NCBI RefSeq assembly: GCF_002993885.1
Contig: NZ_CM009578.1
Coordinates: 2,750,009 to 2,814,008 of the forward strand
Source: Sphingopyxis lindanitolerans
Lineage (GTDB): Bacteria; Pseudomonadota; Alphaproteobacteria; Sphingomonadales; Sphingomonadaceae
Length of the DNA stretch: 64,000 nt
Direction: 5' to 3'
Position numbers and translations under genes: made by a program. This document shows positions 1-64,000 of the stretch, one piece after another (within the stretch, counting starts at the first letter, position 1; each line of letters begins with the position of its first letter). The notes beneath the pieces were generated by a model that saw only the letters and a list, made by a program, of their open reading frames with translations, was not told the origin of the DNA and ran no database searches.

Positions 1-1135
1 CCTGAGCGACGGTCAGCTCGGGCTGTTGTCGGGCATTGTCGCGATCATGGTCGGGCTGCTCACCTTCCCGGTCTCGATGCTCGCCGACCGCTGGGGACGG
101 GTGAAGAGCCTGACGGTGATGGCGGTGCTGTGGAGCGTGGCGACCCTGCTCTGCGCCGTCGCCCAGAGCTATGAACAGATGCTCGGCGCGCGCCTGCTCG
201 TCGGGGTCGGCGAGGCGGCTTATGGCAGCGTCGGCATCGCGCTGGTCATCAGCGTCTTTCCCCGGAACATGCGCGCGACGCTGTCGGCGGCCTTCATGGC
301 CGGCGGATTGGCGGGGCAGGTGCTGGGCGTGGCGCTGGGCGGGCAGATCGCCGCCAGCCACGGCTGGCGGGCGGCGTTCCTGGTCATCGGGCTCGCCGGG
401 CTGTTGCTGGCGCTGGTCTTTCCGCTGGTGGTGCGCGAAAAGCGGATCGCCGCGCTCGACGACAGCAACAGGGCGGTCGCCGACGATTTGCCGAGCCCGC
501 CGCGTCCGCCGCTGGGCAGCCTGTTCGCCAGCCGCACCATCATCCTCGCCTATATCGGCAGCGGCCTCCAGCTATTCTGCGCGGGATCGCTGGCGGCCTG
601 GTTGCCGACGTTCTTCGGGCGCTATTATGGAATGCCGGTGGACCGGGCCGGACATACGGCGGCCGTCCTGTTCCTGATCTGCGGCGCCGGCATGATCCTG
701 TGCGGCATGACGAGCGACCGGCTCGCGCGCCATCGCCCCGACCGCAAGATCGTGCTCGCGATCGCCTGTTGCCTCAGTTCGGCGACGGCGCTGTTCGTCG
801 CCATGCAATGCCCGCCGGGCGCCGTGCAACTCGCGATACTCGCCATCGCCATGTTCCTTCTCCAGGGATCGGCAGGACCGGTCGGCGCCATGGTCGCCAA
901 CCTGACCCCGCTGGCGATCCACGGCACCGCCTTCGCGACGCTGACGCTCGCCAACAACCTGCTCGGCTTCGCGCCGGGGCCCATTTCCACCGGCTGGCTC
1001 GCCGACCGCGTCGGGTTGCTCGGCGCCTTCAGCCTGGTCCCGCTGGTCGGTATCCTGGCCGCGCTGGTCTTTACCCTGGCGCGGAGAACCTATCTGGCCG
1101 ACCTCGCGAAAATGGCCGACGGCTCGCCCGCCTGA
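1..1135 (+). CDS. MFS transporter, 5' end outside window
   Basis: This is the C-terminal part (about 377 residues) of a major facilitator superfamily inner-membrane transporter. The frame is open from base 2, so the start lies upstream of the window. The first visible residues (LSDGQLGLLSG) and the following DRWGR loop are the motif A region after TM2, so roughly 60-70 residues are missing. A second cytoplasmic loop of the same kind (TSDRLARHR) starts the second half near base 710, and about ten hydrophobic segments can be seen. A TonB-dependent receptor follows on the same strand after about 230 bases. Such pairs often handle one substrate in sphingomonads, but nothing in the sequence names the substrate. 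Confidence 0.9.
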   Translation, partial: LSDGQLGLLSGIVAIMVGLLTFPVSMLADRWGRVKSLTVMAVLWSVATLLCAVAQSYEQMLGARLLVGVGEAAYGSVGIALVISVFPRNMRATLSAAFMAGGLAGQVLGVALGGQIAASHGWRAAFLVIGLAGLLLALVFPLVVREKRIAALDDSNRAVADDLPSPPRPPLGSLFASRTIILAYIGSGLQLFCAGSLAAWLPTFFGRYYGMPVDRAGHTAAVLFLICGAGMILCGMTSDRLARHRPDRKIVLAIACCLSSATALFVAMQCPPGAVQLAILAIAMFLLQGSAGPVGAMVANLTPLAIHGTAFATLTLANNLLGFAPGPISTGWLADRVGLLGAFSLVPLVGILAALVFTLARRTYLADLAKMADGSPA

Positions 1136-1273
1136 TCGTCCAGCTCCGGCGCCCGGGCTGAAGCGCGGCGTCATATTTCGGAATCGGGATTGGCTGCGAA
1201 GCCCGGCTTTCGCTGCGCCACCGCGCGCGCGTGCGCCGCCCATATGGCGGCGGTCATGCCATGATCGACGTGA

Positions 1274-1304
1274 CACCAATTATCAAAAATGTGGCACCGA
1301 TTAT
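1274..1304. promoter_or_regulatory. pair of direct repeats upstream of TonB receptor
   Basis: Two copies of the 10-mer CACCRATTAT (1274-1283 with A, 1295-1304 with G) lie exactly 21 bases apart, two helical turns, in an AT-rich stretch 60-90 bases before the receptor start. The spacing would suit a regulator binding two sites on one face of the helix. Which regulator is unknown, and the repeat is short enough to be chance. Confidence 0.3.
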
Positions 1305-1365
1305 GGATTCTGTGCGCCTCGATTCCATTAGTCTTTCGACAAATTACAGATGGGGAGGAATTATT

Positions 1366-3828
1366 ATGTATATCGAACAATTCCGTCATTACGCCGGCGG
1401 GTCCGCGATCGCCCTCGCGATCTGCGCCGCGACACCGGCGTTCGCGCAGGACGCCGCCGCCGCCCCCGATGCACCGGCCGCGGCGGATGGCGCCGCCGAA
1501 GCGCCCGCCTCCGATTCGGGCGATATCGTCGTCACCGCGCAAAAGCGCGAGGAGAGCGTTCAGAAAGTGGCGATTTCGATCGCGGCCTTTTCGGGCGATA
1601 CGCTCGAAACCGCCAATGTCGTCAACGTCCAGGATCTCGGCCGCGTCGCCACCAATTTCCAGGCGGCGCGCTCCTCGTCGATCGCGGCGGTCCACGTCAA
1701 CATCCGCGGCGTCGGCGCCGCGGGCAATTCGCTGATCGAGCCCAGCGTCGCGGTGTTCCAGGACGATATCTATATCCCGCGCGCCGGCTCGGTGCTCGGC
1801 AATTTCCTCGACGTTTCGGCGGTCGAGGTGCTGCGCGGCCCGCAGGGCACCCTGTTCGGCCGCAACGCCAGCGTCGGCGCGCTGTCGCTGCATTCGGCGC
1901 TGCCGACCGGCGATTTCTCGGGCGAGGTCGGCGGCGAATATGGCACCGCGGCGCGCAAGAAATTATGGGGCCACCTCAACCTGCCGGTCAGCGGCAATCT
2001 GTCGCTGCGCTTTGCCGGCGTGGGGCAGTGGTTCGACGGCTATTGGTTCAACAAGCTCGACGGCCGCACCTTCGGCGGCAGCGACGATTATGCCTTTCGC
2101 GGCACCGCCAAATATGAATCGGGCCCGCTCGAATGGATCGTGCGCGCCGATTATTCGCGGATGAAGGGCGACGGCCAGAACAACAACGACCTCGACCCGC
2201 GCAGCGTCTCACCCGCGGCGCTCGCCTCGCTGGCTGCCGCGGGCCTGCTTCCCGATACGGTGTTCGGCGATCGCACCGCCAACACCTTCATCACCGCCGA
2301 CTTCGACGACAAGAATTGGGGCGTCAACAGCAGCCTGTCGTACGAGCTGGCCGGCGGATCGACGCTGCGCCTGGTCAACAGCTACCGCGAATGGCGCAGC
2401 CGCCAGCTCGACGGCGATATTTTGTTCACCCCGCGCCCGGTCGTCTCGCGGGTCGGCGCCTATACTTCGGACAGCCAGAGCCACGAGCTGCAATTCATCT
2501 CGCCCCAGGGCGAATGGCTCGGCGGGCTGCTCGACGTCGTCGGCGGTCTTTATTATTTCAAGGAAGATTTCACCCTTGGCGAGGCGTTCAACATGAGCGC
2601 GCAATATTGCACGACGCTGGTTTCCGCCGCGGCGGCGCCTCCGGTCTCGCGCGCCGACTGCGAAACCTATCGCGCGGCGACCGGCGGTGTCGCCGCCGCG
2701 GACCTGCGGGTGACGCAGACGGTCAAGAGCCTCGCGGCCTATGGCCAGGCGACCTTCCACCTCGCCGACCCCTTGTCGCTCACGCTCGGCGGCCGCTGGA
2801 CCCAGGACAAGAAGAGCGGCACGTTCGACGAAGCCTCGAGCCCGTTCACCCGCGTGCTGCGCGCGCCAGAGGTGCTGACCTTCCCCGATATCAAGGAAAG
2901 CCGCTTCACCTATCGGATCAGCCTGAACTATCAACCGGCCGACGATGTCATGCTGTTCGCCAATTACTCGACGGGCTATAAATCGGGCGGCTACAGCTCC
3001 AGCGGCGGCCCGGCTTCGCTGTCGGTCGTCGATGCGAACGGCGATCTCGTCTCCACCAAGCGCCTGTTCGATCAGGAAACGGTGAAGAACTACGAGCTCG
3101 GGATCAAGGCGCGCTGGCTCGACCGGGTGCTGACGACCAACCTGACTTTCTATCGCATGGATATCTCGGGCTATCAGGACAAGGGCTATGATGGCGTCGG
3201 CTTCATCATCCGCAATGCCGGCAATCTGCGCCAGCAGGGCTTCGAATTCGACACCAGCATTGCCCCGACGCACTGGTTCAAACTCTATGGTTCGCTGGCC
3301 TATCTCGACTCGCAATTCACCAACTTCCCTTTCGGGGCCGGTCTGCCGGGCTGCGCGAAAAATGGCGCGGGCGTCATTCCCGCGGTGTGTCTGGGGCTTC
3401 CCGACCGGGGCCAGACGCAGGATCTGAAGGGCACGCCGGCGACCTTCTCGCCGAAATGGTCGGGCAATTTCGGCGTCGATATCTCGGGCGATATCGGTTC
3501 GGGCGGGCTGAACTGGGCGTTCAACACCAATTTGGCGCTGATTTCGGACCAGAGCATCGGCACCACCACCGACAATAATCCGCAATTGGTCCAGGACGGC
3601 TATGTCCTGCTCGGCGCCCGCTTCACCGTGAACGGCCCCGACGACCGCTGGTCGGCCTCGATCTTCGGGAGCAATCTTACCGGAACCAGCTACAGCTACG
3701 CTGCCGTCTACCAGCCGCTTGGCGGCCCGCTCGGGCTCAACAACGGCGTCTTCCCAGGCAGCACCGCGGTCCGCCGGGCCGAAGGCGATCCCCGGACCTA
3801 CGGCGTATCGGCGACGGTCCGGTTCTGA
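1366..3828 (+). CDS. TonB-dependent outer-membrane receptor
   Basis: An outer-membrane gated channel of 820 residues, driven by TonB-ExbBD, for high-affinity uptake. The ATG at 1366 is preceded by the strong Shine-Dalgarno GGGGAGGAA (1352-1360), and the product then has a normal signal peptide ending near AFAQ. The frame is open further upstream to 1231, but that extension would bury the signal peptide. A TonB-box/plug start (DIVVTAQKREE) follows an Ala-rich linker. The plug segment has LRGPQGTLFGRN, and the protein ends in a barrel strand with terminal Phe (VSATVRF). It resembles the FecA/IroE-like and polymer or aromatic receptors abundant in sphingomonads. The ligand is unknown; the preceding MFS transporter may share it. 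Confidence 0.93.
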   Translation: MYIEQFRHYAGGSAIALAICAATPAFAQDAAAAPDAPAAADGAAEAPASDSGDIVVTAQKREESVQKVAISIAAFSGDTLETANVVNVQDLGRVATNFQAARSSSIAAVHVNIRGVGAAGNSLIEPSVAVFQDDIYIPRAGSVLGNFLDVSAVEVLRGPQGTLFGRNASVGALSLHSALPTGDFSGEVGGEYGTAARKKLWGHLNLPVSGNLSLRFAGVGQWFDGYWFNKLDGRTFGGSDDYAFRGTAKYESGPLEWIVRADYSRMKGDGQNNNDLDPRSVSPAALASLAAAGLLPDTVFGDRTANTFITADFDDKNWGVNSSLSYELAGGSTLRLVNSYREWRSRQLDGDILFTPRPVVSRVGAYTSDSQSHELQFISPQGEWLGGLLDVVGGLYYFKEDFTLGEAFNMSAQYCTTLVSAAAAPPVSRADCETYRAATGGVAAADLRVTQTVKSLAAYGQATFHLADPLSLTLGGRWTQDKKSGTFDEASSPFTRVLRAPEVLTFPDIKESRFTYRISLNYQPADDVMLFANYSTGYKSGGYSSSGGPASLSVVDANGDLVSTKRLFDQETVKNYELGIKARWLDRVLTTNLTFYRMDISGYQDKGYDGVGFIIRNAGNLRQQGFEFDTSIAPTHWFKLYGSLAYLDSQFTNFPFGAGLPGCAKNGAGVIPAVCLGLPDRGQTQDLKGTPATFSPKWSGNFGVDISGDIGSGGLNWAFNTNLALISDQSIGTTTDNNPQLVQDGYVLLGARFTVNGPDDRWSASIFGSNLTGTSYSYAAVYQPLGGPLGLNNGVFPGSTAVRRAEGDPRTYGVSATVRF

Positions 3829-3845
3829 TCGCCGTCCCCGCGCTC

Positions 3846-4247
3846 TTATCGAAAGAGGCGGGCGACGTGGACTTCGGCGACCCGCTTGCCCAGCAGTTCA
3901 TAATGATCGGCCGAATAGCCGGCAGCAAAGAAGGCCTTCAGCTCGGCCTTCGGCACCGAATAGCTGTGGTGCCAGGTCAGCACCGCCATCCGGCGCAGCG
4001 CCTCGAGCCGCGGGTCGGCAAGGCGGCGTCCCACCGCGCCGCCGAAGATCCGGCCGAGCCATGTCGCGACGCGGCCGGGCTCGCGCAGGCTCGCAGGCCG
4101 GTCGTGACGGGCAAGCATCACGACCGACCATTCGAGCGCCGAAAAGCCGGCGGGACTATCGGCTTTCGGCGCTGCGGGGGAGAGGGTTCGGGGTGCGGCC
4201 GGCGCGATAGCGGCGGCGGCTCCGTCGGTCAGGGCAAGATAGGCCAT
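3846..4247 (-). CDS. small protein of unknown function
   Basis: A 133-residue protein I do not recognise. The ATG at 4247 follows a GGAGG ribosome site; an in-frame upstream codon at 4280 lacks one. The first ~40 residues are Ala/Pro-rich and probably disordered. The C-terminal ~90 residues look folded and basic, with a WHHSYSVP segment and an AGYSADHYELLGKRVAEVHVARL end; no catalytic motif or membrane segment is evident. It lies downstream of the TetR gene on the same strand, with a perfect 7-bp palindrome in between, so it may be that regulator's target. Confidence 0.6.
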   Translation of the reverse strand: MAYLALTDGAAAAIAPAAPRTLSPAAPKADSPAGFSALEWSVVMLARHDRPASLREPGRVATWLGRIFGGAVGRRLADPRLEALRRMAVLTWHHSYSVPKAELKAFFAAGYSADHYELLGKRVAEVHVARLFR

Positions 4248-4474
4248 GGTCGGTCCTCCGTGGATTTTTGCCGGGCGCAAGGGGGCACAGGCCCCGGACG
4301 CTTGCGCCCGGCGAGGGGAGATCGTGTGCGGAAGACCGCTCCGTCGCTCAGCGAACGGCGGCGCGAAATTCAGCGCAACATGTCTGGGCTGGCCTGGGGG
4401 GCAGGCCGGTATCGATGGGCGAGAAACGCGGGCTTTTCGACTTCGCTTCCGGCGGCTCCGTCGCCCCGACCATC

Positions 4475-4490
4475 TATACCATGTGGTATA
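4475..4490. promoter_or_regulatory. palindromic operator candidate
   Basis: The sequence TATACCA-TG-TGGTATA is an inverted repeat with perfect 7-base arms. It lies in the AT-rich gap between the TetR gene (stop at 4545) and the small gene starting at 4247. A related half site (GGTATATAA) sits just upstream of the TetR start, near 5163. TetR dimers commonly bind palindromes of this size. The link to the adjacent regulator is inferred from position. Confidence 0.45.
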
Positions 4491-4544
4491 TAAATCTGCC
4501 GTTCATCTTGTCAAGGCGTTTCATACCGATCGTTACATTAAATT

Positions 4545-5156
4545 TTACCGGCTCGGCCAGAGCGCCAGCCCGGTGTCGACCAATCGCTCGAGTTCGTCGC
4601 GCGTCGCGCCCGCGCCGGCCTGGACCGAAATGCCCTGGAGCAGCGCATAGAGCAGGCTGGTCAGCCCCTGCGCATCGACATGCGCGGGCAGGTCGCCCTC
4701 GGCCTTCGCGCGCTCGAAGCGGTCGACCAGCGCGCGCTGCGACGAGGCGCGGCGGCCGATGATGTCGGCGCGGATCGACTCGGCTTCGGGGCTGCAGGCG
4801 AGCGAACTCAATATTCCCATGCACCCCTTGGGGTCGGTGGTGCCGGCGTGGGTCATCAGCGCGCCGTGGAGATAATATTCGGCGACCTGGCGCGCGGTCG
4901 GCTGGTCGAGCGCGGCGCGCGTATATTCGAGCTTCTCGGTCTCATAGAGGTCGAGCGCCTTGTGAAACAGGGCTTCCTTGTTGCCGAAGGCGGCATAGAG
5001 GCTGGGCTTGGTGATCCCCATCGCCTCGGTCAGGTCGGTCATCGACGCGCCGTCATACCCCTTCGTCCAGAAGATGCGGAGGGCCTCGGTCAACGCCTTG
5101 TCGACACAGAATTCGCGGGGGCGTCCCTTGACCGGAGTGGCGGTGTCGATTTCCAT
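4545..5156 (-). CDS. TetR/AcrR family transcriptional regulator
   Basis: A 203-residue repressor. The N-terminal helix-turn-helix is clear: ALRIFWTKGYDGASMTDLTEAMG followed by ITKPSLYAAFGNKEALFHKAL, at about residues 26-70. The rest is the helical ligand-binding and dimer domain; a Cys in KGCMGIL near residue 125 is typical of the C-terminal domain subfamily that keeps this motif. The ATG at 5156 is the first methionine giving a family-length protein; the frame stays open upstream only by chance in GC-rich repeat DNA. Palindromic DNA lies downstream (4475-4490) and a matching half site just upstream, suggesting control of itself and the next gene. Confidence 0.88.
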   Translation of the reverse strand: MEIDTATPVKGRPREFCVDKALTEALRIFWTKGYDGASMTDLTEAMGITKPSLYAAFGNKEALFHKALDLYETEKLEYTRAALDQPTARQVAEYYLHGALMTHAGTTDPKGCMGILSSLACSPEAESIRADIIGRRASSQRALVDRFERAKAEGDLPAHVDAQGLTSLLYALLQGISVQAGAGATRDELERLVDTGLALWPSR

Positions 5157-5259
5157 AACGGACGGTATATAATATGTCGTGCCGGAATGTCTAGGGGCGT
5201 GACGGGGTCGGTCCCGTCTTGCCGGGAATGGCAGTTTTCGAGCGAGAGCCGCCAAAAGC

Positions 5260-5451
5260 GATCCTCCCCCACGGGGGGAGGGGGACCACCCGAAGGGCGG
5301 TGGAAGGGCACGGGAGGTTTGCGCCGCGCTCGGCCGAAAGAGCCGCGCATTTCCAACGCTGGGTCGCGCATATGATGCCGACGGCAAGGCAAGCCGACTG
5401 TGCCCCTCCACCATGCTTCGCATGGTCCCCCTCCCCGTGCCGGGGAGGATC
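5260..5451. repeat. MITE-like palindromic repeat, copy 1
   Basis: A 192-bp element with imperfect inverted ends of about 50 bp: it begins GATCCTCCCC and ends GGGGAGGATC. The inner arms read GGGGGACCAcccg.. on the left and ..TGGTCCCCCTCCCC on the right. The core contains CAACGCTGGGTCGCGCAYATGATG. A second copy in the same orientation lies at 7039-7219. It fills most of the 350-base gap between the TetR and S41 genes. No transposase is present. Confidence 0.85.
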
Positions 5452-5508
5452 GGAAAGACAACGCCCCCACCCCAAACCGACAGGCCGCCGCCCGCCATCG
5501 CGATCGCG

Positions 5509-6960
5509 TCAGAACAGCCCCGGCAGTTCGCGCTGCGCCGCGCGCGGGGTTTCGGGCACCAGCATCTCGGGCTCGGCGACGACGCGGAGGCTGCGGCTCT
5601 GCGCGGCGGCGCCGGCCGAAGCGTCGGCGATGCGCGTCGTGCAGCTTCCCCCCGCGAGGAAATCGATCGCCGTGCGCACCGACGCCTCGCGCGGGTCGCC
5701 GAGCGGGAGCGACAGGTCGTCGCCCGCGGCGCAACTGTTCGAAATCTTCGACGCCAGGCCGTTGAAATAATCGCCTGAGCTTGCCGCATTGCCGGTGGCG
5801 AAGGCAATCACGCGCATCCGTTCGTCGCACTCGCTCTTGTCGAGCGCGATCTGCCCGACGGGCTTGCCATAGGTGTTGCTCCCGACCAGCGTCATGTTGG
5901 TGCCAAGATAGGGCAGCATCCCGTTGATCACCAGTTCGCTTGCCGAGGCGGTCGACCCGGTGCCGATGAAGGCGATGCGCGTCGGCGCGATCGCCTCGGG
6001 CTGAGTCGTGAAGGTGTGGCGCGTATTGTTCGCCGATTTCGACGACCGGAAATTGGTCTGCGAGAACAGGTCGCTCGCCGCCCGGTTGCGGCCGAGAAGA
6101 TCGCCGAACAATTCGGCGGTCGAGACGAGCCCGCCGCCATTATAGCGCAGGTCGATGATGACGTCGGTCACCCCCTGGTTGCGGAAATTCAGGAAGGCGG
6201 CGCGAAGCTGCGGGTCGGCCGAACTGATGAAACTGCGCAGGTTCACATAGCCGTAAGCGTGCCCGCCGTCGCTGATCACTTTCGCGCCATAGCGGTCGGA
6301 GATCGGGTCGAGGTCGTAATCGGCCTTGGTGACGCTGACGTCGCGCGTGCCGCCGCCGGGATCGACGATGCGCAGCACGCGGGTCACGCCGGGGTCGCTC
6401 GGCCCCAGCGCGTTGGTGATGCCCTGCGTGCCTTCGCTGGCGACGATGGTGGAAATGGCGCGGATGTTCGACGCATTGGTGCCGATGCCGACGATCTGGG
6501 TGCCGCGGTCGATCCCCGCCGCGAGCGCCGGCGCATTTTCATACGCCTCGGCGATGATCACGCGCTGGATCGTCGGGTCATAGGCCAGCCGGACGCCAAA
6601 GCCCGCGCTCGACCCGCTGGTGAAGAAGGCCTCTTCCTCGGCGATCGAGGTGACATAGGTGAAATAGCGATCCTTGTTCAGCGCCCGCGCCGGCGCGACG
6701 AGCGCGTCGATATAGGTCTGGACGTCGGCGAAGCTCGCCGGATTGACCCCGCTCGCGACGTCGCTCGGGAACAGATACCATTCGTCGATCACCGCCTTGG
6801 CGAAGGTCTGGCGCGCCGACAGGCCGCAGCTTGCGGTGGGGGCCGGCGTGGGTGTCGGGGTGACGGTGACCGGCCCGCCGCCGCCGCTACTCGATCCGCC
6901 GCCGCCGCACGAAGCGAGCAGAAACGACAGGACGGCCAGCGATGCAATCCCCCTACGCAT
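5509..6960 (-). CDS. S41 family peptidase, lipoprotein
   Basis: A 483-residue periplasmic serine protease of the C-terminal processing (Ctp/tricorn) family. The start at 6960 has GGGGGA upstream and gives a lipoprotein signal (LLASCGGGG, Cys about residue 18), followed by a Gly/Ser and Thr/Pro linker. A PDZ-like region is visible mid-protein (GVRLAYDP...APALAAGIDRGTQIV). The S41 core has DLRYNGGG and a Ser in TGSTASASELV with the Lys in NTYGKPVGQ, forming the Ser-Lys pair. Two copies of one repeat element flank it (5260-5451 and 7039-7219). Its substrate is unknown. Confidence 0.9.
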   Translation of the reverse strand: MRRGIASLAVLSFLLASCGGGGSSSGGGGPVTVTPTPTPAPTASCGLSARQTFAKAVIDEWYLFPSDVASGVNPASFADVQTYIDALVAPARALNKDRYFTYVTSIAEEEAFFTSGSSAGFGVRLAYDPTIQRVIIAEAYENAPALAAGIDRGTQIVGIGTNASNIRAISTIVASEGTQGITNALGPSDPGVTRVLRIVDPGGGTRDVSVTKADYDLDPISDRYGAKVISDGGHAYGYVNLRSFISSADPQLRAAFLNFRNQGVTDVIIDLRYNGGGLVSTAELFGDLLGRNRAASDLFSQTNFRSSKSANNTRHTFTTQPEAIAPTRIAFIGTGSTASASELVINGMLPYLGTNMTLVGSNTYGKPVGQIALDKSECDERMRVIAFATGNAASSGDYFNGLASKISNSCAAGDDLSLPLGDPREASVRTAIDFLAGGSCTTRIADASAGAAAQSRSLRVVAEPEMLVPETPRAAQRELPGLF

Positions 6961-7038
6961 GTGATTTCCCCCGATAATCGACAGGCCCCGATCATAGCCG
7001 CGCCGGCCGGAATTGGAAATGCGGAAGCGGCCGAGAAC

Positions 7039-7219
7039 GATCCTCCCCCACCGGGGGAGGGGGACCACCCGAAGGGTGGTGGAGGGGCACAGGAGGTTTG
7101 CGCCGCGCTTGGTCGAATTTCCAGCGCTGGGTCGCGCACATGATGTCAACGGCCGGGCAAGCCGACTGTGCCCCTCCACCATGCTGCGCATGGTCCCCCT
7201 CCCCGTGCCGGGGAGGATC
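7039..7219. repeat. MITE-like palindromic repeat, copy 2
   Basis: A 181-bp second copy of the element at 5260-5451, same orientation, with the same ends (GATCCTCCCC / GGGGAGGATC) and arms that pair over about 50 bases. Similarity continues through the core (TTCCAGCGCTGGGTCGCGCA). The two copies differ at scattered positions and by a short deletion in copy 2. It fills the gap between S41 and rlmE. Confidence 0.85.
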
Positions 7220-7266
7220 GGACAGGTTCGCCCCCGGCCCAAATACCGTCCCCCACCGCCCGCTCT

Positions 7267-7977
7267 TCAGCCTGCGTCGTCCGCTCCCCCGCTCCGTCCC
7301 TTGAACCCTTGCGCGATCACATAAAGTTCGGGCGACCCCTTGCGGCTCGCGGGCGGCTTGGCGTGTTTCACGGTGGTGAAATTGCGCTTGAGGATGGTCA
7401 GCAGTTCGCGGTCGGCGCCGCCGGCGAAGACCTTCGCGACGAAGGCGCCGCCGGGTTGCAGCGTCTGCACCGCGAAATCGGCCGCGGTCTCGGCCAGCCC
7501 GATGGTGCGCAGATGGTCGGTCTGCGGATGGCCGACGGTGTTCGCCGCCATGTCCGAAAGGACGAGGTCGGGGGCGCTGCCGAGCGCCTCGATCAGCGCG
7601 TCGGGGGCGGCGTCGTCCATGAAATCCATCTCGAGGATCGCGACCCCTTCGATCGGCTCGCAGGCGAGCAGGTCGATTCCCGCGACGCGCGCGCGGGGAT
7701 TGGTCTTGCGCACGACCTGCGACCAGCCGCCCGGCGTGATCCCCAGATCGACGACCGCGCGCGCCTTCTTGAGCAGACCGAATTTCTCGTCGATCTCGAT
7801 CAGCTTATAGGCGGCGCGCGAGCGATAGCCCTCGGCCTGCGCCTGGCGGACATAGGGGTCGTTGAGCTGGCGCTGGAGCCAGCGCGTCGACGAGGCGGTG
7901 CGCTTGCGCGCGGTCTTGACCCGCACGTGCAGGCCGCCGCGCCCCCCGCCGCTCTTGCCGTCCTTGCCGCCGCTCAT
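7267..7977 (-). CDS. rlmE: 23S rRNA 2'-O-ribose U2552 methyltransferase RlmE (FtsJ)
   Basis: A 236-residue SAM-dependent methyltransferase that modifies U2552 in the A-loop of 23S rRNA during late 50S assembly. The SAM motif is [13 protein letters not shown] (about residues 77-89). The K-D-K-E tetrad is visible as K58 (SRAAYKL), D142 (LSDMA), K182 (FVAKVF) and E217 (GSPELYV). The N-terminus is Gly/Lys-rich, as in many alphaproteobacterial forms. Its ATG (7977) overlaps the TGA of the upstream ppx/gppA gene by four bases, so the two are translationally coupled. Confidence 0.95.
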
Positions 7978-9065
7978 TTGCGATGCTCGCGCCGGGTAAC
8001 CGGGATGTCGCGGCCCTGCATCGCCAGCGTGCGCAATATGCCCTCGCGGATGCCGCGGTCGGCGACGCCGACGCGCGCGGCGGGCCACAGGTCGATGATG
8101 CTCTCCAGGATCGCGCAGCCCGCGACCACCAGGTCGGCGCGTTCGCGCCCGATGCAGGCGATCTCGGCGCGGGCGTCGAGGCTCGCTTCGGCGAGGCGGC
8201 GGCTGATGTCGCGCATCGCGGCGGCGGGAACCGCGATTCCATCGACCGCGCGCCGATCATAGCGCGGCAGGTCGAGAAAGACGCTGGCGAGCGTCGTCAC
8301 CGTGCCGCTGGTGCCGAGCAGGCGCAGCGGCTGGTCGGCGAAGCGTTCGGCGCGGTCGGCAAAGGCGGCGAAGGCGCTGCGGGTCACTTCGCGCATCCGG
8401 GCATAGCTTGCCTGCCGCGCGGCCAGGCTGTCCTCGTCCGGCGCGGCATGTTCGGTCAGCGACACGACCCCCCATGGCACGCTGATCCAATCGTGGATCT
8501 TCACATCATGGTCGGACACGTCGACATGCATCAACTCGGTCGATCCGCCGCCGATGTCAAAGATCAGCGCCGGGCCCTCGCCCGGCTCCATCAGCGTGTG
8601 GCAGCCGAGTGCGGCGAGTCGCGCCTCTTCGGCGGACGAGATGATGTCGAGGACGATGCCCGTCTCATGGCGGACGCGCGCCGCGAGTTCGCCACCGTTC
8701 GCCGCGCGGCGGCACGCCTCGGTCGCGACCGCGCGCGACAGGGCGACGTGGCGGCGGCGCAGCTTGTCGGCGCAGATGGCGAGCGCGGCGACGGTGCGGT
8801 CCATCGCCGCGTCGCTGATCCGTCCGGTGGCATGCAGCCCTTCGCCCAGCCGGACGATTCGCGAAAAAGCGTCGATCACGACCAGCTCGCCCTCGTGCGG
8901 ACGCGCGATCAGCAACCGGCAATTGTTGGTGCCAAGGTCGATGGCGGCATAGCTGCGGGGCCGGACGACCGGCACGGGTCGGGGCGGCGTCTCCCCATTT
9001 TGTCTTCGGTTCGCGGGCGGTCCGGGCCGCGGCGATCGCCCTGAAGGCATTGCCATTTGCCGCAT
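7974..9065 (-). CDS. Ppx/GppA family exopolyphosphatase / pppGpp phosphatase
   Basis: A 363-residue ASKHA-fold phosphatase. The phosphate-binding loops are [14 protein letters not shown] (residues 41-54) and [10 protein letters not shown] (169-178), and the likely catalytic Glu is in ATEACRR (E117). It lacks the C-terminal HD-like domain of long Ppx proteins, so it is the short form that hydrolyses polyphosphate or pppGpp; sequence alone does not decide which. The first 35 residues are Pro/Arg-rich, and methionines at residues 4 and 6 are alternative starts. It is the first gene of a pair with rlmE. Confidence 0.9.
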
Positions 9066-9176
9066 GGCTATGTTGACCTGTCTCTAACTCACGCGGCCGC
9101 CAATCTGCGGACGTGCACTTGCCCGCGAACCTAGGCCTCGGCGGCGGTGATGGCAACCCCGCCCACCGACGGCAAA

Positions 9177-9204
9177 GCCCCGCCCGGCGCAGGCCGGACG
9201 GGGC
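9177..9204 (-). terminator. terminator hairpin after glycine-zipper gene
   Basis: A 12-bp stem with one mismatch (GCCCCGCCCGGC, loop GCAG, GCCGGACGGGGC). Reading the minus strand, the stem is followed by a short T tract. It lies between the end of the glycine-zipper gene (9267) and the start of ppx/gppA (9065). Confidence 0.65.
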
Positions 9205-9240
9205 GAAAGGGGGAGAGTCTTTTATTGGGGGTCGGGTCTG

Positions 9241-9290
9241 CCTTTAACGGCAGCCGTCATTCCCCTTTAACGGCGACAGCCGTCATTGCC
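9241..9290. repeat. tandem duplication around a stop codon
   Basis: Two units of about 23-27 bases, each containing CCTTTAACGGC and AGCCGTCATT, lie side by side. The one at 9264-9290 encodes the last residues and stop of the glycine-zipper protein (DGCRR, TAA); the other is a decayed copy just after the stop. It may record an older, longer 3' end. Confidence 0.55.
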
Positions 9291-9680
9291 CTTGTCGATG
9301 GCGCGGCCGGCGATGGCGCCGACGGCGCCGCCGATGATCGTGCCGACGGTGCGGTCGCCGCGACCGGCGATCTCGTGACCGGCCAGGCCGCCTGCGATCG
9401 CGCCGATGATCGTCCCGCCGGTGCCATTGTCGCACTGGCGATAGTTGCGACTGTTGCGATAGTCGCGGCGGTCGTAATTGCGATAATCGCGGCGGTCGTT
9501 GCTGCGATAGCTGCGATTGTCGCGACGGTCATAGCGGCGGTTGTCGCGATTGTAGCGTGCGTCATAGCTCGAATAGCCGTCGCGGTCGTAATAGCCGTTC
9601 TGCGCCGCGGCGGGCGTCGCAAGGCCCAGCGTCGCGGTGGACATCAGGGCGGCGATCGAGAGGGTCACCATCTTTTTCAT
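9267..9680 (-). CDS. secreted glycine-zipper 2TM-domain protein
   Basis: A 137-residue exported protein. A signal peptide ends near ATPAAAQ. Residues ~28-82 are a low-complexity Tyr/Arg/Asp/Asn stretch of degenerate RRDYRN-like repeats. The C-terminus carries a Gly-zipper domain (GTIIGAIAGGLAGHEIAGRG and GTIIGGAVGAIAGRAID), of the type found in Rickettsia 17-kDa antigen and YMGG-like outer-membrane proteins. Two cysteines frame this domain. The ATG at 9680 has GAAGGAG upstream. Role unknown; likely envelope structure. Confidence 0.85.
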   Translation of the reverse strand: MKKMVTLSIAALMSTATLGLATPAAAQNGYYDRDGYSSYDARYNRDNRRYDRRDNRSYRSNDRRDYRNYDRRDYRNSRNYRQCDNGTGGTIIGAIAGGLAGHEIAGRGDRTVGTIIGGAVGAIAGRAIDKGNDGCRR

Positions 9681-9828
9681 CGTCGTTCTCCTTCTTTCGT
9701 CGTCAGACCCTTTGGGGCTGTGGATCGATGATGCCCTTCTGCCCGATTCGCTTTGAGTGAAGCCTGAACATCGCTGTCGGCTGCGGTTCATCTTGTCGGC
9801 TCGGGCCGCACGCCCTATCGCCGCGCCG

Positions 9829-10815
9829 ATGCGCCGCCTCCTTTCCGCCGCCCTGATCTTCGTCGCGCTCGGCCCGGTGCCCGGAACGCAGCAGCGCTTG
9901 CCGTCGATCGATCTCACCTCGCAACAGGTCGCCGCGCGTCCGCTCCGCTACCCGGTGGGGGAGGCGGGCATGCTGCGTTTCGTGCGCGGCTGGCACCTCG
10001 TCAGCCCGAACGACGCCTTCGGCGGATTTTCGGCGCTTGCGGTCATCGGCCCCGATCGCTTCCAGCTCGTCGGCGACAATGGTTATGGCGCGCGGTTGAC
10101 GCTCGGTCCGGGCGGCGCGGTCAGCGATGCGCGCATCGCGATGCTGCCGGTCGCCGACGGTCCGTCACAGCGCAAGTCGCGGCGCGACGTCGAATCGATG
10201 GCGTTCGACCCCGCGAGCGGCAAAAGCTGGGTGGCGCTCGAGGGCCTCAACCAGGTCTGGCGGCTCGACCCGGCCTTGCGGCGCATCGAATCGCGCGCGC
10301 GCCTGCCGCGGCCGCCCTGGCCGGCCAATCGCGGGCCCGAGGCGATGGTCCGCCTCGCGGGCGGGCGCACGGTCCTCTTCTCCGAAGACGCCGACGATGA
10401 TCCGCGCGGCCGCGAGGCGCTGCTCTTTACCGGCGATCCTGCCGAGCCCGGCACGAAGGCGATCCGCTTCTTCTATGATTCGCAAGGCAAGGGGCTGGTC
10501 AGCGACGCCGCGCCGCTGCCCGACGGGCGCATCCTGCTCGTCCACCGCCGGCTCGGGCTCGATCCGATCTTCACGACGATCCTCGGCATCGTCGATCCCG
10601 CCGACATCCGGCCGGGCGCCACCCTGACGTCGCGGACGATCGGCCGCGTTCCCGCGCTGCTCGCCGACAATTATGAAGGCGCGGCGGTCGAGCGGCGCGG
10701 CGGGCGCACTTTCCTGTGGCTCGTCTCGGACGATAATTTCAACAATTGGCAGCGCAGCCTGCTCGTCGAGTTCGAGCTTGTCGGCCTGCCGGACAGCAAA
10801 AAGGCCGCGCGGTAA
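9829..10815 (+). CDS. esterase-like activity of phytase family protein
   Basis: A 328-residue exported protein of the family annotated as esterase-like activity of phytase (PF13449-type), probably a beta-propeller. Visible segments are FGGFSALAVIGPDRFQLVGDNG, RRDVESMAFDP, WPANRGPEAMVRL and PALLADNYEGAAVERR, whose acidic residues are the family hallmarks. I chose the ATG at 9829 because it opens a signal peptide (MRRLLSAALIFVALG); the frame is open back to 9757, which would add 24 basic residues. No true phytase motif is present, so enzyme activity is only inferred from the family. Confidence 0.8.
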   Translation: MRRLLSAALIFVALGPVPGTQQRLPSIDLTSQQVAARPLRYPVGEAGMLRFVRGWHLVSPNDAFGGFSALAVIGPDRFQLVGDNGYGARLTLGPGGAVSDARIAMLPVADGPSQRKSRRDVESMAFDPASGKSWVALEGLNQVWRLDPALRRIESRARLPRPPWPANRGPEAMVRLAGGRTVLFSEDADDDPRGREALLFTGDPAEPGTKAIRFFYDSQGKGLVSDAAPLPDGRILLVHRRLGLDPIFTTILGIVDPADIRPGATLTSRTIGRVPALLADNYEGAAVERRGGRTFLWLVSDDNFNNWQRSLLVEFELVGLPDSKKAAR

Positions 10816-10852
10816 TCCGGCGGCCTGATTGCATCGGCGATAGGAAGGAGCG

Positions 10853-11146
10853 TTAAGCGGCCTTTTCGGCCAGCTTCTTCGCGACTTCCTTCTTCACCTT
10901 GCGCGCCGAAGCCGACAGCTGGTCGTCGCCGGCCTTGAGCAGCCAATTGTCGAGGCCGCCATTATGCTCGACCGTGCGCAGGCCGTGGGTCGACACGCGC
11001 AGCTTGACGCCCTTGCCGAGCGCGTCCGACAGCAACGTCACATTCTGCAGATTGGGCAGGAAGGTGCGCTTGGTCTTGTTGTTGGCGTGGCTGACATTGT
11101 GGCCAACCTGACGACCCTTGCCGGTCAGTTCGCAAATGCGCGACAT
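10853..11146 (-). CDS. rpmB: 50S ribosomal protein L28
   Basis: A 97-residue ribosomal protein of the large subunit. The N-terminus [20 protein letters not shown] and the following [13 protein letters not shown] are diagnostic for L28. It has the longer alphaproteobacterial C-terminal tail rich in Lys/Ala. The start at 11146 has a good Shine-Dalgarno (GAGGAAGAAG). It stands alone, convergent with the phytase-like gene and divergent from tadA. Confidence 0.97.
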
Positions 11147-11286
11147 GATCTTCTTCCTCGTACAAAAATTTCGGTTCGGCGTCCGGGCGCTTCCCGCAAA
11201 ACGGGGAAGGACGAGACCGGAGTGAGCCGGGAAAGGCGCGCGCTTATCGGCTTGCCGGAGATTCGTCAAGCGATTAGGCCGCTCCT

Positions 11287-11742
11287 ATGGCTCAATTCCC
11301 GCTCCCCGAACCGATGCGCCGTGCGCTCGACCTCGCCCGCATTGCGGCCGAATGGGGCGAAGTGCCCGTCGGCGCGGTGATCGTCAAGGATGGGCAGATC
11401 ATCGCCGAAGGACATAATCGTCCGCGCGAATCGCACGACCCGACCGCGCACGCCGAAATCGTCGCGATTCGCGCCGCCGCGGCAAAGATCGGCAATGAGC
11501 GCCTCGATGGCTGCGATCTTTATGTGACGCTCGAACCCTGCGCGATGTGCGCCGGCGCGATCGCCCATGCGCGAATCGCGCGGCTCTATTATGGCGCCGA
11601 CGATCCAAAGGGCGGCGCGGTCGCCCACGGCCCGCATCTCTTCGCGCAGCCGACGGTCCACCACCGCCCCGAAATCTACGACGGAATCGGCGCGGGCGAG
11701 GCGGCGGTGCTGCTCCGGGATTTCTTCGCCGCGCGGCGCTGA
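11287..11742 (+). CDS. tadA: tRNA adenosine(34) deaminase TadA
   Basis: A 151-residue zinc deaminase that converts A34 to inosine in tRNA-Arg(ACG). The zinc site is complete: HAE at residues 55-57 and PCAMC at 84-88. The segment GEVPVGAVIV before it and the YYGADDPKGGAV after it fit TadA better than cytosine or guanine deaminases. It is slightly shorter than E. coli TadA, as usual for this class. Confidence 0.93.
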   Translation: MAQFPLPEPMRRALDLARIAAEWGEVPVGAVIVKDGQIIAEGHNRPRESHDPTAHAEIVAIRAAAAKIGNERLDGCDLYVTLEPCAMCAGAIAHARIARLYYGADDPKGGAVAHGPHLFAQPTVHHRPEIYDGIGAGEAAVLLRDFFAARR

Positions 11743-11832
11743 ACGCCGTCGCCCCCGCGAAGCGAACCAGGCGCATCTCGACTTCGCGCGACCCGAAGGG
11801 CTAAGGGAAGGGCTGGATAGGGGACATGAATC

Positions 11833-12558
11833 ATGACTAGCATCGGCATTATCGGTAGCGAAGGGCGGATGGGCGTCGCGCTCGCCGCCGCGATCTCCGA
11901 GGCGGGGCAGCGCAGTTGCGGCGTCGACAAGGGCGGCAATGTCGCCAAGCTCGCCGCGGCCGCCGACGTGCTCGTCGATTTCTCCTCCCCCGCCGCGCTC
12001 GAGGCGACGCTCGATGCCTGCGTCGCGGCCAGGACCGCGATCGTCGTCGGCACCACCGGGCTCGAGGATCGCCACCATTATCTGATCGACGATGCCGCAA
12101 AGGATATTGCGGTGCTCCAGACCGGCAACACCTCGCTCGGCGTCACCCTGCTCGCGCATCTGGTGCGCGAGGCGGCCTCGCGGCTCGATGCCGACTGGGA
12201 TATCGAGATCGTCGAGATGCACCACCGCAACAAGGTCGACGCGCCAAGCGGCACCGCGCTCCTGCTGGGACAGGCGGCCGCCGAAGGCCGGAGGATCGAT
12301 CTCGCGAAATGCTCCGAACGCGGCCGCGACGGCGTCACCGGAGCGCGCGGCCATGGCAAGATCGGCTTCGCCAGCCTGCGCGGCGGCACCGTCGCGGGCG
12401 ATCATGACGTGATCTTCGCGGGGCCGGAGGAGATGATCACCCTCGGTCACCGCGCCGAAAACCGCATGATCTTCGCGCGCGGCGCGGTCAAGGCGGCGTT
12501 GTGGCTGGTCCGGCAGAAGCCGGGGCGCTACACGATGCCGCAGGTGCTCGGGCTCTAA
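11833..12558 (+). CDS. dapB: 4-hydroxy-tetrahydrodipicolinate reductase
   Basis: A 241-residue NAD(P)H enzyme of lysine and diaminopimelate synthesis. The nucleotide-binding start is IGIIGSEGRMG; the active-site signature EMHHRNKVDAPSGTAL runs through residues 128-143, with His130/His131 and Lys134. A 90-base gap separates it from tadA; the Ste24-like protease gene follows 28 bases later on the same strand, so dapB, the protease and nth may be cotranscribed. Confidence 0.96.
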   Translation: MTSIGIIGSEGRMGVALAAAISEAGQRSCGVDKGGNVAKLAAAADVLVDFSSPAALEATLDACVAARTAIVVGTTGLEDRHHYLIDDAAKDIAVLQTGNTSLGVTLLAHLVREAASRLDADWDIEIVEMHHRNKVDAPSGTALLLGQAAAEGRRIDLAKCSERGRDGVTGARGHGKIGFASLRGGTVAGDHDVIFAGPEEMITLGHRAENRMIFARGAVKAALWLVRQKPGRYTMPQVLGL

Positions 12559-12586
12559 AGCCGGGCGAAGATTGGGGGAGGGACAT

Positions 12587-13765
12587 ATGACATTCGATCC
12601 GGCGGCCGCGACACGGACCATGATCGACAGCCTCGGGCCGGCGGCGCTCGCCAAGGCCGAGGCTTATACGACCGGCAACGAATGGCTGCTCCTGTGGGGG
12701 CTCGTCGTCTCGGCGCTCGTCACTCTGCTCTTCGTTCGCCTTCGCATCCTCGACCGGCTCGACGCGCGGCTCGCGAAGCGCGGCTGGGCGCTGCGCACCT
12801 GGCTGCTTTGCGCCGCTTTCTTCCTGCTCGCCGCGATCGTCAGCCTGCCGTGGGACATCTACACCGGCTGGGGCCGCGAAACCGCCTATGGCCGCACCAG
12901 CCAGCCGCTCGGCGACTGGCTCGGCCAGCTCGCGATTTCGACGACGATCACCGCGCTGCTCGGCGGACTCTTCTTCCTCGGCGTCTATGCGCTGATCCGC
13001 CGCACCGGGAAACGCTGGTGGATCTGGTCGGGCGGGCTCGCGGCCTTCGCGATCTCGGCCTTTCTGCTCGTCTCGCCGATCGTCATCGAGCCCTTGTTCA
13101 ACGATTATAAACCCGTTCCCGCCGGGCCGGTGCGCGATGCGCTCGTCGAAATGGCGGCAAAGGCCGACATCCCCGCCGACCGCATCTTCCTGTACGACGG
13201 GTCGCGCCAGTCGAATAATTTCACCGCCAATGTTTCGGGGATCGGCCATTCGGCGCGGATCGCGATCTCCGACGTCGCGATGGGCAAGGCGTCGCTCGAC
13301 GAAGTGCGCGCGGTGACGGGGCACGAGATCGGCCATTATGTGCTCGGCCATATCTGGCGCATGGTCTTCGTCTTCGCGGGGCTCGCGATCCTGCTGTTCT
13401 TCGCCGCCGACCGGCTGTTCCCGCGCCTCGCGCGCTGGTTCGGCAGCGACGCGGCGATCGGTGACCCGCGCGGCTTTCCGGTCCTCCTCTTCTTCCTCTC
13501 GCTCTTCGGCCTCGTCACCCTGCCGCTCACCAACACGCTGATCCGCATCGACGAGAGCGAGGCCGATCTCTATTCGCTCAAGACCGAGAACCGGCCCGAC
13601 GCGCTCGCGACCGCGCTGGTCAAGACCGCCGAATATCGCAGCCCGCGGCCGGGCGCGGTCGAGGAAATCATCTTCTACGACCATCCCTCGGTCGAACGCC
13701 GCGTGCGCGTGGCGATGGACTGGAAGGCGGCGCATCCGCCGACGAAGGCGCCCGCGGCCCCATGA
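12587..13765 (+). CDS. M48 family CAAX prenyl protease-like metallopeptidase
   Basis: A 392-residue integral membrane zinc protease of the Ste24/HtpX clan. The zinc motif HEIGHYVLGH lies at about residues 246-255 and the third ligand Glu in IDESEADLYSL near 323. Five to six hydrophobic segments surround it, and the N-terminal CAAX-protease-1 domain (LPWDIYTGWGRE) is present, so it is a full-length Ste24-type enzyme. I chose the ATG at 12587, just after GGGGGAGGGA. Bacteria lack farnesylated CAAX proteins, so it more likely serves membrane protein quality control. It overlaps nth by four bases. Confidence 0.92.
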   Translation: MTFDPAAATRTMIDSLGPAALAKAEAYTTGNEWLLLWGLVVSALVTLLFVRLRILDRLDARLAKRGWALRTWLLCAAFFLLAAIVSLPWDIYTGWGRETAYGRTSQPLGDWLGQLAISTTITALLGGLFFLGVYALIRRTGKRWWIWSGGLAAFAISAFLLVSPIVIEPLFNDYKPVPAGPVRDALVEMAAKADIPADRIFLYDGSRQSNNFTANVSGIGHSARIAISDVAMGKASLDEVRAVTGHEIGHYVLGHIWRMVFVFAGLAILLFFAADRLFPRLARWFGSDAAIGDPRGFPVLLFFLSLFGLVTLPLTNTLIRIDESEADLYSLKTENRPDALATALVKTAEYRSPRPGAVEEIIFYDHPSVERRVRVAMDWKAAHPPTKAPAAP

Positions 13766-14418
13766 AGAAAGCCGATATCTTCGAATTCTACCGCCGCCTC
13801 GCCGAACTGAATCCAAGCCCCGAGACCGAGCTGCAATTCGGCAACACCTACCAGTTGCTCGTCGCGGTCGTGCTGTCGGCGCAGGCGACCGACGTCGGGG
13901 TGAACAAGGCGACGCGGCTGCTGTTTCAGGCGGTCGAGACCCCGCAGCACATGGTCGACCTCGGCGAGGACGGGCTGAAACAGCATATCAAGACGATCGG
14001 CCTGTTCAACGCCAAGGCCAAGAATGTCATCGCGCTCTCCGAAATCCTCGTGCGTGATTTCGGCGGTGAGGTGCCCGCCGACCGCGACACGCTCGTCGAG
14101 CTTCCGGGGGTCGGACGCAAGACCGCCAATGTCGTGATGAACTGCGCCTTCGGGGCGGAAACCTTTGCGGTCGACACGCATATCTTTCGCGTCGGCAACC
14201 GCACCGGCCTCGCGCCGGGCAAGACGGTGCTTAGCGTCGAAAAAAGGCTCGACAAGGAAACGCCGCAGCCCTTCCGCGTCGGCGCGCACCACTGGCTGAT
14301 CCTCCACGGCCGCTACATCTGCAAGGCGCGCACCCCCGAATGCTGGCGCTGCCCGGTCGCCGACCTCTGCCGCTACAAGCCCAAGACCCCGGCGCCGAAA
14401 GCGAAGAAGGCGGCGTGA
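13762..14418 (+). CDS. nth: endonuclease III
   Basis: A 218-residue DNA glycosylase/AP lyase for oxidised pyrimidines. The helix-hairpin-helix ELPGVGRKTANVV contains catalytic Lys120 and is followed by Asp138 in AVDTHIFR. The [4Fe-4S] cluster ligands are Cys187, 194, 197 and 203 in the usual C-x6-C-x2-C-x5-C spacing. The ATG overlaps the stop of the M48 gene. Confidence 0.97.
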   Translation: MKKADIFEFYRRLAELNPSPETELQFGNTYQLLVAVVLSAQATDVGVNKATRLLFQAVETPQHMVDLGEDGLKQHIKTIGLFNAKAKNVIALSEILVRDFGGEVPADRDTLVELPGVGRKTANVVMNCAFGAETFAVDTHIFRVGNRTGLAPGKTVLSVEKRLDKETPQPFRVGAHHWLILHGRYICKARTPECWRCPVADLCRYKPKTPAPKAKKAA

Positions 14419-14483
14419 TCGTCGCCCGGTGAAGGGCGCCGGCCAGGGGGTAGGGAGCGGCTATTGAAATATGGCGCAGATTT

Positions 14484-14600
14484 CCCTTCCCGCCTGCGGG
14501 AGGGGCAGCGAGACTTACGAACTTTGTTCGTTAGTCGCAGCGGGGTGGGCCATTGCGACGTTGCTGCCCACCCCCAACCCCTCCCGCCTGCGGGAGGGGA
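14484..14600. repeat. compound palindromic intergenic repeat
   Basis: Most of the structure in the 346-base gap between nth and the M20 gene is this 117-bp element. Both ends carry CCCGCCTGCGGGAGGGG (14489-14505 and 14583-14599), itself a hairpin. Inside are GACTTACGAAC/GTTCGTTAGTC and GGGGTGGGC/GCCCACCCC inverted repeats. The whole can fold into a branched stem, so it may also end transcription. I see no gene in the rest of the gap. Confidence 0.75.
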
Positions 14601-14764
14601 GAAGAGCGGTCGGCTTCCGCTCGAAAACCGCCCTCGCCAATCCAACATCAAAAATGCACGCAGAGAACCCAGAGCAGCACGGCCTATGGCCTTTGGCCCG
14701 CTGTGCAAAATCATTCTCCAAACCGCCCTTGCGCTCCGCGATCCGCGCGCCATAGTCCGCAGCC

Positions 14765-16138
14765 ATGCGAAACCTCACCGCCCCGCTCGCTCTCGCCGCC
14801 GCCATGCTGGCCGCCGCGCCCGTCCACGCCAAGCCCGCCGACACCGCGACGGCGAAGAAGATATTGATCGACAGCGTCGCGATCCCGACGGTCGAGGGGC
14901 GCGGCAAGGTGCCCGAACTGGCGGCCTATTATGCGGGGGTGCTCAAGGCGGCGGGCTATGGCGACGCCGATATCGAAATCACCCCGATCGGCGAAACCGC
15001 GACCTTTGCCGCGACCTTGCAGGGCACGACCAAGGCCAAGCCGATCCTGCTGCTCGGCCATATGGATGTCGTCGCGGCCGATCCCAAGGACTGGACCCGC
15101 GATCCCTTCGTGCCGGTCGAGGAAAATGGCTATATTTTCGGCCGCGGGTCGGAGGATAACAAGTTCGACGTCGCGATGATGGTCGCGACGATGGCCCAGC
15201 TCAAGAAAGACGGCTTCAAGCCGAAGCGCTCGATCATCCTTCTGCTTTCGGGCGACGAGGAAACGTCGATGACGACGACGCGCGCGCTCGCGGCGAAATA
15301 TAAGGGCGCCGAATTCGCCTTGAACGGCGACGGCGGCGGCGGGCTGATCGGCGAGGATGGCAAGGCGAAATATTACGGGTTGCAGGCGGGCGAAAAAACC
15401 TATGCCGACTATGTCCTCGAAGTCACCAACCCCGGCGGCCACAGCTCGCGCCCGACGGGCACCAACGCGATCGTCCAGCTCGCGAACGCGCTGGCCAAGG
15501 TCGGCGCCTATCGCTTCGCGCCGCAGCAGAACGAACTGACCAGGGTCGGGATGCCGATCGTCGCTGAACAGGTCGGCGGCGACATCGGCGCGGCGCTCAA
15601 GGCTTTCGCCGCCGATCCATCGGATGCCAAGGCGATCGCGACGATCCGCGCCGACCCCGAATATGTCGGGCAGATCGGCACCACCTGCGTGCCGACTCTG
15701 GTCAAGGGCGGCCACGCCGAAAACGCCCTGCCGCAGCGCGCGACCGCGAACATCAACTGCCGCATCTTCCCCGGCGTCAGCATCGAGGCGGTGCGCGCCG
15801 AGCTGGAAAAACTGATCGCCGACCCGGCGGTCAAGGTGAACCCCGATCCCGACGCGACCGCCAGCGACGCCTCGCCGCTGCGTCCCGATGTGGTGGCGGC
15901 CGTCACCAAGGCGGTGCATGCGCGCTTCCCCGGCCTGCCGATCATCCCGTCGATGAGCGCGGGGGCGACCGACAGCCTGCATTTCCGCGCTGTCGGCGTG
16001 CCGAGCTATGGCGTCGCGGGCCTGTTCAGCAAGGCCAGCGACAGCTTCGCCCACGGCCTCAACGAACGCTCGCCGGTCGCCGCGATCCCCGGCGCGCTCG
16101 AACAATGGGACAGCGTGCTGCGCGACCTGTCGAAATAA
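14765..16138 (+). CDS. secreted M20/M25/M40 family metallopeptidase
   Basis: A 457-residue exported dizinc peptidase. The signal peptide ends at PVHAKP. Metal-site motifs are LLGHMDVV (His ~99), GRGSEDNKFD, and SGDEETSM with the general base Glu. The lid domain contains NPGGHSSRP, as in family members with the extra dimer domain; the late His is in SDSFAHGLNE. Length fits the M20 peptidases that cut di- and tripeptides or N-acyl amino acids. The substrate is not clear. Confidence 0.9.
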   Translation: MRNLTAPLALAAAMLAAAPVHAKPADTATAKKILIDSVAIPTVEGRGKVPELAAYYAGVLKAAGYGDADIEITPIGETATFAATLQGTTKAKPILLLGHMDVVAADPKDWTRDPFVPVEENGYIFGRGSEDNKFDVAMMVATMAQLKKDGFKPKRSIILLLSGDEETSMTTTRALAAKYKGAEFALNGDGGGGLIGEDGKAKYYGLQAGEKTYADYVLEVTNPGGHSSRPTGTNAIVQLANALAKVGAYRFAPQQNELTRVGMPIVAEQVGGDIGAALKAFAADPSDAKAIATIRADPEYVGQIGTTCVPTLVKGGHAENALPQRATANINCRIFPGVSIEAVRAELEKLIADPAVKVNPDPDATASDASPLRPDVVAAVTKAVHARFPGLPIIPSMSAGATDSLHFRAVGVPSYGVAGLFSKASDSFAHGLNERSPVAAIPGALEQWDSVLRDLSK

Positions 16139-16154
16139 GGACGTAGCAATAGCA

Positions 16155-16264
16155 GCTGTGCCCCTGCGAAGGCAGGGACCCATCACCATAGGTTTCGGCG
16201 CAAACAATCGTTTGTGGAGAACGAAACGACGGGAGATGGGGCCCTGCCTTCGCAGGGGCACAGC
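16155..16264. repeat. palindromic repeat between convergent genes
   Basis: The 110-bp space between the stop codons of the M20 gene and the tetR gene is almost wholly one inverted repeat. The arms are 29 bases (16155-16183 and 16236-16264), beginning GCTGTGCCCCTGCGAAGGCA, with smaller nested palindromes inside (GGTTTCG/CGAAAC; CAAAC/GTTTG). It can act as a bidirectional terminator. Confidence 0.8.
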
Positions 16265-16858
16265 TTAGGAAAGCAGCGCCGCCACCGCGCGCTCGACCAT
16301 CTCGACCGCCGCCTCGGCGCCGAAACTTGTCGAATCGAGCGACAGTTCGAGCCACAGCCCATCGACCAGCGCGGTCAGCAGGACCGCGAGCCGCCCGGCA
16401 TCGGCGGCGCCGCACGCGGCCAGCAACTCGCCCAGCCGCGCGCGATAGCTCGCGTAGCTTGCCGCGTGAATCTCCGCCATCCGCGCGTCGCTGCGCGCCA
16501 GCGCCCAAAAGGCGGTCCAGGCGCCGAGCAGTTCGGGATCGGTCACCGGCGACCGAAAGCTCGCGGTCAGATAGGCGTGGAGCCGGGCGCGCGGATCGTC
16601 GCCCGCTCCCGCGACCGCGGCCGCGAAAATCGTGTCCATCCTGTCGCTCGTCGCCGCGTAAGTGGCCGCGACCAGATCGCCGATTCCCGCGAAATAATGG
16701 CGCAGCAGCCCCGGCGATACCCCCGCCTTCGCGCAGATGGCGCGAACATTCGTTCCCGCCAATCCATGTTCGGCCAGGCATGCCGCGGTCGCGTCGATCA
16801 GGTCGGCGCGGCGGGCATCGGCGCTTTCGCGCGTAAAGGCTTGGCGAACGGCGGTCAT
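16265..16858 (-). CDS. TetR family regulator (BetI-like)
   Basis: A 197-residue repressor with a clear helix-turn-helix: LIDATAACLAEHGLAGTNVR, then ICAKAGVSPGLLRHYFAGIGDLVA at about residues 15-57. The C-terminal domain resembles BetI-type regulators (TAFWALARSDARM; LTALVDGLWLELSLD), a group often tied to choline or betaine genes. The start at 16858 is the simplest; an in-frame ATG at 16870 lies inside the palindromic operator. It is divergent from the Rieske oxygenase gene, which it probably represses. Confidence 0.88.
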   Translation of the reverse strand: MTAVRQAFTRESADARRADLIDATAACLAEHGLAGTNVRAICAKAGVSPGLLRHYFAGIGDLVAATYAATSDRMDTIFAAAVAGAGDDPRARLHAYLTASFRSPVTDPELLGAWTAFWALARSDARMAEIHAASYASYRARLGELLAACGAADAGRLAVLLTALVDGLWLELSLDSTSFGAEAAVEMVERAVAALLS

Positions 16859-16863
16859 ATTGT

Positions 16864-16877
16864 TATACATATGTATA
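16864..16877. promoter_or_regulatory. TetR operator candidate between divergent genes
   Basis: TATACATATGTATA is a perfect 14-bp palindrome in the 33-base gap between the tetR start and the Rieske oxygenase start. Position and symmetry make it the likely operator by which the regulator controls both genes. It is similar in its TATAC arms to the palindrome at 4475-4490. Confidence 0.6.
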
Positions 16878-16891
16878 GCAAGGATCGACTC

Positions 16892-18070
16892 ATGGCAACG
16901 CTGCGCGACACTTTCGACACCATCGACCATCCACCCGCACAGTCTCTGGACGGCTGGTCGCTCCCCGCCTGGACCTACAGCGATCCCGACTTCCACGCGG
17001 CCGAAATGGAGCGCGTCTTCCGCCCGAGCTGGCAGATCGTTTGCCACGACAGCGACATTGCGACCGCGGGCGACTGGCACAGCATCGACACCTGCGGCGA
17101 AAGCGTCCTCGTCGTGCGCGGCGCCGACCGCATCGTCCGCGCCTTCACCAACGTCTGCCGCCACCGCGGCTCGCGCCTCGTCGACGGCGCGGCGGGCTGC
17201 GCGAAAAAGCTTGTCTGCCCCTATCACGCCTGGACCTACGAACTCGACGGCCGCCTGACCGGCGTCCCCGATTCGGCGAGCTACCCGACGCTCGACAAGG
17301 ACAAGGCGGGGCTCGTCCCCGTCGACCTCGAACAATGGCGCGGCTTCTGGTTCGTCCGGCTCGACGACGACGGCGGCCCGTCGGTCGCGGCGATGATGGC
17401 ACCCTATGAAGCGCAGATCGCCCCCTATCGCCTCGAGGAGCTTGGCGCGCTCGGCCGCGTGACGCTGCGCCCGCGGACGGTGAACTGGAAGAATGTCGGC
17501 GACAATTATTCGGACGGCCTCCACATCCCGGTCGCGCACCCCGGCCTCACCCGTCTGTTCGGCAAAAGCTATGGGGTCGAGGCGAAGGACAATGTCGATC
17601 GCATGTGGGGCGATTTGATCGACCGGCCGTCGGCGAACTGGTCCGAACGTCTGTATCAGCGGCTGTTGCCGCCGGTGCCGCATCTTCCCGAGGACCGCCA
17701 GCGCCACTGGCTCTATTTCAAGCTGTGGCCCAATATCGCCTTCGACATCTATCCCGACCAGGTCGATTTCATGCAATGGCTGCCGACCGGGCCGACGAGC
17801 TGCCTGATCCGCGAGATTTCCTATGTGCTGCCCGATACGCGCCGCGAGATGACGGCCGCGCGCTATTTGAACTGGCGCATCAACCGCCAGGTCAATGTCG
17901 AGGACACGGCGCTGATCGCCCGCGTCCAGCAGGGGATGCAGTCGAAAAGCTTCACCATGGGGCCGCTCAGCGACAAGGAAGTGTGCCTCAAGCATTTCTG
18001 CTCGCGGATGCGCGCGATCATCCCGGAGGCGCGGCTGGAGCGGGCGCCGCCGCCGGGATGGAGCCGGTAA
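16892..18070 (+). CDS. Rieske 2Fe-2S aromatic-ring/betaine-type oxygenase, alpha subunit
   Basis: A 392-residue oxygenase component. The Rieske cluster ligands are Cys89-x-His91 (NVCRHRGS) and Cys109-x2-His112 (CPYHAW). The mononuclear iron site is NVGDNYSDGLHIPVAH, with His211 and His216, and the late NVEDTALIARVQQGM. Order and length match the choline monooxygenase / stachydrine or carnitine demethylase branch as well as aromatic dioxygenases. The ATG at 16892 has AAGGA seven bases upstream. No ferredoxin or reductase partner is adjacent, but an FAD monooxygenase follows after 112 bases. With the BetI-like regulator next to it, a methylated-amine or similar substrate is likely but unproven. 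Confidence 0.9.
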   Translation: MATLRDTFDTIDHPPAQSLDGWSLPAWTYSDPDFHAAEMERVFRPSWQIVCHDSDIATAGDWHSIDTCGESVLVVRGADRIVRAFTNVCRHRGSRLVDGAAGCAKKLVCPYHAWTYELDGRLTGVPDSASYPTLDKDKAGLVPVDLEQWRGFWFVRLDDDGGPSVAAMMAPYEAQIAPYRLEELGALGRVTLRPRTVNWKNVGDNYSDGLHIPVAHPGLTRLFGKSYGVEAKDNVDRMWGDLIDRPSANWSERLYQRLLPPVPHLPEDRQRHWLYFKLWPNIAFDIYPDQVDFMQWLPTGPTSCLIREISYVLPDTRREMTAARYLNWRINRQVNVEDTALIARVQQGMQSKSFTMGPLSDKEVCLKHFCSRMRAIIPEARLERAPPPGWSR

Positions 18071-18071
18071 G

Positions 18072-18181
18072 TCCCCCTCCCGCTTGCGGGAGGGGTTAGG
18101 GGAGGGCCTGTTGACCCTTTGCAATGTTCGCAATATTCGGGACAGGCCCTCCCCCGGCCCCTCCCGCAAGCAGGAGGGGAG
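18072..18181. repeat. palindromic repeat between Rieske and FAD genes
   Basis: A 110-bp inverted repeat with ~39-base imperfect arms; the outer part is CCCTCCCGCTTGCGGGAGGG. It ends immediately before the FAD monooxygenase ATG, so it supplies that gene's leader (GGAGGGGAGA). In mRNA it would form a long stem between two genes of one presumed operon and could reduce downstream expression. Confidence 0.75.
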
Positions 18182-18182
18182 A

Positions 18183-19400
18183 ATGAGCGATCCACCAGTC
18201 ATCATCGTCGGCGGCGGCCCCGCGGGCATGGTCGCCGGGCTGCTCTTCGCGCGCGCCGGGGTGCCCGTCACCATCCTCGAAAAGCACGCCGATTTCCTGC
18301 GCGATTTTCGCGGCGACACCGTCCACCCCTCGACACTCGAACTGTTCCACGAGATCGGGCTGCTCGATGCGCTTCTGAAAGAACCGCACGCCAGGCTCGA
18401 CACGATGACGCTCAACCTGCTCGGCGGCCGCTATACGATCGCGACGATGAAGCATCTGCCCGTCGCGGCGCCCTTCGTCGCGATGATGCCGCAATGGGAT
18501 CTGCTCGATTTCATCGCCGGGCAGGGCCGGACATATCCGACCTTCGACCTTCGCATGTCGACCGAGGCGACCGGGCTGACCTTCGACGCCGCGAGCCGCG
18601 TCAGCGGGGTGACGCTGGCGAGCGGCGAAACATTGCCCGCGCGGCTCGTCATTGCCGCCGACGGGCGCCGCTCGGTGCTGCGCGGCGCCGCCGACCTGCC
18701 GCTCGACGATCTCGGCGCGCCGATGGACGTGCTGTGGTTCCGCATCCCCGTTCCCGCCGACAGGGCGACGTCGGAGGTTGCGCTCGGCACGATTGATCGG
18801 GAGGGGATGGTCGTCGCGATCCCGCGCGGCGACTATTGGCAATGCGCGCAGGTGATCGAAAAGGGTGGCTTCCCGGCGATCGAAGCGCGCGGGATCGCCG
18901 CCTTCCGCGACAATGTGGCGACGCTGGTTCCGGGGCTCGCCGCCGGCATCGACGCGATCCGGAGCTTTGACGACGTCAAATTGCTTTCGGTGGCACTCGA
19001 CCGCCTGACGCGCTGGTCGCGGCCGGGCCTGCTCGCGATCGGCGACGCGGCGCACGCGATGTCGCCGATCGGCGGGGTCGGGATCAACCTCGCGGTCCAG
19101 GACGCGGTCGCCGCCGCGAACATCCTCGCCGCGCCGCTCGCCGCCGGCGCCAACCCCGACCCGCTGCTGGCCAAGGTGCAGGACCGCCGGTGGAAACCGA
19201 CGACGCGGATGCAGGCGCTTCAGCGCTTCGCGCATCAGCGCGTCATCGAACCGATGCTGCGCGGCGAGATCACCCGCGTGCCGCTCGCCGTCCGCCTGCT
19301 CGACCGCATCCCGCTGCTCCGCCGCATTCCCGGCCGCATCCTCGGCCTCGGCTTCGGCCGCCAGCATGTCCAATCCCCGCTTGCGAAAGATTTTTCATGA
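18183..19400 (+). CDS. FAD-dependent monooxygenase
   Basis: A 405-residue flavoprotein hydroxylase of the p-hydroxybenzoate hydroxylase/UbiH type. FAD motifs are the N-terminal VIIVGGGPAGMVAG, the central AADGRRSVLR (DG motif), and LLAIGDAAHAMSPIGGVGIN (GD motif) near residues 280-300. The start is the ATG at 18183, right after the repeat; upstream extension runs only through the repeat. It overlaps the next gene by four bases (ATGA). It probably hydroxylates an intermediate of the same pathway as the Rieske enzyme; substrate unknown. Confidence 0.9.
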   Translation: MSDPPVIIVGGGPAGMVAGLLFARAGVPVTILEKHADFLRDFRGDTVHPSTLELFHEIGLLDALLKEPHARLDTMTLNLLGGRYTIATMKHLPVAAPFVAMMPQWDLLDFIAGQGRTYPTFDLRMSTEATGLTFDAASRVSGVTLASGETLPARLVIAADGRRSVLRGAADLPLDDLGAPMDVLWFRIPVPADRATSEVALGTIDREGMVVAIPRGDYWQCAQVIEKGGFPAIEARGIAAFRDNVATLVPGLAAGIDAIRSFDDVKLLSVALDRLTRWSRPGLLAIGDAAHAMSPIGGVGINLAVQDAVAAANILAAPLAAGANPDPLLAKVQDRRWKPTTRMQALQRFAHQRVIEPMLRGEITRVPLAVRLLDRIPLLRRIPGRILGLGFGRQHVQSPLAKDFS

Positions 19401-21016
19401 CCAAAGCCTATGACGCGCTGATCGTCGGCGCCGGCCACAACGGCCTCGTCTGCGCCTTCTATCTCGCGAAGGCGGGGCTGAAGGTGCGCATCCTTGAGGC
19501 GCGCGACGTCGTCGGCGGCGCCGCGGTGACCGAGGAATTCGCGCCGGGGTTCAGGAATTCGGTGGCGAGCTACACGGTCAGCCTGCTCCAGCCCAAGGTC
19601 ATCGCCGACATGAAACTCGCCGATCACGGCTATCGCGTCATCGAGCGGCCGATCAGCAATTTCCTGCCGCAGGAAGATGGCGGTTACCTGAAACTCGGCG
19701 GCGGGCTCGAACGCACCCAGGCCGAATTCCGCAAATTCTCGGCGCGCGATGCCGAGGTGCTGCCCGCCTATTATGACGCGCTCGAAAATGTCGCCGAACT
19801 GCTCCGCGACCTCGCGCTGCGCGTGCCGCCGAATGTCGGCGAGGGCCTGCGCACGCTGATCGACGGCGCGCGGCAGGGGCGGCGCTTCGCTGGCCTCAGC
19901 CTCGAACAGCAGCGCGACGTGCTCGACCTGTTCACCAAATCGGCGCGCACGATGCTCGATAGCTGGTTCGAGAGCGAGGCGGTCAAAGCCGCCTTCGGCT
20001 TCGACGCCGTCGTCGGCAATTATGCCAGCCCCGACACGCCGGGCAGCGCCTATGTCCTCCTCCACCATGTCTTTGGCGAAGTGAATGGCAAGAAGGGCGC
20101 GTGGGGCCACAGCGTCGGCGGCATGGGCAAGATCACCGAGATCATGGCGAAGGTCTGCCGCGACCTTGGCGTCGAGATCAGCCTCGAAAGCCCGGTCGAA
20201 AAGGTGCTGGTCGATGGCGGCAAGGCCGTGGGCGTGAAACTCGTCGGTGGTGAAGAAATCGCCGCCGCGCGCGTGATCGCCAATGTCGGCCCGAAATTGC
20301 TCTACGAACGGATGATGGACGCCAGCGATCTGCCGGCGGACTTCGCACGCCGCATCAAGGGCTTCAAGGCGGGCAGCGGGACTTTCCGCATGAACGTCGC
20401 GCTGTCGGAACTCCCCAAATTCACCTGCCTCCCGCATAATGAAAAGGATGGGCCCGGCGAGCATCACCAGTCGGGGATCATCCTCGCGCCGACGCTCGAC
20501 TATATGGACCGCGCGTTCCTCGATGCGAAGCAGCATGGCTGGTCGAAGGCGCCGATCGTCGAGATGCTGATCCCCTCGACCGTCGACGACAGCCTCGCTC
20601 CGCCGGGGAGCCATGTCGCCAGCCTCTTTTGCCAGCAATTCGCGCCCGAACTGCCGGGCGGCCGCGACTGGGACGATGAAGAAGGCGCCGCCGCCGACTG
20701 CATCATCGACACCGTCGAAAAGCATGCGCCGGGCTTCCGTGCCAGCATCATCGCGCAAACGCGCCTGTCGCCCAAGGGGCTTGAACGCAAGTTCGGCCTC
20801 GTCGGCGGCGATATCATGCACGGCAATATGAGCCTCGACCAGCTCTGGGCGGCGCGCCCCGTCCTCGGCAACGGCGGCTATCGCGGACCGGTCAAGGGCC
20901 TCTATATGTGCGGCGCGGGGACGCATCCCGGCGGCGGCGTTACCGGCGCGCCGGGGCATAATGCCGCGCAGGTGATCCTACGCGATCGGGGCCTTTTCGC
21001 GCCGCGCTGGCGCTGA
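19397..21016 (+). CDS. NAD(P)/FAD-dependent oxidoreductase, PYROXD2/phytoene-desaturase-like
   Basis: A 539-residue flavoprotein with the N-terminal dinucleotide fold ALIVGAGHNGLVCAFYLAKAG and a GGAAVTEE segment, as in the CrtI/PYROXD2 family. The C-terminal FAD motif is MCGAGTHPGGGVTGAPGHNAA. It has no carotenoid genes around it, so a role in phytoene desaturation is unlikely. It is translationally coupled to the FAD monooxygenase and is probably part of the same catabolic operon. Its 3' end overlaps the convergent permease gene by 39 bases. Confidence 0.88.
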   Translation: MTKAYDALIVGAGHNGLVCAFYLAKAGLKVRILEARDVVGGAAVTEEFAPGFRNSVASYTVSLLQPKVIADMKLADHGYRVIERPISNFLPQEDGGYLKLGGGLERTQAEFRKFSARDAEVLPAYYDALENVAELLRDLALRVPPNVGEGLRTLIDGARQGRRFAGLSLEQQRDVLDLFTKSARTMLDSWFESEAVKAAFGFDAVVGNYASPDTPGSAYVLLHHVFGEVNGKKGAWGHSVGGMGKITEIMAKVCRDLGVEISLESPVEKVLVDGGKAVGVKLVGGEEIAAARVIANVGPKLLYERMMDASDLPADFARRIKGFKAGSGTFRMNVALSELPKFTCLPHNEKDGPGEHHQSGIILAPTLDYMDRAFLDAKQHGWSKAPIVEMLIPSTVDDSLAPPGSHVASLFCQQFAPELPGGRDWDDEEGAAADCIIDTVEKHAPGFRASIIAQTRLSPKGLERKFGLVGGDIMHGNMSLDQLWAARPVLGNGGYRGPVKGLYMCGAGTHPGGGVTGAPGHNAAQVILRDRGLFAPRWR

Positions 21017-22288
21017 CATCCGCGTCCAGGCATAAAGCGGCAACCCCGCGACCATCAGGATCAGGCTCATCGCGCTGACCCCGATTCCTGCGCCCCACAG
21101 GGTCCAGACCGCATAGGCAAGCCCGATCATCGCGACCGCCATCGCGACGTGCAGCCGCAGCGCGGCGGCGGCGCAGGCGAGGTAGAGCCACAAGGTCACC
21201 GAGGTCGACAGCACCGCCATGAAGGTGAACATCTCGCTTGTCGACTTGCTGCTGTTGAGAAGGACGCAGGCGGTCGCGATCATGCTCGACAACAGCAAGG
21301 CGGCGGCGGGCGTCCCGTGGCGGTTCGTCCGGGCGAACCAGGCGGGCAGCAAACCCTGTTCGGCGAGCCGCGCCGGCTGTTCGGCCTGGATCAGCGTCCA
21401 GCCGTTGAGCGCGCCGAGCGCGCTGACCGCGGCAAAGGCGGCGATCCACACCGCGGGACCATGACCCCAATAGGTTTCGACGAACAGCGAGAAGGGCGCC
21501 TCCGATGTCGCGACCGCGGCGGCGGGCAGCATCAGCGCGATCGCCGAGCAGACGATCAGATAGAGGATGCCCGTCGCCAGTGTGCCGACGATCGTCGCGC
21601 GCGGGATGGTGACCGTCGGGTTCTTCACCTTGTCGGCGGCGACGCTCGCCGATTCAAAGCCGAGCAGCGCCCACAGGGTCAGGATCGCCGAACCGCTGAC
21701 CGCGGTGAACGACAGGCCCTCGGTGGGGAAGGGGGTGATCGTCACCGGCTCGCCGCGCCCGAAGGCGATCGGGATCAGGATGACGACGGTCAGCAGCGGG
21801 ATCAGCTTGATCAGCAGCGTGGCGACCTGGAAGCGCCCCGCCGCACGCGCGCCGCGCCAGTTGATCGCGGTGACCAGCCAGATCAGCGCGATGGTCGAGA
21901 TCGCCATATGGTCGCGCAGCGCGGGCATGAAAAGGCTGAGGAAGGACACGCTCGCCACCGCCAGCGTGACGTTTGCGGTCCACACCGATACCCAATAGGC
22001 CCAGCCGATCATGAAGCTGGGGACGCGCCCAAAGGCCAGTTCGACAAAGCCCGTCGGTCCGCTCGCCGCCGGAAAGGCGACGGTCAGCCGCGCGATGACG
22101 AAGGCGAGCGCGAGCGCGCCCGCGATGGTGATCGCCCAGCCCGCGACGCCGCTCCAGCCAAAGGGCGCGAGGCTCGCCGGGAGCAGGAACACCCCCGACC
22201 CGATCATATTGCCCATGACGAGCGCGATGCCCATCGCAAGGCCGAGTTTCTGGCCCGGCCCTCCGGCGTCGGTGCGCGTCGCCGTCAC
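20978..22288 (-). CDS. APC family amino acid/polyamine permease
   Basis: A 436-residue, about 12-TM permease. The TM1 motif MGNMIGSGVFLLPASLA and the TM6 GFESASVAADKVKNPTVTIPRA are typical of the AdiC/PotE arginine:agmatine or polyamine antiporter branch. The start is a GTG at 22288, five bases from the stop of the upstream TonB receptor gene, so the two appear cotranscribed: outer-membrane receptor plus inner-membrane permease. It converges on the oxidoreductase operon with a 39-base overlap of coding ends. Confidence 0.9.
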   Translation of the reverse strand: MTATRTDAGGPGQKLGLAMGIALVMGNMIGSGVFLLPASLAPFGWSGVAGWAITIAGALALAFVIARLTVAFPAASGPTGFVELAFGRVPSFMIGWAYWVSVWTANVTLAVASVSFLSLFMPALRDHMAISTIALIWLVTAINWRGARAAGRFQVATLLIKLIPLLTVVILIPIAFGRGEPVTITPFPTEGLSFTAVSGSAILTLWALLGFESASVAADKVKNPTVTIPRATIVGTLATGILYLIVCSAIALMLPAAAVATSEAPFSLFVETYWGHGPAVWIAAFAAVSALGALNGWTLIQAEQPARLAEQGLLPAWFARTNRHGTPAAALLLSSMIATACVLLNSSKSTSEMFTFMAVLSTSVTLWLYLACAAAALRLHVAMAVAMIGLAYAVWTLWGAGIGVSAMSLILMVAGLPLYAWTRMSAPARREKAPIA

Positions 22289-22292
22289 CCGA

Positions 22293-24791
22293 TCAGAACT
22301 TGGCGCCCAGCCGCGCTCCGATCGTCTGGGGCTGGTTCACCAATATCTGCACCCGCCCGTCGCATTGCCCGCAGTTGGAGAAGCGCGAGAGTTCGGCGCG
22401 CTCGTCAAAGGCATTTTGCAGGAACAGCTCGAAACTATAGTTGCTCCAGTCAAAGCCAAGCGCGAAATCGACCGTCGTCGATCCGCGTATCCGCCCCAGC
22501 GCGTCCGCCGTGGGGACGCGGATGTCGGGGGTGGCCGAACCGCGGTGCGCGATCACCGATTGAAAGTGCATCTCGCCCGGTCCGACCGGGAATTGATAGC
22601 GCAGCGTCGCATTGCCGTTGAATTTCGGCGTCACCGGCAACCGCGTGCCTTTTTCGGCAGCGATCGAATTGCCCGGATCGGTGCATTGATAGGTCGGATC
22701 GTCAATCTCGCACAGATTGTTGCGCGTCTTGGCGTCGGTATAGGAGGCTGCGGCGGCGATCGTCAGTCCCTCGACCGGCCGGATATTGATATCGGCTTCG
22801 ATCCCCTTGATCCGGGCGTTCGGGCCATTGTGAATCTCGGTAAAGCTGTTCTCGCCCAGGAAGGAGAATTGGAAGCGCTTCCAGTCCTGCAGATAGATGG
22901 CGGCGTTCAGCCGGACCCTGCCGTCGGCCAGCGTGGTCTTCAGCCCCAATTCATAATTGGTGAGGAAATCGGCGGCATAGGGCGGAATCGTCCCGCGCCG
23001 GTTGATCCCGCCGGGACGGAAACCGCGCGACCAGGTCGCATAGGCAAGAATGTCCTCGCTCGGCTTCCACGTCAGGTTCAGGCGGTGGGTGAAGCCGCTG
23101 TCCTTGGTGCGCTTGGGCACCAGCTTGCCGCCCACGAAATCGGCGAGGTTGGTGCAGGGACCGCCCTCCACCGTTGCCGGCAACAACGTGCCGCCCGGAT
23201 TGTCGCGCAATATCTCGCCGGTCGTGGTGTAACATCCCGCGACCCCGGTCCGCGAACTGCCCGCGGCATTATAGGGCGGGCCGTTCGGGTCGCGGCCAAA
23301 GCCGAAGAAGCCGATCAGGCTGTTGTCATATTTATAATAGCGGCCGCCGCCGGTCAGTGTGATCGTCGGCGTGATGTCGAAACTCGCTTCGCCGAACGCG
23401 GCATAGTCGCGATCGACGCGCTTTTGCTCGGTGAGCCACAGGGTGCCCGGATGGCCGTTGACCGACAGATTGTCGGCCAGGCCGGGGATCAGATAATCCT
23501 GATGAATATGGTTGCTCTGGCGCTGGTAGAACAGCCCGGCGACGACCCGAAAGCGTTCGTCCTGCGGCGACGCGATGCGCAGTTCCTGGCTCATCTTGCG
23601 GAAATGGTCGGTGCCGATGATATATTGCCGCGGGTCGATGGTGTTGCCGGCATTGTCCTGAATATAGAAATAATTGGCAAGGCCGCCCTGCGCTTCATAA
23701 AGCGTGTCATAAGCCTCGGCATAATCGGTATAATCGTTGATCTGATACGCCTTGCGGTCGAGATAGGCGCCCGCGTAAGTGATGTCGAAATTGCCGATCT
23801 TGCCTTCGATGGTCAGCGCCGCCTGGATGAATTTGTCGCTGCGCATGTCGGGGTAGAAGCGCTGGGTCTGCAAATCGCCGACCAGCGGATCCTGCGCGAA
23901 AGTGCCGTGGCTCTTCTGCTTCTGGAACAGCAGGGTCGGGGTGATCGTCCAATTATCGTCGAGATCGACCTTCAGCGCGGCGCGGCCGCCATAGATTTCG
24001 GCGTCGTTGAAATTCTTTTCGACGAAGGCGGCGTTGGTGACCGAGACGCCGTCCTTGATGCAGCCATCGATGTCGCCATTTCCGTCACGCGTGGGCGTGC
24101 CGCAAAAGGTCCGCGTTCCCGGCACATTGTCGATATAACCGGCGTCTTTCTGATACCAGCCGACAAAGCGCACCGCCGCCATCTCGCTGATCGGCGCGTT
24201 GAGCATGCCCTCCAGCCGGCCGCCCATGCCGCCATGCTTGATGCTGTTGATCTCGCCATCGACCCGGCCCTCGAAGCCCGACGGGTCGGGCTTGTTGGTG
24301 ATGATGCGGATCGTGCCCGCCTGCGACGAGGCGCCATAAAGCGTGCCCTGCGGCCCCGCGAGCGATTCGATGCGCGCAATGTCATAGATATGGACGTCGA
24401 GCGTCCCGCCGATCGTCGTGACCGGCTGTTCGTCGAGATAGACGCCGACGCTGGGCAGCGAGCCCGAATGGTTGCCGTCGCCGCCGCTCGCGACGCCGCG
24501 CATATAGACGGTGGTGACGCCCGGCTGGCTCGACTGGAAGGAAACGCTGGGCAGGAGCTTGGAAAAGTCCTGGAAATTCGCAACGTTCAGTTGGTCGAGT
24601 TTCTTGGTTCCCAACGCCTGGATGCTGATCGGAACATCCTGAAGATTTTCCTCGCGCTTCTGCGCGGTGACGACGATCTCGTCGTCATAATCGGTCTTTG
24701 GGGCCTGCTGGGCCAACGCCGCTCCCGATGACAGGATCGTCGAGGACAGTGAAATCAGCAGCAGCGCACGGCGTGAATCATGGACCCGCAT
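22293..24791 (-). CDS. TonB-dependent outer-membrane receptor
   Basis: An 832-residue receptor. The ATG at 24791 is preceded by AAGAGGAG and gives a signal peptide ending at AALAQ; the plug starts EIVVTAQKREENLQDVP, and SLAGPQGTLYGAS is the plug finger. The C-terminus is GARLGAKF, ending in the barrel Phe. Four cysteines in loop segments (for example NCGQCDG) are noticeable. It is followed directly by the APC permease and preceded by a TPR-sulfotransferase gene, so the three form a likely uptake unit. Confidence 0.93.
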   Translation of the reverse strand: MRVHDSRRALLLISLSSTILSSGAALAQQAPKTDYDDEIVVTAQKREENLQDVPISIQALGTKKLDQLNVANFQDFSKLLPSVSFQSSQPGVTTVYMRGVASGGDGNHSGSLPSVGVYLDEQPVTTIGGTLDVHIYDIARIESLAGPQGTLYGASSQAGTIRIITNKPDPSGFEGRVDGEINSIKHGGMGGRLEGMLNAPISEMAAVRFVGWYQKDAGYIDNVPGTRTFCGTPTRDGNGDIDGCIKDGVSVTNAAFVEKNFNDAEIYGGRAALKVDLDDNWTITPTLLFQKQKSHGTFAQDPLVGDLQTQRFYPDMRSDKFIQAALTIEGKIGNFDITYAGAYLDRKAYQINDYTDYAEAYDTLYEAQGGLANYFYIQDNAGNTIDPRQYIIGTDHFRKMSQELRIASPQDERFRVVAGLFYQRQSNHIHQDYLIPGLADNLSVNGHPGTLWLTEQKRVDRDYAAFGEASFDITPTITLTGGGRYYKYDNSLIGFFGFGRDPNGPPYNAAGSSRTGVAGCYTTTGEILRDNPGGTLLPATVEGGPCTNLADFVGGKLVPKRTKDSGFTHRLNLTWKPSEDILAYATWSRGFRPGGINRRGTIPPYAADFLTNYELGLKTTLADGRVRLNAAIYLQDWKRFQFSFLGENSFTEIHNGPNARIKGIEADINIRPVEGLTIAAAASYTDAKTRNNLCEIDDPTYQCTDPGNSIAAEKGTRLPVTPKFNGNATLRYQFPVGPGEMHFQSVIAHRGSATPDIRVPTADALGRIRGSTTVDFALGFDWSNYSFELFLQNAFDERAELSRFSNCGQCDGRVQILVNQPQTIGARLGAKF

Positions 24792-24937
24792 AAACAGCTC
24801 CTCTTGCCCTTTTTGTCGCCGTCTGTGCGGCGCGAGGGAGAGGTGTCGCATCTTTCGCGCGATCGTCAATCGGGCATGTGAAATCGGCCGGTCCCGACGA
24901 CCGATTCGCGATCACTATGACAAAATTGCAACAGGGC

Positions 24938-26533
24938 TCAGCTAGGCGCCGGATAGTCGGCCAGCACCGGCCCCAGCGCCTCGACGAGCGGCCCGAGCCA
25001 CGGCTCCATCGCGCGCCATTGGTCCACACCGTCGCGGTTGACCGGCCGCCGCACCTGCTCCGAACTCGCGGTCCGCACCGCGCGGTCATTGGCGTGGAAA
25101 TCGAGGCAGGCGCGCTCGAACGGCAGGCCGAGCCACACCAGCATCGCGCGTACCTCGCTCTCCAGATCCGCGATCACCCGTTCGTGGAAGACGCGGTGGA
25201 CATGGCCCGGCGTCACCCGGTCGAAATGCGCCATCAGATCGACATAGTCGGCATAATAATGCCCCATGTCGGAAAGGTCGTAGCTGAACGCCTGTCCGCG
25301 CGCGAAATGCTGTTTGAAATTGGAAAAACAGCAATCCATCGGGTGGCGGCGCGCGTCGATGATCTTCGCGCCCGGCAGGATCAGCTTGATGAAGCCGACA
25401 TGCAGCCAGTTGTTCGGCAGCTTGTCGATAAAGAAGGGCTTGTCGCTTTTGCGCTGCACCTGCGTGTCGCGCAGATAATGTTCGCCAAGGTCGCGGGCCT
25501 GATCGGCCGACAGGCCGTCGACGCCGCCCATGCCGCGCGCCTTCGCATGGAGCTTGGGGATGTCGGGCAGTTCCATCGTGCCCTCGATCATCGAATGGCT
25601 CGACAGGATCTGCTCGATCAGTGTCGAGCCCGCGCGCGGCATGCCGATGATGAAGATCGGGTCTGGGGCGTCGGCGCCATGATCGCGGCGCGCACTGAAA
25701 AAGCCCGCCGTGTAGAGCGCTTTGGCATGATCGACCGCGGCGCGCGTCTGGTCCGCGTCATAGTCGAGCTGTGCGCGCCGCAATCGGTTGCCCTGGTCAT
25801 AATGGGCAAAGGCGCGCTCGGCCTGCTGCCGCTGCTCGTGCGCCTTGCCGAGCGCAAAATGCAGGTGAAAGCGATCTTCGGCGGTGATGTCGCCGCGGTT
25901 CAGCGCCCCGTCCATCGCCGACAGATCGGTATCGTCAAAGCGCAGCGTCTTCAGATTGGCGAGGCTCCACCACACTTCGCCGAGCGCGGGGTTCAGCGCC
26001 AGCGCCTGGCGATAGGCGGCGACGGCGTCGGCCTGGCGCCCGACCGTCTTGAGCATATGACCATAGGACATCCATATCTTCGGCTGTTTGCCAAAGCCTT
26101 GCAGCACCTGCTCATAAAGGAGGAGCGCTTCGTCGAACTCGCCGACGCGGCCGAGCGCGGCGGCTTTCAGATTGGCGTTGCCCGGATTGCCCGGATCGGC
26201 CTGTTGCAGCGTGTCGAGCTCGACGATCGCTTCGGCCGATCGCCCCTGGCGATGCAGGATGGTGGCGAGGTTCGATCGCGCGGCGAGAAAGCTGGGCGCG
26301 AGTTCGAGCGCCCGGCGCAGCAGCGCCTCGGCATCGCGATAGCGTTCGATCCGCGCCGCCAGTTCGGCGAGCATGCGGATCGCCGCAACGTCGAACGGAT
26401 CGCGCTTCAGATGCGCCTTCAGCACGGGCTCGGCGTCGTGAAGCCGTCCCTCGGCCAGTGCGAGCGCCGCCGCCATCAAGTCCGGGTTGCGGATTCCCCG
26501 ATCGATCGACCGTTGCGCCGGGTCCGCCGCCAT
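24938..26533 (-). CDS. TPR-containing sulfotransferase family protein
   Basis: A 531-residue two-domain protein. Residues ~20-260 hold tetratricopeptide-like repeats (for example AEALLRRALELAPSFLAARSNLA, AVAAYRQALALNPALGEVW). The C-terminal half is a sulfotransferase-fold domain with the 5'-phosphosulfate loop FIIGMPRAGSTLIEQIL at about residues 292-308 and the later IIDARRHPMDCCFSNF as the 3'-phosphate motif. Such proteins sit next to TonB receptors in many sphingomonads; here the receptor gene starts about 150 bases downstream. The acceptor is unknown. The next gene upstream ends two bases before its start. Confidence 0.9.
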   Translation of the reverse strand: MAADPAQRSIDRGIRNPDLMAAALALAEGRLHDAEPVLKAHLKRDPFDVAAIRMLAELAARIERYRDAEALLRRALELAPSFLAARSNLATILHRQGRSAEAIVELDTLQQADPGNPGNANLKAAALGRVGEFDEALLLYEQVLQGFGKQPKIWMSYGHMLKTVGRQADAVAAYRQALALNPALGEVWWSLANLKTLRFDDTDLSAMDGALNRGDITAEDRFHLHFALGKAHEQRQQAERAFAHYDQGNRLRRAQLDYDADQTRAAVDHAKALYTAGFFSARRDHGADAPDPIFIIGMPRAGSTLIEQILSSHSMIEGTMELPDIPKLHAKARGMGGVDGLSADQARDLGEHYLRDTQVQRKSDKPFFIDKLPNNWLHVGFIKLILPGAKIIDARRHPMDCCFSNFKQHFARGQAFSYDLSDMGHYYADYVDLMAHFDRVTPGHVHRVFHERVIADLESEVRAMLVWLGLPFERACLDFHANDRAVRTASSEQVRRPVNRDGVDQWRAMEPWLGPLVEALGPVLADYPAPS

Positions 26534-26535
26534 CC

Positions 26536-28137
26536 TCAGCTCTTGGCCCGCGCCTTGGCGATCGCCTGCTTGAGCGCGTCATAGCCGACCTGGCCCTGGA
26601 AGAGCTGGCTGCCGATGATCCAGGTCGGGGTCGCATTCAGTTGAAGCTGGGTCGCGAGCGCGAGGTTCGAATCGATCTCGCGCTGGAACAGGGCCTCGTT
26701 CGCGGTCGCATCGGCGCTGCCGTCGGTGATGACCCCGGCCTTCTGCGCCGCCGCGGCGATCGCCGACGGGTCGAGCGACGAGGCCGCGAACATCGCGTGA
26801 TGAAAGGCGTCATATTTGCCCTGCCGCGCGGCGGCGAGCGCCATGATGGCGGCGTCGCGGCTCTGCGGGGAGATGATCGGCAATTCGCGGAACACGACCT
26901 TCAGGCGCTTGTCCTCGCGGATCAGCCGATCGATGTCGGGGACGCTCGCGCGGCAGAAACCGCAGGCATAGTCGGTGAAAACCACCAGCGTCACGTCGCC
27001 GTCGGCGTTGCCCGCCCACGCGCCGGCATAAGGCTTTTCGAGCGCCGGGCGCACCGCGTCGACCGCCTTCGCCATTTCCTTGCTGCGCTGTGCCTCGAAG
27101 GCTTCGGGAATGATCTCGGGGTGGGCGCGGATATAGTCGGCGACGATGGTCTCGACCTCGCTCTTGCTCATCCCGCCGCCAAAACGGCCGCCGAGCCAGA
27201 AAACCGCGCCGAGCAATAGCAGCGCGCCGAGCGCGATCGCCCACAGCGGCGCGGGCAGGGCACTCGCCGGCGCTGCGGCGCGCGGGGTCGGGCGATGCGG
27301 CATGCGGTCATCGGGTTCGGGTCCCGAGATCGATGGCGGCGGCATCGCGGCGGCGGCTTTCGCCTTGGCCGGCCTTGCGGGCGGCGGCGGCGTTGCGGCG
27401 GCAATCGCCTCGCCCGCGAACAGCGGCAGGTCGGGAGCGGCATCGGCGACGCGCTCGGCTGCCGCTTCCTCTTCGCGCGCGAGCAATTGTTCGAGGCCCG
27501 ATGGCGGCGGCCCGGCGTTCGCGCGCGGAGCGGGGCGCAATTTGGTCGCGGCCTCGCCGATCTGCTCGCGCAGGCTCTCGGTGCCCGCCTTGGCGGCCTG
27601 GCCGATCCCGGCCCTGGTCTTGCCCGCGACGTCCCCGATGCTACGCCCGGCCTCGCTCGACAGCCTTGCGACCTTGTCGCCGAGCGCCATCTTGTCCCAT
27701 GCGTCGCCGCTCGCTTTCGCCGCGGCGCGGCCCGCTTTCGCCGACCCGCGACCGACCGCGCGCGCGGCCCCGGCGGTCAGCGCCCCGCTTTTGGCCGCGA
27801 GTGCGCGCGAACGGCGGGGGATTTCCATCGCCTCGACCCGCGCCGGGATATCGGCGCGTTCGCCGACGCTAATCGTCCAGTCGGCGAAGCTTTCGGCGCC
27901 GTCCCGAATCCGGTCCCACAGCTTCGCGGCGCCCGCCTTGACGGCGTCGGGCTTCACCCGCGGCGGCTGGGGCTTTTCGGCCGCCGTGTAGCGCGCGAGG
28001 TCGATCCCGACCGGCGGTTCGTCCTTCGGTTTGGCAAGTCCGCCTTCGTCGGCGGGGCTGCGCGCGGCAGCGCCGCCGGGGGTCGGTGCCGGATCGCGTA
28101 GCCACGGCTGGTAATAATCGTCGTTCTTTTCGGTCAC
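26536..28137 (-). CDS. DsbA-like thioredoxin-fold protein with long N-terminal extension
   Basis: A 533-residue protein in three parts. Residues 1-~290 are a low-complexity Ala/Pro/Arg/Lys extension with an amphipathic, helix-rich middle (KLWDRIRDGAESFADW; repeated AKAG/GKTRAGIGQAAK). Residues ~297-317 are a membrane segment (WAIALGALLLLGAVFWL). The C-terminal ~210 residues are a DsbA/DSBA-like oxidoreductase with the active site Cys392-Gly-Phe-Cys395 after FTDYA and a cis-Pro in NATPTWII. The family usually has CPHC or CPYC. The extension should lie in the cytoplasm and the oxidoreductase in the periplasm. It is 54 bases downstream of the BepA-like protease gene. Confidence 0.85.
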   Translation of the reverse strand: MTEKNDDYYQPWLRDPAPTPGGAAARSPADEGGLAKPKDEPPVGIDLARYTAAEKPQPPRVKPDAVKAGAAKLWDRIRDGAESFADWTISVGERADIPARVEAMEIPRRSRALAAKSGALTAGAARAVGRGSAKAGRAAAKASGDAWDKMALGDKVARLSSEAGRSIGDVAGKTRAGIGQAAKAGTESLREQIGEAATKLRPAPRANAGPPPSGLEQLLAREEEAAAERVADAAPDLPLFAGEAIAAATPPPPARPAKAKAAAAMPPPSISGPEPDDRMPHRPTPRAAAPASALPAPLWAIALGALLLLGAVFWLGGRFGGGMSKSEVETIVADYIRAHPEIIPEAFEAQRSKEMAKAVDAVRPALEKPYAGAWAGNADGDVTLVVFTDYACGFCRASVPDIDRLIREDKRLKVVFRELPIISPQSRDAAIMALAAARQGKYDAFHHAMFAASSLDPSAIAAAAQKAGVITDGSADATANEALFQREIDSNLALATQLQLNATPTWIIGSQLFQGQVGYDALKQAIAKARAKS

Positions 28138-28191
28138 TTGTCGCCCTTGAGCATCACGGTTCGCGATGCGTCCCCATATCGAGTGTTGAGT

Positions 28192-29598
28192 CTAGCGCCG
28201 TTTCCGCTCGCGTTCCACCTCGGCCCGCGACACCAGCGCAATATCCTGTGCGCGAATCCAGTCGGGCGACCCTTCGGGCAGGCCCTGCATCGCGGTTTCG
28301 GCATTACGCAGCGCAAGCCCCGACTGTCCACCCTCCAGATTATAGCGTTCGGCTGAGGCGAGTGCGGCGCGCGCCTGATCGCCCTTGTTCGCATAGACGA
28401 TGCCGAGTTGATACCAGGCAAAGGGATTCTGATTGTCGAGCGCGACCGCGGTCTTCAGCACCTTCTCCGCCTCGGCGAAATTGGCGGGATCCTCGGTCGC
28501 GATCAGCGCGTGGCCGAGCGTCGCGGCGATCAGCGGCTGCGAATGCGAATTGGTCACCGCCTCGCGCAGCGGCGGGATCGCATCCTTGGGCCGTCCCGAC
28601 TCGAGCAGCACCTGGCCTTCGAGTTCGAGGAAATAGGGATCGTGCGGATTGGTTTTGAGCAACCCTTCGACCTCGCCGAGCGCTTTGTCGGGATAGGCGC
28701 TCTTGTGCCAGGCATAAGCACGGGCATAGCGCGCCGGGATGCTGGTGTCGGTTTCGGGATATTTGCGCAGCGTCCGGTCGGGGTCGGCGATATAGCCCGA
28801 AAGCTTGGCCTTGACGCGCTGGAAGCGGGCTTCGATCGCCGGGTCGGCGGGCTTGCTCCAGGCGGGATCGACGACATAGACCTCGCGCAGCGCCTGGATA
28901 CGGTCGCCCGACATCGGGTGGGTGCGGCCATAGGCCTGTTCGTCATCCTGCTTGATGCCATAGCGGAATTCGAGATTCTGGAGCTTCTTGAAAAAGGCCA
29001 GGCTGCCGCGGCCGCTGATCCCGGCTTTCGACAGATATTGCGCGCCGGCGGCATCGGCGGTCGCTTCCTGGACGCGAGTGAACGCCAGATATTTGCCGAG
29101 CGCCGCCTGCTGGCCTGCCATCATGATGCCCATGCCGGCCTCGCCGCCGCCCGCCGCGATCGCTGCCGCGCCGAGCAGCAGGCTGAGCAGCGAGATGCCG
29201 GTCGCGGTCTTTGCGCCCTCGCTCGCGCGAATCGCGTGGCCGCCCATGATGTGGCCGAGTTCATGCGCGAGGACGCCCTGCACCTCTTCGGCGCTGTCGG
29301 CGGTTTCGATCAGCCCGCTGAAGACATAGATGTCCTGGCTGCCCGCGACGAAGGCGTTGATGCTGCGGTCGCCCAGCAGATGGACTTGCACCTGTCCGGG
29401 ACGCAATCCAGCCGCGACGAGCAGCGGGTCCATCATGTCCTGAAACAGCGCTTCGGTTTCGGCATCACGCAGGATCGACTGCGCCATCGCGGGCCGCGCC
29501 GCGACGGCGACCATCGCGGCGATCGTCAGCAGCAGGTGGAAAAGCGCGCGCCATCCCGATGCCCGGAACGCGCTGTGCGGGGGAAGGGCGGTCATCAT
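28192..29598 (-). CDS. M48 metalloprotease with TPR domain (BepA/YfgC-like)
   Basis: A 468-residue exported zinc protease-chaperone. The signal peptide ends at RPAMAQ. HELGHIMGGH carries the zinc His pair (from the ATG at 29598, His112 and His116) and the third ligand is in VQEATADAAGAQYL. The C-terminal ~170 residues contain TPR-like helices (KDAIPPLREAVTN, AEKVLKTAVALDNQNPFAWYQLG). I prefer 29598 or 29595 (preceded by ACAGGTG) over an upstream codon at 29640. In E. coli BepA matures or degrades the disulfide-bonded LPS transporter LptD, so the DsbA-like gene directly downstream is a sensible partner. Confidence 0.9.
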   Translation of the reverse strand: MMTALPPHSAFRASGWRALFHLLLTIAAMVAVAARPAMAQSILRDAETEALFQDMMDPLLVAAGLRPGQVQVHLLGDRSINAFVAGSQDIYVFSGLIETADSAEEVQGVLAHELGHIMGGHAIRASEGAKTATGISLLSLLLGAAAIAAGGGEAGMGIMMAGQQAALGKYLAFTRVQEATADAAGAQYLSKAGISGRGSLAFFKKLQNLEFRYGIKQDDEQAYGRTHPMSGDRIQALREVYVVDPAWSKPADPAIEARFQRVKAKLSGYIADPDRTLRKYPETDTSIPARYARAYAWHKSAYPDKALGEVEGLLKTNPHDPYFLELEGQVLLESGRPKDAIPPLREAVTNSHSQPLIAATLGHALIATEDPANFAEAEKVLKTAVALDNQNPFAWYQLGIVYANKGDQARAALASAERYNLEGGQSGLALRNAETAMQGLPEGSPDWIRAQDIALVSRAEVERERKRR

Positions 29599-29891
29599 CA
29601 CCTGTCTTGCGCCGCGCGCCTGAACCTCGACTGAAGCCATAGAGGCTTATTGGGGCGCAAGGTCCGCGGGCGCAAGCTAGGGATGGCGATAATCGATCGG
29701 TTGTCGCGCCCCGGACAACAGAGGCCCGGCCACCCGCGCGTCGGTCTTCACGCTGGAGTCGGTCCGTGTCGGGCCGAATCACCGCTCTCCTTTCGGGGAG
29801 GGGCTCAAGCGGATACGCCTATCCAGGCCAGAACGGCTCTTGGGTGAGATCAGCTTGGCGTTCCTGCGCGGGCGTCCTACATGGGCCGCGC

Positions 29892-31706
29892 ATGCCGCCC
29901 GATACCGCCACCTCCGCCGACAGAAGCCGCGAACCGCCCGTCCTGGCGACGCTGCGGCGGTTCCTGCCCTATCTGTGGCCCGCGGGGCAGGGCGGGCACA
30001 AGGTGCGGATCATCCTCGCCGCGCTGATCGTGCTGGCGTCAAAGGGCGTGCAGCTATCGATGGGCTTTCTCTATGGTGCCGCGATCGATCGCATGGCGCC
30101 GGGGATGCAAGCGGGCGTGGCGCTCGCGATCGGGCTGGTCGTCGCTTACGCCGGCGCGCGCTTCGCCGGGGTGCTGTTCGACAATCTGCGCAACGTCGTG
30201 TTCGAACGAGTCGGGCAGGATGCGACGCGCGAATTGGCGATTGCGACCTTCACCCACCTCCATGCGCTGTCCTTGCGCTTCCATCTCGCGCGGCGGACGG
30301 GCGAGGTGACCAAGGTGATCGAGCGCGGGACCAAGAGCATCGACACGATGCTCTATTTCCTGCTCTTCAACATCGCGCCGACCCTGATCGAGCTGATCGC
30401 GGTGATCGCGATCTTCTGGACCAAGTTCAGCTTTGGCCTCGCGGGCGCGACCGCGGCGATGGTGGTCGTCTATATCGGCTTCACGCGGCGGGTGACCGAC
30501 TGGCGCACCGCGCTGCGCACGCGGATGAACGACCTTGACACGCTGACCGTCGGGCGCAGCGTCGACAGCCTGCTCAATTACGAAACGGTCAAATATTTCG
30601 GTGCCGAGGAGCGCGAGGCGGCGCGCTATCGCGATGTCGCCGACCAATATGCCCGCGCCGCGGTGAAGAGCGAGAACAGCCTCGCCTGGCTGAATGTCGG
30701 GCAAAGCTTCATCACCAACGCGGCGATGGCGGCAGCGATGGCCTATACGGTGTGGGGCTGGTCGAAGGGGCAGTTCGCGGTCGGCGACGTCGTGCTGGTC
30801 AACACCCTGCTCGCGCAGCTTTTTCGCCCGCTCGACCTGCTCGGCATGGTCTATCGCACGATCCGCCAGGGGCTGATCGATATGGAAGCGATGTTTCGCC
30901 TGATCGACACCCCGCCCGAAATCAAGGACGCCGACGGCGCGCCGATGCTGGCCGTGGCGGGCGGCGCGGTGACGTTCGAAAATATCGTCTTCGGCTACGA
31001 CTCCGACCGCACGATCCTGAACGGCGTCAGCTTCGCGGTCGGCGCCGGCGAGACGCTGGCGATCGTCGGGCCGTCGGGGGCGGGCAAGTCGACGATCGCG
31101 CGGCTGCTCTATCGCTTCTACGATCCGCAGGGCGGGCGGATCCTGATCGACGGGCAGGACATCAAGGCGGTGACCCAGAAGAGCCTGCGCGCCGAGATTG
31201 GCATCGTCCCGCAGGACACGGTGCTGTTCAACGATTCGATCGGCTACAACATCGCCTATGGCCGCGCCGATGCCAGCATCGAAGAGATTGCCGCCGCGGC
31301 CACGGGCGCGGCGATCGACGGTTTCATCGCGATCCTGCCGCAAGGCTATGAGACCGAGGTCGGCGAGCGCGGGCTGAAGCTGTCGGGGGGCGAGAAACAG
31401 CGCGTCGCGATCGCGCGCACCTTGCTGAAAAACCCGCCGATCCTGATCCTCGACGAAGCGACGAGCGCGCTCGACAGCCGCACCGAGGCGGCGATCCAGG
31501 ACACGCTCGAACGCATCGCCGCACGCCGCACGACGCTGGTGATCGCGCACCGCCTGTCGACGGTGACGGGCGCCGACCGGATCATCGTGCTCGAGCGCGG
31601 CCGCGTCGTCGAAACGGGGACGCACGATCAACTGCTGGAGATGCGCGGCCTCTACGCCGACATGTGGGCGCGCCAGCAGGCGGAGAAGGAAGAGGGGACG
31701 GTTTAG
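29892..31706 (+). CDS. ABC exporter, Atm1/ABCB7-type, fused permease-ATPase
   Basis: A 604-residue half transporter with six TM segments then an ATPase domain. The segment LLNYETVKYFGAEEREAARY is the mark of the Atm1/ABCB7/HMT1 branch, which exports glutathione-related sulfur or metal conjugates. Walker A is VGPSGAGKST, the signature is LSGGEKQRVAIA, Walker B is ILILDEATSALD, with the H-loop in AHRLSTV. The ATG at 29892 gives a family-type N-terminus; the upstream frame is not conserved-looking. It is divergent from the BepA-like gene. Confidence 0.92.
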   Translation: MPPDTATSADRSREPPVLATLRRFLPYLWPAGQGGHKVRIILAALIVLASKGVQLSMGFLYGAAIDRMAPGMQAGVALAIGLVVAYAGARFAGVLFDNLRNVVFERVGQDATRELAIATFTHLHALSLRFHLARRTGEVTKVIERGTKSIDTMLYFLLFNIAPTLIELIAVIAIFWTKFSFGLAGATAAMVVVYIGFTRRVTDWRTALRTRMNDLDTLTVGRSVDSLLNYETVKYFGAEEREAARYRDVADQYARAAVKSENSLAWLNVGQSFITNAAMAAAMAYTVWGWSKGQFAVGDVVLVNTLLAQLFRPLDLLGMVYRTIRQGLIDMEAMFRLIDTPPEIKDADGAPMLAVAGGAVTFENIVFGYDSDRTILNGVSFAVGAGETLAIVGPSGAGKSTIARLLYRFYDPQGGRILIDGQDIKAVTQKSLRAEIGIVPQDTVLFNDSIGYNIAYGRADASIEEIAAAATGAAIDGFIAILPQGYETEVGERGLKLSGGEKQRVAIARTLLKNPPILILDEATSALDSRTEAAIQDTLERIAARRTTLVIAHRLSTVTGADRIIVLERGRVVETGTHDQLLEMRGLYADMWARQQAEKEEGTV

Positions 31707-31773
31707 GGGGAGGGGCCGATGGCAGCTTTCGACCGATTGTTGCCGCAATCAGCGTGGCGAGCCGTCATAGAAG

Positions 31774-31883
31774 CCGCATCCCCGAGCGAAGACGAGGGGC
31801 TCTGCCGAGCGAAGTCGAGGCAGCGGAGGCGCGCGGTTCTCGCTCCGCTCGAACGAGCCCCTCGTCTTCGCTCGGGGATGCGG
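31774..31883. repeat. inverted repeat with GAGCGAAGTCGAGG core
   Basis: Perfect 28-base arms (31774-31801 and 31856-31883) beginning CCGCATCCCCGAGCGAAGAC. The loop side contains GAGCGAAGTCGAGG, the core seen in the elements at 38297-38376 and 50155-50238. It is the only structure in the 313-base gap between the ABC exporter and the antiporter; I see no gene in the remainder. Confidence 0.8.
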
Positions 31884-32019
31884 TCTATTGGGTTTCCCCT
31901 AGGAGATCCACGGCCGCTTCCCACCCAAAAACTGTCATTCGCATCCTCGGCGAACCCCAATCGCAACAAAATCACTTGAGTTGCTTGACCGTGTGCGCCC
32001 GCGCCCTTTACGCTGCCCT

Positions 32020-33663
32020 ATGCTACATGACACCACCCTGATCGGCACCGTGGTCGCCGGCCTTGGCGTTGCTTTCCTGATGGGGGCGCTCGCGCATCGG
32101 CTGCGCATTTCGCCGATCGCGGGCTATCTGCTTGCGGGGGTGCTGGTCGGGCCGTTCACGCCGGGAATCGTCGCCGACACGGGCCTTGCGCTCCAGCTTG
32201 CGGAGATCGGCGTGATCCTGCTGATGTTCGGGGTCGGCCTGCATTTCTCGCTCAAGGATCTGCTGTCGGTGCGCAAAATCGCGGTGCCGGGGGCGATGGT
32301 GCAGATCGCGGTGGCGACCGCGCTCGGCGTCATGCTGGGGTTGTGGCTCGGCTGGCCTTTCGCGGGCAGCCTGATTTTCGGCCTCGCGCTGTCGGTCGCG
32401 AGCACGGTGGTGCTGCTGCGCGCGCTCCAGGCGCAGGACATGGTCGAGTCCGAAAAGGGGCGCATCGCGGTCGGCTGGCTGATCGTTGAGGATCTGGCGA
32501 TGGTGCTCGCGCTCGTGTTGCTGCCCGCGATGTTCGGCGCGCGCGGTGACGAGGGGACGAGCGCCGGGCTGCTCCAATCGGCGGCGATCGTGCTGGTCAA
32601 GGTCGTTGGTTTCGTCGCCTTCATGCTTGTCGTCGCGCGGCGGATATTGCCCGCGGTGCTGCACTGGGTCGCGCATTCGGGCTCGCGCGAACTGTTCCGC
32701 CTCGCGGTGCTCGCGATCGCGCTGGGGGTCGCGTTCGGCGCGGCCGTCGTGTTCGACGTGAGCTTGGCGCTCGGCGCCTTCTTTGCCGGGATGATCCTTG
32801 GCGAAACGCCATTGAGCCGCCGCGCGGCGGAGGAAACGCTGCCGCTGCGTGACGCCTTCGCGGTGCTGTTCTTCGTCTCGGTGGGGATGTTGTTCGATCC
32901 GAAAGTGCTGGTCGAACAGCCGCTGCCGCTGATCGCGACGGTGGCGATCATCGTCGTCGGCAAGTCATTCGCCGCCTATGCGATCGTCCGCGCCTTCGGC
33001 CATCCGAACCACACTGCGATGACGATCGCCGTCAGCCTGGCGCAAATCGGCGAATTTTCGTTCATCCTCGCGGGACTCGGCGTCGGGCTGAAGGTGATGC
33101 CGCCCGAGGCACGCGACCTGATCCTGGCGGGGTCGATCCTGTCGATCCTGCTCAACCCTATTCTCTTTACGCTGGTGGTGAAAAGGCTCCGCGCCGACGC
33201 GGCTCCCGAAACGGCGATAGAGGCCGAAGACAGCGGAAAGCCGGTGTCGGCGGGCGCGGGGGTGGTGTTGATCGGATACGGCCGCGTCGGCAGTCATATC
33301 GGCAATCTGATCTGCGGGCGCGGCGAGCGGCTGGTGGTGATCGAGGATCAGAAGGACATGGCCGCCGCCGCCGAAGCGGCAGGCGCGACGGTGATCGTCG
33401 GCGACGCGACGAAGGAAAGCGTGCTGTACCAGGCGGGGCTCGACAGCGCGCGGACGCTGCTCGTCGCAATCCCCGAAGGCGTCGAAGCGGGTGCGATCGT
33501 ACGGCGCGCGCGCGCGATCAACCCCAAGCTGGTGATCGTCGCCCGCGCCCATTCGGACGCGGAGGTTGCCGATTTGGTGCGGCGCGGCGCTGACCATGTC
33601 GTGATGGCCGAGCGCGAGACGGCGACGCGAATGGCCGAACGGGCGTTGCTGGCGGGAATTTGA
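32020..33663 (+). CDS. CPA2-type cation:proton antiporter with NAD-binding RCK domain
   Basis: A 547-residue Kef/YbaL-like transporter. About 12 membrane segments (ISPIAGYLLAGVLVGPFTPGI, DVSLALGAFFAGMILGETPLS) are followed from about residue 420 by a TrkA-N domain with VVLIGYGRVGSHIG and an acidic residue in VVIEDQ for NAD. It lacks a separate TrkA-C domain, as in YbaL. It probably exports K+ or exchanges it for H+ under stress. The start at 32020 opens a typical MLHDTTLIGTVVAGL N-terminus. Confidence 0.92.
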   Translation: MLHDTTLIGTVVAGLGVAFLMGALAHRLRISPIAGYLLAGVLVGPFTPGIVADTGLALQLAEIGVILLMFGVGLHFSLKDLLSVRKIAVPGAMVQIAVATALGVMLGLWLGWPFAGSLIFGLALSVASTVVLLRALQAQDMVESEKGRIAVGWLIVEDLAMVLALVLLPAMFGARGDEGTSAGLLQSAAIVLVKVVGFVAFMLVVARRILPAVLHWVAHSGSRELFRLAVLAIALGVAFGAAVVFDVSLALGAFFAGMILGETPLSRRAAEETLPLRDAFAVLFFVSVGMLFDPKVLVEQPLPLIATVAIIVVGKSFAAYAIVRAFGHPNHTAMTIAVSLAQIGEFSFILAGLGVGLKVMPPEARDLILAGSILSILLNPILFTLVVKRLRADAAPETAIEAEDSGKPVSAGAGVVLIGYGRVGSHIGNLICGRGERLVVIEDQKDMAAAAEAAGATVIVGDATKESVLYQAGLDSARTLLVAIPEGVEAGAIVRRARAINPKLVIVARAHSDAEVADLVRRGADHVVMAERETATRMAERALLAGI

Positions 33664-33758
33664 CGCCGTCGTTGCTTCGTCGCTTCGCTTCTCGCCATGA
33701 CGAAATTGGAGGCGTGGGGCTTCCCCCGCATCGCCATCCGCCCTATCGCCCACCCACG

Positions 33759-35549
33759 ATGTCTGCCGACGCACTCCTTCCGCTCCTTAAATCCACCTTC
33801 GGTTTCGACGCTTTCCGCGGCCGCCAGGCCGAGGTGGTCGACCGCGTGATGGCGGGCGAGCGGACGCTCGCGGTGATGCCGACGGGGGCGGGCAAGTCGC
33901 TGACCTATCAGCTTCCCGCCGTGGCGCTCGACGGCTGCGTCGTCGTCGTGTCGCCGCTGATCGCGCTGATGCACGACCAGTTGCGCGGCGCGCGCGCGGC
34001 GGGGATAAGCGCGGCGTCGCTGACCAGCGTCGATGCCGACTTCGCCGAAACGCGGCAGGCGTATCGCGACGGCCAACTCGACCTCCTCTACATCGCGCCC
34101 GAGCGCGCGACGGGCGAGGGATTTCGCGCGCTGATGGAAGCGCGCACTCCGGCGCTGTTCGCGATCGACGAGGCGCATTGCGTGTCCGAATGGGGGCATG
34201 ATTTCCGCCCCGACTATCGGCTGCTCAGACCCCTGCTCGACGCCTATCCGGCGGTGCCGCGGCTCGCGCTGACCGCGACCGCCGACCGGCACACGCGCGA
34301 GGATATCCTCGTCCAGCTCGGCATCCCGGCCGAAGGGCTGGTGCTCGCGGGCTTCGACCGGCCCAACATCCGCTATCGCGTGGCGCCGCGGGTGAGCCCG
34401 GCAAAGCAGCTCACCGACTTCATCGTCGCCAATCCGGGGCCGGGGATCGTCTATTGCCCGACCCGCGACGGGACCGAGCGCATGGCGGCAAAGCTCGCGG
34501 CGGCGACGGGGCGGCCGGTCGCCGCCTATCACGCCGGGCTCGACCCCGAACGGCGCGCGCGCGTCCAGCATGATTTTGTCGCGTCGGAGGACGGGATCGT
34601 CACCGCGACGGTCGCGTTCGGCATGGGGATCGACAAGCCCGACGTGCGCTTCGTCGCGCACGCGGGGCTGCCCAAATCGATCGAGAGCTATTATCAGGAA
34701 ACGGGACGCGCGGGGCGCGACGGCGACCCCGCCGAGGCGCTGATGCTGTGGGGCGCCGACGATTTCGCGCGGGCGCGGATGCGGCTCGGCGAACTGCCCG
34801 AGGCGCGCATGGCGGGCGAGCGGGCGCGGCTCAATGCGCTGGGGGCACTGGTCGAGACGGTCGAGTGTCGCCGCGCGCTGCTGCTGCGGCATTTCGGCGA
34901 AAATCCGCCCGAGCGCTGCGGCAATTGCGACACCTGCCTCGACCCGCCGAAGCAGCTCGACGCGACGGTGCTTGCGCAGAAACTGCTCTCGGCGGTCTAT
35001 CGCACCGGGCAAAGCTTTGGCGCCGGGCATGTCGAGGCGGTGCTGACCGGCAAGCGCGACGAGCGCATCGCCCAGCGCGGGCACGACAAATTGTCGGTGT
35101 TCGGGATCGTCGAGGGCGAGGAGGCGCGGCTGATCAAACCGCTCGTCCGCACACTCGTCGCGCGCGAGGCGCTGGAAACGACCGAGCATGGCGGGCTGAT
35201 GTTCGGCCCGGCGGCGCGCGCGATGATGAAGGGCGAGACGCCGGTGCTGATCGCCGAGCCGCCGGTCCGCCGGACCCAGCGCGACGGTGGGCGCGCGGCG
35301 CGGCGCGGCGACGGCGCAGCGGCGAACCCGGTCGGCGATCCGCTGTTCGACGCGCTCCGCGCGATGCGCCGCGAACTGGCCGCGGAGGCTCAGGTGCCGC
35401 CCTATGTGATCTTCCACGACGCTGCGCTGCGCGCGATGGCGAGCGAGCGCCCGGCGACGCGCGCGGACCTGGGGACGATTCCCGGCGTCGGGGCCAAGAA
35501 ACTCGAAGCATGGGGCGATGCGTTTCTGGACGTGATCCGGCAGTATTGA
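33759..35549 (+). CDS. recQ: ATP-dependent DNA helicase RecQ
   Basis: A 596-residue 3'-5' helicase of recombination and repair. Motif I is MPTGAGKSLTYQLP, motif II is AIDEAHCVSEWGHDFRPDY, and motif VI is QETGRAGRDGDP. The zinc-binding Cys cluster is CRRALLLRHFGE.. with CGNCDTC, followed by a winged helix (VYRTGQSFGAGHVEAVLTGK). The C-terminus holds an HRDC domain ending IPGVGAKKLEAWGDAFLDVI. The ATG at 33759 is chosen over a frame opening at 33660 that runs through repeat-like DNA. Confidence 0.96.
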   Translation: MSADALLPLLKSTFGFDAFRGRQAEVVDRVMAGERTLAVMPTGAGKSLTYQLPAVALDGCVVVVSPLIALMHDQLRGARAAGISAASLTSVDADFAETRQAYRDGQLDLLYIAPERATGEGFRALMEARTPALFAIDEAHCVSEWGHDFRPDYRLLRPLLDAYPAVPRLALTATADRHTREDILVQLGIPAEGLVLAGFDRPNIRYRVAPRVSPAKQLTDFIVANPGPGIVYCPTRDGTERMAAKLAAATGRPVAAYHAGLDPERRARVQHDFVASEDGIVTATVAFGMGIDKPDVRFVAHAGLPKSIESYYQETGRAGRDGDPAEALMLWGADDFARARMRLGELPEARMAGERARLNALGALVETVECRRALLLRHFGENPPERCGNCDTCLDPPKQLDATVLAQKLLSAVYRTGQSFGAGHVEAVLTGKRDERIAQRGHDKLSVFGIVEGEEARLIKPLVRTLVAREALETTEHGGLMFGPAARAMMKGETPVLIAEPPVRRTQRDGGRAARRGDGAAANPVGDPLFDALRAMRRELAAEAQVPPYVIFHDAALRAMASERPATRADLGTIPGVGAKKLEAWGDAFLDVIRQY

Positions 35550-35624
35550 GTGTTAACCGCGCGTTGCGCGGGATCGTCGGCTATCGACCGATTGCTGTCA
35601 TGGCCGCGAGGTGGTCTTGGAATA

Positions 35625-35692
35625 GATTCGCGCAGAGGCCGCAGAGATCGCAAAGGGGAAAGAACTTCATCTCTGCGGTCTCTGCGCGAATC
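35625..35692. repeat. inverted repeat of CGCAGAG units, gene-free
   Basis: Arms of 24 bases with one mismatch (35625-35648 and 35669-35692) read GATTCGCGCAGAGGCCGCAG.. and its complement, with a 20-base loop. The arms are built of short GCAGAG units, similar in build to the CACAAAG-unit arms that enclose the GxxExxY gene at 51.8 kb. It sits 75 bases after recQ. Confidence 0.7.
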
Positions 35693-35748
35693 TCATGGAA
35701 TGCCGGGTTTCGACCGATAGCGGACCGTCGTTATGCAACCGTTGCAAC

Positions 35749-36369
35749 CTAGTTGCTCGTCAGTTCTTTCAATGCAGACCGCACCTGTCCTTCTTTAAGG
35801 TTGACCGTCTGTTCCGTTTTGCAAATGGGCTGCTCGAAGAAGCCGGCATAAATACCGGATGCTTCCGATTTATTGGCCGCTCTCATATATTGAGTGACGA
35901 GGGTCGGTCGGAATGTGACGAGACATTTTGCGAATTGATGTTCGTCGAGCAACTGGCCGTAGTATCCGAAAGACATGGCCTTCTTCCAATCACGGACAAG
36001 CATTTCTATGTCAAACCCGAGGGGATGCCCGTCCTTAAATTCGTGACAGCTTGTTATAATTTCGCCCAATAATCGCGGCTGCCTGACACGCCGTCCGTCG
36101 CTCGTCTCGACCTCAAGTTCTTCATATTGAGCAAGTGTTGCGCCTAGGATTGTCGATCCGCCGCCGACCTTCAAGTCCAGCTTCTGACGTGCGACCAAGA
36201 TGGCCTCGATGTCACCCGATCGCTTTTCGAGCGTGCAGGTCAATAGAGCCGGGTACTCGTCCGGAGATACGGAAGCACGCGGCAAATGCACCTTGCTCAT
36301 GGGTACGACTTTTGGGGGTACTGGCTGCATCACCATAGCCCAAAGAATCGCAAAATATCCAAGCTGCAT
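35749..36369 (-). CDS. hypothetical protein, low-GC, possibly acquired
   Basis: A 206-residue protein I do not recognise. It starts with a hydrophobic stretch (LGYFAILWAMVM), so it may be exported or membrane-tethered. GGGAG lies about eight bases before the ATG at 36369. It has three cysteines (LTCTLEK, SCHEFK, AKCLVTF and a fourth in PICKTE) and a Gln/Lys-rich end. Base composition is near 50% GC in sampled lines, against 65-70% in its neighbours, and codon use is different. A shorter frame on the other strand (35695-36072) is less convincing. Its neighbours (recQ, sulfurtransferase-like gene) give no hint of function. Confidence 0.6.
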   Translation of the reverse strand: MQLGYFAILWAMVMQPVPPKVVPMSKVHLPRASVSPDEYPALLTCTLEKRSGDIEAILVARQKLDLKVGGGSTILGATLAQYEELEVETSDGRRVRQPRLLGEIITSCHEFKDGHPLGFDIEMLVRDWKKAMSFGYYGQLLDEHQFAKCLVTFRPTLVTQYMRAANKSEASGIYAGFFEQPICKTEQTVNLKEGQVRSALKELTSN

Positions 36370-36539
36370 CGATCACTCCCACTCTGAAGGAAGGACTGCA
36401 ATGCAGCCGATCGACAGTCAATCAAAACGTCCGCTCCCCACCCCAAAGCCGCCATGCTGCCTTCGCGTTTACTCGACATGATCGCAACCGCACACCTTCA
36501 CGCTTGTCAGCAAGCGGGCTGTGAGATTAGATCGCGGTT

Positions 36540-36974
36540 ATGAGTGATTTTCGACCCCTGTCCGCCCAGTTCAGCGTCGCCCCGCAAATCGGCATCGAGG
36601 ATATCGCCGACGCCAAGGCGCAGGGCTTTGCGCTGATCGTCAACAACCGCCCCGATGGCGAGGCGCCCGCGGCGCCGCAGGGCGATCATATCGCGGGCGC
36701 CTGCGCGGCCGAAGGGCTGGCCTATGCCGCGATCCCGATCGGCCAAGCGGGGTTCAGCCACGCGCAGATCGACGCGCTCGACAAGCTGCTGGCCGCGGCG
36801 ACGGGACCGATCCTCGCCTATTGCCGGTCGGGAACGCGCTCGACGCACCTCTGGGCGCTGGCACGCGCGCGGGCGGGCGAGGATGTCGACGGCATCGTCG
36901 CGGCGGCGGCGAAGGCGGGGTATGACCTGACCGGGCTCAGGCCGATGCTGGACGCGCTCGCGGGGGAAAAATGA
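36540..36974 (+). CDS. TIGR01244 family sulfur transferase / DSP-like phosphatase
   Basis: A 144-residue protein of the small family with a dual-specificity-phosphatase-like fold (DUF442), often linked to sulfide:quinone or persulfide metabolism. The start SDFRPLSAQFSVAPQI and the NNRPDGE segment fit the family. The P-loop is Cys95-RSGTRST, so the catalytic Cys and Arg are present. It overlaps the next gene by four bases, suggesting a joint role with that small membrane protein. Confidence 0.85.
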   Translation: MSDFRPLSAQFSVAPQIGIEDIADAKAQGFALIVNNRPDGEAPAAPQGDHIAGACAAEGLAYAAIPIGQAGFSHAQIDALDKLLAAATGPILAYCRSGTRSTHLWALARARAGEDVDGIVAAAAKAGYDLTGLRPMLDALAGEK

Positions 36975-37378
36975 ACCAGGCGGCGTTGATCCAGCTCGGC
37001 GTATCGCTCGTCGCGGTCCTGTTCGTCGCTTGGCTGGTCAAGCGGATCGGGCTTGGCGCCGACCCGCGCATTCAGGATGCCGGGCACGCGATCCGCCTCG
37101 CGGAAGAGGCCGAGGCGGGGTTCGGCGGCACCGAAGTCGCGCGCGACCGCGCGGGTTTCGCGGCGATCGTCCGCAATGCCGAGGGGCGGATGCTGCTGGT
37201 GCGCGCGCACGGCAATCATTTCGCGGCGCGGCCGGTCGATGCGGCGACGGTCGGGCGGCTCGACAAGGATTTCCTGACGTTGACGACGCCGGAAAAGACC
37301 TTCGGTTCGGTGACGCTGCAATTGGGGAAGGAAGCGGGAATGTGGGCGAGCCGGATGCGAGATCTCGACTGTGGATAA
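36971..37378 (+). CDS. small membrane-anchored protein of unknown function
   Basis: A 135-residue protein with one N-terminal membrane segment (LIQLGVSLVAVLFVAWLV, residues ~5-23) and a soluble domain that may be cytoplasmic or periplasmic. The soluble part (FAAIVRNAEGRMLLVRAHGNHFAARPV) resembles a two-layer small fold but I cannot name it. It lies between the sulfurtransferase-like gene and a sterol-desaturase-like gene, with overlaps at both ends, so all three are one operon. Confidence 0.75.
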   Translation: MNQAALIQLGVSLVAVLFVAWLVKRIGLGADPRIQDAGHAIRLAEEAEAGFGGTEVARDRAGFAAIVRNAEGRMLLVRAHGNHFAARPVDAATVGRLDKDFLTLTTPEKTFGSVTLQLGKEAGMWASRMRDLDCG

Positions 37379-38285
37379 GCTCCCCGATCCCGTCGTCTAC
37401 GCCGTTCCGGGCTTCATCCTGCTGCTGATCGCCGAGATGATCATCGCGCGCCGCCGCGACACGAGTCGCTACGAAGCGCGCGATACGCTGACCTCGCTGA
37501 TGCTCGGGACGATCAGCCAGGTCGCGGGGGCAGCGGTCGGCGCGGCGGTGATCGGCATGGCGGTGTGGGTCTATCAGTTCCGCCTGTTCGACATCGGCAT
37601 CGATTTTCGTCACTGGTGGTGGGCGTGGGTCCTCTGCTTCTTCCTCGACGACCTGGCCTATTATGCCTTCCACCGCAGCGCGCACCGCGTGCGCTGGTTC
37701 TGGGCGAGTCATGTCATCCACCACAGTTCGCAGCATTATAATCTGTCGACCGCGCTGCGGCAGACCTGGACGGGCTTTTTCAGCCTGAGCTTCCTGTTTC
37801 GTCTGCCCTTGTTCCTGATCGGCTTTCCGCCCGCGATGGCCTTTTTCTGCGCCGGGCTCAACCTCATCTACCAGTTCTGGATCCATACCGAGGCGATCGG
37901 GCGGATGCCGAAATGGTTCGAGGCGGTGATGAATACGCCGTCGCACCACCGTGTCCACCACGGCGTCAATCCGCGCTACCTCGACGCCAACTACGCCGGG
38001 GTCTTCATCATCTGGGACAAGATGTTCGGCAGCTTCGTCGCCGAACGCGACGACGATCCGGTGCGCTATGGCATCGTCAAGCAACTCGGCAGCTTCAACA
38101 TCCTCTGGGCTGCGGTGCATGAATGGGTCGGGATCGCGAAGGATGTGTGGACCGCGCCGTGGCGGCACAAGCTCTCCTATATGTGGCGCGAGCCCGGCTG
38201 GAGCCACGACGGCAGCCGACAGACGAGCGCGATGATCAAGGAACGCTGGGTCGCGGGGCGGGCGGTCGAGGAGCCAGCGGAATAG
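37371..38285 (+). CDS. sterol desaturase / fatty acid hydroxylase family protein
   Basis: A 304-residue membrane di-iron enzyme. The histidine boxes are AFHRSAHR, ASHVIHHSSQHYN and SHHRVHHG, in the usual order, among five to six hydrophobic segments. The start is a GTG at 37371, eight bases inside the preceding gene. In sphingomonads members of this family hydroxylate carotenoids, sphingolipids or fatty acids; the substrate here is unknown. Confidence 0.9.
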   Translation: MDKLPDPVVYAVPGFILLLIAEMIIARRRDTSRYEARDTLTSLMLGTISQVAGAAVGAAVIGMAVWVYQFRLFDIGIDFRHWWWAWVLCFFLDDLAYYAFHRSAHRVRWFWASHVIHHSSQHYNLSTALRQTWTGFFSLSFLFRLPLFLIGFPPAMAFFCAGLNLIYQFWIHTEAIGRMPKWFEAVMNTPSHHRVHHGVNPRYLDANYAGVFIIWDKMFGSFVAERDDDPVRYGIVKQLGSFNILWAAVHEWVGIAKDVWTAPWRHKLSYMWREPGWSHDGSRQTSAMIKERWVAGRAVEEPAE

Positions 38286-38296
38286 CCCCCTTAATC

Positions 38297-38376
38297 CCGT
38301 TCGTGTCGAGCGAAGTCGAGACACCGTGAAGGCATGCGCGACCGATGGGTGTCTCGACTTCGCTCGACACGAACGG
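38297..38376. repeat. inverted repeat with TCGAGCGAAGTCGAGA core
   Basis: Perfect 29-base arms (38297-38325 and 38348-38376) around a 22-base loop. The arms begin CCGTTCGTGTCGAGCGAAGT. The same arm sequence over 24 or more bases is found at 50155-50238. It lies 12 bases after the desaturase stop and may end transcription. Confidence 0.85.
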
Positions 38377-38473
38377 AGGAAGTGAGGTTGGCTTTGCCCT
38401 TGCCTCCCCGCCTAATGACATTCATGTAAGTCGCAATTGACCACCGATCGGGTGGCGAGGGAGAGTTGCGAGA

Positions 38474-40060
38474 ATGGATCAGTTCGACATCATCGTCATC
38501 GGCGGCGGCAGCGCGGGGAGCGCGGCGGCGGGACGGCTCGCCGGGGACGGAACGCGGACGATATGCCTCGTCGAGGCGGGCGGGACCAACGACACGATCC
38601 GCGTCAAGACGCCGGGCTTCATGCCCTTCATCCCCGATGCGTCCAACTATCGCTACGAGACGGTGCCGCAGAAGGGGCTGAACGGCCGCATCGGCTATCA
38701 GCCACGCGGGCGCGGGCTGGGCGGGTCGAGCGCGATCAATGCGATGGTCTATATCCGCGGGCACCAGTTCGACTACGACCAATGGGCCTCGCTCGGCGCG
38801 ACGGGGTGGAGCTATGCCGACGTGCTGCCCTTCTTCAAGCGCAGCGAGGGCAATGAGCGTGGCGGCGACGATTTTCACGGCGCCGACGGGCCGCTCAACG
38901 TCATGGATCAGCGCTGGCCCAATGTGACGAGCCGGCGCTTCGTCGAGAGCGCGGCGGCGCTGCAATTGCCGCGCACCGCCGATTTCAACCGCCCCGACAA
39001 CGAGGGGTTCGGCCTCTATCAGGTGACGCAGAAGGCGGGCGAACGCTGGTCGGCGGCGCGCGCCTATGTCGAGCCGCTGCGCGGGAAAGCCAATTTCACG
39101 GTGCGCACCGGCGCGCTGGTCGAAAAGATATTGGTCGAGGATGGCCGCGCGACCGGCGTCGTGATCCGGCGCGGGCCGAAGCGCGAGACGCTGCGCGCGC
39201 GCGGCGGCGTGATCCTGTCGGCGGGGGCGTTCAACAGCCCGCAGATATTGATGTTGTCGGGGATCGGTCCGGCCGCGCACCTGAAGGACAAGGGTCTGGA
39301 TGTGGTCGCCGACCGCGAAGGCGTCGGCGCCAATTTGCAGGACCATATCGACTATGTGACGAGCTGGGAGACGCGCTCGGCCGACCCGTTCGGCGACAGC
39401 CTGGGCGGCACGTGGCGGATGGTGAAGGCGATTTTCGAGCATCGCACGCGGCGCACCGGGATCATGACGACCTGTTTCGCCGAGGCGGGAGGCTTCTGGA
39501 AATCGCGCCCTGACCTGCCCGCGCCCGACGTGCAATATCATTTCGTCCCCGCGATGCTCGAGGATCATGGGCGGACCAAGGTCAAGGGACACGGCTTTTC
39601 GTGCCACGCCTGTGTGTTGCGCCCCGAAAGCCGGGGCAGCGTGACGCTGGCGTCGGGCGATGCAGCGGCGGCGCCGCTGATCGACCCCGGCTTCCTGACC
39701 GACGAGCGCGACATGGCGAGCTTGCGCGCCGGAGTGCGGATGATGCACCGCATCGTCGCCGCGCCGCCTTTGTCGGACTATGCCGGCGTCGACCGGCACC
39801 CGGTGGACTTGGGCGATGATGCGGCGCTCGACGCGCTGATCCGCAGCCGCGCGGACACGGTCTATCACCCCGTCGGGACATGCCGGATGGGCAGCGATGC
39901 CGACGCGGTGGTCGATCCGACGTTGCGGCTGAACGGGGTCGAGGGTTTGTGGGTCGCCGACGCGAGCATCATGCCGCGGCTGGTGTCGGGCAATACCAAT
40001 GCGCCGAGCATCATGATCGGCGAACGCGCCGCCGATTTCGTGCAGGCGGCGCTGGGGTGA
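38474..40060 (+). CDS. GMC family oxidoreductase (choline dehydrogenase-like)
   Basis: A 528-residue FAD enzyme. The N-terminal FAD motif is FDIIVIGGGSAGSAAAGRLA, the GMC signature 1 is YQPRGRGLGGSSAINAMVYIRG, and signature 2 is GAFNSPQILMLSGIGP. The C-terminal active-site region YHPVGTCRMG has the catalytic His, and a second His/Asn pair is in SGNTNAPSIMIGERAAD. It oxidises a primary alcohol; family members accept choline, PEG or aryl alcohols. GGGAGAGTTGCGAGA precedes the ATG. Confidence 0.93.
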   Translation: MDQFDIIVIGGGSAGSAAAGRLAGDGTRTICLVEAGGTNDTIRVKTPGFMPFIPDASNYRYETVPQKGLNGRIGYQPRGRGLGGSSAINAMVYIRGHQFDYDQWASLGATGWSYADVLPFFKRSEGNERGGDDFHGADGPLNVMDQRWPNVTSRRFVESAAALQLPRTADFNRPDNEGFGLYQVTQKAGERWSAARAYVEPLRGKANFTVRTGALVEKILVEDGRATGVVIRRGPKRETLRARGGVILSAGAFNSPQILMLSGIGPAAHLKDKGLDVVADREGVGANLQDHIDYVTSWETRSADPFGDSLGGTWRMVKAIFEHRTRRTGIMTTCFAEAGGFWKSRPDLPAPDVQYHFVPAMLEDHGRTKVKGHGFSCHACVLRPESRGSVTLASGDAAAAPLIDPGFLTDERDMASLRAGVRMMHRIVAAPPLSDYAGVDRHPVDLGDDAALDALIRSRADTVYHPVGTCRMGSDADAVVDPTLRLNGVEGLWVADASIMPRLVSGNTNAPSIMIGERAADFVQAALG

Positions 40061-40162
40061 TTCGGCGCTCGCCTCTGCGGAGGCGATCATGCTGTTGCGA
40101 ACCTGTCTGCTTTGGCCCGGCCTTTCCGTCGGCGCGGCGCTGGACGCGAGCGCAGGCGATGG

Positions 40163-40183
40163 ATGCTGAAACAAGTTCAGCAT
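40163..40183. repeat. short hairpin repeat
   Basis: ATGCTGAA, loop ACAAG, TTCAGCAT forms a perfect 8-bp hairpin. It is the kind of small palindrome that recurs in sphingomonad intergenic DNA. It lies in the 565-base gap between the GMC and amt genes, whose other contents are listed separately; 40061-40317 holds nothing else that I can recognise as a gene. Confidence 0.55.
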
Positions 40184-40317
40184 GACGATGGGAAGGCGAC
40201 TGGGATTCGTTCCCGAATCGTTGGGGAACGGCCTGCGGATTCGACTGCGGCGATCGGTGATTCATCCGGCCTGATTGGCGGAATAGCCACGAATTTGCGG
40301 GGCCGCGCGCTGCGGGC

Positions 40318-40450
40318 AAAAAAAGAGGGCCGGGATTTGCATCCCGGCCCAGCCTTTCAGGCTCTCCCCTCCTGAAACTCATGACAGACTGAATGCCATA
40401 TTAATGTCATGTTGCAAAGACTAAATTTGCGGCACCCAAGCTGAAATTTT
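40318..40450 (-). ncRNA. candidate small RNA with terminator
   Basis: On the minus strand an AT-rich stretch (40381-40460), unlike its surroundings, is followed by GGAGGGGAG, a small hairpin AGCCTttcAGGCT (40351-40363), and a strong terminator: a 10-bp perfect stem GGGCCGGGAT (40327-40336 with 40341-40350) and a run of seven T's with one C. The AT-rich part has a CATGACA/TGTCATG inverted repeat and could hold the promoter. Nothing in it looks like a protein. The 5' end is a guess. Confidence 0.4.
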
Positions 40451-40513
40451 GTGCAGTCATTCTGGAGGCTTGGAAAAGCGCGGCGAAGCGCGGAACCGCG
40501 CCGATGTTGCGCA

Positions 40514-40546
40514 CAAAAATGGCCGGGAGCCTGAGCGTCCCGGCCA
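40514..40546 (-). terminator. terminator after amt
   Basis: GGCCGGGA (40521-40528) pairs with TCCCGGCC (40538-40545) around a 9-base loop; on the minus strand the stem is followed by ATTTTTG. It lies about 80 bases after the amt stop codon and ends the glnK-amt transcript. Confidence 0.8.
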
Positions 40547-40625
40547 GTGGTTCGCAGGAGGAACCTCGGTAGGATCCCGCCGCCCTTTTGAAAGAGGAGA
40601 GTGCGGCGGCGGGTATCCTGTCTCG

Positions 40626-41984
<1,359 letters not shown>

Positions 41985-42001
41985 TGCTTCCCCCTTCATT
42001 G

Positions 42002-42457
<456 letters not shown>

Positions 42458-42514
42458 TCACGCGGCAGGCAGGTGGGACAGGGGTTTGCCTAAATTTTGG
42501 GCAGGAGGTGCTCG

Positions 42515-42591
42515 TCGCCCCCGCGCAGGCGGGGGCCGCTGGCAGTTCTGTGCTATTCCGATAGCGGCCCCCGCCTGCGCGGGGGCGGCGA
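42515..42591. repeat. GC-rich inverted repeat
   Basis: Arms of 26-29 bases with one small insertion (42515-42540, beginning TCGCCCCCGCGCAGGCGGGG, and 42563-42591) around a 22-base loop. It lies upstream of the glnK promoter, just after the stop of the nuclease-like gene (42595, minus strand), and may end that gene's transcript. Confidence 0.75.
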
Positions 42592-42594
42592 ATA

Positions 42595-43293
42595 TTAAGT
42601 CAGCGCCCTGAACCGCGCCCAGATCGGCAGATGGTCCGATGCGCGCGCCGCGAGCGCGCTCTGATGGACCCCGGCCTCGACCGCTTCGAGGTCGGGCGAG
42701 GCAAAGATGCGGTCGAGCTTGGCGACCGGGCGGCGGCTGTGGAAGCTGTGCCCGGTATCGACGAGCCGGTGATGCTCGCCGAAATCGGCAAGGCAGCCGC
42801 CCGACGCGCGCCATTCGTTGCAGTCGCCCATCAGGATCGTCGGCAGCGCTTCGCCCGCGCCGACATGGTGGAGGATCGCGCGCGCCTGCTGGCGGCGGCG
42901 CAGGCCCGAAATGTCGAGATGCATGCCGACCACCCGTAATCGATCGTCGCCGATGCGCAGCGTCGCCGCGACCGCACCGCGCGGTTCGAGCGTCGGCAGG
43001 TGCAGCGCGTGGCTCTCCTCGACCTCGATCCCCTTGCGGACGAGCAGCGCATTGCCGTGCCAGCCGATCGCATAGGGGCGGCCGTCGAGCAGATCGACCG
43101 GCACATAGTCGCTATGCTCTTCGAACATATATGGCGGAATCGCGCTGGTGCGGGCGCCGAACCGGCGGTCGGCTTCCTGCAGCGCGATGACGTCGGCGTC
43201 GAGCTCGCGAAGCACCGCCAGCACCCGGCCCGGATCGCGGCGCCGGTCGAGCCCGATGCCCTTGCGCATATTATAGCTGGCGACCTTGATCAT
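42595..43293 (-). CDS. endonuclease/exonuclease/phosphatase family protein
   Basis: A 232-residue DNase I-fold hydrolase. The start MIKVASYNMRKGIGLDRRRDP, ALQEADRRFG (metal-binding Glu), LRVVGMHLDISGLRRRQQA, MGDCNEW and the final ASDHLPIWARF are the family motifs in order. An upstream ATG at 43320 would add nine residues. Members act on nucleic acids or phospholipids; the form with GDCNEW is common in alphaproteobacteria and not assigned. Confidence 0.88.
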   Translation of the reverse strand: MIKVASYNMRKGIGLDRRRDPGRVLAVLRELDADVIALQEADRRFGARTSAIPPYMFEEHSDYVPVDLLDGRPYAIGWHGNALLVRKGIEVEESHALHLPTLEPRGAVAATLRIGDDRLRVVGMHLDISGLRRRQQARAILHHVGAGEALPTILMGDCNEWRASGGCLADFGEHHRLVDTGHSFHSRRPVAKLDRIFASPDLEAVEAGVHQSALAARASDHLPIWARFRALT

Positions 43294-43370
43294 GGATGGG
43301 GACGGACCGTTGTCTTTCATGGTTCATCATCATGACGAATGGAGAGCGATCGAGTTGCCCGCCGCTCCAT

Positions 43371-43400
43371 CGTCATTGCTTCGCTCCGCTCGCAATGACG
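43371..43400. repeat. small palindrome
   Basis: CGTCATTGC (43371-43379) is inverted as GCAATGACG (43392-43400) around a GC-rich loop with CGCTCCGCTC. It lies between the nuclease-like gene and the DUF2007 gene. A weaker relative (CGTCGTTGCTTCG.. CATGACG) is found after the antiporter stop at 33665-33703. Confidence 0.6.
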
Positions 43401-43409
43401 GCCATGAGT

Positions 43410-43622
43410 TTACCCTACGCCGAATTCCACCATCAACGCCCGCGCTTCCTCGATCTCCTCGTCGAGCACCATCACGCGCACCGGGATCATCAGCCCGACG
43501 CTCTCGGCAATGTTCATGCCCGCGTCGAAACAGACCGCATGGACGCCCGCGCATTCGAGCCGCCCGCGCAGCAATTCAGCCTCGACCCCGTTCGGCAGGC
43601 GGATGAGTTCGACGAGCGCCAT
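43410..43622 (-). CDS. DUF2007 putative signal-transducing protein
   Basis: A 70-residue protein with the DUF2007 pattern: MALVELIRLPNGVEAELLRG, a mid VHAVCFDAGMN and IPVRVMVLDEEIEEARALM at the end. The family is a small ferredoxin-like fold, thought to sense or bind a ligand; function unproven. The ATG overlaps the stop of the upstream oxidase-like gene (ATGA). Confidence 0.75.
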   Translation of the reverse strand: MALVELIRLPNGVEAELLRGRLECAGVHAVCFDAGMNIAESVGLMIPVRVMVLDEEIEEARALMVEFGVG

Positions 43623-44185
43623 CAGACGTCGCCCGCGATATAGCGATCGGTAGGGCGCGTCGGCAGACCATCGATGCTTGTCGCGCGGGTCCGAAATTTT
43701 TCGACCCACAGTTCGGGATCGGCCTGGCGGTGATATTTCTGCAGCGTCTCGCGCTCCTGACTCCATTCCATCAGCGGCACGCCCCAGCCACAGCTCGTCT
43801 GGACGCTTGTCACATCGATCACGAAAATCTGGCGCGTGCCGGGGAGCAGCGTGAAATGGGCGGCGAGTTCGTCCCACCCGGCATCCCGCGGCAGCACGGG
43901 GCGGCCACGGCCATAGATGCGCAATATCCAGGCGGTGCGGTCGAAGGCGCAGAACATGAGTGTGATCCGCCCGTCGGCGGCGAGGTGCGCATGTGTCTCG
44001 TTCCCCGAGCCGCCGAGATCGAGCCAGGCGACCTGGCTGGGCGACAATATGCGGAAACTGTCGGCATAGCCCTTGGGCGACAGGTTGATGCGGCCTTCCG
44101 CCGCCGCAGTGGCGGTGAAGAAGAGCGGCTGCCGCTCGATGAAGGCGATATGCTTGTCGGTCAGCGTGTCGGTGAATTCGGCCAT
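43622..44185 (-). CDS. pyridoxamine 5'-phosphate oxidase family protein
   Basis: A 187-residue split-barrel flavoprotein-like protein. The start FTDTLTDKHIAFIERQPLFFTATAA, the segment GRINLSPKG, and LDLGGSGNETHAHLAADGRITLMF are typical of the PNPOx-like group that binds FMN or F420. It lacks the pyridoxamine-specific C-terminal region of PdxH, so it is not the vitamin B6 enzyme. It is coupled with the DUF2007 gene. Confidence 0.85.
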   Translation of the reverse strand: MAEFTDTLTDKHIAFIERQPLFFTATAAAEGRINLSPKGYADSFRILSPSQVAWLDLGGSGNETHAHLAADGRITLMFCAFDRTAWILRIYGRGRPVLPRDAGWDELAAHFTLLPGTRQIFVIDVTSVQTSCGWGVPLMEWSQERETLQKYHRQADPELWVEKFRTRATSIDGLPTRPTDRYIAGDV

Positions 44186-44219
44186 ATGTCCTGTCCGCGC
44201 AGCGAAGGCCCGCGCCCTA

Positions 44220-44798
44220 TCACCAATTGCCGCCCTCTTCTATCGCCGCTTCCTCGCCCGGCCGGTTGGCGCGCCCCAGCGCCGCATTGCGGTGCGGAAA
44301 GCGGCCAAAGCGGTCGATCATGTCGAAATGCTTCTTCGCATATTCGGGAAAGGCCGGGTCGGTGAGCTGGTTCATCAGGCGCAGCGATTCGCGCTGATCG
44401 GCGATATCCTCGCTATGCTCGAAGGGCAGATAGGCGAATTGCCGCCGTTCGTCGGGCCAGTCTTGATCCCAGCCTTTCGCGACGATGCCGCGCGCGACCG
44501 CGCGGGCAAGCGCGTCGGTCGCGAAGGCCTCGGCCCGGCGGCGATGGATATTGCGCGGGACCTGGTCGAACAGGATCGCCGCGGCAAGCGCGGTGTCGGG
44601 ATCAGTCAGGAAGGCCTCGACCGGCCGCGCGCGCAGCGCTTCGCGCCAATCGCCCGCCAGCGCGCGCACCGCCGCGTCGAAATCGGGTCCGCCGCCGTAC
44701 CAGTCGTCCATGCCGTGGCCGTCGAACCAGAAGGCGAGGAGCCGCGCGGCCCAGTCGGGGGGCGGGGCGGCGGGCTCTTTGTCGTCGTCAAACGGCAC
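44220..44798 (-). CDS. DUF924 family protein
   Basis: A 192-residue protein. ARLLAFWFDGHGMDDWYGG near the N-terminus, AAAILFDQVPRNIHRRRAEAFATDALA in the middle, and YLPFEHSEDIADQRESLRL are the conserved parts of DUF924, an all-helical family with a TPR-like fold. No activity is established. It is 10 bases from the small exported protein gene upstream. Confidence 0.85.
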   Translation of the reverse strand: MPFDDDKEPAAPPPDWAARLLAFWFDGHGMDDWYGGGPDFDAAVRALAGDWREALRARPVEAFLTDPDTALAAAILFDQVPRNIHRRRAEAFATDALARAVARGIVAKGWDQDWPDERRQFAYLPFEHSEDIADQRESLRLMNQLTDPAFPEYAKKHFDMIDRFGRFPHRNAALGRANRPGEEAAIEEGGNW

Positions 44799-44807
44799 GC
44801 GCGGCGA

Positions 44808-45224
44808 TTACCGGGCCTTGGCGCGGCGATAGGGTACGAACTCGCCGAGCGAGACGAAGCCGCTGTACATATGGCTCGTGCGGTCGTGCAGTTCGACGGT
44901 GTCGATGCTGCACAATCGCGACGATGTCGTCTTGGTGACGAGAATATCGTCGTCGCCGAGCTGGTCGGCGCCGCCGCGCGGGCGGTTGACCCACAGGGTA
45001 TCGCCGACGCGATAGACGATCGCGGTTTTGTCGATCACCTGGCTGCTGTTGGTCGCGGCGAGGTTGATGCAATCCTGCGGTGCGCCGGCAACGCGGCCTT
45101 CGAGCAGCTTTTCGAGCTGCTGTTCGGGCGTGCGCTTGTCCTTGGCAAAGGCGGCGGGGGCGAAGGCCGCGGGCGCGGCGACCATCGCGGCGGCGGCGAG
45201 GATGGCGGGGATCAGCGTACGCAT
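44808..45224 (-). CDS. small exported protein of unknown function
   Basis: A 138-residue protein with a clear signal peptide (LIPAILAAAAMVAAPAAFA, cut near residue 27). The mature part has two cysteines (QDCINL and SRLCSID) that could form a disulfide, and a beta-rich look (IVYRVGDTLWVNRPRGG). I do not recognise a known domain. It is found just upstream of the DUF924 gene. Confidence 0.75.
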   Translation of the reverse strand: MRTLIPAILAAAAMVAAPAAFAPAAFAKDKRTPEQQLEKLLEGRVAGAPQDCINLAATNSSQVIDKTAIVYRVGDTLWVNRPRGGADQLGDDDILVTKTTSSRLCSIDTVELHDRTSHMYSGFVSLGEFVPYRRAKAR

Positions 45225-45324
45225 GGTTCGACTCCTGTCTTCAACATACCCTACCCGTCGCCACCCTACGCCGCCGTGCGTTAACCGGGGATGACTCGCC
45301 GCGCCCCCGGCACGGCTTGCCGCG

Positions 45325-46557
45325 TCAGCAGGTCGGCAGCGAAATGCCGAACGGCCCCTTGCATTTCTTCTTTTTCTCGGGCGCCGGGCTGCTTTCGTTG
45401 CCGCCGCTCGACCCGCTTTGGCCGCCGAAACCGTCGCCGATCATCAGCATCGTGTGCGATCGGAACCGCACCTTCGCGGTCCAGTCGATGTTCCACGCCG
45501 CCTTGCCCGCGGGCTTGGGCGGATAGGCGAAATTCGCCTCGGGTCCAAAGGCGTTCAAATTGCCGATCATCATCTCGCCCGACGCCTTCTTGACCTCGGC
45601 CGGGATCTGGCAACTCGTCTGCGATGGCGGCATGACGATCTTCCGGGTGATGAGGTTCGCGACGACCGACGGGGGCAGCCAGTCCCACAGCCCGCCGCCG
45701 AATTCGCGCGCGTTGCTGCTCGTCCACCAGACGACGTCGCCGCCTTGCGCGCCGCGATCCATACCACCGAAGGCCCAGGCGACATAGCCGGTCGCGGGAG
45801 CAAGCTGGTTCCAGCGGATCATCAGCGATCCATCGGCCTGTTGCGATGTCGAGGCGTTGAGCGCGGGCATATAGTCCTGGGCGAGGGTGAAATTGATCTC
45901 TGGCCCGACATTGCCCGCGATGCGGTGCGCGCCGATCAGCGACGAGGCCGTCGATGGCTGTTTCGACGATTTGCTGTTCGGCCAAGCGGCATAGGAGCGG
46001 CTGTTGCTGGCCATGACCTCGCGGATGCGGGGGATGGATGAGGTGAACAGGTTCGGCGGCATCTGTCCGGCCGCGAGTTTCGAAAAGTCGATGACGACCG
46101 GCTGCCCCGGGCCGGCCTTGGCGCCGCAGCCCCAGAACAGCAGCATCCGCCCCTTGGGCCGTTCGAACGATCCGTCGGCCATGCTGTCGCTGCTGTCGCT
46201 CGGCGTCGACTTGCCGGGTTCGGGGCCGAGCAGTGGCAGCGATTTGCCGAGCTTTGCCTGGGGTTCGAAATAATGATCGGCGCGCACCGGCGGCGCCGTC
46301 GGTCCCTGGTTCGACCCGATTCGCAGCTCGAGCGTGCGCGCGACCTTGCCGTCGGGACCACCACCGAACATCATGCCCAGTGCGCTGCCCACGCCAACGC
46401 GCCCGCCCGCGCCCAGCGCGGCAAATCCCGACGCGGTCGCGACGTCCATCTCATATCGTTCGGTGGGCCCGCTGGCCTTTTGCTGCGCCGATCCGGGAAC
46501 GGCGGCGAGCATCGCGGCAATAGAGGCGACGGAAACGAAACGCAGACTCGAACGCAT
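45325..46557 (-). CDS. exported protein of unknown function
   Basis: A 410-residue exported protein. The ATG at 46557 has GGGAGGATAG upstream and gives a signal peptide ending at VPGSAQQ. The mature part begins with a Gly-rich stretch (ALGAGGRVGVGSALGMMFGGG), has WGCGAKAGPGQPVVID and a mid-region with WAFGGMDRGAQGGDVVWW. The end is Ser/Gly-rich, then KKKKCKGPFGISLPTC with two cysteines. I cannot name a family. Its neighbours are small envelope-type genes and tldD. Confidence 0.7.
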   Translation of the reverse strand: MRSSLRFVSVASIAAMLAAVPGSAQQKASGPTERYEMDVATASGFAALGAGGRVGVGSALGMMFGGGPDGKVARTLELRIGSNQGPTAPPVRADHYFEPQAKLGKSLPLLGPEPGKSTPSDSSDSMADGSFERPKGRMLLFWGCGAKAGPGQPVVIDFSKLAAGQMPPNLFTSSIPRIREVMASNSRSYAAWPNSKSSKQPSTASSLIGAHRIAGNVGPEINFTLAQDYMPALNASTSQQADGSLMIRWNQLAPATGYVAWAFGGMDRGAQGGDVVWWTSSNAREFGGGLWDWLPPSVVANLITRKIVMPPSQTSCQIPAEVKKASGEMMIGNLNAFGPEANFAYPPKPAGKAAWNIDWTAKVRFRSHTMLMIGDGFGGQSGSSGGNESSPAPEKKKKCKGPFGISLPTC

Positions 46558-46681
46558 GCTATCCTCCCTGTTGCGAGAACGTCCCTCGCGGATGACAATG
46601 CGACCCAATTCTTATTCTGTTTGAATGGTCCATAGGCGTGGAACAGCGCCGCGCCAAGTGATGGGTGTCACACCCACCGAA

Positions 46682-46707
46682 CCTTCTCCTCCCATCAGGG
46701 GAGAAGG
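46682..46707 (-). terminator. hairpin after tldD
   Basis: CCTTCTCCTC pairs with GGGGAGAAGG around a 6-base loop, 6-30 bases after the tldD stop codon. There is no long T run, so efficiency is uncertain. A second short palindrome (GGGTGTcACACCC) lies just beyond. Confidence 0.45.
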
Positions 46708-46712
46708 CGTGC

Positions 46713-48155
46713 TTACGCCGTGCCGCCCACCGTCAGCCCGCTGACCAGCAGGGTCGGCTGGCCGACCCCGGCGGGGACGCTCTGGCCGCCCTTGCCGCAG
46801 ATGCCGATCCCTTCGTCGATCGCCATGTCGTCCCCGATGCCGGTCACCTTGGTGAGCACGCTCGGCCCGTCGCCGATCAAGGTCGCGCCCTTGATCGAAT
46901 CGCCGAGTTTGCCGTTCTCGATCTTGTAGGCCTCGGTGCAACTGAAGACGAACTTGCCCGACACGATATCGACCTGGCCGCCGCCGAAGCTTTTCGCGAA
47001 GATGCCGGTCTTGACGCGGCTCAGCAATTCGGCGGGATCGTCGTTGCCGCCGCGCATGAACGTGTTGGTCATCCGCGGCATCGGCGCGTGGGCAAAGCTT
47101 TCGCGGCGGCCGTTGCCGGTCGGCTCGACGCCCATCAGCCGGGCGTTGAGGCGGTCCTGCATATAGGCTTTCAATATGCCGTCCTCGATCAGGATGTTTT
47201 CCTGCGTCGGCGTGCCTTCATCGTCGATCGACAGCGAGCCGCGGCGGCCGCCGCCGACGGGGCTTTCCAGTGCGCCATCGTCGATCACGGTGACGCCGGC
47301 GGCGGCGACGCGCTCGCCGATGCGGCCCGAAAAGGCGCTGGTGCCCTTGCGGTTGAAATCACCCTCGAGCCCGTGGCCGACCGCCTCGTGCAGCAGCACG
47401 CCGGGCCAGCCGGGGCCGAGCAGCACGGTGAACTCGCCCGCCGGGGCATCGACCGCGCGCAAATTGACGAGCGCCTGGTTCAGCGCCTCGTCGATCGCGC
47501 GGTTCCACTGCGCCTCCTCGAACAGATGGTCGTACATGTAACGGCCGCCGAGGCCGAAATAGCCGCTCTCGCGCCGTCCATTCTCTTCGACGACGATCGA
47601 GACGTTGAGACGGACGAGCGGGCGGATATCGGTGGCGAGGAAGCCGTCGGCGCGGACGATCTCGACCACCGACCAGCTGCCCGCGAGCGCGACCGATACC
47701 TGGACGACGCGCGGATCGCGTGCGCGCGCCGCGGCATCGACCTGCTGGCACAGCGCGACCTTCTTCGCGAAGGGGATGAGGTCGAGCGGATTTGCTTCGT
47801 CATAGAGGTGACGATTGGTGCGCGGCGGTGGGCCGGCGGGCGCCTGCTTCGCGGGGTCGAGCAGGGCAAGCGTCTCGGCGGCGCGGCGGATCGCGCCCGC
47901 GCTGATGTCGCTGGCATGGGCAAAGCCCGTCATCTCGCCCGACACGGCGCGCAGGCCAAAGCCCGCGTCGGTCGAATAATCGGCCGTCTTCAATCGCCCG
48001 TCGTCGAAGCCGAAGCTCTCGGTCGCGCGATATTGCAGGTAAAGCTCGCCGTCGTCGGCCTTGGCGAGCGCTTCGCGCGCGAGCGCCTGCGCGAGATCGG
48101 GGTCGAGCGCGTCGGCGCGATAGAGGAAGCGGCGGGGATCGGTCGGACTGGTCAT
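46713..48155 (-). CDS. tldD: metalloprotease TldD
   Basis: A 480-residue subunit of the TldD/TldE (PmbA) protease, which matures some ribosomal peptides and degrades CcdA-like antitoxins. The zinc motif is HEAVGHGLEGD at about residues 253-263, and the later CTEAY region supplies the third ligand Cys. The ATG at 48155 is preferred to a GTG at 48161. Its partner TldE is not in the window, as usual when the two are unlinked. Confidence 0.95.
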   Translation of the reverse strand: MTSPTDPRRFLYRADALDPDLAQALAREALAKADDGELYLQYRATESFGFDDGRLKTADYSTDAGFGLRAVSGEMTGFAHASDISAGAIRRAAETLALLDPAKQAPAGPPPRTNRHLYDEANPLDLIPFAKKVALCQQVDAAARARDPRVVQVSVALAGSWSVVEIVRADGFLATDIRPLVRLNVSIVVEENGRRESGYFGLGGRYMYDHLFEEAQWNRAIDEALNQALVNLRAVDAPAGEFTVLLGPGWPGVLLHEAVGHGLEGDFNRKGTSAFSGRIGERVAAAGVTVIDDGALESPVGGGRRGSLSIDDEGTPTQENILIEDGILKAYMQDRLNARLMGVEPTGNGRRESFAHAPMPRMTNTFMRGGNDDPAELLSRVKTGIFAKSFGGGQVDIVSGKFVFSCTEAYKIENGKLGDSIKGATLIGDGPSVLTKVTGIGDDMAIDEGIGICGKGGQSVPAGVGQPTLLVSGLTVGGTA

Positions 48156-48270
48156 GCCCACGATATAAGCATGCAGCCGCGCCGCGCAAAGGCTAGTTCG
48201 TCATGGCCTCGCTTCGCTCGCCATCGCGGGGCGGTCGGCGTGCCGGTCGCCGCGATGGTGATGATGCGCT

Positions 48271-48298
48271 TAACCCTTGTCGACTAACCCTTGTCGAC
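48271..48298. repeat. 14-bp tandem duplication at a stop codon
   Basis: TAACCCTTGTCGAC occurs twice in tandem (48271-48284 and 48285-48298). The second copy encodes the end (VDKG, TAG) of the zinc-finger protein on the minus strand and the first is just downstream. The pattern is like that at 9241-9290. Confidence 0.6.
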
Positions 48299-48481
48299 GA
48301 TCCCGCCGACGAGGATGAAACGCCGGTCGCAATAGCCGCAGTCGGCAAAGCCCTCATCGGGATCGATTTCGAGCCACACGCGCGGATGGCCGAGCGCCGC
48401 ATCGGCGAGGCCGTCGCCGGTGCCGTCGCAGGCGATGCGGGTCTTGGGTGTGCGGATCGTTTCGGGTGCGGGCTGGGTCAT
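48284..48481 (-). CDS. zf-CHCC zinc-finger domain protein
   Basis: A 65-residue protein. The metal ligands are probably Cys19 (IACDGT), His in LGHPRVWLEID, and the pair in ADCGYCDRRF, the zf-CHCC pattern. Such proteins are related to the mitochondrial complex I subunit NDUFS6 and are conserved in alphaproteobacteria, where they may aid complex I assembly. The start at 48481 has no other sensible alternative. Confidence 0.85.
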   Translation of the reverse strand: MTQPAPETIRTPKTRIACDGTGDGLADAALGHPRVWLEIDPDEGFADCGYCDRRFILVGGIVDKG

Positions 48482-48549
48482 CGACGCGCCTTTAGCAAGC
48501 GCGATGCCCGCCCGCAATCGGTCTCCGATGTCCGCGGCGACGAAGCGCG

Positions 48550-49110
48550 TTACAGATAGTTGAGCGTGATCGTGAAACTGCCGGCATAATCGCCCGGGGC
48601 CTGATTCGCGCCGACCTCGAGCGTCGCGCCGACGGGGAAGTTGTAATTGCCGAGCGCGCTGGCGATGGTGAAGCGTATCGGGGTGGTCGAAAGGGTCGCG
48701 GTCGGGGTCGAGCCGATCTCGAAATCGCGCACGCGCATCCGCTTGCCGGGGCCGGTGATCCAGATGCTGTTCGCGCCGAGCGAGATGTTGACCTGGCGAT
48801 TCGGTGTACCGAGCCCGGCGAAGCGCGCAGGCTCGCCGTCATTGCCGGCCAGCGTCGCGCCGCCGGTGCGGCTGCGCGTTCCGTCGGGACCGATCCGCAC
48901 CGTCCCCGCGCTTCCCGACGCGATGATGCTGCCGAAATCGAGGTCGCTGACCTTGAAGAAGGAAAGCGGCCGCAGCACGATGACGTCGGCCTGGCCCGCT
49001 GTGCTGTCTTGCGCGAGCGCCGGCGATGCGGCGATGGGCGCGATCAAAAGCGCAACAACAGCGAAACCGCGCTGCGCGCGCAGCGCGCGAAAGATAGGAC
49101 TGGTCCTCAC
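48550..49110 (-). CDS. DUF4402 domain exported protein
   Basis: A 186-residue exported protein. The signal peptide ends at SPALAQDS. The mature part (DVIVLRPLSFFKVSDLDFGSII ... GDYAGSFTITLNYL) is typical of DUF4402, a beta-sandwich thought to be pilin- or fimbria-like. No chaperone-usher genes are adjacent. The gene stands alone, divergent from the ABC ATPase gene. Confidence 0.88.
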   Translation of the reverse strand: MRTSPIFRALRAQRGFAVVALLIAPIAASPALAQDSTAGQADVIVLRPLSFFKVSDLDFGSIIASGSAGTVRIGPDGTRSRTGGATLAGNDGEPARFAGLGTPNRQVNISLGANSIWITGPGKRMRVRDFEIGSTPTATLSTTPIRFTIASALGNYNFPVGATLEVGANQAPGDYAGSFTITLNYL

Positions 49111-49221
49111 ATCGGCCGTGATAGCGGCGACCTTCCAATTTAGCGTTAACGCGGCGCTCCGCTAAAATCGTCGCGGACAGAGGGCTTTCGCGCGGGCGGG
49201 CGCGCGGCTATGGAGGCGGCC

Positions 49222-50145
49222 ATGAGTGAAGCCGCCATCCGCATCGACGCTGTTTCCAAGCTTTATGCCGGGGGCAAGCAGGCGCTCGACAAGGTCAGCT
49301 TCGACGTGCCGCGCGGGCAGATCTTCGGGCTGCTCGGTCCCAATGGCGCGGGCAAGTCGACGCTGATCAACATCCTCGCGGGTCTCGTCAACAAGACGAG
49401 CGGATCGGCGAGCATCTGGGGTTTCGACATCGATGCCGACCCGCGCAACGCCAAATATTCGATCGGCATCGTGCCGCAGGAAATCGTCTTCGATCCTTTC
49501 TTCACCCCCTATGAGACGCTGGAGAATCAGGCGGGTCTCTATGGCGTGCCGAAAGACAGGCGCATCTCCGACGCGCTGCTCGCGGCGGTTCACCTGTCGG
49601 ACAAGCGGGACGCCTATGCGCGCACGTTGTCGGGGGGGATGAAGCGTCGCCTGCTCGTCGCCAAGGCGATGGTCCATTCGCCGCCGATCATCGTCCTCGA
49701 CGAGCCCACGGCGGGGGTCGATATCGAGCTTCGCCAGCAGCTTTGGGAATATGTGCAGTCGCTCAACGATCGCGGCGTCACCGTGGTGCTGACGACGCAT
49801 TATCTCGAAGAGGCCGAGGAATTGTGCGACCGGATCGCGATCATCAACCATGGCCGGCTGATCGCGAACAAGCCGACGCGCGAGCTGGTCGACATGGCGC
49901 GCGAGAAGATCGTCGTCGTGACGCTCGACGCCGATGTCACCGTGCTGCCGTCGCACCCGGCGTTCGAGAAGGTCGAGCGCGACGGGACGCGCGGACTCGC
50001 GATCAGCTACAACAAGGACCGGATGAACGCGGGCGAAGTGCTCGCGGCGGTGAACGCAATGGGGCACGGCATCGTCGACGTCTCGACCCGCGAGGCCGAT
50101 CTGGAGGATGTGTTCCTCAATTTGACGCGGGCGGCGAATGGATAG
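49222..50145 (+). CDS. ABC-2 type transporter ATP-binding protein (no permease beside it)
   Basis: A 307-residue ATPase. Walker A is LGPNGAGKSTLINILAG, the signature is LSGGMKRRLLVAKAM, Walker B is IIVLDEPTAGVD, and the H-loop is TTHYLEEAEELC. The C-terminal domain (ADLEDVFLNLTRA) is typical of ABC-2/YadG-like exporters. The ATG at 49222 is chosen over one at 49210. Its permease is usually the next gene, but here an inverted repeat and nadB follow. Confidence 0.9.
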   Translation: MSEAAIRIDAVSKLYAGGKQALDKVSFDVPRGQIFGLLGPNGAGKSTLINILAGLVNKTSGSASIWGFDIDADPRNAKYSIGIVPQEIVFDPFFTPYETLENQAGLYGVPKDRRISDALLAAVHLSDKRDAYARTLSGGMKRRLLVAKAMVHSPPIIVLDEPTAGVDIELRQQLWEYVQSLNDRGVTVVLTTHYLEEAEELCDRIAIINHGRLIANKPTRELVDMAREKIVVVTLDADVTVLPSHPAFEKVERDGTRGLAISYNKDRMNAGEVLAAVNAMGHGIVDVSTREADLEDVFLNLTRAANG

Positions 50146-50154
50146 CCTCTCTTC

Positions 50155-50238
50155 TCCGTTCGTGTCGAGCGAAGTCGAGATGCCCATCGGCGTGGTGCAA
50201 GGTCGCGGGGTGTCTCGACTTCGCTCGACACGAACGGA
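50155..50238. repeat. inverted repeat with TCGAGCGAAGTCGAGA core
   Basis: Perfect 26-base arms (50155-50180 and 50213-50238) beginning TCCGTTCGTGTCGAGCGAAG around a 32-base loop. The arms are the same as those at 38297-38376. It lies between the ABC ATPase gene and nadB and ends seven bases before the nadB ATG. Confidence 0.85.
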
Positions 50239-50244
50239 AATCTA

Positions 50245-51831
50245 ATGGCTGAAAACCTCTCCCACGACGTCATCATCGTCGGCTCTGGCGCCGCCGGCCT
50301 CACCGCCGCCATCGCGCTCGCCGATCATTGCCGCGTGCTCGTCCTCGCAAAAGGCGAGCTCACCGGCGGATCGACTGCGTGGGCGCAGGGCGGGATCGCG
50401 GCGGTGCTCGATGCGGGCGACACGTTCGAAAATCATATCGAGGACACGATGGTCGCGGGCGCGGGGCTCAACCGGCGCGAGACGGTCGAATTCGTGATCG
50501 AGAACGCCCCGCACGCGATCGAGCGGCTGATCGAAATGGGGGTGTCCTTCAACAAGGAGAAAGGCGCGCTCCATCTGACGCGCGAGGGCGGCCATTCGCA
50601 CCGCCGCATCGTCCATGTCGACGATGCGACCGGCTGGGCGGTGCAGGCGGCGCTGCTCAAGACCGCCGAGGCGCATCCGAACATCACCCTGCTGCCGGGC
50701 CAGACGTGCATCGACCTCATCACCGGCCGGCATGAAGCGCGCTATTCGGGCTCGGGGCGCGTCTGGGGCGTCTATGCGCTCGATGAGAGAAGCGGCGAGG
50801 TCCACGCGCATGTCGGCCGCGCGACGATCCTCGCGAGCGGCGGGGCGGGGCGTGTCTATCAATTTTCGACCGCGCCGCGCGGGGCGACCGGCGACGGCAT
50901 CGCGATGGCGTGGCGCGCGGGCTGCCGCGTCTCGAACATGGAGATGATGCAGTTCCACCCGACCTGCCTCTATAATCTGGAGGTCAAGAATTTCCTGATC
51001 ACCGAGGCGGTGCGCGGCGAGGGAGGCATATTGAAGCATCCGGTCACCGGGCACCGCTACATGCCCGATTACGACCCGCGCGCCGAGCTGGCGCCGCGTG
51101 ATATCGTCGCGCGCGCCAACGACGACCAGATCAAGCGTTCGGGGCTCGACTATGTCCACCTCGACATCAGCGACCAGGATCCCGATTTCGTCGCCGGGCA
51201 TTTCCCCAACATCCACGAAAAACTGCTGACGCTCGGCATCGATATGACGAAGGGGCCGATCCCGGTGGTCCCCGCGCAGCATTATACCTGCGGCGGGGTG
51301 CTGATTGATCTCGACGGGCGCACCGACCTCCCCGGCCTTTATGCGGCGGGCGAGGTGACCGAAAGCGGGCTGCACGGCGCGAACCGCCTCGCGTCGAACA
51401 GCCTGCTCGAATGTTTTGTCTTCGGCGAGGCGGCGGCGAAGCATGTCATCGCGCATTGGGACGAACTGGGCGCACCGCCCGCGATCCGCCCGTGGGACGA
51501 AAGCCGCGTCACCGACTCCGACGAAGAGGTGGTGATCAAGCAGAACTGGACCGAGATTCGCCGCTTCATGTGGAACTATGTCGGCATCGTCCGCACCACC
51601 AAGCGGCTGGAGCGCGCGCAGCATCGGATCAACATGCTGGTGCACGAGGTCGAGGATTATTACGGCCATTTCCGCGTGACCACCGACCTGATCGAGTTGC
51701 GCAACCTGCTGCAATGCGCCGACCTGATCGTGAAGAGCGCGCTCCACCGCAAGGAAAGCCGCGGGCTTCACTATACGCTCGATTATTCGGGGTTACTGCC
51801 GCAAGCGGTCGATACGGTGCTGGTGCCGTAA
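50245..51831 (+). CDS. nadB: L-aspartate oxidase
   Basis: A 528-residue FAD enzyme, first step of NAD synthesis from aspartate. FAD motif DVIIVGSGAAGLTAAIA, the STAWAQGGIAAV segment, and the catalytic part EMMQFHPTCLY, ITEAVRGEGGIL, QHYTCGGVLIDLDGRT, and EVTESGLHGANRLASNSLLE are all present. The segment of NadB (GAGLN.. rather than succinate-binding context), with no succinate dehydrogenase partner next to it, supports NadB over SdhA. nadA and nadC are not in the window. Confidence 0.95.
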   Translation: MAENLSHDVIIVGSGAAGLTAAIALADHCRVLVLAKGELTGGSTAWAQGGIAAVLDAGDTFENHIEDTMVAGAGLNRRETVEFVIENAPHAIERLIEMGVSFNKEKGALHLTREGGHSHRRIVHVDDATGWAVQAALLKTAEAHPNITLLPGQTCIDLITGRHEARYSGSGRVWGVYALDERSGEVHAHVGRATILASGGAGRVYQFSTAPRGATGDGIAMAWRAGCRVSNMEMMQFHPTCLYNLEVKNFLITEAVRGEGGILKHPVTGHRYMPDYDPRAELAPRDIVARANDDQIKRSGLDYVHLDISDQDPDFVAGHFPNIHEKLLTLGIDMTKGPIPVVPAQHYTCGGVLIDLDGRTDLPGLYAAGEVTESGLHGANRLASNSLLECFVFGEAAAKHVIAHWDELGAPPAIRPWDESRVTDSDEEVVIKQNWTEIRRFMWNYVGIVRTTKRLERAQHRINMLVHEVEDYYGHFRVTTDLIELRNLLQCADLIVKSALHRKESRGLHYTLDYSGLLPQAVDTVLVP

Positions 51832-52326
51832 AGAAGAAATTATCTCACACAAAGATACAAAGACACAAAGGCACGAAGAAGATCAGCGTAATAAATTGCC
51901 GTTGGCGATACGGCACACGCCTTCCTTGAACGTGGCGCCGCCGAAATTCATCAGCAGGCCGAGCGGCAAATCAAGTAGGCGAAGATAGGTCAGCACCTGT
52001 TTACTATGGAGCGGCGAAAGCCGTTCGACAGATTTGAGCTCGATCAGCAGCTTCCCATTCAACAGCAAATCCGCGCGGAACCCTTCGGCGAGCTCAATCC
52101 CATCATAATGTATTGGAATCGGACGCTGACGTTCGACGAACAGCCCCCTTCGGGTCAATTGATCCGTCAGGATGGCCTCATAAACAGATTCGAGCAGCCC
52201 TGGCCCCAAATCGCGGTGCAGTTGGAAGCCGCAGTCAACAGCAATGGTCGCCAGTTTCTCCGTTTCCGAACGCATCGGATCCTTCTTCGTGCCTTTGTGT
52301 CTTTGTGTGAGATAATTTCTTTCTTC
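51831..52326. mobile_element. inverted-repeat unit enclosing GxxExxY gene
   Basis: The left arm (51831-51884) and right arm (52279-52326) are inverted copies: AAATTATCTCACACAAAG, then ACACAAAGGCACGAAGAAG. The left arm has one extra unit of 10 bases (AAAGATACAA), so arms grow or shrink by short repeat units. The arms abut both ends of the GxxExxY gene. Lower GC than the neighbourhood and perfect nesting suggest a discrete unit that moved as one. No transposase is inside, so the mechanism is unknown. Confidence 0.7.
51883..52275 (-). CDS. GxxExxY protein
   Basis: A 130-residue protein of the GxxExxY family (Iron-related PF13366-type), with Gly26-Leu-Leu-Glu29-Ser-Val-Tyr32 after the invariant HRDLGPG. 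The later GFRADLLLNGKLLIELKSVERL looks like a nuclease-type D-x(n)-E-x-K core (D in RADLL, E-L-K in LIELKSV). That suggests a PD-(D/E)XK relation, which I infer from pattern only. Base composition is near 53% GC in sampled lines. Its start and stop lie within bases of the inverted arms on each side. Confidence 0.88.
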   Translation of the reverse strand: MRSETEKLATIAVDCGFQLHRDLGPGLLESVYEAILTDQLTRRGLFVERQRPIPIHYDGIELAEGFRADLLLNGKLLIELKSVERLSPLHSKQVLTYLRLLDLPLGLLMNFGGATFKEGVCRIANGNLLR

Positions 52327-52327
52327 C

Positions 52328-52573
52328 TTATCCCCCGATACCCAGCAACCTGCCGACCAGAATCAGAACGATCGCGCCGATCACCGAGGCGAGGCAGCCC
52401 GCACCGTGGAACTCGCGCTGCCCGCGCGAGGTGACGAGACCCGCGAGCAACGACCCGCCGACGCCAAGCAGGATCGTCGCGATCCATCCCATGTCGACGG
52501 CGCCGGGATAGAAGAATCGCGCGAGCGCGCCGATGATCAGGCCCGAGATGATGGCGCTGAGAATGTTGATCAT
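52328..52573 (-). CDS. GlsB/YeaQ/YmgE family stress response membrane protein
   Basis: An 81-residue small membrane protein with three hydrophobic segments. The pattern IISGLIIGALARFFYPG and GWIATILLGVGGSLLAGLV matches the GlsB/YeaQ family, linked to stress response. Its ATG overlaps the TGA of the amidohydrolase gene upstream (ATGA). Confidence 0.9.
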   Translation of the reverse strand: MINILSAIISGLIIGALARFFYPGAVDMGWIATILLGVGGSLLAGLVTSRGQREFHGAGCLASVIGAIVLILVGRLLGIGG

Positions 52574-53775
52574 GCGTCGAACCCTCCTTCCAGGAATTTT
52601 TCGGCCAGCGCCGCGTGCAGCGCCGCGCCCCTTGCCATGACCTTTTCGTCGAGCACCATATGGTTCGAGTGGAGGCCGCAGCAGGCGCGCCAGTCGCTGC
52701 CTTGCTCGCTTGCGCCGAGCCAGAACATCGCGCCGGGGACTTTTTCGAGGACGTAGGAGAAATCCTCGGCGCCCATCACGGGGTTGCCCATCGTCAGCCA
52801 CGCTTCCTCGCCGAAGGTCGCTTCGACGACCGTCTGGCCAAAGGCGACCGCGCGCGCGTCGCAGATCGTGACCGGAAAGCCTTCCTCGACCGTCACCTCG
52901 GCGGTGCAGCCATGCGCTTCGGCGATCGCGGGGGCGAGGCGCTTGAGCTCGCGCGCGACCATCGCGCGGCGTTCAGGCGACAGGGTGCGGATCGTGCCGA
53001 GCATTTCGGCGGTCTCGGGAATGATATTGTTCGTCGTCCCCGCCGCGATCTTTGCGATGGTGACGACCGCGGGGTCGAACACCGAGATGCGGCGCGTCAC
53101 CATCGTCTGGATCGCGGAGACGATTTCGCAGGCGACCGGGATCGGGTCGATCGAATCCTGCGGCATCGAGGCGTGGCCGCCCGCGCCCTTGACGATGATC
53201 GACAGCACGTCGGACGAGGCGAGCAGCGGCCCAGCGCGCCCCGCAAAGACCCCGTGCGGCGCATTGGGCATGATGTGGAGCGCGAAGGCGGCGTCGGGGA
53301 GCGGGTCGATCAGTCCGTCGTCGAGCATGAAGCGCGCGCCGTGGTGGCCTTCCTCGCCCGGCTGGAACATGAACAGCACGGTCCCCGCCAGCCGGTCGCG
53401 CGCCGCACAGAGCAGCTTCGCCGCGCCGACGAGCATCGCGACATGGGTGTCGTGGCCGCAGGCGTGCATCGCGCCGCTGGTTTCGGAGGTGAAGGCGAGC
53501 CCGGTATCCTCGACCAGCGGCAGCGCGTCCATGTCACCGCGCAGCAACACGGTGCGCCCGTTCGCGGGCCCGCGCAGGATCGCGATCAGGCCGGTGGTCG
53601 ATGGCCCTTCGCGAAATTCGAGCGGCAGCCCCGCGAGCGCCTCCTTGATCTTCGCGAGTGTCTTGGGGTTTTGCAGGCCCAATTCGGGTTCGCGGTGGAT
53701 CGCGCGGCGCAGGTCGACGAGGTCGTCGAGCAGCGTTTCGGCCTCGGCGGGCCAGCTTCGTGCGATTTCGTTCAT
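52570..53775 (-). CDS. M20 family amidohydrolase (HipO-like)
   Basis: A 401-residue metal-dependent amidohydrolase. Motifs are RRAIHREPELGLQ, LRGDMDALPLVE, GAMHACGHDTHVAML with the metal Cys/His, and FQPGEEGHHGARFML with the catalytic Glu pair; GAGGHASMPQ is in the lid domain and MGAEDFSYVLEKVPGAMFWLG in the C-terminus. This is the hippurate/IAA-amino-acid/N-acyl-amino-acid hydrolase branch. It is coupled to an acyl-CoA dehydrogenase upstream, which suggests processing of acyl-amino acids or branched amino acid products. Confidence 0.92.
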   Translation of the reverse strand: MNEIARSWPAEAETLLDDLVDLRRAIHREPELGLQNPKTLAKIKEALAGLPLEFREGPSTTGLIAILRGPANGRTVLLRGDMDALPLVEDTGLAFTSETSGAMHACGHDTHVAMLVGAAKLLCAARDRLAGTVLFMFQPGEEGHHGARFMLDDGLIDPLPDAAFALHIMPNAPHGVFAGRAGPLLASSDVLSIIVKGAGGHASMPQDSIDPIPVACEIVSAIQTMVTRRISVFDPAVVTIAKIAAGTTNNIIPETAEMLGTIRTLSPERRAMVARELKRLAPAIAEAHGCTAEVTVEEGFPVTICDARAVAFGQTVVEATFGEEAWLTMGNPVMGAEDFSYVLEKVPGAMFWLGASEQGSDWRACCGLHSNHMVLDEKVMARGAALHAALAEKFLEGGFDA

Positions 53776-54947
53776 TTTCGTCCTCCGAACAATTGCCGCC
53801 CCGCCAGGTCGAGCATGATTTCCTCGCTGCCCCCGCCGATCGCGTTGACGCGGACTTCGCGGTAGATGCGTTCGACCTTGCTGCCGGTGATATAGGACGC
53901 GCCGCCAAGGATTTGCGCCGCTTCGCGGGCCACGGATTCGAGCATACGGGTCGCCTGGACCTTGAGCATCGCGAAATCGGCGGGGCGTGCCTTGTTTTCC
54001 TTAACCTGCCACGCGGCGAGGTCGACCCAGGCCTGCGTCGCCTCGATCTGGCGCTCCATGTCGGCGAGCTTGATGCGGATCGACTGGTGGCCGACAAGCG
54101 GCTTGCCGAAGGTTTCGCGGTTCTGCGCCCATTCGGCCGCTTCGGCCATCGCGACGCGGGCATAGGCGCAGCAGCCCATCGCCATGCCGAGCCGCTCGCT
54201 GTTGAAGTTGCGCATGATGCCGATGAAGCCGCCGTTTTCGGGGCCGATCAGGTTTGCGGCGGGGACGCGGACGTCGCCGAAGTGAATTGCGGCGGTGTCG
54301 CTGCATCGCCAGCCCATCTTGTCGAGCCGGGTGCGCTCGACGCCCGGCGCGTCCATCGCGATCAGCAGCAGCGAGATGCCCGCCGCGCCCGCCTCGCCGG
54401 TGCGCACGGCGCAAGTCAGCCAGTCGGCGCGCATGCCGCTGGTGATGAACATCTTGCCACCGTTGACGAGGTAGGAATCGCCATCCTTCACGGCGGTAGT
54501 TTTCAGATTGGCGACGTCGCTGCCGCCGCCCGCCTCGGTGATGCCGAGCGCGATGATCTTCTCGCCCGCCAGCACCGGCGGCGCGACGCGCTGTTTGAGT
54601 TCGTCGGAGCCCAGGGCAAGGATCGGCGGCAGGCCGATACCGTGCGTCATCAGCGAGGCGCCGAGCCCGCCCGCACCGACCGCGGCGAGTTCCTCGGTCA
54701 CGACGAGGCTGTGGAAATTGTCGAAGCCGGCGCTGTGCCCGCCATATTGCTCGGGATAGCGCAGCCCGAGGATGCCGGCCTCGGCGGCCTTCTTGTGCAG
54801 GCTCCTCGGCAGTTCGCCCTCGGCTTCCCAGCGGTCGATGTGGGGCGCGACCTCGCGCGCGACGAAGCGGCGGACGCTTTGCGCGAGCGCTTCGTGAGTG
54901 TCGTCATAATAAGGCGAACGCGCGCGCCAGTCGTCGAAAGCGGTCAT
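53772..54947 (-). CDS. acyl-CoA dehydrogenase family protein
   Basis: A 391-residue FAD enzyme. It has the ACD start (HEALAQSVRRFVAREVAPHID), IALGITEAGGGSDVA (FAD/substrate loop), the mid-domain VNGGKMFITSGMRADW and the C-terminal GGASYITGSKVERIYREVR. The catalytic Glu is likely the one in GGGSEEIMLD. The start at 54947 gives a family-length protein; a frame extends upstream through the promoter. A palindrome 21 bases upstream (54968-54981) may be its operator. It overlaps the amidohydrolase gene by four bases. Confidence 0.92.
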   Translation of the reverse strand: MTAFDDWRARSPYYDDTHEALAQSVRRFVAREVAPHIDRWEAEGELPRSLHKKAAEAGILGLRYPEQYGGHSAGFDNFHSLVVTEELAAVGAGGLGASLMTHGIGLPPILALGSDELKQRVAPPVLAGEKIIALGITEAGGGSDVANLKTTAVKDGDSYLVNGGKMFITSGMRADWLTCAVRTGEAGAAGISLLLIAMDAPGVERTRLDKMGWRCSDTAAIHFGDVRVPAANLIGPENGGFIGIMRNFNSERLGMAMGCCAYARVAMAEAAEWAQNRETFGKPLVGHQSIRIKLADMERQIEATQAWVDLAAWQVKENKARPADFAMLKVQATRMLESVAREAAQILGGASYITGSKVERIYREVRVNAIGGGSEEIMLDLAGRQLFGGRK

Positions 54948-54967
54948 GCCGCGATGCTGGGCCGGGG

Positions 54968-54981
54968 TGACGTGAACGTCA
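54968..54981. promoter_or_regulatory. palindromic operator upstream of acyl-CoA dehydrogenase
   Basis: TGACGT-GA-ACGTCA has perfect 6-base arms. It resembles, by memory of the family, the LiuR-type (MerR) sites with ACGT-N2-ACGT cores that control branched-chain amino acid and acyl-CoA genes in proteobacteria. It lies between the divergent acyl-CoA dehydrogenase and dipeptidase genes. A LiuR gene is not in the window. Confidence 0.4.
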
Positions 54982-55042
54982 AGCGGACTACGCTGGAAAT
55001 TTGCGCTCGATTTCCGCGTTCTGTCGCTTAAGGTCGCACGCC

Positions 55043-56314
55043 ATGACAAAATCGATCCTGCTCGCCGGCCTGGCCGCTTTCGCCCTCATCTCCGTCCCTG
55101 CTGCCGCGCAGCAATCGCCCGAGGCCGTCGCCGCAGCCGCGCTGAAAAAGGCGCCGGTGTTCGACGGGCACAATGACGTGCCGTGGGCGCTGCGCGAGCG
55201 CGTGCATAACATGATCAACGATTTCGATTTCCGCGACACGACCGACACCGCGCGGCCCGATGCGACCCCGCCGACGATCGCGATGCACACCGACATTCAG
55301 CGGCTGCGCAAGGGCCATGTCGGCGCGCAATTCTGGTCGGTCTTCGTCCCCGCCGATCCCGACGAGGCAAAGACGGTGCAGCAGACGCTCGAGCAGATCG
55401 ATGTGACCAAGCGGCTCGTGGCGCGCTATCCGAACGATCTGGCGCTCGCGACGAACAGCGCCGAGCTTGAAAAGGCGATGAAGGCAGGGAAGATCGCCGG
55501 GATGATCGGTATGGAGGGCGGCCATTCGATCGGCGGATCGCTCGCCGTGCTGCGCCAGATGTACGACCTCGGCGCGCGCTACATGACGCTGACGCACAGC
55601 CGGAACATCGCCTGGGCCGACAGCGCGACCGACGCGCCGGCGCATGATGGGCTCACCGATTTCGGGCTTCAGGTGGTGCGCGAGATGAACCGGATCGGGA
55701 TGATCGTCGATTTGAGCCATACGAGCGAGGCGACGATGAAGGATGCGCTCGCCGCGTCGAAGGCGCCGGTGATGTTCAGCCATTCGGGCGTGCGCGCGAT
55801 CAATCCGCACCCGCGCAACGTCCCCGACAGCGTGCTGCCGCTCGTCAAGGCGAACGGCGGGATCATCATGGTCGTGCTGCTGCCGAGCTTCCTCGACGCC
55901 GACGTCCGCGCCCAGGGCCTCGCGCGCACCGCCGAGCAGGCGCGGCTGAAGGCGATGTATCCGGGCGATCCCGCCGCGGCCGACGCGGGGCTCAAGGCGT
56001 GGGACGCGGGCCATCCGGTGCCGACGACGACTGTCGCGAAGGTGGCCGACCATATCGACCATATCCGCACGATGATCGGCGTCGATCATGTCGGGCTCGG
56101 CGGCGATTATGACGGGATGGATTCGGCGCCCGTCGGCATGGAGGATGTGTCGGGCTATCCCGCGCTCTTCACCGAACTGGCGAAACGCGGCTATTCGCAG
56201 GCCGATCTCGAAAAGATCGCCAGCGGCAACATGCTGCGGGTGCTGAAAGCGGTCGAGGCCTATGCCGCGAGCCAGAAGGGCCAGCCGCCGGTCGAAACGC
56301 CGGTGGCGGAGTAA
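55043..56314 (+). CDS. membrane dipeptidase (M19, renal dipeptidase-like), exported
   Basis: A 423-residue dizinc dipeptidase. The signal peptide ends at VPAAAQQ. The metal site is DGHNDVPWALRER, then MEGGHSIGG (bridging Glu and His), VDLSHTSEATMKDAL, FSHSGVRAI and LGGDYDGMD. The start at 55043 gives a regular signal peptide; upstream the frame opens only by chance. It probably cleaves dipeptides in the periplasm. Confidence 0.93.
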   Translation: MTKSILLAGLAAFALISVPAAAQQSPEAVAAAALKKAPVFDGHNDVPWALRERVHNMINDFDFRDTTDTARPDATPPTIAMHTDIQRLRKGHVGAQFWSVFVPADPDEAKTVQQTLEQIDVTKRLVARYPNDLALATNSAELEKAMKAGKIAGMIGMEGGHSIGGSLAVLRQMYDLGARYMTLTHSRNIAWADSATDAPAHDGLTDFGLQVVREMNRIGMIVDLSHTSEATMKDALAASKAPVMFSHSGVRAINPHPRNVPDSVLPLVKANGGIIMVVLLPSFLDADVRAQGLARTAEQARLKAMYPGDPAAADAGLKAWDAGHPVPTTTVAKVADHIDHIRTMIGVDHVGLGGDYDGMDSAPVGMEDVSGYPALFTELAKRGYSQADLEKIASGNMLRVLKAVEAYAASQKGQPPVETPVAE

Positions 56315-56320
56315 TCCGCC

Positions 56321-56737
56321 CTATCCCGGTTTTCTCGCAAACGGCCAATCCACTGCGCCGCTGGCCCACAGCGCCCACCAGATGATCAGCGGCTGCGCGG
56401 CGAGGCGCGGGCCGTGATACCACCAGCCCAGCGTTTCGCCGCCGATCGCCACATGCGCGAAGGCGTGGTGGAAATTGGCGGGCCAGACGCACAGCGCGTA
56501 GAGCGCGAGGCCCCATCCCGCGGCCTGGCGCAGGCGCGGGATCATCAGCCCGAGCGCGCCCGCCAGTTCGGCGACTCCGGTCGCGGCGACGACGAAAGCG
56601 GGCTGCGGCACCCACGACGGGGTGATCGCGAGGAACGGCGCCGGGGTCGTGAGGTGGCGATAGCCCGCATAGCCATAAGCGAGCGTGAGCAGCCAGCGCA
56701 GCGCGGTGCGCCCAAACCCGGCGGCGCGCGTTTTCAC
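56321..56737 (-). CDS. DoxX family membrane protein
   Basis: A 138-residue protein with four hydrophobic segments: ALRWLLTLAYGYAGYRHL, AFVVAATGVAELAGALGLMIP, AAGWGLALYALCVWPANF and PLIIWWALWASGAVDW. This matches the DoxX/DoxD-like family. It overlaps the ferredoxin-NADP reductase gene by four bases, so a redox-linked role in the membrane is possible. Confidence 0.85.
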   Translation of the reverse strand: MKTRAAGFGRTALRWLLTLAYGYAGYRHLTTPAPFLAITPSWVPQPAFVVAATGVAELAGALGLMIPRLRQAAGWGLALYALCVWPANFHHAFAHVAIGGETLGWWYHGPRLAAQPLIIWWALWASGAVDWPFARKPG

Positions 56738-58026
56738 CGCCCGATCGCGGCGAGCATCGCCTCGATGCTGGTGAATTTCTCGCGCGGATTGCCATCGATC
56801 GCCGCGGCGACCTCGGCCGCCTCGATCCGGCGCCAGTCGCGAAAGGTGACCGGCGCGACGCCGCGGCTCGCGAGCAGCGCGTCGAGTCCCGATCGCCCCA
56901 TCCTGGCGGCGCCGCGGCCGATGTCGTCGAGCACCATTTCGGCGATTCGCGCGCCATCGGGCTTGTTGGTGCCGATCGTCCCCGACGGCCCGCGCCGCGC
57001 CCAGCCGACGGCATAAAGGCCGGGCAGGATGCGCCCCTCGTCGCTCGCGAAGCGGCCGCGGCCATGTTCATAAGGCACGCCGGGGATCGGCGGAGTCTGA
57101 TAGCCGATGCAGCTCACGACCAGCCCCGCCTCGATCGCATAGGTCTCGCCGGTGCCGTGGCTGCGCAGGTCTGCGTCGAGCGTCGTGCGTTCGACGATGA
57201 CCCGCTGGACGCGGCCATCCCCCTCGATCGCGACGGGCATGGCGAAGAAATCGAAATCGATCGTCACCGGTTTGGCGACGGGGTTGGCCGCGAAACCGCG
57301 GAGGTGCGTCACCGACTTGCGCATGCCGGGTTCGAGCATCGCATCGTCGCCTTCGGGCGGCAGGTCGGCGGGATCGACGCGGGGAGCGGCGCGCTCGAGA
57401 TGGCCGAGTTCGCCAAGCTCCTTGGGCGTCATCGCGATCTGGTGCGGGCCGCGGCGACCGAGGATGTGGACCTCGCGCACCGCGCTTGCCGCCAGCGCAT
57501 CGCGGGCATGGGCGACGATGTCGCTGCCCGCGAATTCGGCCGGGGCCTTGGCGAGGATGCGCGCGACGTCGAGCGCGACATTGCCGTTGCCGATCACCAC
57601 CACGCCCGGTGCGTCGAGCAGCGGGTCGAGGCCCGCGAAATCGGGGTGGCCGTTGTACCAGCCGACGAAGGCGGCGCTGCCGATCACCCCCGGCAGGTCG
57701 GCGCCGGGGATGGTGAGCGGCCGGTCGTGCGGCGCGCCGGTTGCGAGGATGACCGCGTCGTAAAGGCCGGTGAGTTCGTCGATGCTGACGTCGCCGCCGA
57801 CCGAGACATGGCCGACGAAGCGGACATTGTCGGTCAGTGCGACGCCCTCGTACCGGCGCGACACCGCCTTGATCGACTGGTGGTCGGGGGCAACGCCGGT
57901 GCGGATCAGGCCATAGGGGACGGGGAGCCGGTCGATAACGTCGATCGCGATATCGTCCGCCTTTTGCAGCGCTTCGGCGGTATAATATCCCGCCGGACCC
58001 GACCCGACGATCGCGACATGACGCAT
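56734..58026 (-). CDS. FAD-dependent ferredoxin-NADP+ reductase (FprA/adrenodoxin reductase-like)
   Basis: A 430-residue flavoprotein reductase. FAD motif VAIVGSGPAGYYTAEALQ, PVPYGLIRTGVAPDHQSIKAV, the NADP fold VVVIGNGNVALDVARIL, and GWARRGPSGTIGTNKPDG are all typical of the adrenodoxin reductase/FprA class. It transfers electrons from NADPH to ferredoxin. The start at 58026 is the first Met of the conserved region; the frame is open to 58152. Confidence 0.93.
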   Translation of the reverse strand: MRHVAIVGSGPAGYYTAEALQKADDIAIDVIDRLPVPYGLIRTGVAPDHQSIKAVSRRYEGVALTDNVRFVGHVSVGGDVSIDELTGLYDAVILATGAPHDRPLTIPGADLPGVIGSAAFVGWYNGHPDFAGLDPLLDAPGVVVIGNGNVALDVARILAKAPAEFAGSDIVAHARDALAASAVREVHILGRRGPHQIAMTPKELGELGHLERAAPRVDPADLPPEGDDAMLEPGMRKSVTHLRGFAANPVAKPVTIDFDFFAMPVAIEGDGRVQRVIVERTTLDADLRSHGTGETYAIEAGLVVSCIGYQTPPIPGVPYEHGRGRFASDEGRILPGLYAVGWARRGPSGTIGTNKPDGARIAEMVLDDIGRGAARMGRSGLDALLASRGVAPVTFRDWRRIEAAEVAAAIDGNPREKFTSIEAMLAAIGR

Positions 58027-58211
58027 CAGTCCACCTCCATGAACGGGCGCCTGCGCCGGGACGCGGCCCCTTTTATCATGGCGCGATGCTAGCGGCGAAA
58101 TGCGCCAGAGCAAGCGGGCTGTTTTTTCGGCACCTTTCCCCCGAGTCGTCACAGCGTCACAGTCAGACCCCCTTGACCCGCGCTAATCCGCCGCTTATTG
58201 GCCCCCGCTCC

Positions 58212-58285
58212 TGCCCCGTCGTCTAATGGTAAGACTACGGATTCTGATTCCGTCTATCGAGGTTCGAATCCTCGCGGGGCATCCA
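58212..58285 (+). tRNA. tRNA-Gln (anticodon CTG)
   Basis: A full cloverleaf: acceptor TGCCCCG (58212-58218) pairs with CGGGGCA (58275-58281); the anticodon stem ACGGA/TCCGT encloses TTCTGAT, so the anticodon is CTG, reading CAG; T arm is CGAGG-TTCGAAT-CCTCG. The 3' CCA (58283-58285) is encoded after a T discriminator. In alphaproteobacteria it is usually charged through Glu-tRNA(Gln) and GatCAB. No att-like duplication or integrase is near. Confidence 0.95.
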
Positions 58286-58445
58286 TGGCTTTCCAATAAA
58301 TTTCGGGATTTACGACCTTTTGTGGGTGGCATGCTCCCTGCTGCCGCATCCCGGTCCAGAGGGCACCCGCTCGCGGGTTCGGGATGCTTCCGAAGGAAAT
58401 ATACGGACCTTCAGCTTCGATCCGGGGCGGAGCGGGGCGGCTATC

Positions 58446-59429
58446 CTATTCGCGGCCGCAGGCGGCCAGGCGCTCGCGGGCGGATGCCGCCTGGCGCATG
58501 ATGTTGGCGACAAGGTCGGTACAGGTCGGAATATCGTGGATCAGCGCCTGGCTTTGGCCGCTGGTCCAGATGCCGCCATCGACATCGCCGCCCGCCAGCA
58601 CATTCTCGCGCCCGCGCACGCCCGCCATCAAATGCTTGACGTCGTCGAAGGTCTTGGTCGGATCGCGCTGAATTTCGGCGACCTCGACCGACACCGCGTT
58701 CCTCGCGACGCGCGCGGTGTTGCGCAGCGACCGGCCGACGAGCACGGTGTCGAGTTCGTTCGCCTCGACGATGCGCTGCTTCACATTGGCGTGTATCCTT
58801 GCCTCGACCGTCGCGCAAAAGCGCGTGCCCATGTTGACCGCGTCGGCGCCGAGCGCGAGCGCGGCGACCAGGCTGCGCCCGTCGGCCATCCCGCCCGAGG
58901 CGATGATCGGCGTGTCGGGGAGCGCGTCGACCGTCGCGGGCAGCAGCACGACGAGCCCGACATCGTCCTCGCCCGGATGTCCGGCGCATTCGAAGCCGTC
59001 GATGCTGATCACGTCGACGCCCTTTCGCACCGCCGACACCGAGTGACGGACCGAGGTGCATTTGTGGATGACCTTGACCCCCTCTTCCTTGAAGCGCGGC
59101 AGATGGTCGGTCGGGGCGCGGCCCGCGGTCTCGACGATCTTGATCCCGCTCGCGATGATCGCTTCGCGATAATCGTCATAGGGGATGGGATTGATCGACG
59201 GCAGCAGCGTCAGATTGACGCCGAAGGGCTTGTCGGTAAGCTTTCGCGTTGCCTCGATCTCGTCGAACAGCGCCTGGCCGGTGGGATACATGTGCGCGGT
59301 GATGAAACCCAGCGCGCCCGCATTGGCGACCGCGGCAACGAGTTCGCCATAGCCCACGCCGGTCATCCCGCCCATGACGATCGGGGTCTCGATATCGAAC
59401 ATCTCGGTGATACGTGTCTTGAAAGCCAT
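58446..59429 (-). CDS. nitronate monooxygenase family flavoprotein
   Basis: A 327-residue FMN TIM barrel. Start TPIVMGGMTGVGYGELVAAV, PFGVNLTLLPSI, ISIDGFECAGHPGEDDVG with the catalytic His candidate, and ASGGMADGRSLVAALALGADAVNMGTRF with the phosphate-binding loop are all typical of 2-nitropropane dioxygenase-like (NMO) enzymes. It may also be an enoyl-type reductase relative; activity is not decided by the sequence. Confidence 0.92.
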   Translation of the reverse strand: MAFKTRITEMFDIETPIVMGGMTGVGYGELVAAVANAGALGFITAHMYPTGQALFDEIEATRKLTDKPFGVNLTLLPSINPIPYDDYREAIIASGIKIVETAGRAPTDHLPRFKEEGVKVIHKCTSVRHSVSAVRKGVDVISIDGFECAGHPGEDDVGLVVLLPATVDALPDTPIIASGGMADGRSLVAALALGADAVNMGTRFCATVEARIHANVKQRIVEANELDTVLVGRSLRNTARVARNAVSVEVAEIQRDPTKTFDDVKHLMAGVRGRENVLAGGDVDGGIWTSGQSQALIHDIPTCTDLVANIMRQAASARERLAACGRE

Positions 59430-59688
59430 GGTCTTTTTCCTCGATTGCGGGCAACGCTCCTGTCCCTATAGCGAGCCTTGGCATTTCGGCGCGGATTTTT
59501 CGGGGCGCCTCCATCGATTCGCGCCTGTTCGCGCAACGGGTGATCGCGGGGCAGCCCGTTGCCCGACCCCGTTCGTCCAAGCCGAGTTGAAAAACCGCTT
59601 GGTCGGATGGACCTCCTACACGCCCGCGCCCTCCGTCTTTTGGAACGGCGATTGCTTCGTTGAAATCGTCGCTGCGCGTCGGACGCAG

Positions 59689-59721
59689 CAATCCAGGGCG
59701 GTCGTAAACCGCCCTGGATTG
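59689..59721 (-). terminator. strong hairpin after glycine-rich gene
   Basis: A perfect 14-bp stem, CAATCCAGGGCGGT (59689-59702) with its complement (59708-59721), loop CGTAA, 23 bases after the stop of the glycine-rich gene on the minus strand. There is no clear T run, so it may also stabilise the mRNA end. It is the main structure in the 314-base gap 59430-59743; I see no gene in the rest. Confidence 0.65.
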
Positions 59722-59743
59722 TCTTGCTGGTTGGATCCTGGCC

Positions 59744-60661
59744 TTAGTCGTTGCGGTTATCGTTGCGTTCGATGCGGCCGCTTCGCTGCGTCGTCTGCGA
59801 TGTGGGTCCGGTTGCCGGCCGGCTTGCCTCATCCTGCTGCGCGGCCGCATCCTTGAGCTGCCCCTTGGTCATCCCGGTGACGAGCACGTCGCCCGACCCC
59901 GCGAAGCTGGCGGCGGGAAGCGTCGCGACGCGGTTTCCGACTTCGACCGTGACGGCTTGGACGACGCCGCGGCCGGTCTGGCGCAGATTCTGCACATGGC
60001 CGATCACCTTGCCGCGTGCGTCGGTAACCGCCATGCCGGGTGCGACCGCGAACATGCCGCTGCCGCTTGCCGCGCCGCTGCCGGCGGCGGCGAGCTGGCC
60101 GAGGGCGCCCTGGAAGCTGCCGGTGGCCGAACCGGCGCCATGCGTGGTGCCCGAGAGACCCGAGGCCGCGCTGCCCGCCTGATCGCCGAGATTTCCGACC
60201 GCACCGCGCGCAGTGCCGGTGGCGGTCGAGGCAGAGCCCTGCACGGCGCCGACCGCACCGCGCGCGGTCTGATCGACGACGTCGGTGCCGACCGCCTGCG
60301 CGTCGAGGCTGCCGTTGCCCGAAGCGCCGCCCGAGCCGTTGGCGTTTCCGCCGACGGCGTCGCCGAGCAGGTCGCCATTGCCATTCGCCGAGCCCTTGCC
60401 GTTCGCGCTGCCCTTGCCGTGCACCCGGCCCGAGCGGCGATCGACATTCGCCTCGCCGTGGCCCGAGCCGGTCAGGTCGCCCGTGCTGCCGAGGGTGCCG
60501 CCGATCGGACCGGTCGGGTTGCCGAGCGTGCCGCCCAACGTGCCGCCGAGACCGCCGGCAAGACCGCCGCCGCCACCGAGCAACTGCGCCGCGGCGGGCG
60601 CCGAAAAGGCCATGGCCGATGCGGCGAGCGCGAGGGCCGAAATGAAAATGCGATGTGTCAT
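59744..60661 (-). CDS. secreted glycine-rich protein, ECF regulon member candidate
   Basis: A 305-residue exported protein. The signal peptide ends at APAAAQLL. Then ~200 residues are Gly/Ala/Ser/Asn-rich with near-repeats (GGTLGGTLGNPTGPIGGTLG; SANGKGSANGNGD; GTARGAVGNLGDQAG), likely flexible. The last ~100 residues fold as a small barrel-like domain (VAPGMAVTDARGKVIGHVQNL ... VTVEVGNRVATLPAASF), similar to PRC-barrel. Function unknown; perhaps an envelope or surface protein. The start at 60661 has AGGAGCAGGA upstream, and a GGAAG-N17-CGTT promoter lies 49-74 bases upstream. Confidence 0.8.
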   Translation of the reverse strand: MTHRIFISALALAASAMAFSAPAAAQLLGGGGGLAGGLGGTLGGTLGNPTGPIGGTLGSTGDLTGSGHGEANVDRRSGRVHGKGSANGKGSANGNGDLLGDAVGGNANGSGGASGNGSLDAQAVGTDVVDQTARGAVGAVQGSASTATGTARGAVGNLGDQAGSAASGLSGTTHGAGSATGSFQGALGQLAAAGSGAASGSGMFAVAPGMAVTDARGKVIGHVQNLRQTGRGVVQAVTVEVGNRVATLPAASFAGSGDVLVTGMTKGQLKDAAAQQDEASRPATGPTSQTTQRSGRIERNDNRND

Positions 60662-60709
60662 CGTCCTGCTCCTGAGGTTGCGGCCCCGAGGGGGTGGGCC
60701 TGGGGAGAG

Positions 60710-60735
60710 AACGACGGGGCGTTCGATTTTCTTCC
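60710..60735 (-). promoter_or_regulatory. ECF-type promoter of the glycine-rich gene
   Basis: On the minus strand GGAAG (60731-60735), 17 bases, then CGTT (60710-60713). The longer form GGAAGAAA-N14-CGTT is shared with both strands of the site at 62080-62111. ECF promoters have GGAAC-like -35 and CGT -10 elements. The expected start of transcription is near 60703. Confidence 0.6.
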
Positions 60736-60753
60736 GAAAAAATTCGACCGGCG

Positions 60754-62022
60754 TCAGCGCCCGCCGCACGCGCCGCAGATCAGGCCGTGACCATAGACTT
60801 TGTCGCGACCCTTTTTGCCGAGATCGAGCGCCTCCATGACGAGGGCGGCGACGGCGGGGCCGATGGCTTCGATCGAGGGCGCGGGATAGTGAAGCGCAAG
60901 CCGGCCCGCGACGAGCGGCGCCGCGAAAGAGGTGCCGCGCAGCCGGTCGGCGGAATTCACGCCGGTTGCCGCCAGCACCGCGTCCCCAGGCGCCGCGAAG
61001 TCGATGTGGAGCGCACGCCCCGCCTCGGGAAGCGCGCGGCCTTTCGCATCGACCCCCGTCACCGCGAATACACCGGGATAGGATGCCGGATAGGCGGGCG
61101 GCGCGGCGGGGCCGTCGTTGCCGACCGCCGCGACGATCAGCATCCCGCGCTGTCGCGCTCGCGTCACCGCAGCCGCAAGCAGCCTGTTGTCGGGGCCGAC
61201 GAGGCTGATCGTCGTCACCGCGACGCCGCTCTCCACCAGCCAGCCCAGCGCGCGGGCGATCGCACTCGCATTGCCGCCCGCAGGGTCGGTGCCATAGACA
61301 TCGGCGGCGAGCAGGCGTCGTCCGGGCGCGGCACCCCGCACCGGTCCGTTCCCGACGAGCAGCGAGGCGATGGCCGTCCCGTGGCGGCTCGCCGACGGCG
61401 CCCCCGTCGCAAAGCCGCGCTGCTCCACGCGCCCCGCGATCGATGGATGCGCGGCGACGCCGCCGTCGATCAGGCCGAGCTTTGCCGCGCCGCCGCCCGT
61501 GGCCGTCGCGAGTGCGGCCTGCGGCAATGCCCCGCCCGGGCCGCTGGCGAAATAGAGATTGTCGACATCGATCCCGGCGTCGGGGAGAAGCTTTGCCAGT
61601 TGCTTGCGCGCGCGCGTCAGGCTGCGCCCCTTCGGGACGTGAAAGCGCGCGATATCGAGGTCGAGCCCCGCGATATATTCGCGGTCGAGCAGGGCAAAGC
61701 CTGCCTCGCCCGCGCGCGCGATCATCGCCGCGTCGATCCCGCTCGCGACGAGGATGCCGCGCACCGCGGGCTCACCGCGTTCGTCGAGTTCGATGCTTTC
61801 GCGATGGCCGCGCAACAGCGCGGTGATCCGGTCGAGCCGAATCTGCGGCAGTCTGTCCACCGCCGAAATCAAGGGTTCGGTATTCAGGTCGGGCCATTGC
61901 GGCAAACTGCGCGCGGCGTCGGGGATCTGGACTTGCGGCAAGGCAAGCTGCGCGTCCGCGCGTGGCCCGATCCCGGCGAGCAGGAGGCAAAGCGTCGTCA
62001 GCAGGGCAGTCCAGAGTCTCAT
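60754..62022 (-). CDS. S8 family subtilisin-like serine protease, exported
   Basis: A 422-residue exported protease. The signal peptide ends at RADAQLAL. The triad is Asp in LGLIDGGV, His in ASRHGTAIASLL and Ser in RGTSFAAPLVAG; the oxyanion Asn is in AAVGNDGP. Residues ~30-190 before it are a probable prodomain (DLDIARFHVPKGRSLTRARK). The last Cys pair is CGAC. It is divergent from the ECF sigma gene, with a symmetric promoter-like palindrome between. In similar loci such proteases are ECF targets. Confidence 0.92.
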   Translation of the reverse strand: MRLWTALLTTLCLLLAGIGPRADAQLALPQVQIPDAARSLPQWPDLNTEPLISAVDRLPQIRLDRITALLRGHRESIELDERGEPAVRGILVASGIDAAMIARAGEAGFALLDREYIAGLDLDIARFHVPKGRSLTRARKQLAKLLPDAGIDVDNLYFASGPGGALPQAALATATGGGAAKLGLIDGGVAAHPSIAGRVEQRGFATGAPSASRHGTAIASLLVGNGPVRGAAPGRRLLAADVYGTDPAGGNASAIARALGWLVESGVAVTTISLVGPDNRLLAAAVTRARQRGMLIVAAVGNDGPAAPPAYPASYPGVFAVTGVDAKGRALPEAGRALHIDFAAPGDAVLAATGVNSADRLRGTSFAAPLVAGRLALHYPAPSIEAIGPAVAALVMEALDLGKKGRDKVYGHGLICGACGGR

Positions 62023-62079
62023 CGCACCTCTCGCAAGGATCGCCCGCGGGCGCCGTCCCGGAAAAATTTAGCATGTTGC

Positions 62080-62111
62080 GGAAGAAACGATAGAAGGCTG
62101 TCGTTTCTTCC
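62080..62111. promoter_or_regulatory. palindromic bidirectional ECF promoter
   Basis: GGAAGAAACGA (62080-62090) and TCGTTTCTTCC (62101-62111) are perfect 11-base inverted copies around 10 bases. Because of the symmetry, each strand reads GGAAG-N17-CGTT. The plus strand points to the sigma gene (CGTT at 62102-62105, ATG at 62134) and the minus strand to the protease gene (CGTT complement at 62086-62089, ATG at 62022). Both give normal leader lengths. Confidence 0.65.
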
Positions 62112-62133
62112 TCGGACAATCGAAAAGGCGACA

Positions 62134-62622
62134 ATGCGCTTTGAAGAGGAACTGGTCGAGCTGCTGCCCCGTCTGCGCCGTTTCGCGCGCGGGCTGGCGC
62201 AGGGCGCCAGCGACGCCGACGACCTGTGCCAGGCGGCGATCGAACGCGCCCTGAAATCGCGCGAACAATGGCAAGATGGAACGAGACTGGACAGTTGGAT
62301 GTACCGCATCACCCGCAATCTCTGGATCGACGAGCGCCGCGCGGCCGGTCGGCGCGGCATTCACACGCCGATCGACGAGGCCGCGACGCAGGTCGCGGGC
62401 GACGGCGCCGCCGAGGTCGAGGCGGGAGCGCTGCGCGGCGATGTCGATGGCGCGATGGCCCGGCTTCCCGACGAGCAGCGCGAGGTGGTGATGCTCGTTC
62501 TGGTCGAAGGCTATGCCTATCGCGAGGCGGCCGAGATTCTGGAGGTGCCGATCGGCACCGTCACCTCACGTCTGGCGCGCGGCCGGGAGACGCTGATGCA
62601 TTTGCTGGGAGAGGCGGCATGA
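62134..62622 (+). CDS. ECF-type RNA polymerase sigma factor
   Basis: A 162-residue sigma-70 family factor with regions 2 and 4 only. Region 2 contains GASDADDLCQAAIERAL and SWMYRITRNLWIDERRAAGR; region 4 contains LPDEQREVVMLVLVEGYAYREAAEILEVPIGTVTSRLARGRETL. The ATG at 62134 follows AAAAGGCGAC; the frame is open for 1.4 kb upstream but that lies antisense to the protease gene. It is followed by an anti-sigma gene with a four-base overlap. Confidence 0.93.
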   Translation: MRFEEELVELLPRLRRFARGLAQGASDADDLCQAAIERALKSREQWQDGTRLDSWMYRITRNLWIDERRAAGRRGIHTPIDEAATQVAGDGAAEVEAGALRGDVDGAMARLPDEQREVVMLVLVEGYAYREAAEILEVPIGTVTSRLARGRETLMHLLGEAA

Positions 62623-63314
62623 GCTTCGACCTCGCCACCATCGCCGCCTTTGTCGATGGCGAACTCGACGATCTGACCGCGCGCCGGATCGAGCGCGAGG
62701 CCGAGAGCGATCCGGCGCTGGCGGCAGAGATCGCGCGGCACCGCGCGCTGAAGGCAGAACTGACGGCGCATTTCGCGCCGGCCCTGCAAGAAGCGGTTCC
62801 CGACAGGCTCCGGATGTTGCTCGTCGACAGCAAGGTCGATACCAGCCTTGCTGGCCGCCGCGACGCGAAATCCGCTCGCTTTGCACCGATCCATTGGGGC
62901 GCGATCGCGGCGTCGCTGGCGCTGGGACTGGCGATCGGCCTGAAGCCGTGGCTGCCCGCGGCCGACGTGACCAGTGCGAACGGCACGCTGGTCGCCTCGG
63001 GTCCGCTTGCCCGGGCCCTCGACACGCAGCTCGCCTCGAACCAGTCCGCCGATGCCGAGGTGCGGATCGGCCTGAGTTTTCGAGATAAGCGGGGCCGCTA
63101 TTGCCGCAGCTTCGAGGGGGCCGCGCTTTCCGGCATCGGATGCCGCGACGGGGATCGCTGGGCGCTCGAACGCGCGCTGCGCGGGAATGTCAAAAGAGAC
63201 TATCGACAGGCCTCCTCGGGCGCGCTGGCGACCGACGTGGCGGCGATGCTGGCGGGCGACCCCTTCGACGCCGCCGCGGAACGCGCCGCGCGCGACCGGG
63301 GCTGGTCCAACTGA
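62619..63314 (+). CDS. anti-sigma factor, membrane-anchored
   Basis: A 231-residue protein. The N-terminal ~90 residues are cytoplasmic (DLATIAAFVDGELDDLTARRIER... as in anti-sigma domains), followed by one TM segment (HWGAIAASLALGLAIGL, residues ~93-110) and a ~120-residue periplasmic domain with two cysteines (RYCRSFEG, GIGCRDG). The N-terminal zinc motif H-x3-C-x2-C of ZAS proteins is absent. Stop/start overlap with the sigma gene supports its role. The two periplasmic Cys could be a redox or fold sensor. Confidence 0.85.
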   Translation: MSFDLATIAAFVDGELDDLTARRIEREAESDPALAAEIARHRALKAELTAHFAPALQEAVPDRLRMLLVDSKVDTSLAGRRDAKSARFAPIHWGAIAASLALGLAIGLKPWLPAADVTSANGTLVASGPLARALDTQLASNQSADAEVRIGLSFRDKRGRYCRSFEGAALSGIGCRDGDRWALERALRGNVKRDYRQASSGALATDVAAMLAGDPFDAAAERAARDRGWSN

Positions 63315-63336
63315 CGTCGCTCGGTCCGTCCGTCCG

Positions 63337-64000
63337 TCATTCGACCTTTCCCGCTGATCGGGATGCCTCGGCGTTCCACGCCGCGACCTTGGCGCGCGTG
63401 TCGGCGAGCATCGTGTCGAGCGCCGCGCGGTCATAGGCGGTCCCGCGCACCACCACCACGCGGATCGCGCGCGTCGCGCCGATGTCGGCGAGCGGATTGC
63501 GGTCGAGCAGCACGAGGTCGGCCGTCTTGCCCGCCTCGACCGCGCCATAATGATCGAGCTTGCCGAACCAGGCCGGGCCGGCGCGGGTTGCCGTGGCGAG
63601 GGCCTGTGCGGGGGTCAGCCCCTTGTCGACGAAGATCGCGAGTTCCTGGTGCAGCGCGATGCCGGGGTAGTTGAACGAATTGAGGAAGCCCGCGTCGGTG
63701 CCGGCCATGATCGTGACGCCGGCGGCCTGCAGCATCGGCAGCACCGACGCCTCATGCTCATATTCGGCGTGGCGCGCGGCGATCGCGGCGGCGTCGGCCT
63801 TGGCGGCGCGCTCGACGCGCCACGCATAGGTCGCGCGCAGGCCCGGCCCGATCAGGCCGAGATAATCGTCCGACGTGTGATCGTCCTGGTCGAGATAGGC
63901 GATGACGCGGCTGCCGTTCAGCGTCGGCGTGACGTACACGCCCTTCGCGGCGAGCTTGCGATAGGCGGCAGTCGCGGTATCGGGGTCGAAACCCGCGTCG
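63337..64000 (-). CDS. amidohydrolase family protein, 5' end outside window
   Basis: The C-terminal ~220 residues of a metal-dependent hydrolase like imidazolonepropionase/prolidase-type amidohydrolases. The frame is open to the edge of the window, so the start is beyond 64000. MYVTPTL, VTIMAGTDAGFLNSFNYPG (metal-binding Asp), LHQELAIFVDKGLTPAQALATATR, and GAVEAGKTADLVLLDRNPL are the family's C-terminal motifs. Convergent with the anti-sigma gene. Confidence 0.88.
   Translation of the reverse strand, partial: DAGFDPDTATAAYRKLAAKGVYVTPTLNGSRVIAYLDQDDHTSDDYLGLIGPGLRATYAWRVERAAKADAAAIAARHAEYEHEASVLPMLQAAGVTIMAGTDAGFLNSFNYPGIALHQELAIFVDKGLTPAQALATATRAGPAWFGKLDHYGAVEAGKTADLVLLDRNPLADIGATRAIRVVVVRGTAYDRAALDTMLADTRAKVAAWNAEASRSAGKVE

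What the first reader, a model, noticed from the sequence alone, without database searches (positions are those of the whole stretch)
62080..62111. Perfectly symmetric, bidirectional ECF promoter between protease and sigma genes
Seen: GGAAGAAACGA and TCGTTTCTTCC are exact inverted copies with a 10-base centre. Hence both strands read GGAAG-N17-CGTT, the layout of an ECF promoter, and both are well placed for the divergent genes. Known: ECF factors autoregulate through GGAAC-like/CGT promoters. Inference: one sigma can drive the two genes from one overlapping site, where polymerases on opposite strands would compete. A palindrome that is two promoters at once is unusual.
Basis: partly seen in the sequence, partly recalled or inferred. 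Interest (0 to 1): 0.75.

Follow-up and report, generated by a model that had tools for sequence, protein, structure and literature searches.

The report
Mirror-image promoter driving two genes
A short mirror-image DNA site between a regulator gene and a protease gene very probably works as a start signal in both directions for that same regulator, and the design has been kept across many related bacteria, so it looks like a real and testable two-way promoter rather than a curiosity of one genome.

Summary
Observation confirmed: 62080-62111 is GGAAGAAACGA-N10-TCGTTTCTTCC; both strands read GGAAG-N17-CGTT. Two overlapping promoters of the neighbouring ECF sigma is well supported by comparison; nothing was measured. 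(1) The same motif, one-way, lies before a Gly-rich gene (60710-60735, -) and, 434 kb away, a 112-aa secreted-type protein gene; exact GGAAGAAA-N14-CGTT occurs four times in the genome, only at these sites. (2) In-register reverse elements occur at 47 of 50 sigma/protease sites, 0 of 46 Gly-rich sites, 0 of 19 small-gene candidates. (3) The palindrome is in 97 of 397 family genomes, 39 of 96 genera, reversed control zero; 70 of 70 fetched sites (of 100), and 3 of 3 in two other families, separate this sigma from a divergent S8 protease. (4) Both flanks carry a pyrimidine-purine step at one distance from CGTT. (5) The fourth -35 base differs between lineages at sigma, Gly-rich and small-gene promoters together, broadly with one sigma residue. 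Predicted starts: 62114 (+), 62077 (-). Polymerase competition is inferred. New variant of a known kind.

The parts
62080..62111 (.). Symmetric bidirectional ECF-type promoter: 11-bp inverted arms, 10-bp centre
   Evidence: full 20/20 match to the degenerate pattern in 46 of 50 loci; 97 of 397 family genomes
62080..62105 (+). Promoter of the sigma/anti-sigma operon: -35 GGAAG(AAA) 62080-62087, -10 CGTT 62102-62105, predicted start G62114
   Evidence: pyrimidine-purine step at +8/+9 after CGTT in 44 of 50 loci; start is a prediction
62086..62111 (-). Promoter of the S8 protease gene: -35 GGAAG(AAA) 62111-62104, -10 CGTT 62089-62086, predicted start A62077
   Evidence: pyrimidine-purine step at +8/+9 after CGTT in 49 of 50 loci; start is a prediction
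62062..62073 (+). A/T tract plus GCA just upstream of the sigma -35, possible UP element
   Evidence: sequence; similar tract in most rows; function inferred
62134..62622 (+). ECF sigma factor, 162 aa, likely reader of both promoters
   Evidence: Sigma70_r2 and Sigma70_r4_2 above Pfam cut-offs
62619..63314 (+). Probable anti-sigma factor, 231 aa, overlapping the sigma stop codon
   Evidence: NCBIfam antisigma NF052375 E 2.3e-5 but below its cut-off; no Pfam hit at E 0.001; position
60754..62022 (-). Subtilase-family (S8) serine peptidase, 422 aa, hydrophobic N-terminus, divergent gene
   Evidence: Peptidase_S8 E 4.3e-25
60710..60735 (-). One-way promoter of the same type before the Gly-rich gene: GGAAGAAA-N14-CGTT, predicted start 60701
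   Evidence: in-register motif in 46 of 50 loci within the distance window
59744..60661 (-). Gly-rich protein with signal-like N-terminus and a weak PRC-barrel-like stretch, 305 aa
   Evidence: ORF (longer start listed there; start at 60661 chosen); PRC E 0.021, below cut-off

Best explanation
62080-62111 is two overlapping, face-to-face promoters of one ECF sigma factor. RNA polymerase carrying the sigma encoded at 62134 reads GGA(A/T)(G/T)AAA-N14-CGTT in either orientation: rightward it starts near 62114 and makes sigma and anti-sigma (positive autoregulation); leftward it starts near 62077 and makes the S8 protease. Each promoter's -35 lies where the other opens and starts, so only one polymerase should fit at a time and each loading goes to one side or the other. 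The A-tract behind the -35 doubles as part of the opposite -10 (AACG read backwards), and the pyrimidine-rich stretch that follows CGTT in the one-way Gly-rich promoters as well leaves room for the opposite -35. Shown by comparison: motif, symmetry, genes on both sides, one-way copies elsewhere, joint change of the fourth -35 base.
For: Four exact GGAAGAAA-N14-CGTT in the genome, all before genes of this set, one of them 434 kb away. Reverse elements in register: 47 of 50 at the sigma/protease site, 0 of 46 at the Gly-rich site, 0 of 19 at the small-gene candidates (two of these look like chance hits and one, L042, lies before another gene). Palindrome in 97 of 397 family genomes, 39 of 96 genera, control zero; 70 of 70 fetched family sites (of 100) and 3 of 3 sites from two other families lie between sigma and divergent S8 protease. 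Of 46 sigma copies examined (of 61; overlapping partly with the loci above), 38 have the divergent S8 protease: 33 match the pattern exactly and all 38 score at least 18/20; the 8 without a strong protease hit score 12-15, and 7 of those 8 show a one-way GGAAT-N16/17-CGT(T/A), no control run. Pyrimidine-purine at +8/+9 after CGTT: sigma 44 of 50, protease 49 of 50, Gly-rich 43 of 47, small gene 12 of 17, background 0.27; in 70 further loci 55 and 54. Fourth -35 base: Gly-rich promoters GGAA in 37 of 37 Sphingopyxis-type loci and GGAT in 9 of 9 others; small-gene candidates 8 of 8 and 9 of 9.
Against: No transcript or protein data. The protease-side -35 varies more than the sigma-side one (GGACG in L008, L036 and L154, GGATG in L019). 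The sigma residue that tracks the fourth base is not absolute: with GGAT it is V in 73 of 78, A in 2, I, C and G once each; with GGAA it is A in 40 and L in 1 of 41, and lineages are not independent. In the 70 further loci the start signal is not unique: steps also occur at +7 (51 and 48) and, on the protease side, +13 (39). A second protein binding the palindrome is not excluded.
Confidence: 0.9

Rival explanations
1. The palindrome is the operator of a dimeric repressor or activator; the promoter-like elements are incidental.
For: Spaced inverted arms are typical of dimer sites (general knowledge); symmetry is strongly conserved.
Against: The same sequence is used one-way, without symmetry, before other genes (0 of 46 and 0 of 19 with both reverse elements); the four neighbouring proteins searched show no repressor domain; the arms vary within what the one-way sites accept (GGATG/GGATT).
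Confidence: 0.04
2. Only the sigma direction is used; leftward symmetry is a by-product and the protease has another promoter.
For: The longest A/T run upstream of the -35 is longer on the sigma side (mean 9.1 against 4.6); the leftward -35 is slightly more variable.
Against: One-way promoters of the same motif show no such symmetry; a pyrimidine-purine start signal is present in 49 of 50 on the protease side; in the 8 copies examined without a strong protease hit the symmetry is absent.
Confidence: 0.04
3. Two overlapping promoters, but read by another sigma such as EcfG of the general stress response.
For: EcfG promoters are GGAAC-N16-CGTT in Sphingopyxis granuli (PMC7083833, passages), close to GGAAG-N17-CGTT. 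The own genome encodes six further sigma relatives at E 1e-3.
Against: Fifth base, A-tract and spacing differ; the AAC triplet is nearly invariant in that paper's promoters (3 of 79 with a mismatch, passage); the fourth base switches with lineage and broadly with this sigma; the EcfG-like symmetric pattern was found in 0 of 385 Alphaproteobacteria.
Confidence: 0.03

Closest known systems
Sigma-70 bidirectional promoters of bacteria (Middlemiss 2023, PMC10268837, part 1 of 3 of the text seen; Warman 2021 recalled, not held)
   Same: One DNA element lets polymerase load in either orientation because of sequence symmetry
   Different: There the near-symmetric -10 is shared, starts usually lie 18 bp apart and the divergent RNA is often non-coding; here whole -35/-10 pairs interdigitate, predicted starts are 37 bp apart, the likely reader is an ECF sigma, and both products are conserved proteins
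EcfG (general stress response) promoters, nepR-ecfG and divergent phyR (PMC7083833 and PMC8103513, passages)
   Same: ECF sigma, similar -35/-10, autoregulation, both divergent units under the same sigma
   Different: GGAAC-N16-CGTT, NepR/PhyR control; no symmetric single site found (0 of 385 genomes for the one offset tried)
Overlapping divergent promoters in general (recalled)
   Same: Polymerases on opposite strands compete
   Different: As recalled, usually two unrelated promoters, not an inverted copy read by one sigma encoded by one of the genes

Membership tests
ECF (group IV) sigma factor | Regions sigma2 and sigma4 only | tested here: met
   Sigma70_r2 9-74 and Sigma70_r4_2 103-154 of 162 aa
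ECF (group IV) sigma factor | Anti-sigma encoded next to it | tested here: inconclusive
   Overlapping downstream gene, NCBIfam antisigma 24.5 bits against a cut-off of 100; relatives of it co-located in the loci
ECF (group IV) sigma factor | GGAA-type promoter motif before its own gene | tested here: met
   Motif conserved before the sigma gene; autoregulation itself not measured
EcfG general stress response | GGAAC-N16-CGTT motif | tested here: not met
   GGA(A/T)(G/T)AAA-N14-CGTT
EcfG general stress response | NepR encoded with the sigma | tested here: not met
   Downstream protein gives NepR only at E 0.13 over 14 residues; PhyR was not searched for
Sigma-70 bidirectional promoter | Shared -10, starts 18 bp apart | tested here: not met
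   Two separate -10 boxes in the sequence; starts 37 bp apart are predicted only
Bidirectional promoter, broad sense | Transcripts start in both directions from one site | not testable with these tools
   Needs start mapping; start-site signature on both sides
Palindromic regulator operator | Other sites of the same protein are palindromic too | tested here: not met
   0 of 46 and 0 of 19 other sites carry both reverse elements

The most novel reading that the evidence does not exclude
The symmetric promoter is a conserved splitter: one polymerase at a time chooses direction on a shared site, so the output ratio of sigma operon to protease is fixed by the DNA and each protease transcript is bought at the cost of a sigma transcript, which damps the sigma's self-amplification. 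If the protease also acts on the anti-sigma or its signal, the site closes a feedback loop. The design may be older than the family, since it occurs in three alphaproteobacterial families of the class sample.
Probability: 0.35. Interest if true: 0.75.

Novelty: new variant of a known kind. Interest (0 to 1): 0.6.

Why it matters
In the paper seen in part (PMC10268837), bacterial promoter bidirectionality is traced to near symmetry of the -10 element, with divergent RNAs often non-coding. Here an ECF sigma appears to use a fully inverted -35/-10 pair to drive two conserved coding units, kept in tens of genera while both arms drift together. It offers a compact natural system for measuring polymerase competition on one site, a defined ECF specificity change (GGAT against GGAA) to test, and a warning that a conserved palindrome next to a regulator need not be a repressor operator.

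Tried and rejected
Natural loss of the protease: L038 (second copy in one Sphingopyxis) lacks the protease and has a changed leftward -10 (CCGA for ACGA), but its sigma gene has an internal stop, so it is a decaying copy and not used as evidence. L005 has about 264 extra bases between palindrome and sigma start, palindrome intact.

Exact link between one sigma region-4 residue and the fourth -35 base: looked perfect at first, then exceptions appeared; kept as an association only.

GGAAG-N17-CGTT alone as a regulon finder: not above the reversed control. EcfG-like symmetric promoters with the same one-base offset: 0 of 385; other offsets not tried. Overall A/T content upstream of the -35 hardly separates the directions (0.59 against 0.53; Gly-rich 0.51, small gene 0.50), so the UP-element idea is weak.

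ECF group number: classification paper not held, not assigned. Literature: ten searches were answered (two searches returned no paper); in their listings I saw no symmetric ECF promoter. The library lacks most subscription papers, so this is weak evidence of absence. Structure prediction was not used.

Full report
What is there. The window end carries, on the minus strand, a Gly-rich protein (59744-60661) and a subtilase-family peptidase (60754-62022), and on the plus strand an ECF sigma (62134-62622) and a probable anti-sigma (62619-63314). Between the divergent genes lies GGAAGAAACGA-TAGAAGGCTG-TCGTTTCTTCC (62080-62111). Both strands read GGAAG-N17-CGTT.

Is it more than chance? Judged alone, not clearly: perfect 11-bp inverted repeats with centres up to 20 bases occur at 6 distinct places in the window (9 entries), and GGAAG-N17-CGTT occurs 26 times in the genome against 34 for the reversed control. 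With the A-tract added, GGAAGAAA-N14-CGTT occurs exactly four times in 4.37 Mb (one mismatch allowed: 15 against 9 for the control): twice in the palindrome, once before the Gly-rich gene (60735-60710, minus), once 434 kb away at C1:3246733, with its CGTT 37 nt before the start of a 112-aa secreted-type protein. In relatives a homologue of that small gene lies downstream of the anti-sigma gene with the same motif: 12 of the 13 candidate sites whose gene I read (the thirteenth, L042, is before another gene). The protein has 106 database relatives beside itself at E 0.001 and no Pfam family.

Comparison. The sigma was sought in genome contigs; 80 loci were returned, and I used the 49 sphingomonad ones, L001-L049; the other 31 are distant and, apart from a glance at L050, were not used. 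The divergent S8 protease is beside the sigma in 48 of the 49, not in L038. With the window that makes 50 loci; 46 match the 20 defined positions of the symmetric pattern fully, and L008, L036, L038 and L045 score 18-19, all at the same spacing. Information content in the 40 Sphingopyxis-type rows is 1.95 and 1.89 bits in the arms, 1.15 in the centre, 1.06 and 0.66 in the 30-base flanks. In the family search the pattern is in 97 of 397 genomes and 39 of 96 genera, 100 sites, none for the reversed control. I fetched 70 of the sites; all 70 have the sigma on one side and the S8 peptidase divergent on the other (30, 40). In the class-wide sample it is in 5 of 385 genomes; three are from two other families and have the same two genes.

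Promoter or operator? At single genes of the set the motif is one-way. Counting the reverse -10 and reverse -35 in register: 47 of 50 sigma/protease sites have both, 0 of 46 Gly-rich sites (2 have the reverse -10 alone), 0 of 19 small-gene candidates, of which L014 at 1766 and L047 at 2556 look like chance hits. Not among the 46 are L005 (its site lies outside the distance window but exists), L038 (no Gly-rich gene) and L039 and L047 (no Gly-rich match in the DNA held). A symmetric regulator would not be expected to use one-way sites, whereas a sigma factor would. Conversely, taking sigma copies first: of 61 copies in 57 of 199 genomes I examined 46: the 30 loci given, the window's own included, and 16 that I chose, suspected exceptions among them. 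The other 15 were not examined there, and many of the 46 overlap with loci already counted. 38 have the divergent S8 protease, 33 with the exact pattern and 5 with 18-19 of 20 (L154, L161, L167, L185, L193). The 8 copies without a strong protease hit (L183, L184, L186-L191) score 12-15, and 7 of them carry a one-way GGAAT-N16/17-CGT(T/A) before the sigma gene (no control). Three of these 8 (L186, L188, L191) give weak divergent hits to the protease queries (E 5e-5 to 9e-7).

Start sites. After CGTT a stretch that is mostly pyrimidine ends in a pyrimidine-purine step at positions 8/9 in 44 of 50 sigma sides, 49 of 50 protease sides, 43 of 47 Gly-rich and 12 of 17 small-gene promoters; the background is 0.27. 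In the 70 loci it is 55 and 54 of 70, but steps are also common at 7 (51 and 48) and, on the protease side, at 13 (39). This signal lies outside the arms, so it is separate evidence that both directions are used; shared ancestry inflates the counts. It predicts G62114 for sigma and A62077 for the protease.

Who reads it? The fourth -35 base is A at the Gly-rich promoters of 37 of 37 Sphingopyxis-type loci and T in 9 of 9 others; at small-gene candidates (the two chance hits left out) A in 8 of 8 and T in 9 of 9. The sigma and protease boxes follow, with protease-side exceptions in L008, L019 and L036. The sigma residue in SRL(A/V)RGR goes with it: sigma-side GGAA with A in 40 and L in 1 of 41; GGAT with V in 73 of 78, A in 2, I, C and G once each (four rows that the script could not parse, L113, L126, L131 and L132, were read by eye; L038 left out as broken). 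By eye and from memory the position corresponds to F175 of E. coli RpoE, near the -35 contact; the structure paper was not held.

Mechanism. Two holoenzymes cannot plausibly occupy the same 32 bp, so the site should act as a one-at-a-time promoter. A longer A/T run lies upstream of the sigma-side -35 (mean 9.1 against 4.6), so the sigma direction may be favoured. Functions of the protease, the Gly-rich and the small protein in this system are unknown; that the protease touches the anti-sigma is speculation.

Known or new? Sigma-70 bidirectional promoters with starts usually 18 bp apart are described in PMC10268837 (first of three parts of the text seen). EcfG promoters in Sphingopyxis granuli are GGAAC-N16-CGTT (PMC7083833, passages), and a review says nepR-ecfG and divergent phyR units are both driven by such promoters (PMC8103513, passages). 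[quoted passage not shown] PMC6472365 was seen in four passages, none of which I could tie to this locus. None of the listings of ten answered searches showed an inverted, same-sigma ECF promoter. I therefore call it a new variant of a known kind.

Noticed in passing
own genome C1:3246733-3246758 and the gene after it (L111 1001-1399): A 112-aa secreted-type protein of unknown family has the fourth copy of this promoter; in other sphingomonads it lies downstream of the anti-sigma gene.
   Followed up: partly
window 62062-62073 and equivalents in L081-L152: An A/T tract followed by TTAGCA or TTAAGCA lies just left of the palindrome in many loci; it could be an UP element or part of the protease leader.
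   Followed up: partly
G111 (L107, L161), G071 (L192, L193), G221, G336, G342: Some genomes carry two sigma/protease modules, each with its own symmetric or near-symmetric site; in G111 one is GGAA-type and the other GGAT-type, suggesting separated specificities.
   Followed up: no
L038 around 3950-4500: A second, broken sigma copy without the protease in Sphingopyxis sp. JAI108.
   Followed up: partly
L186-L188, L190, L191: More distant sigma relatives have a divergent open frame for a charged or acidic, secreted-type protein of 263-280 aa and a one-way GGAAT-N16-CGT(T/A) promoter; frames not searched in databases.
   Followed up: no
window 59689-59721: A perfect inverted repeat with 14-base arms and a 5-base centre downstream of the Gly-rich gene, terminator-like.
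   Followed up: no
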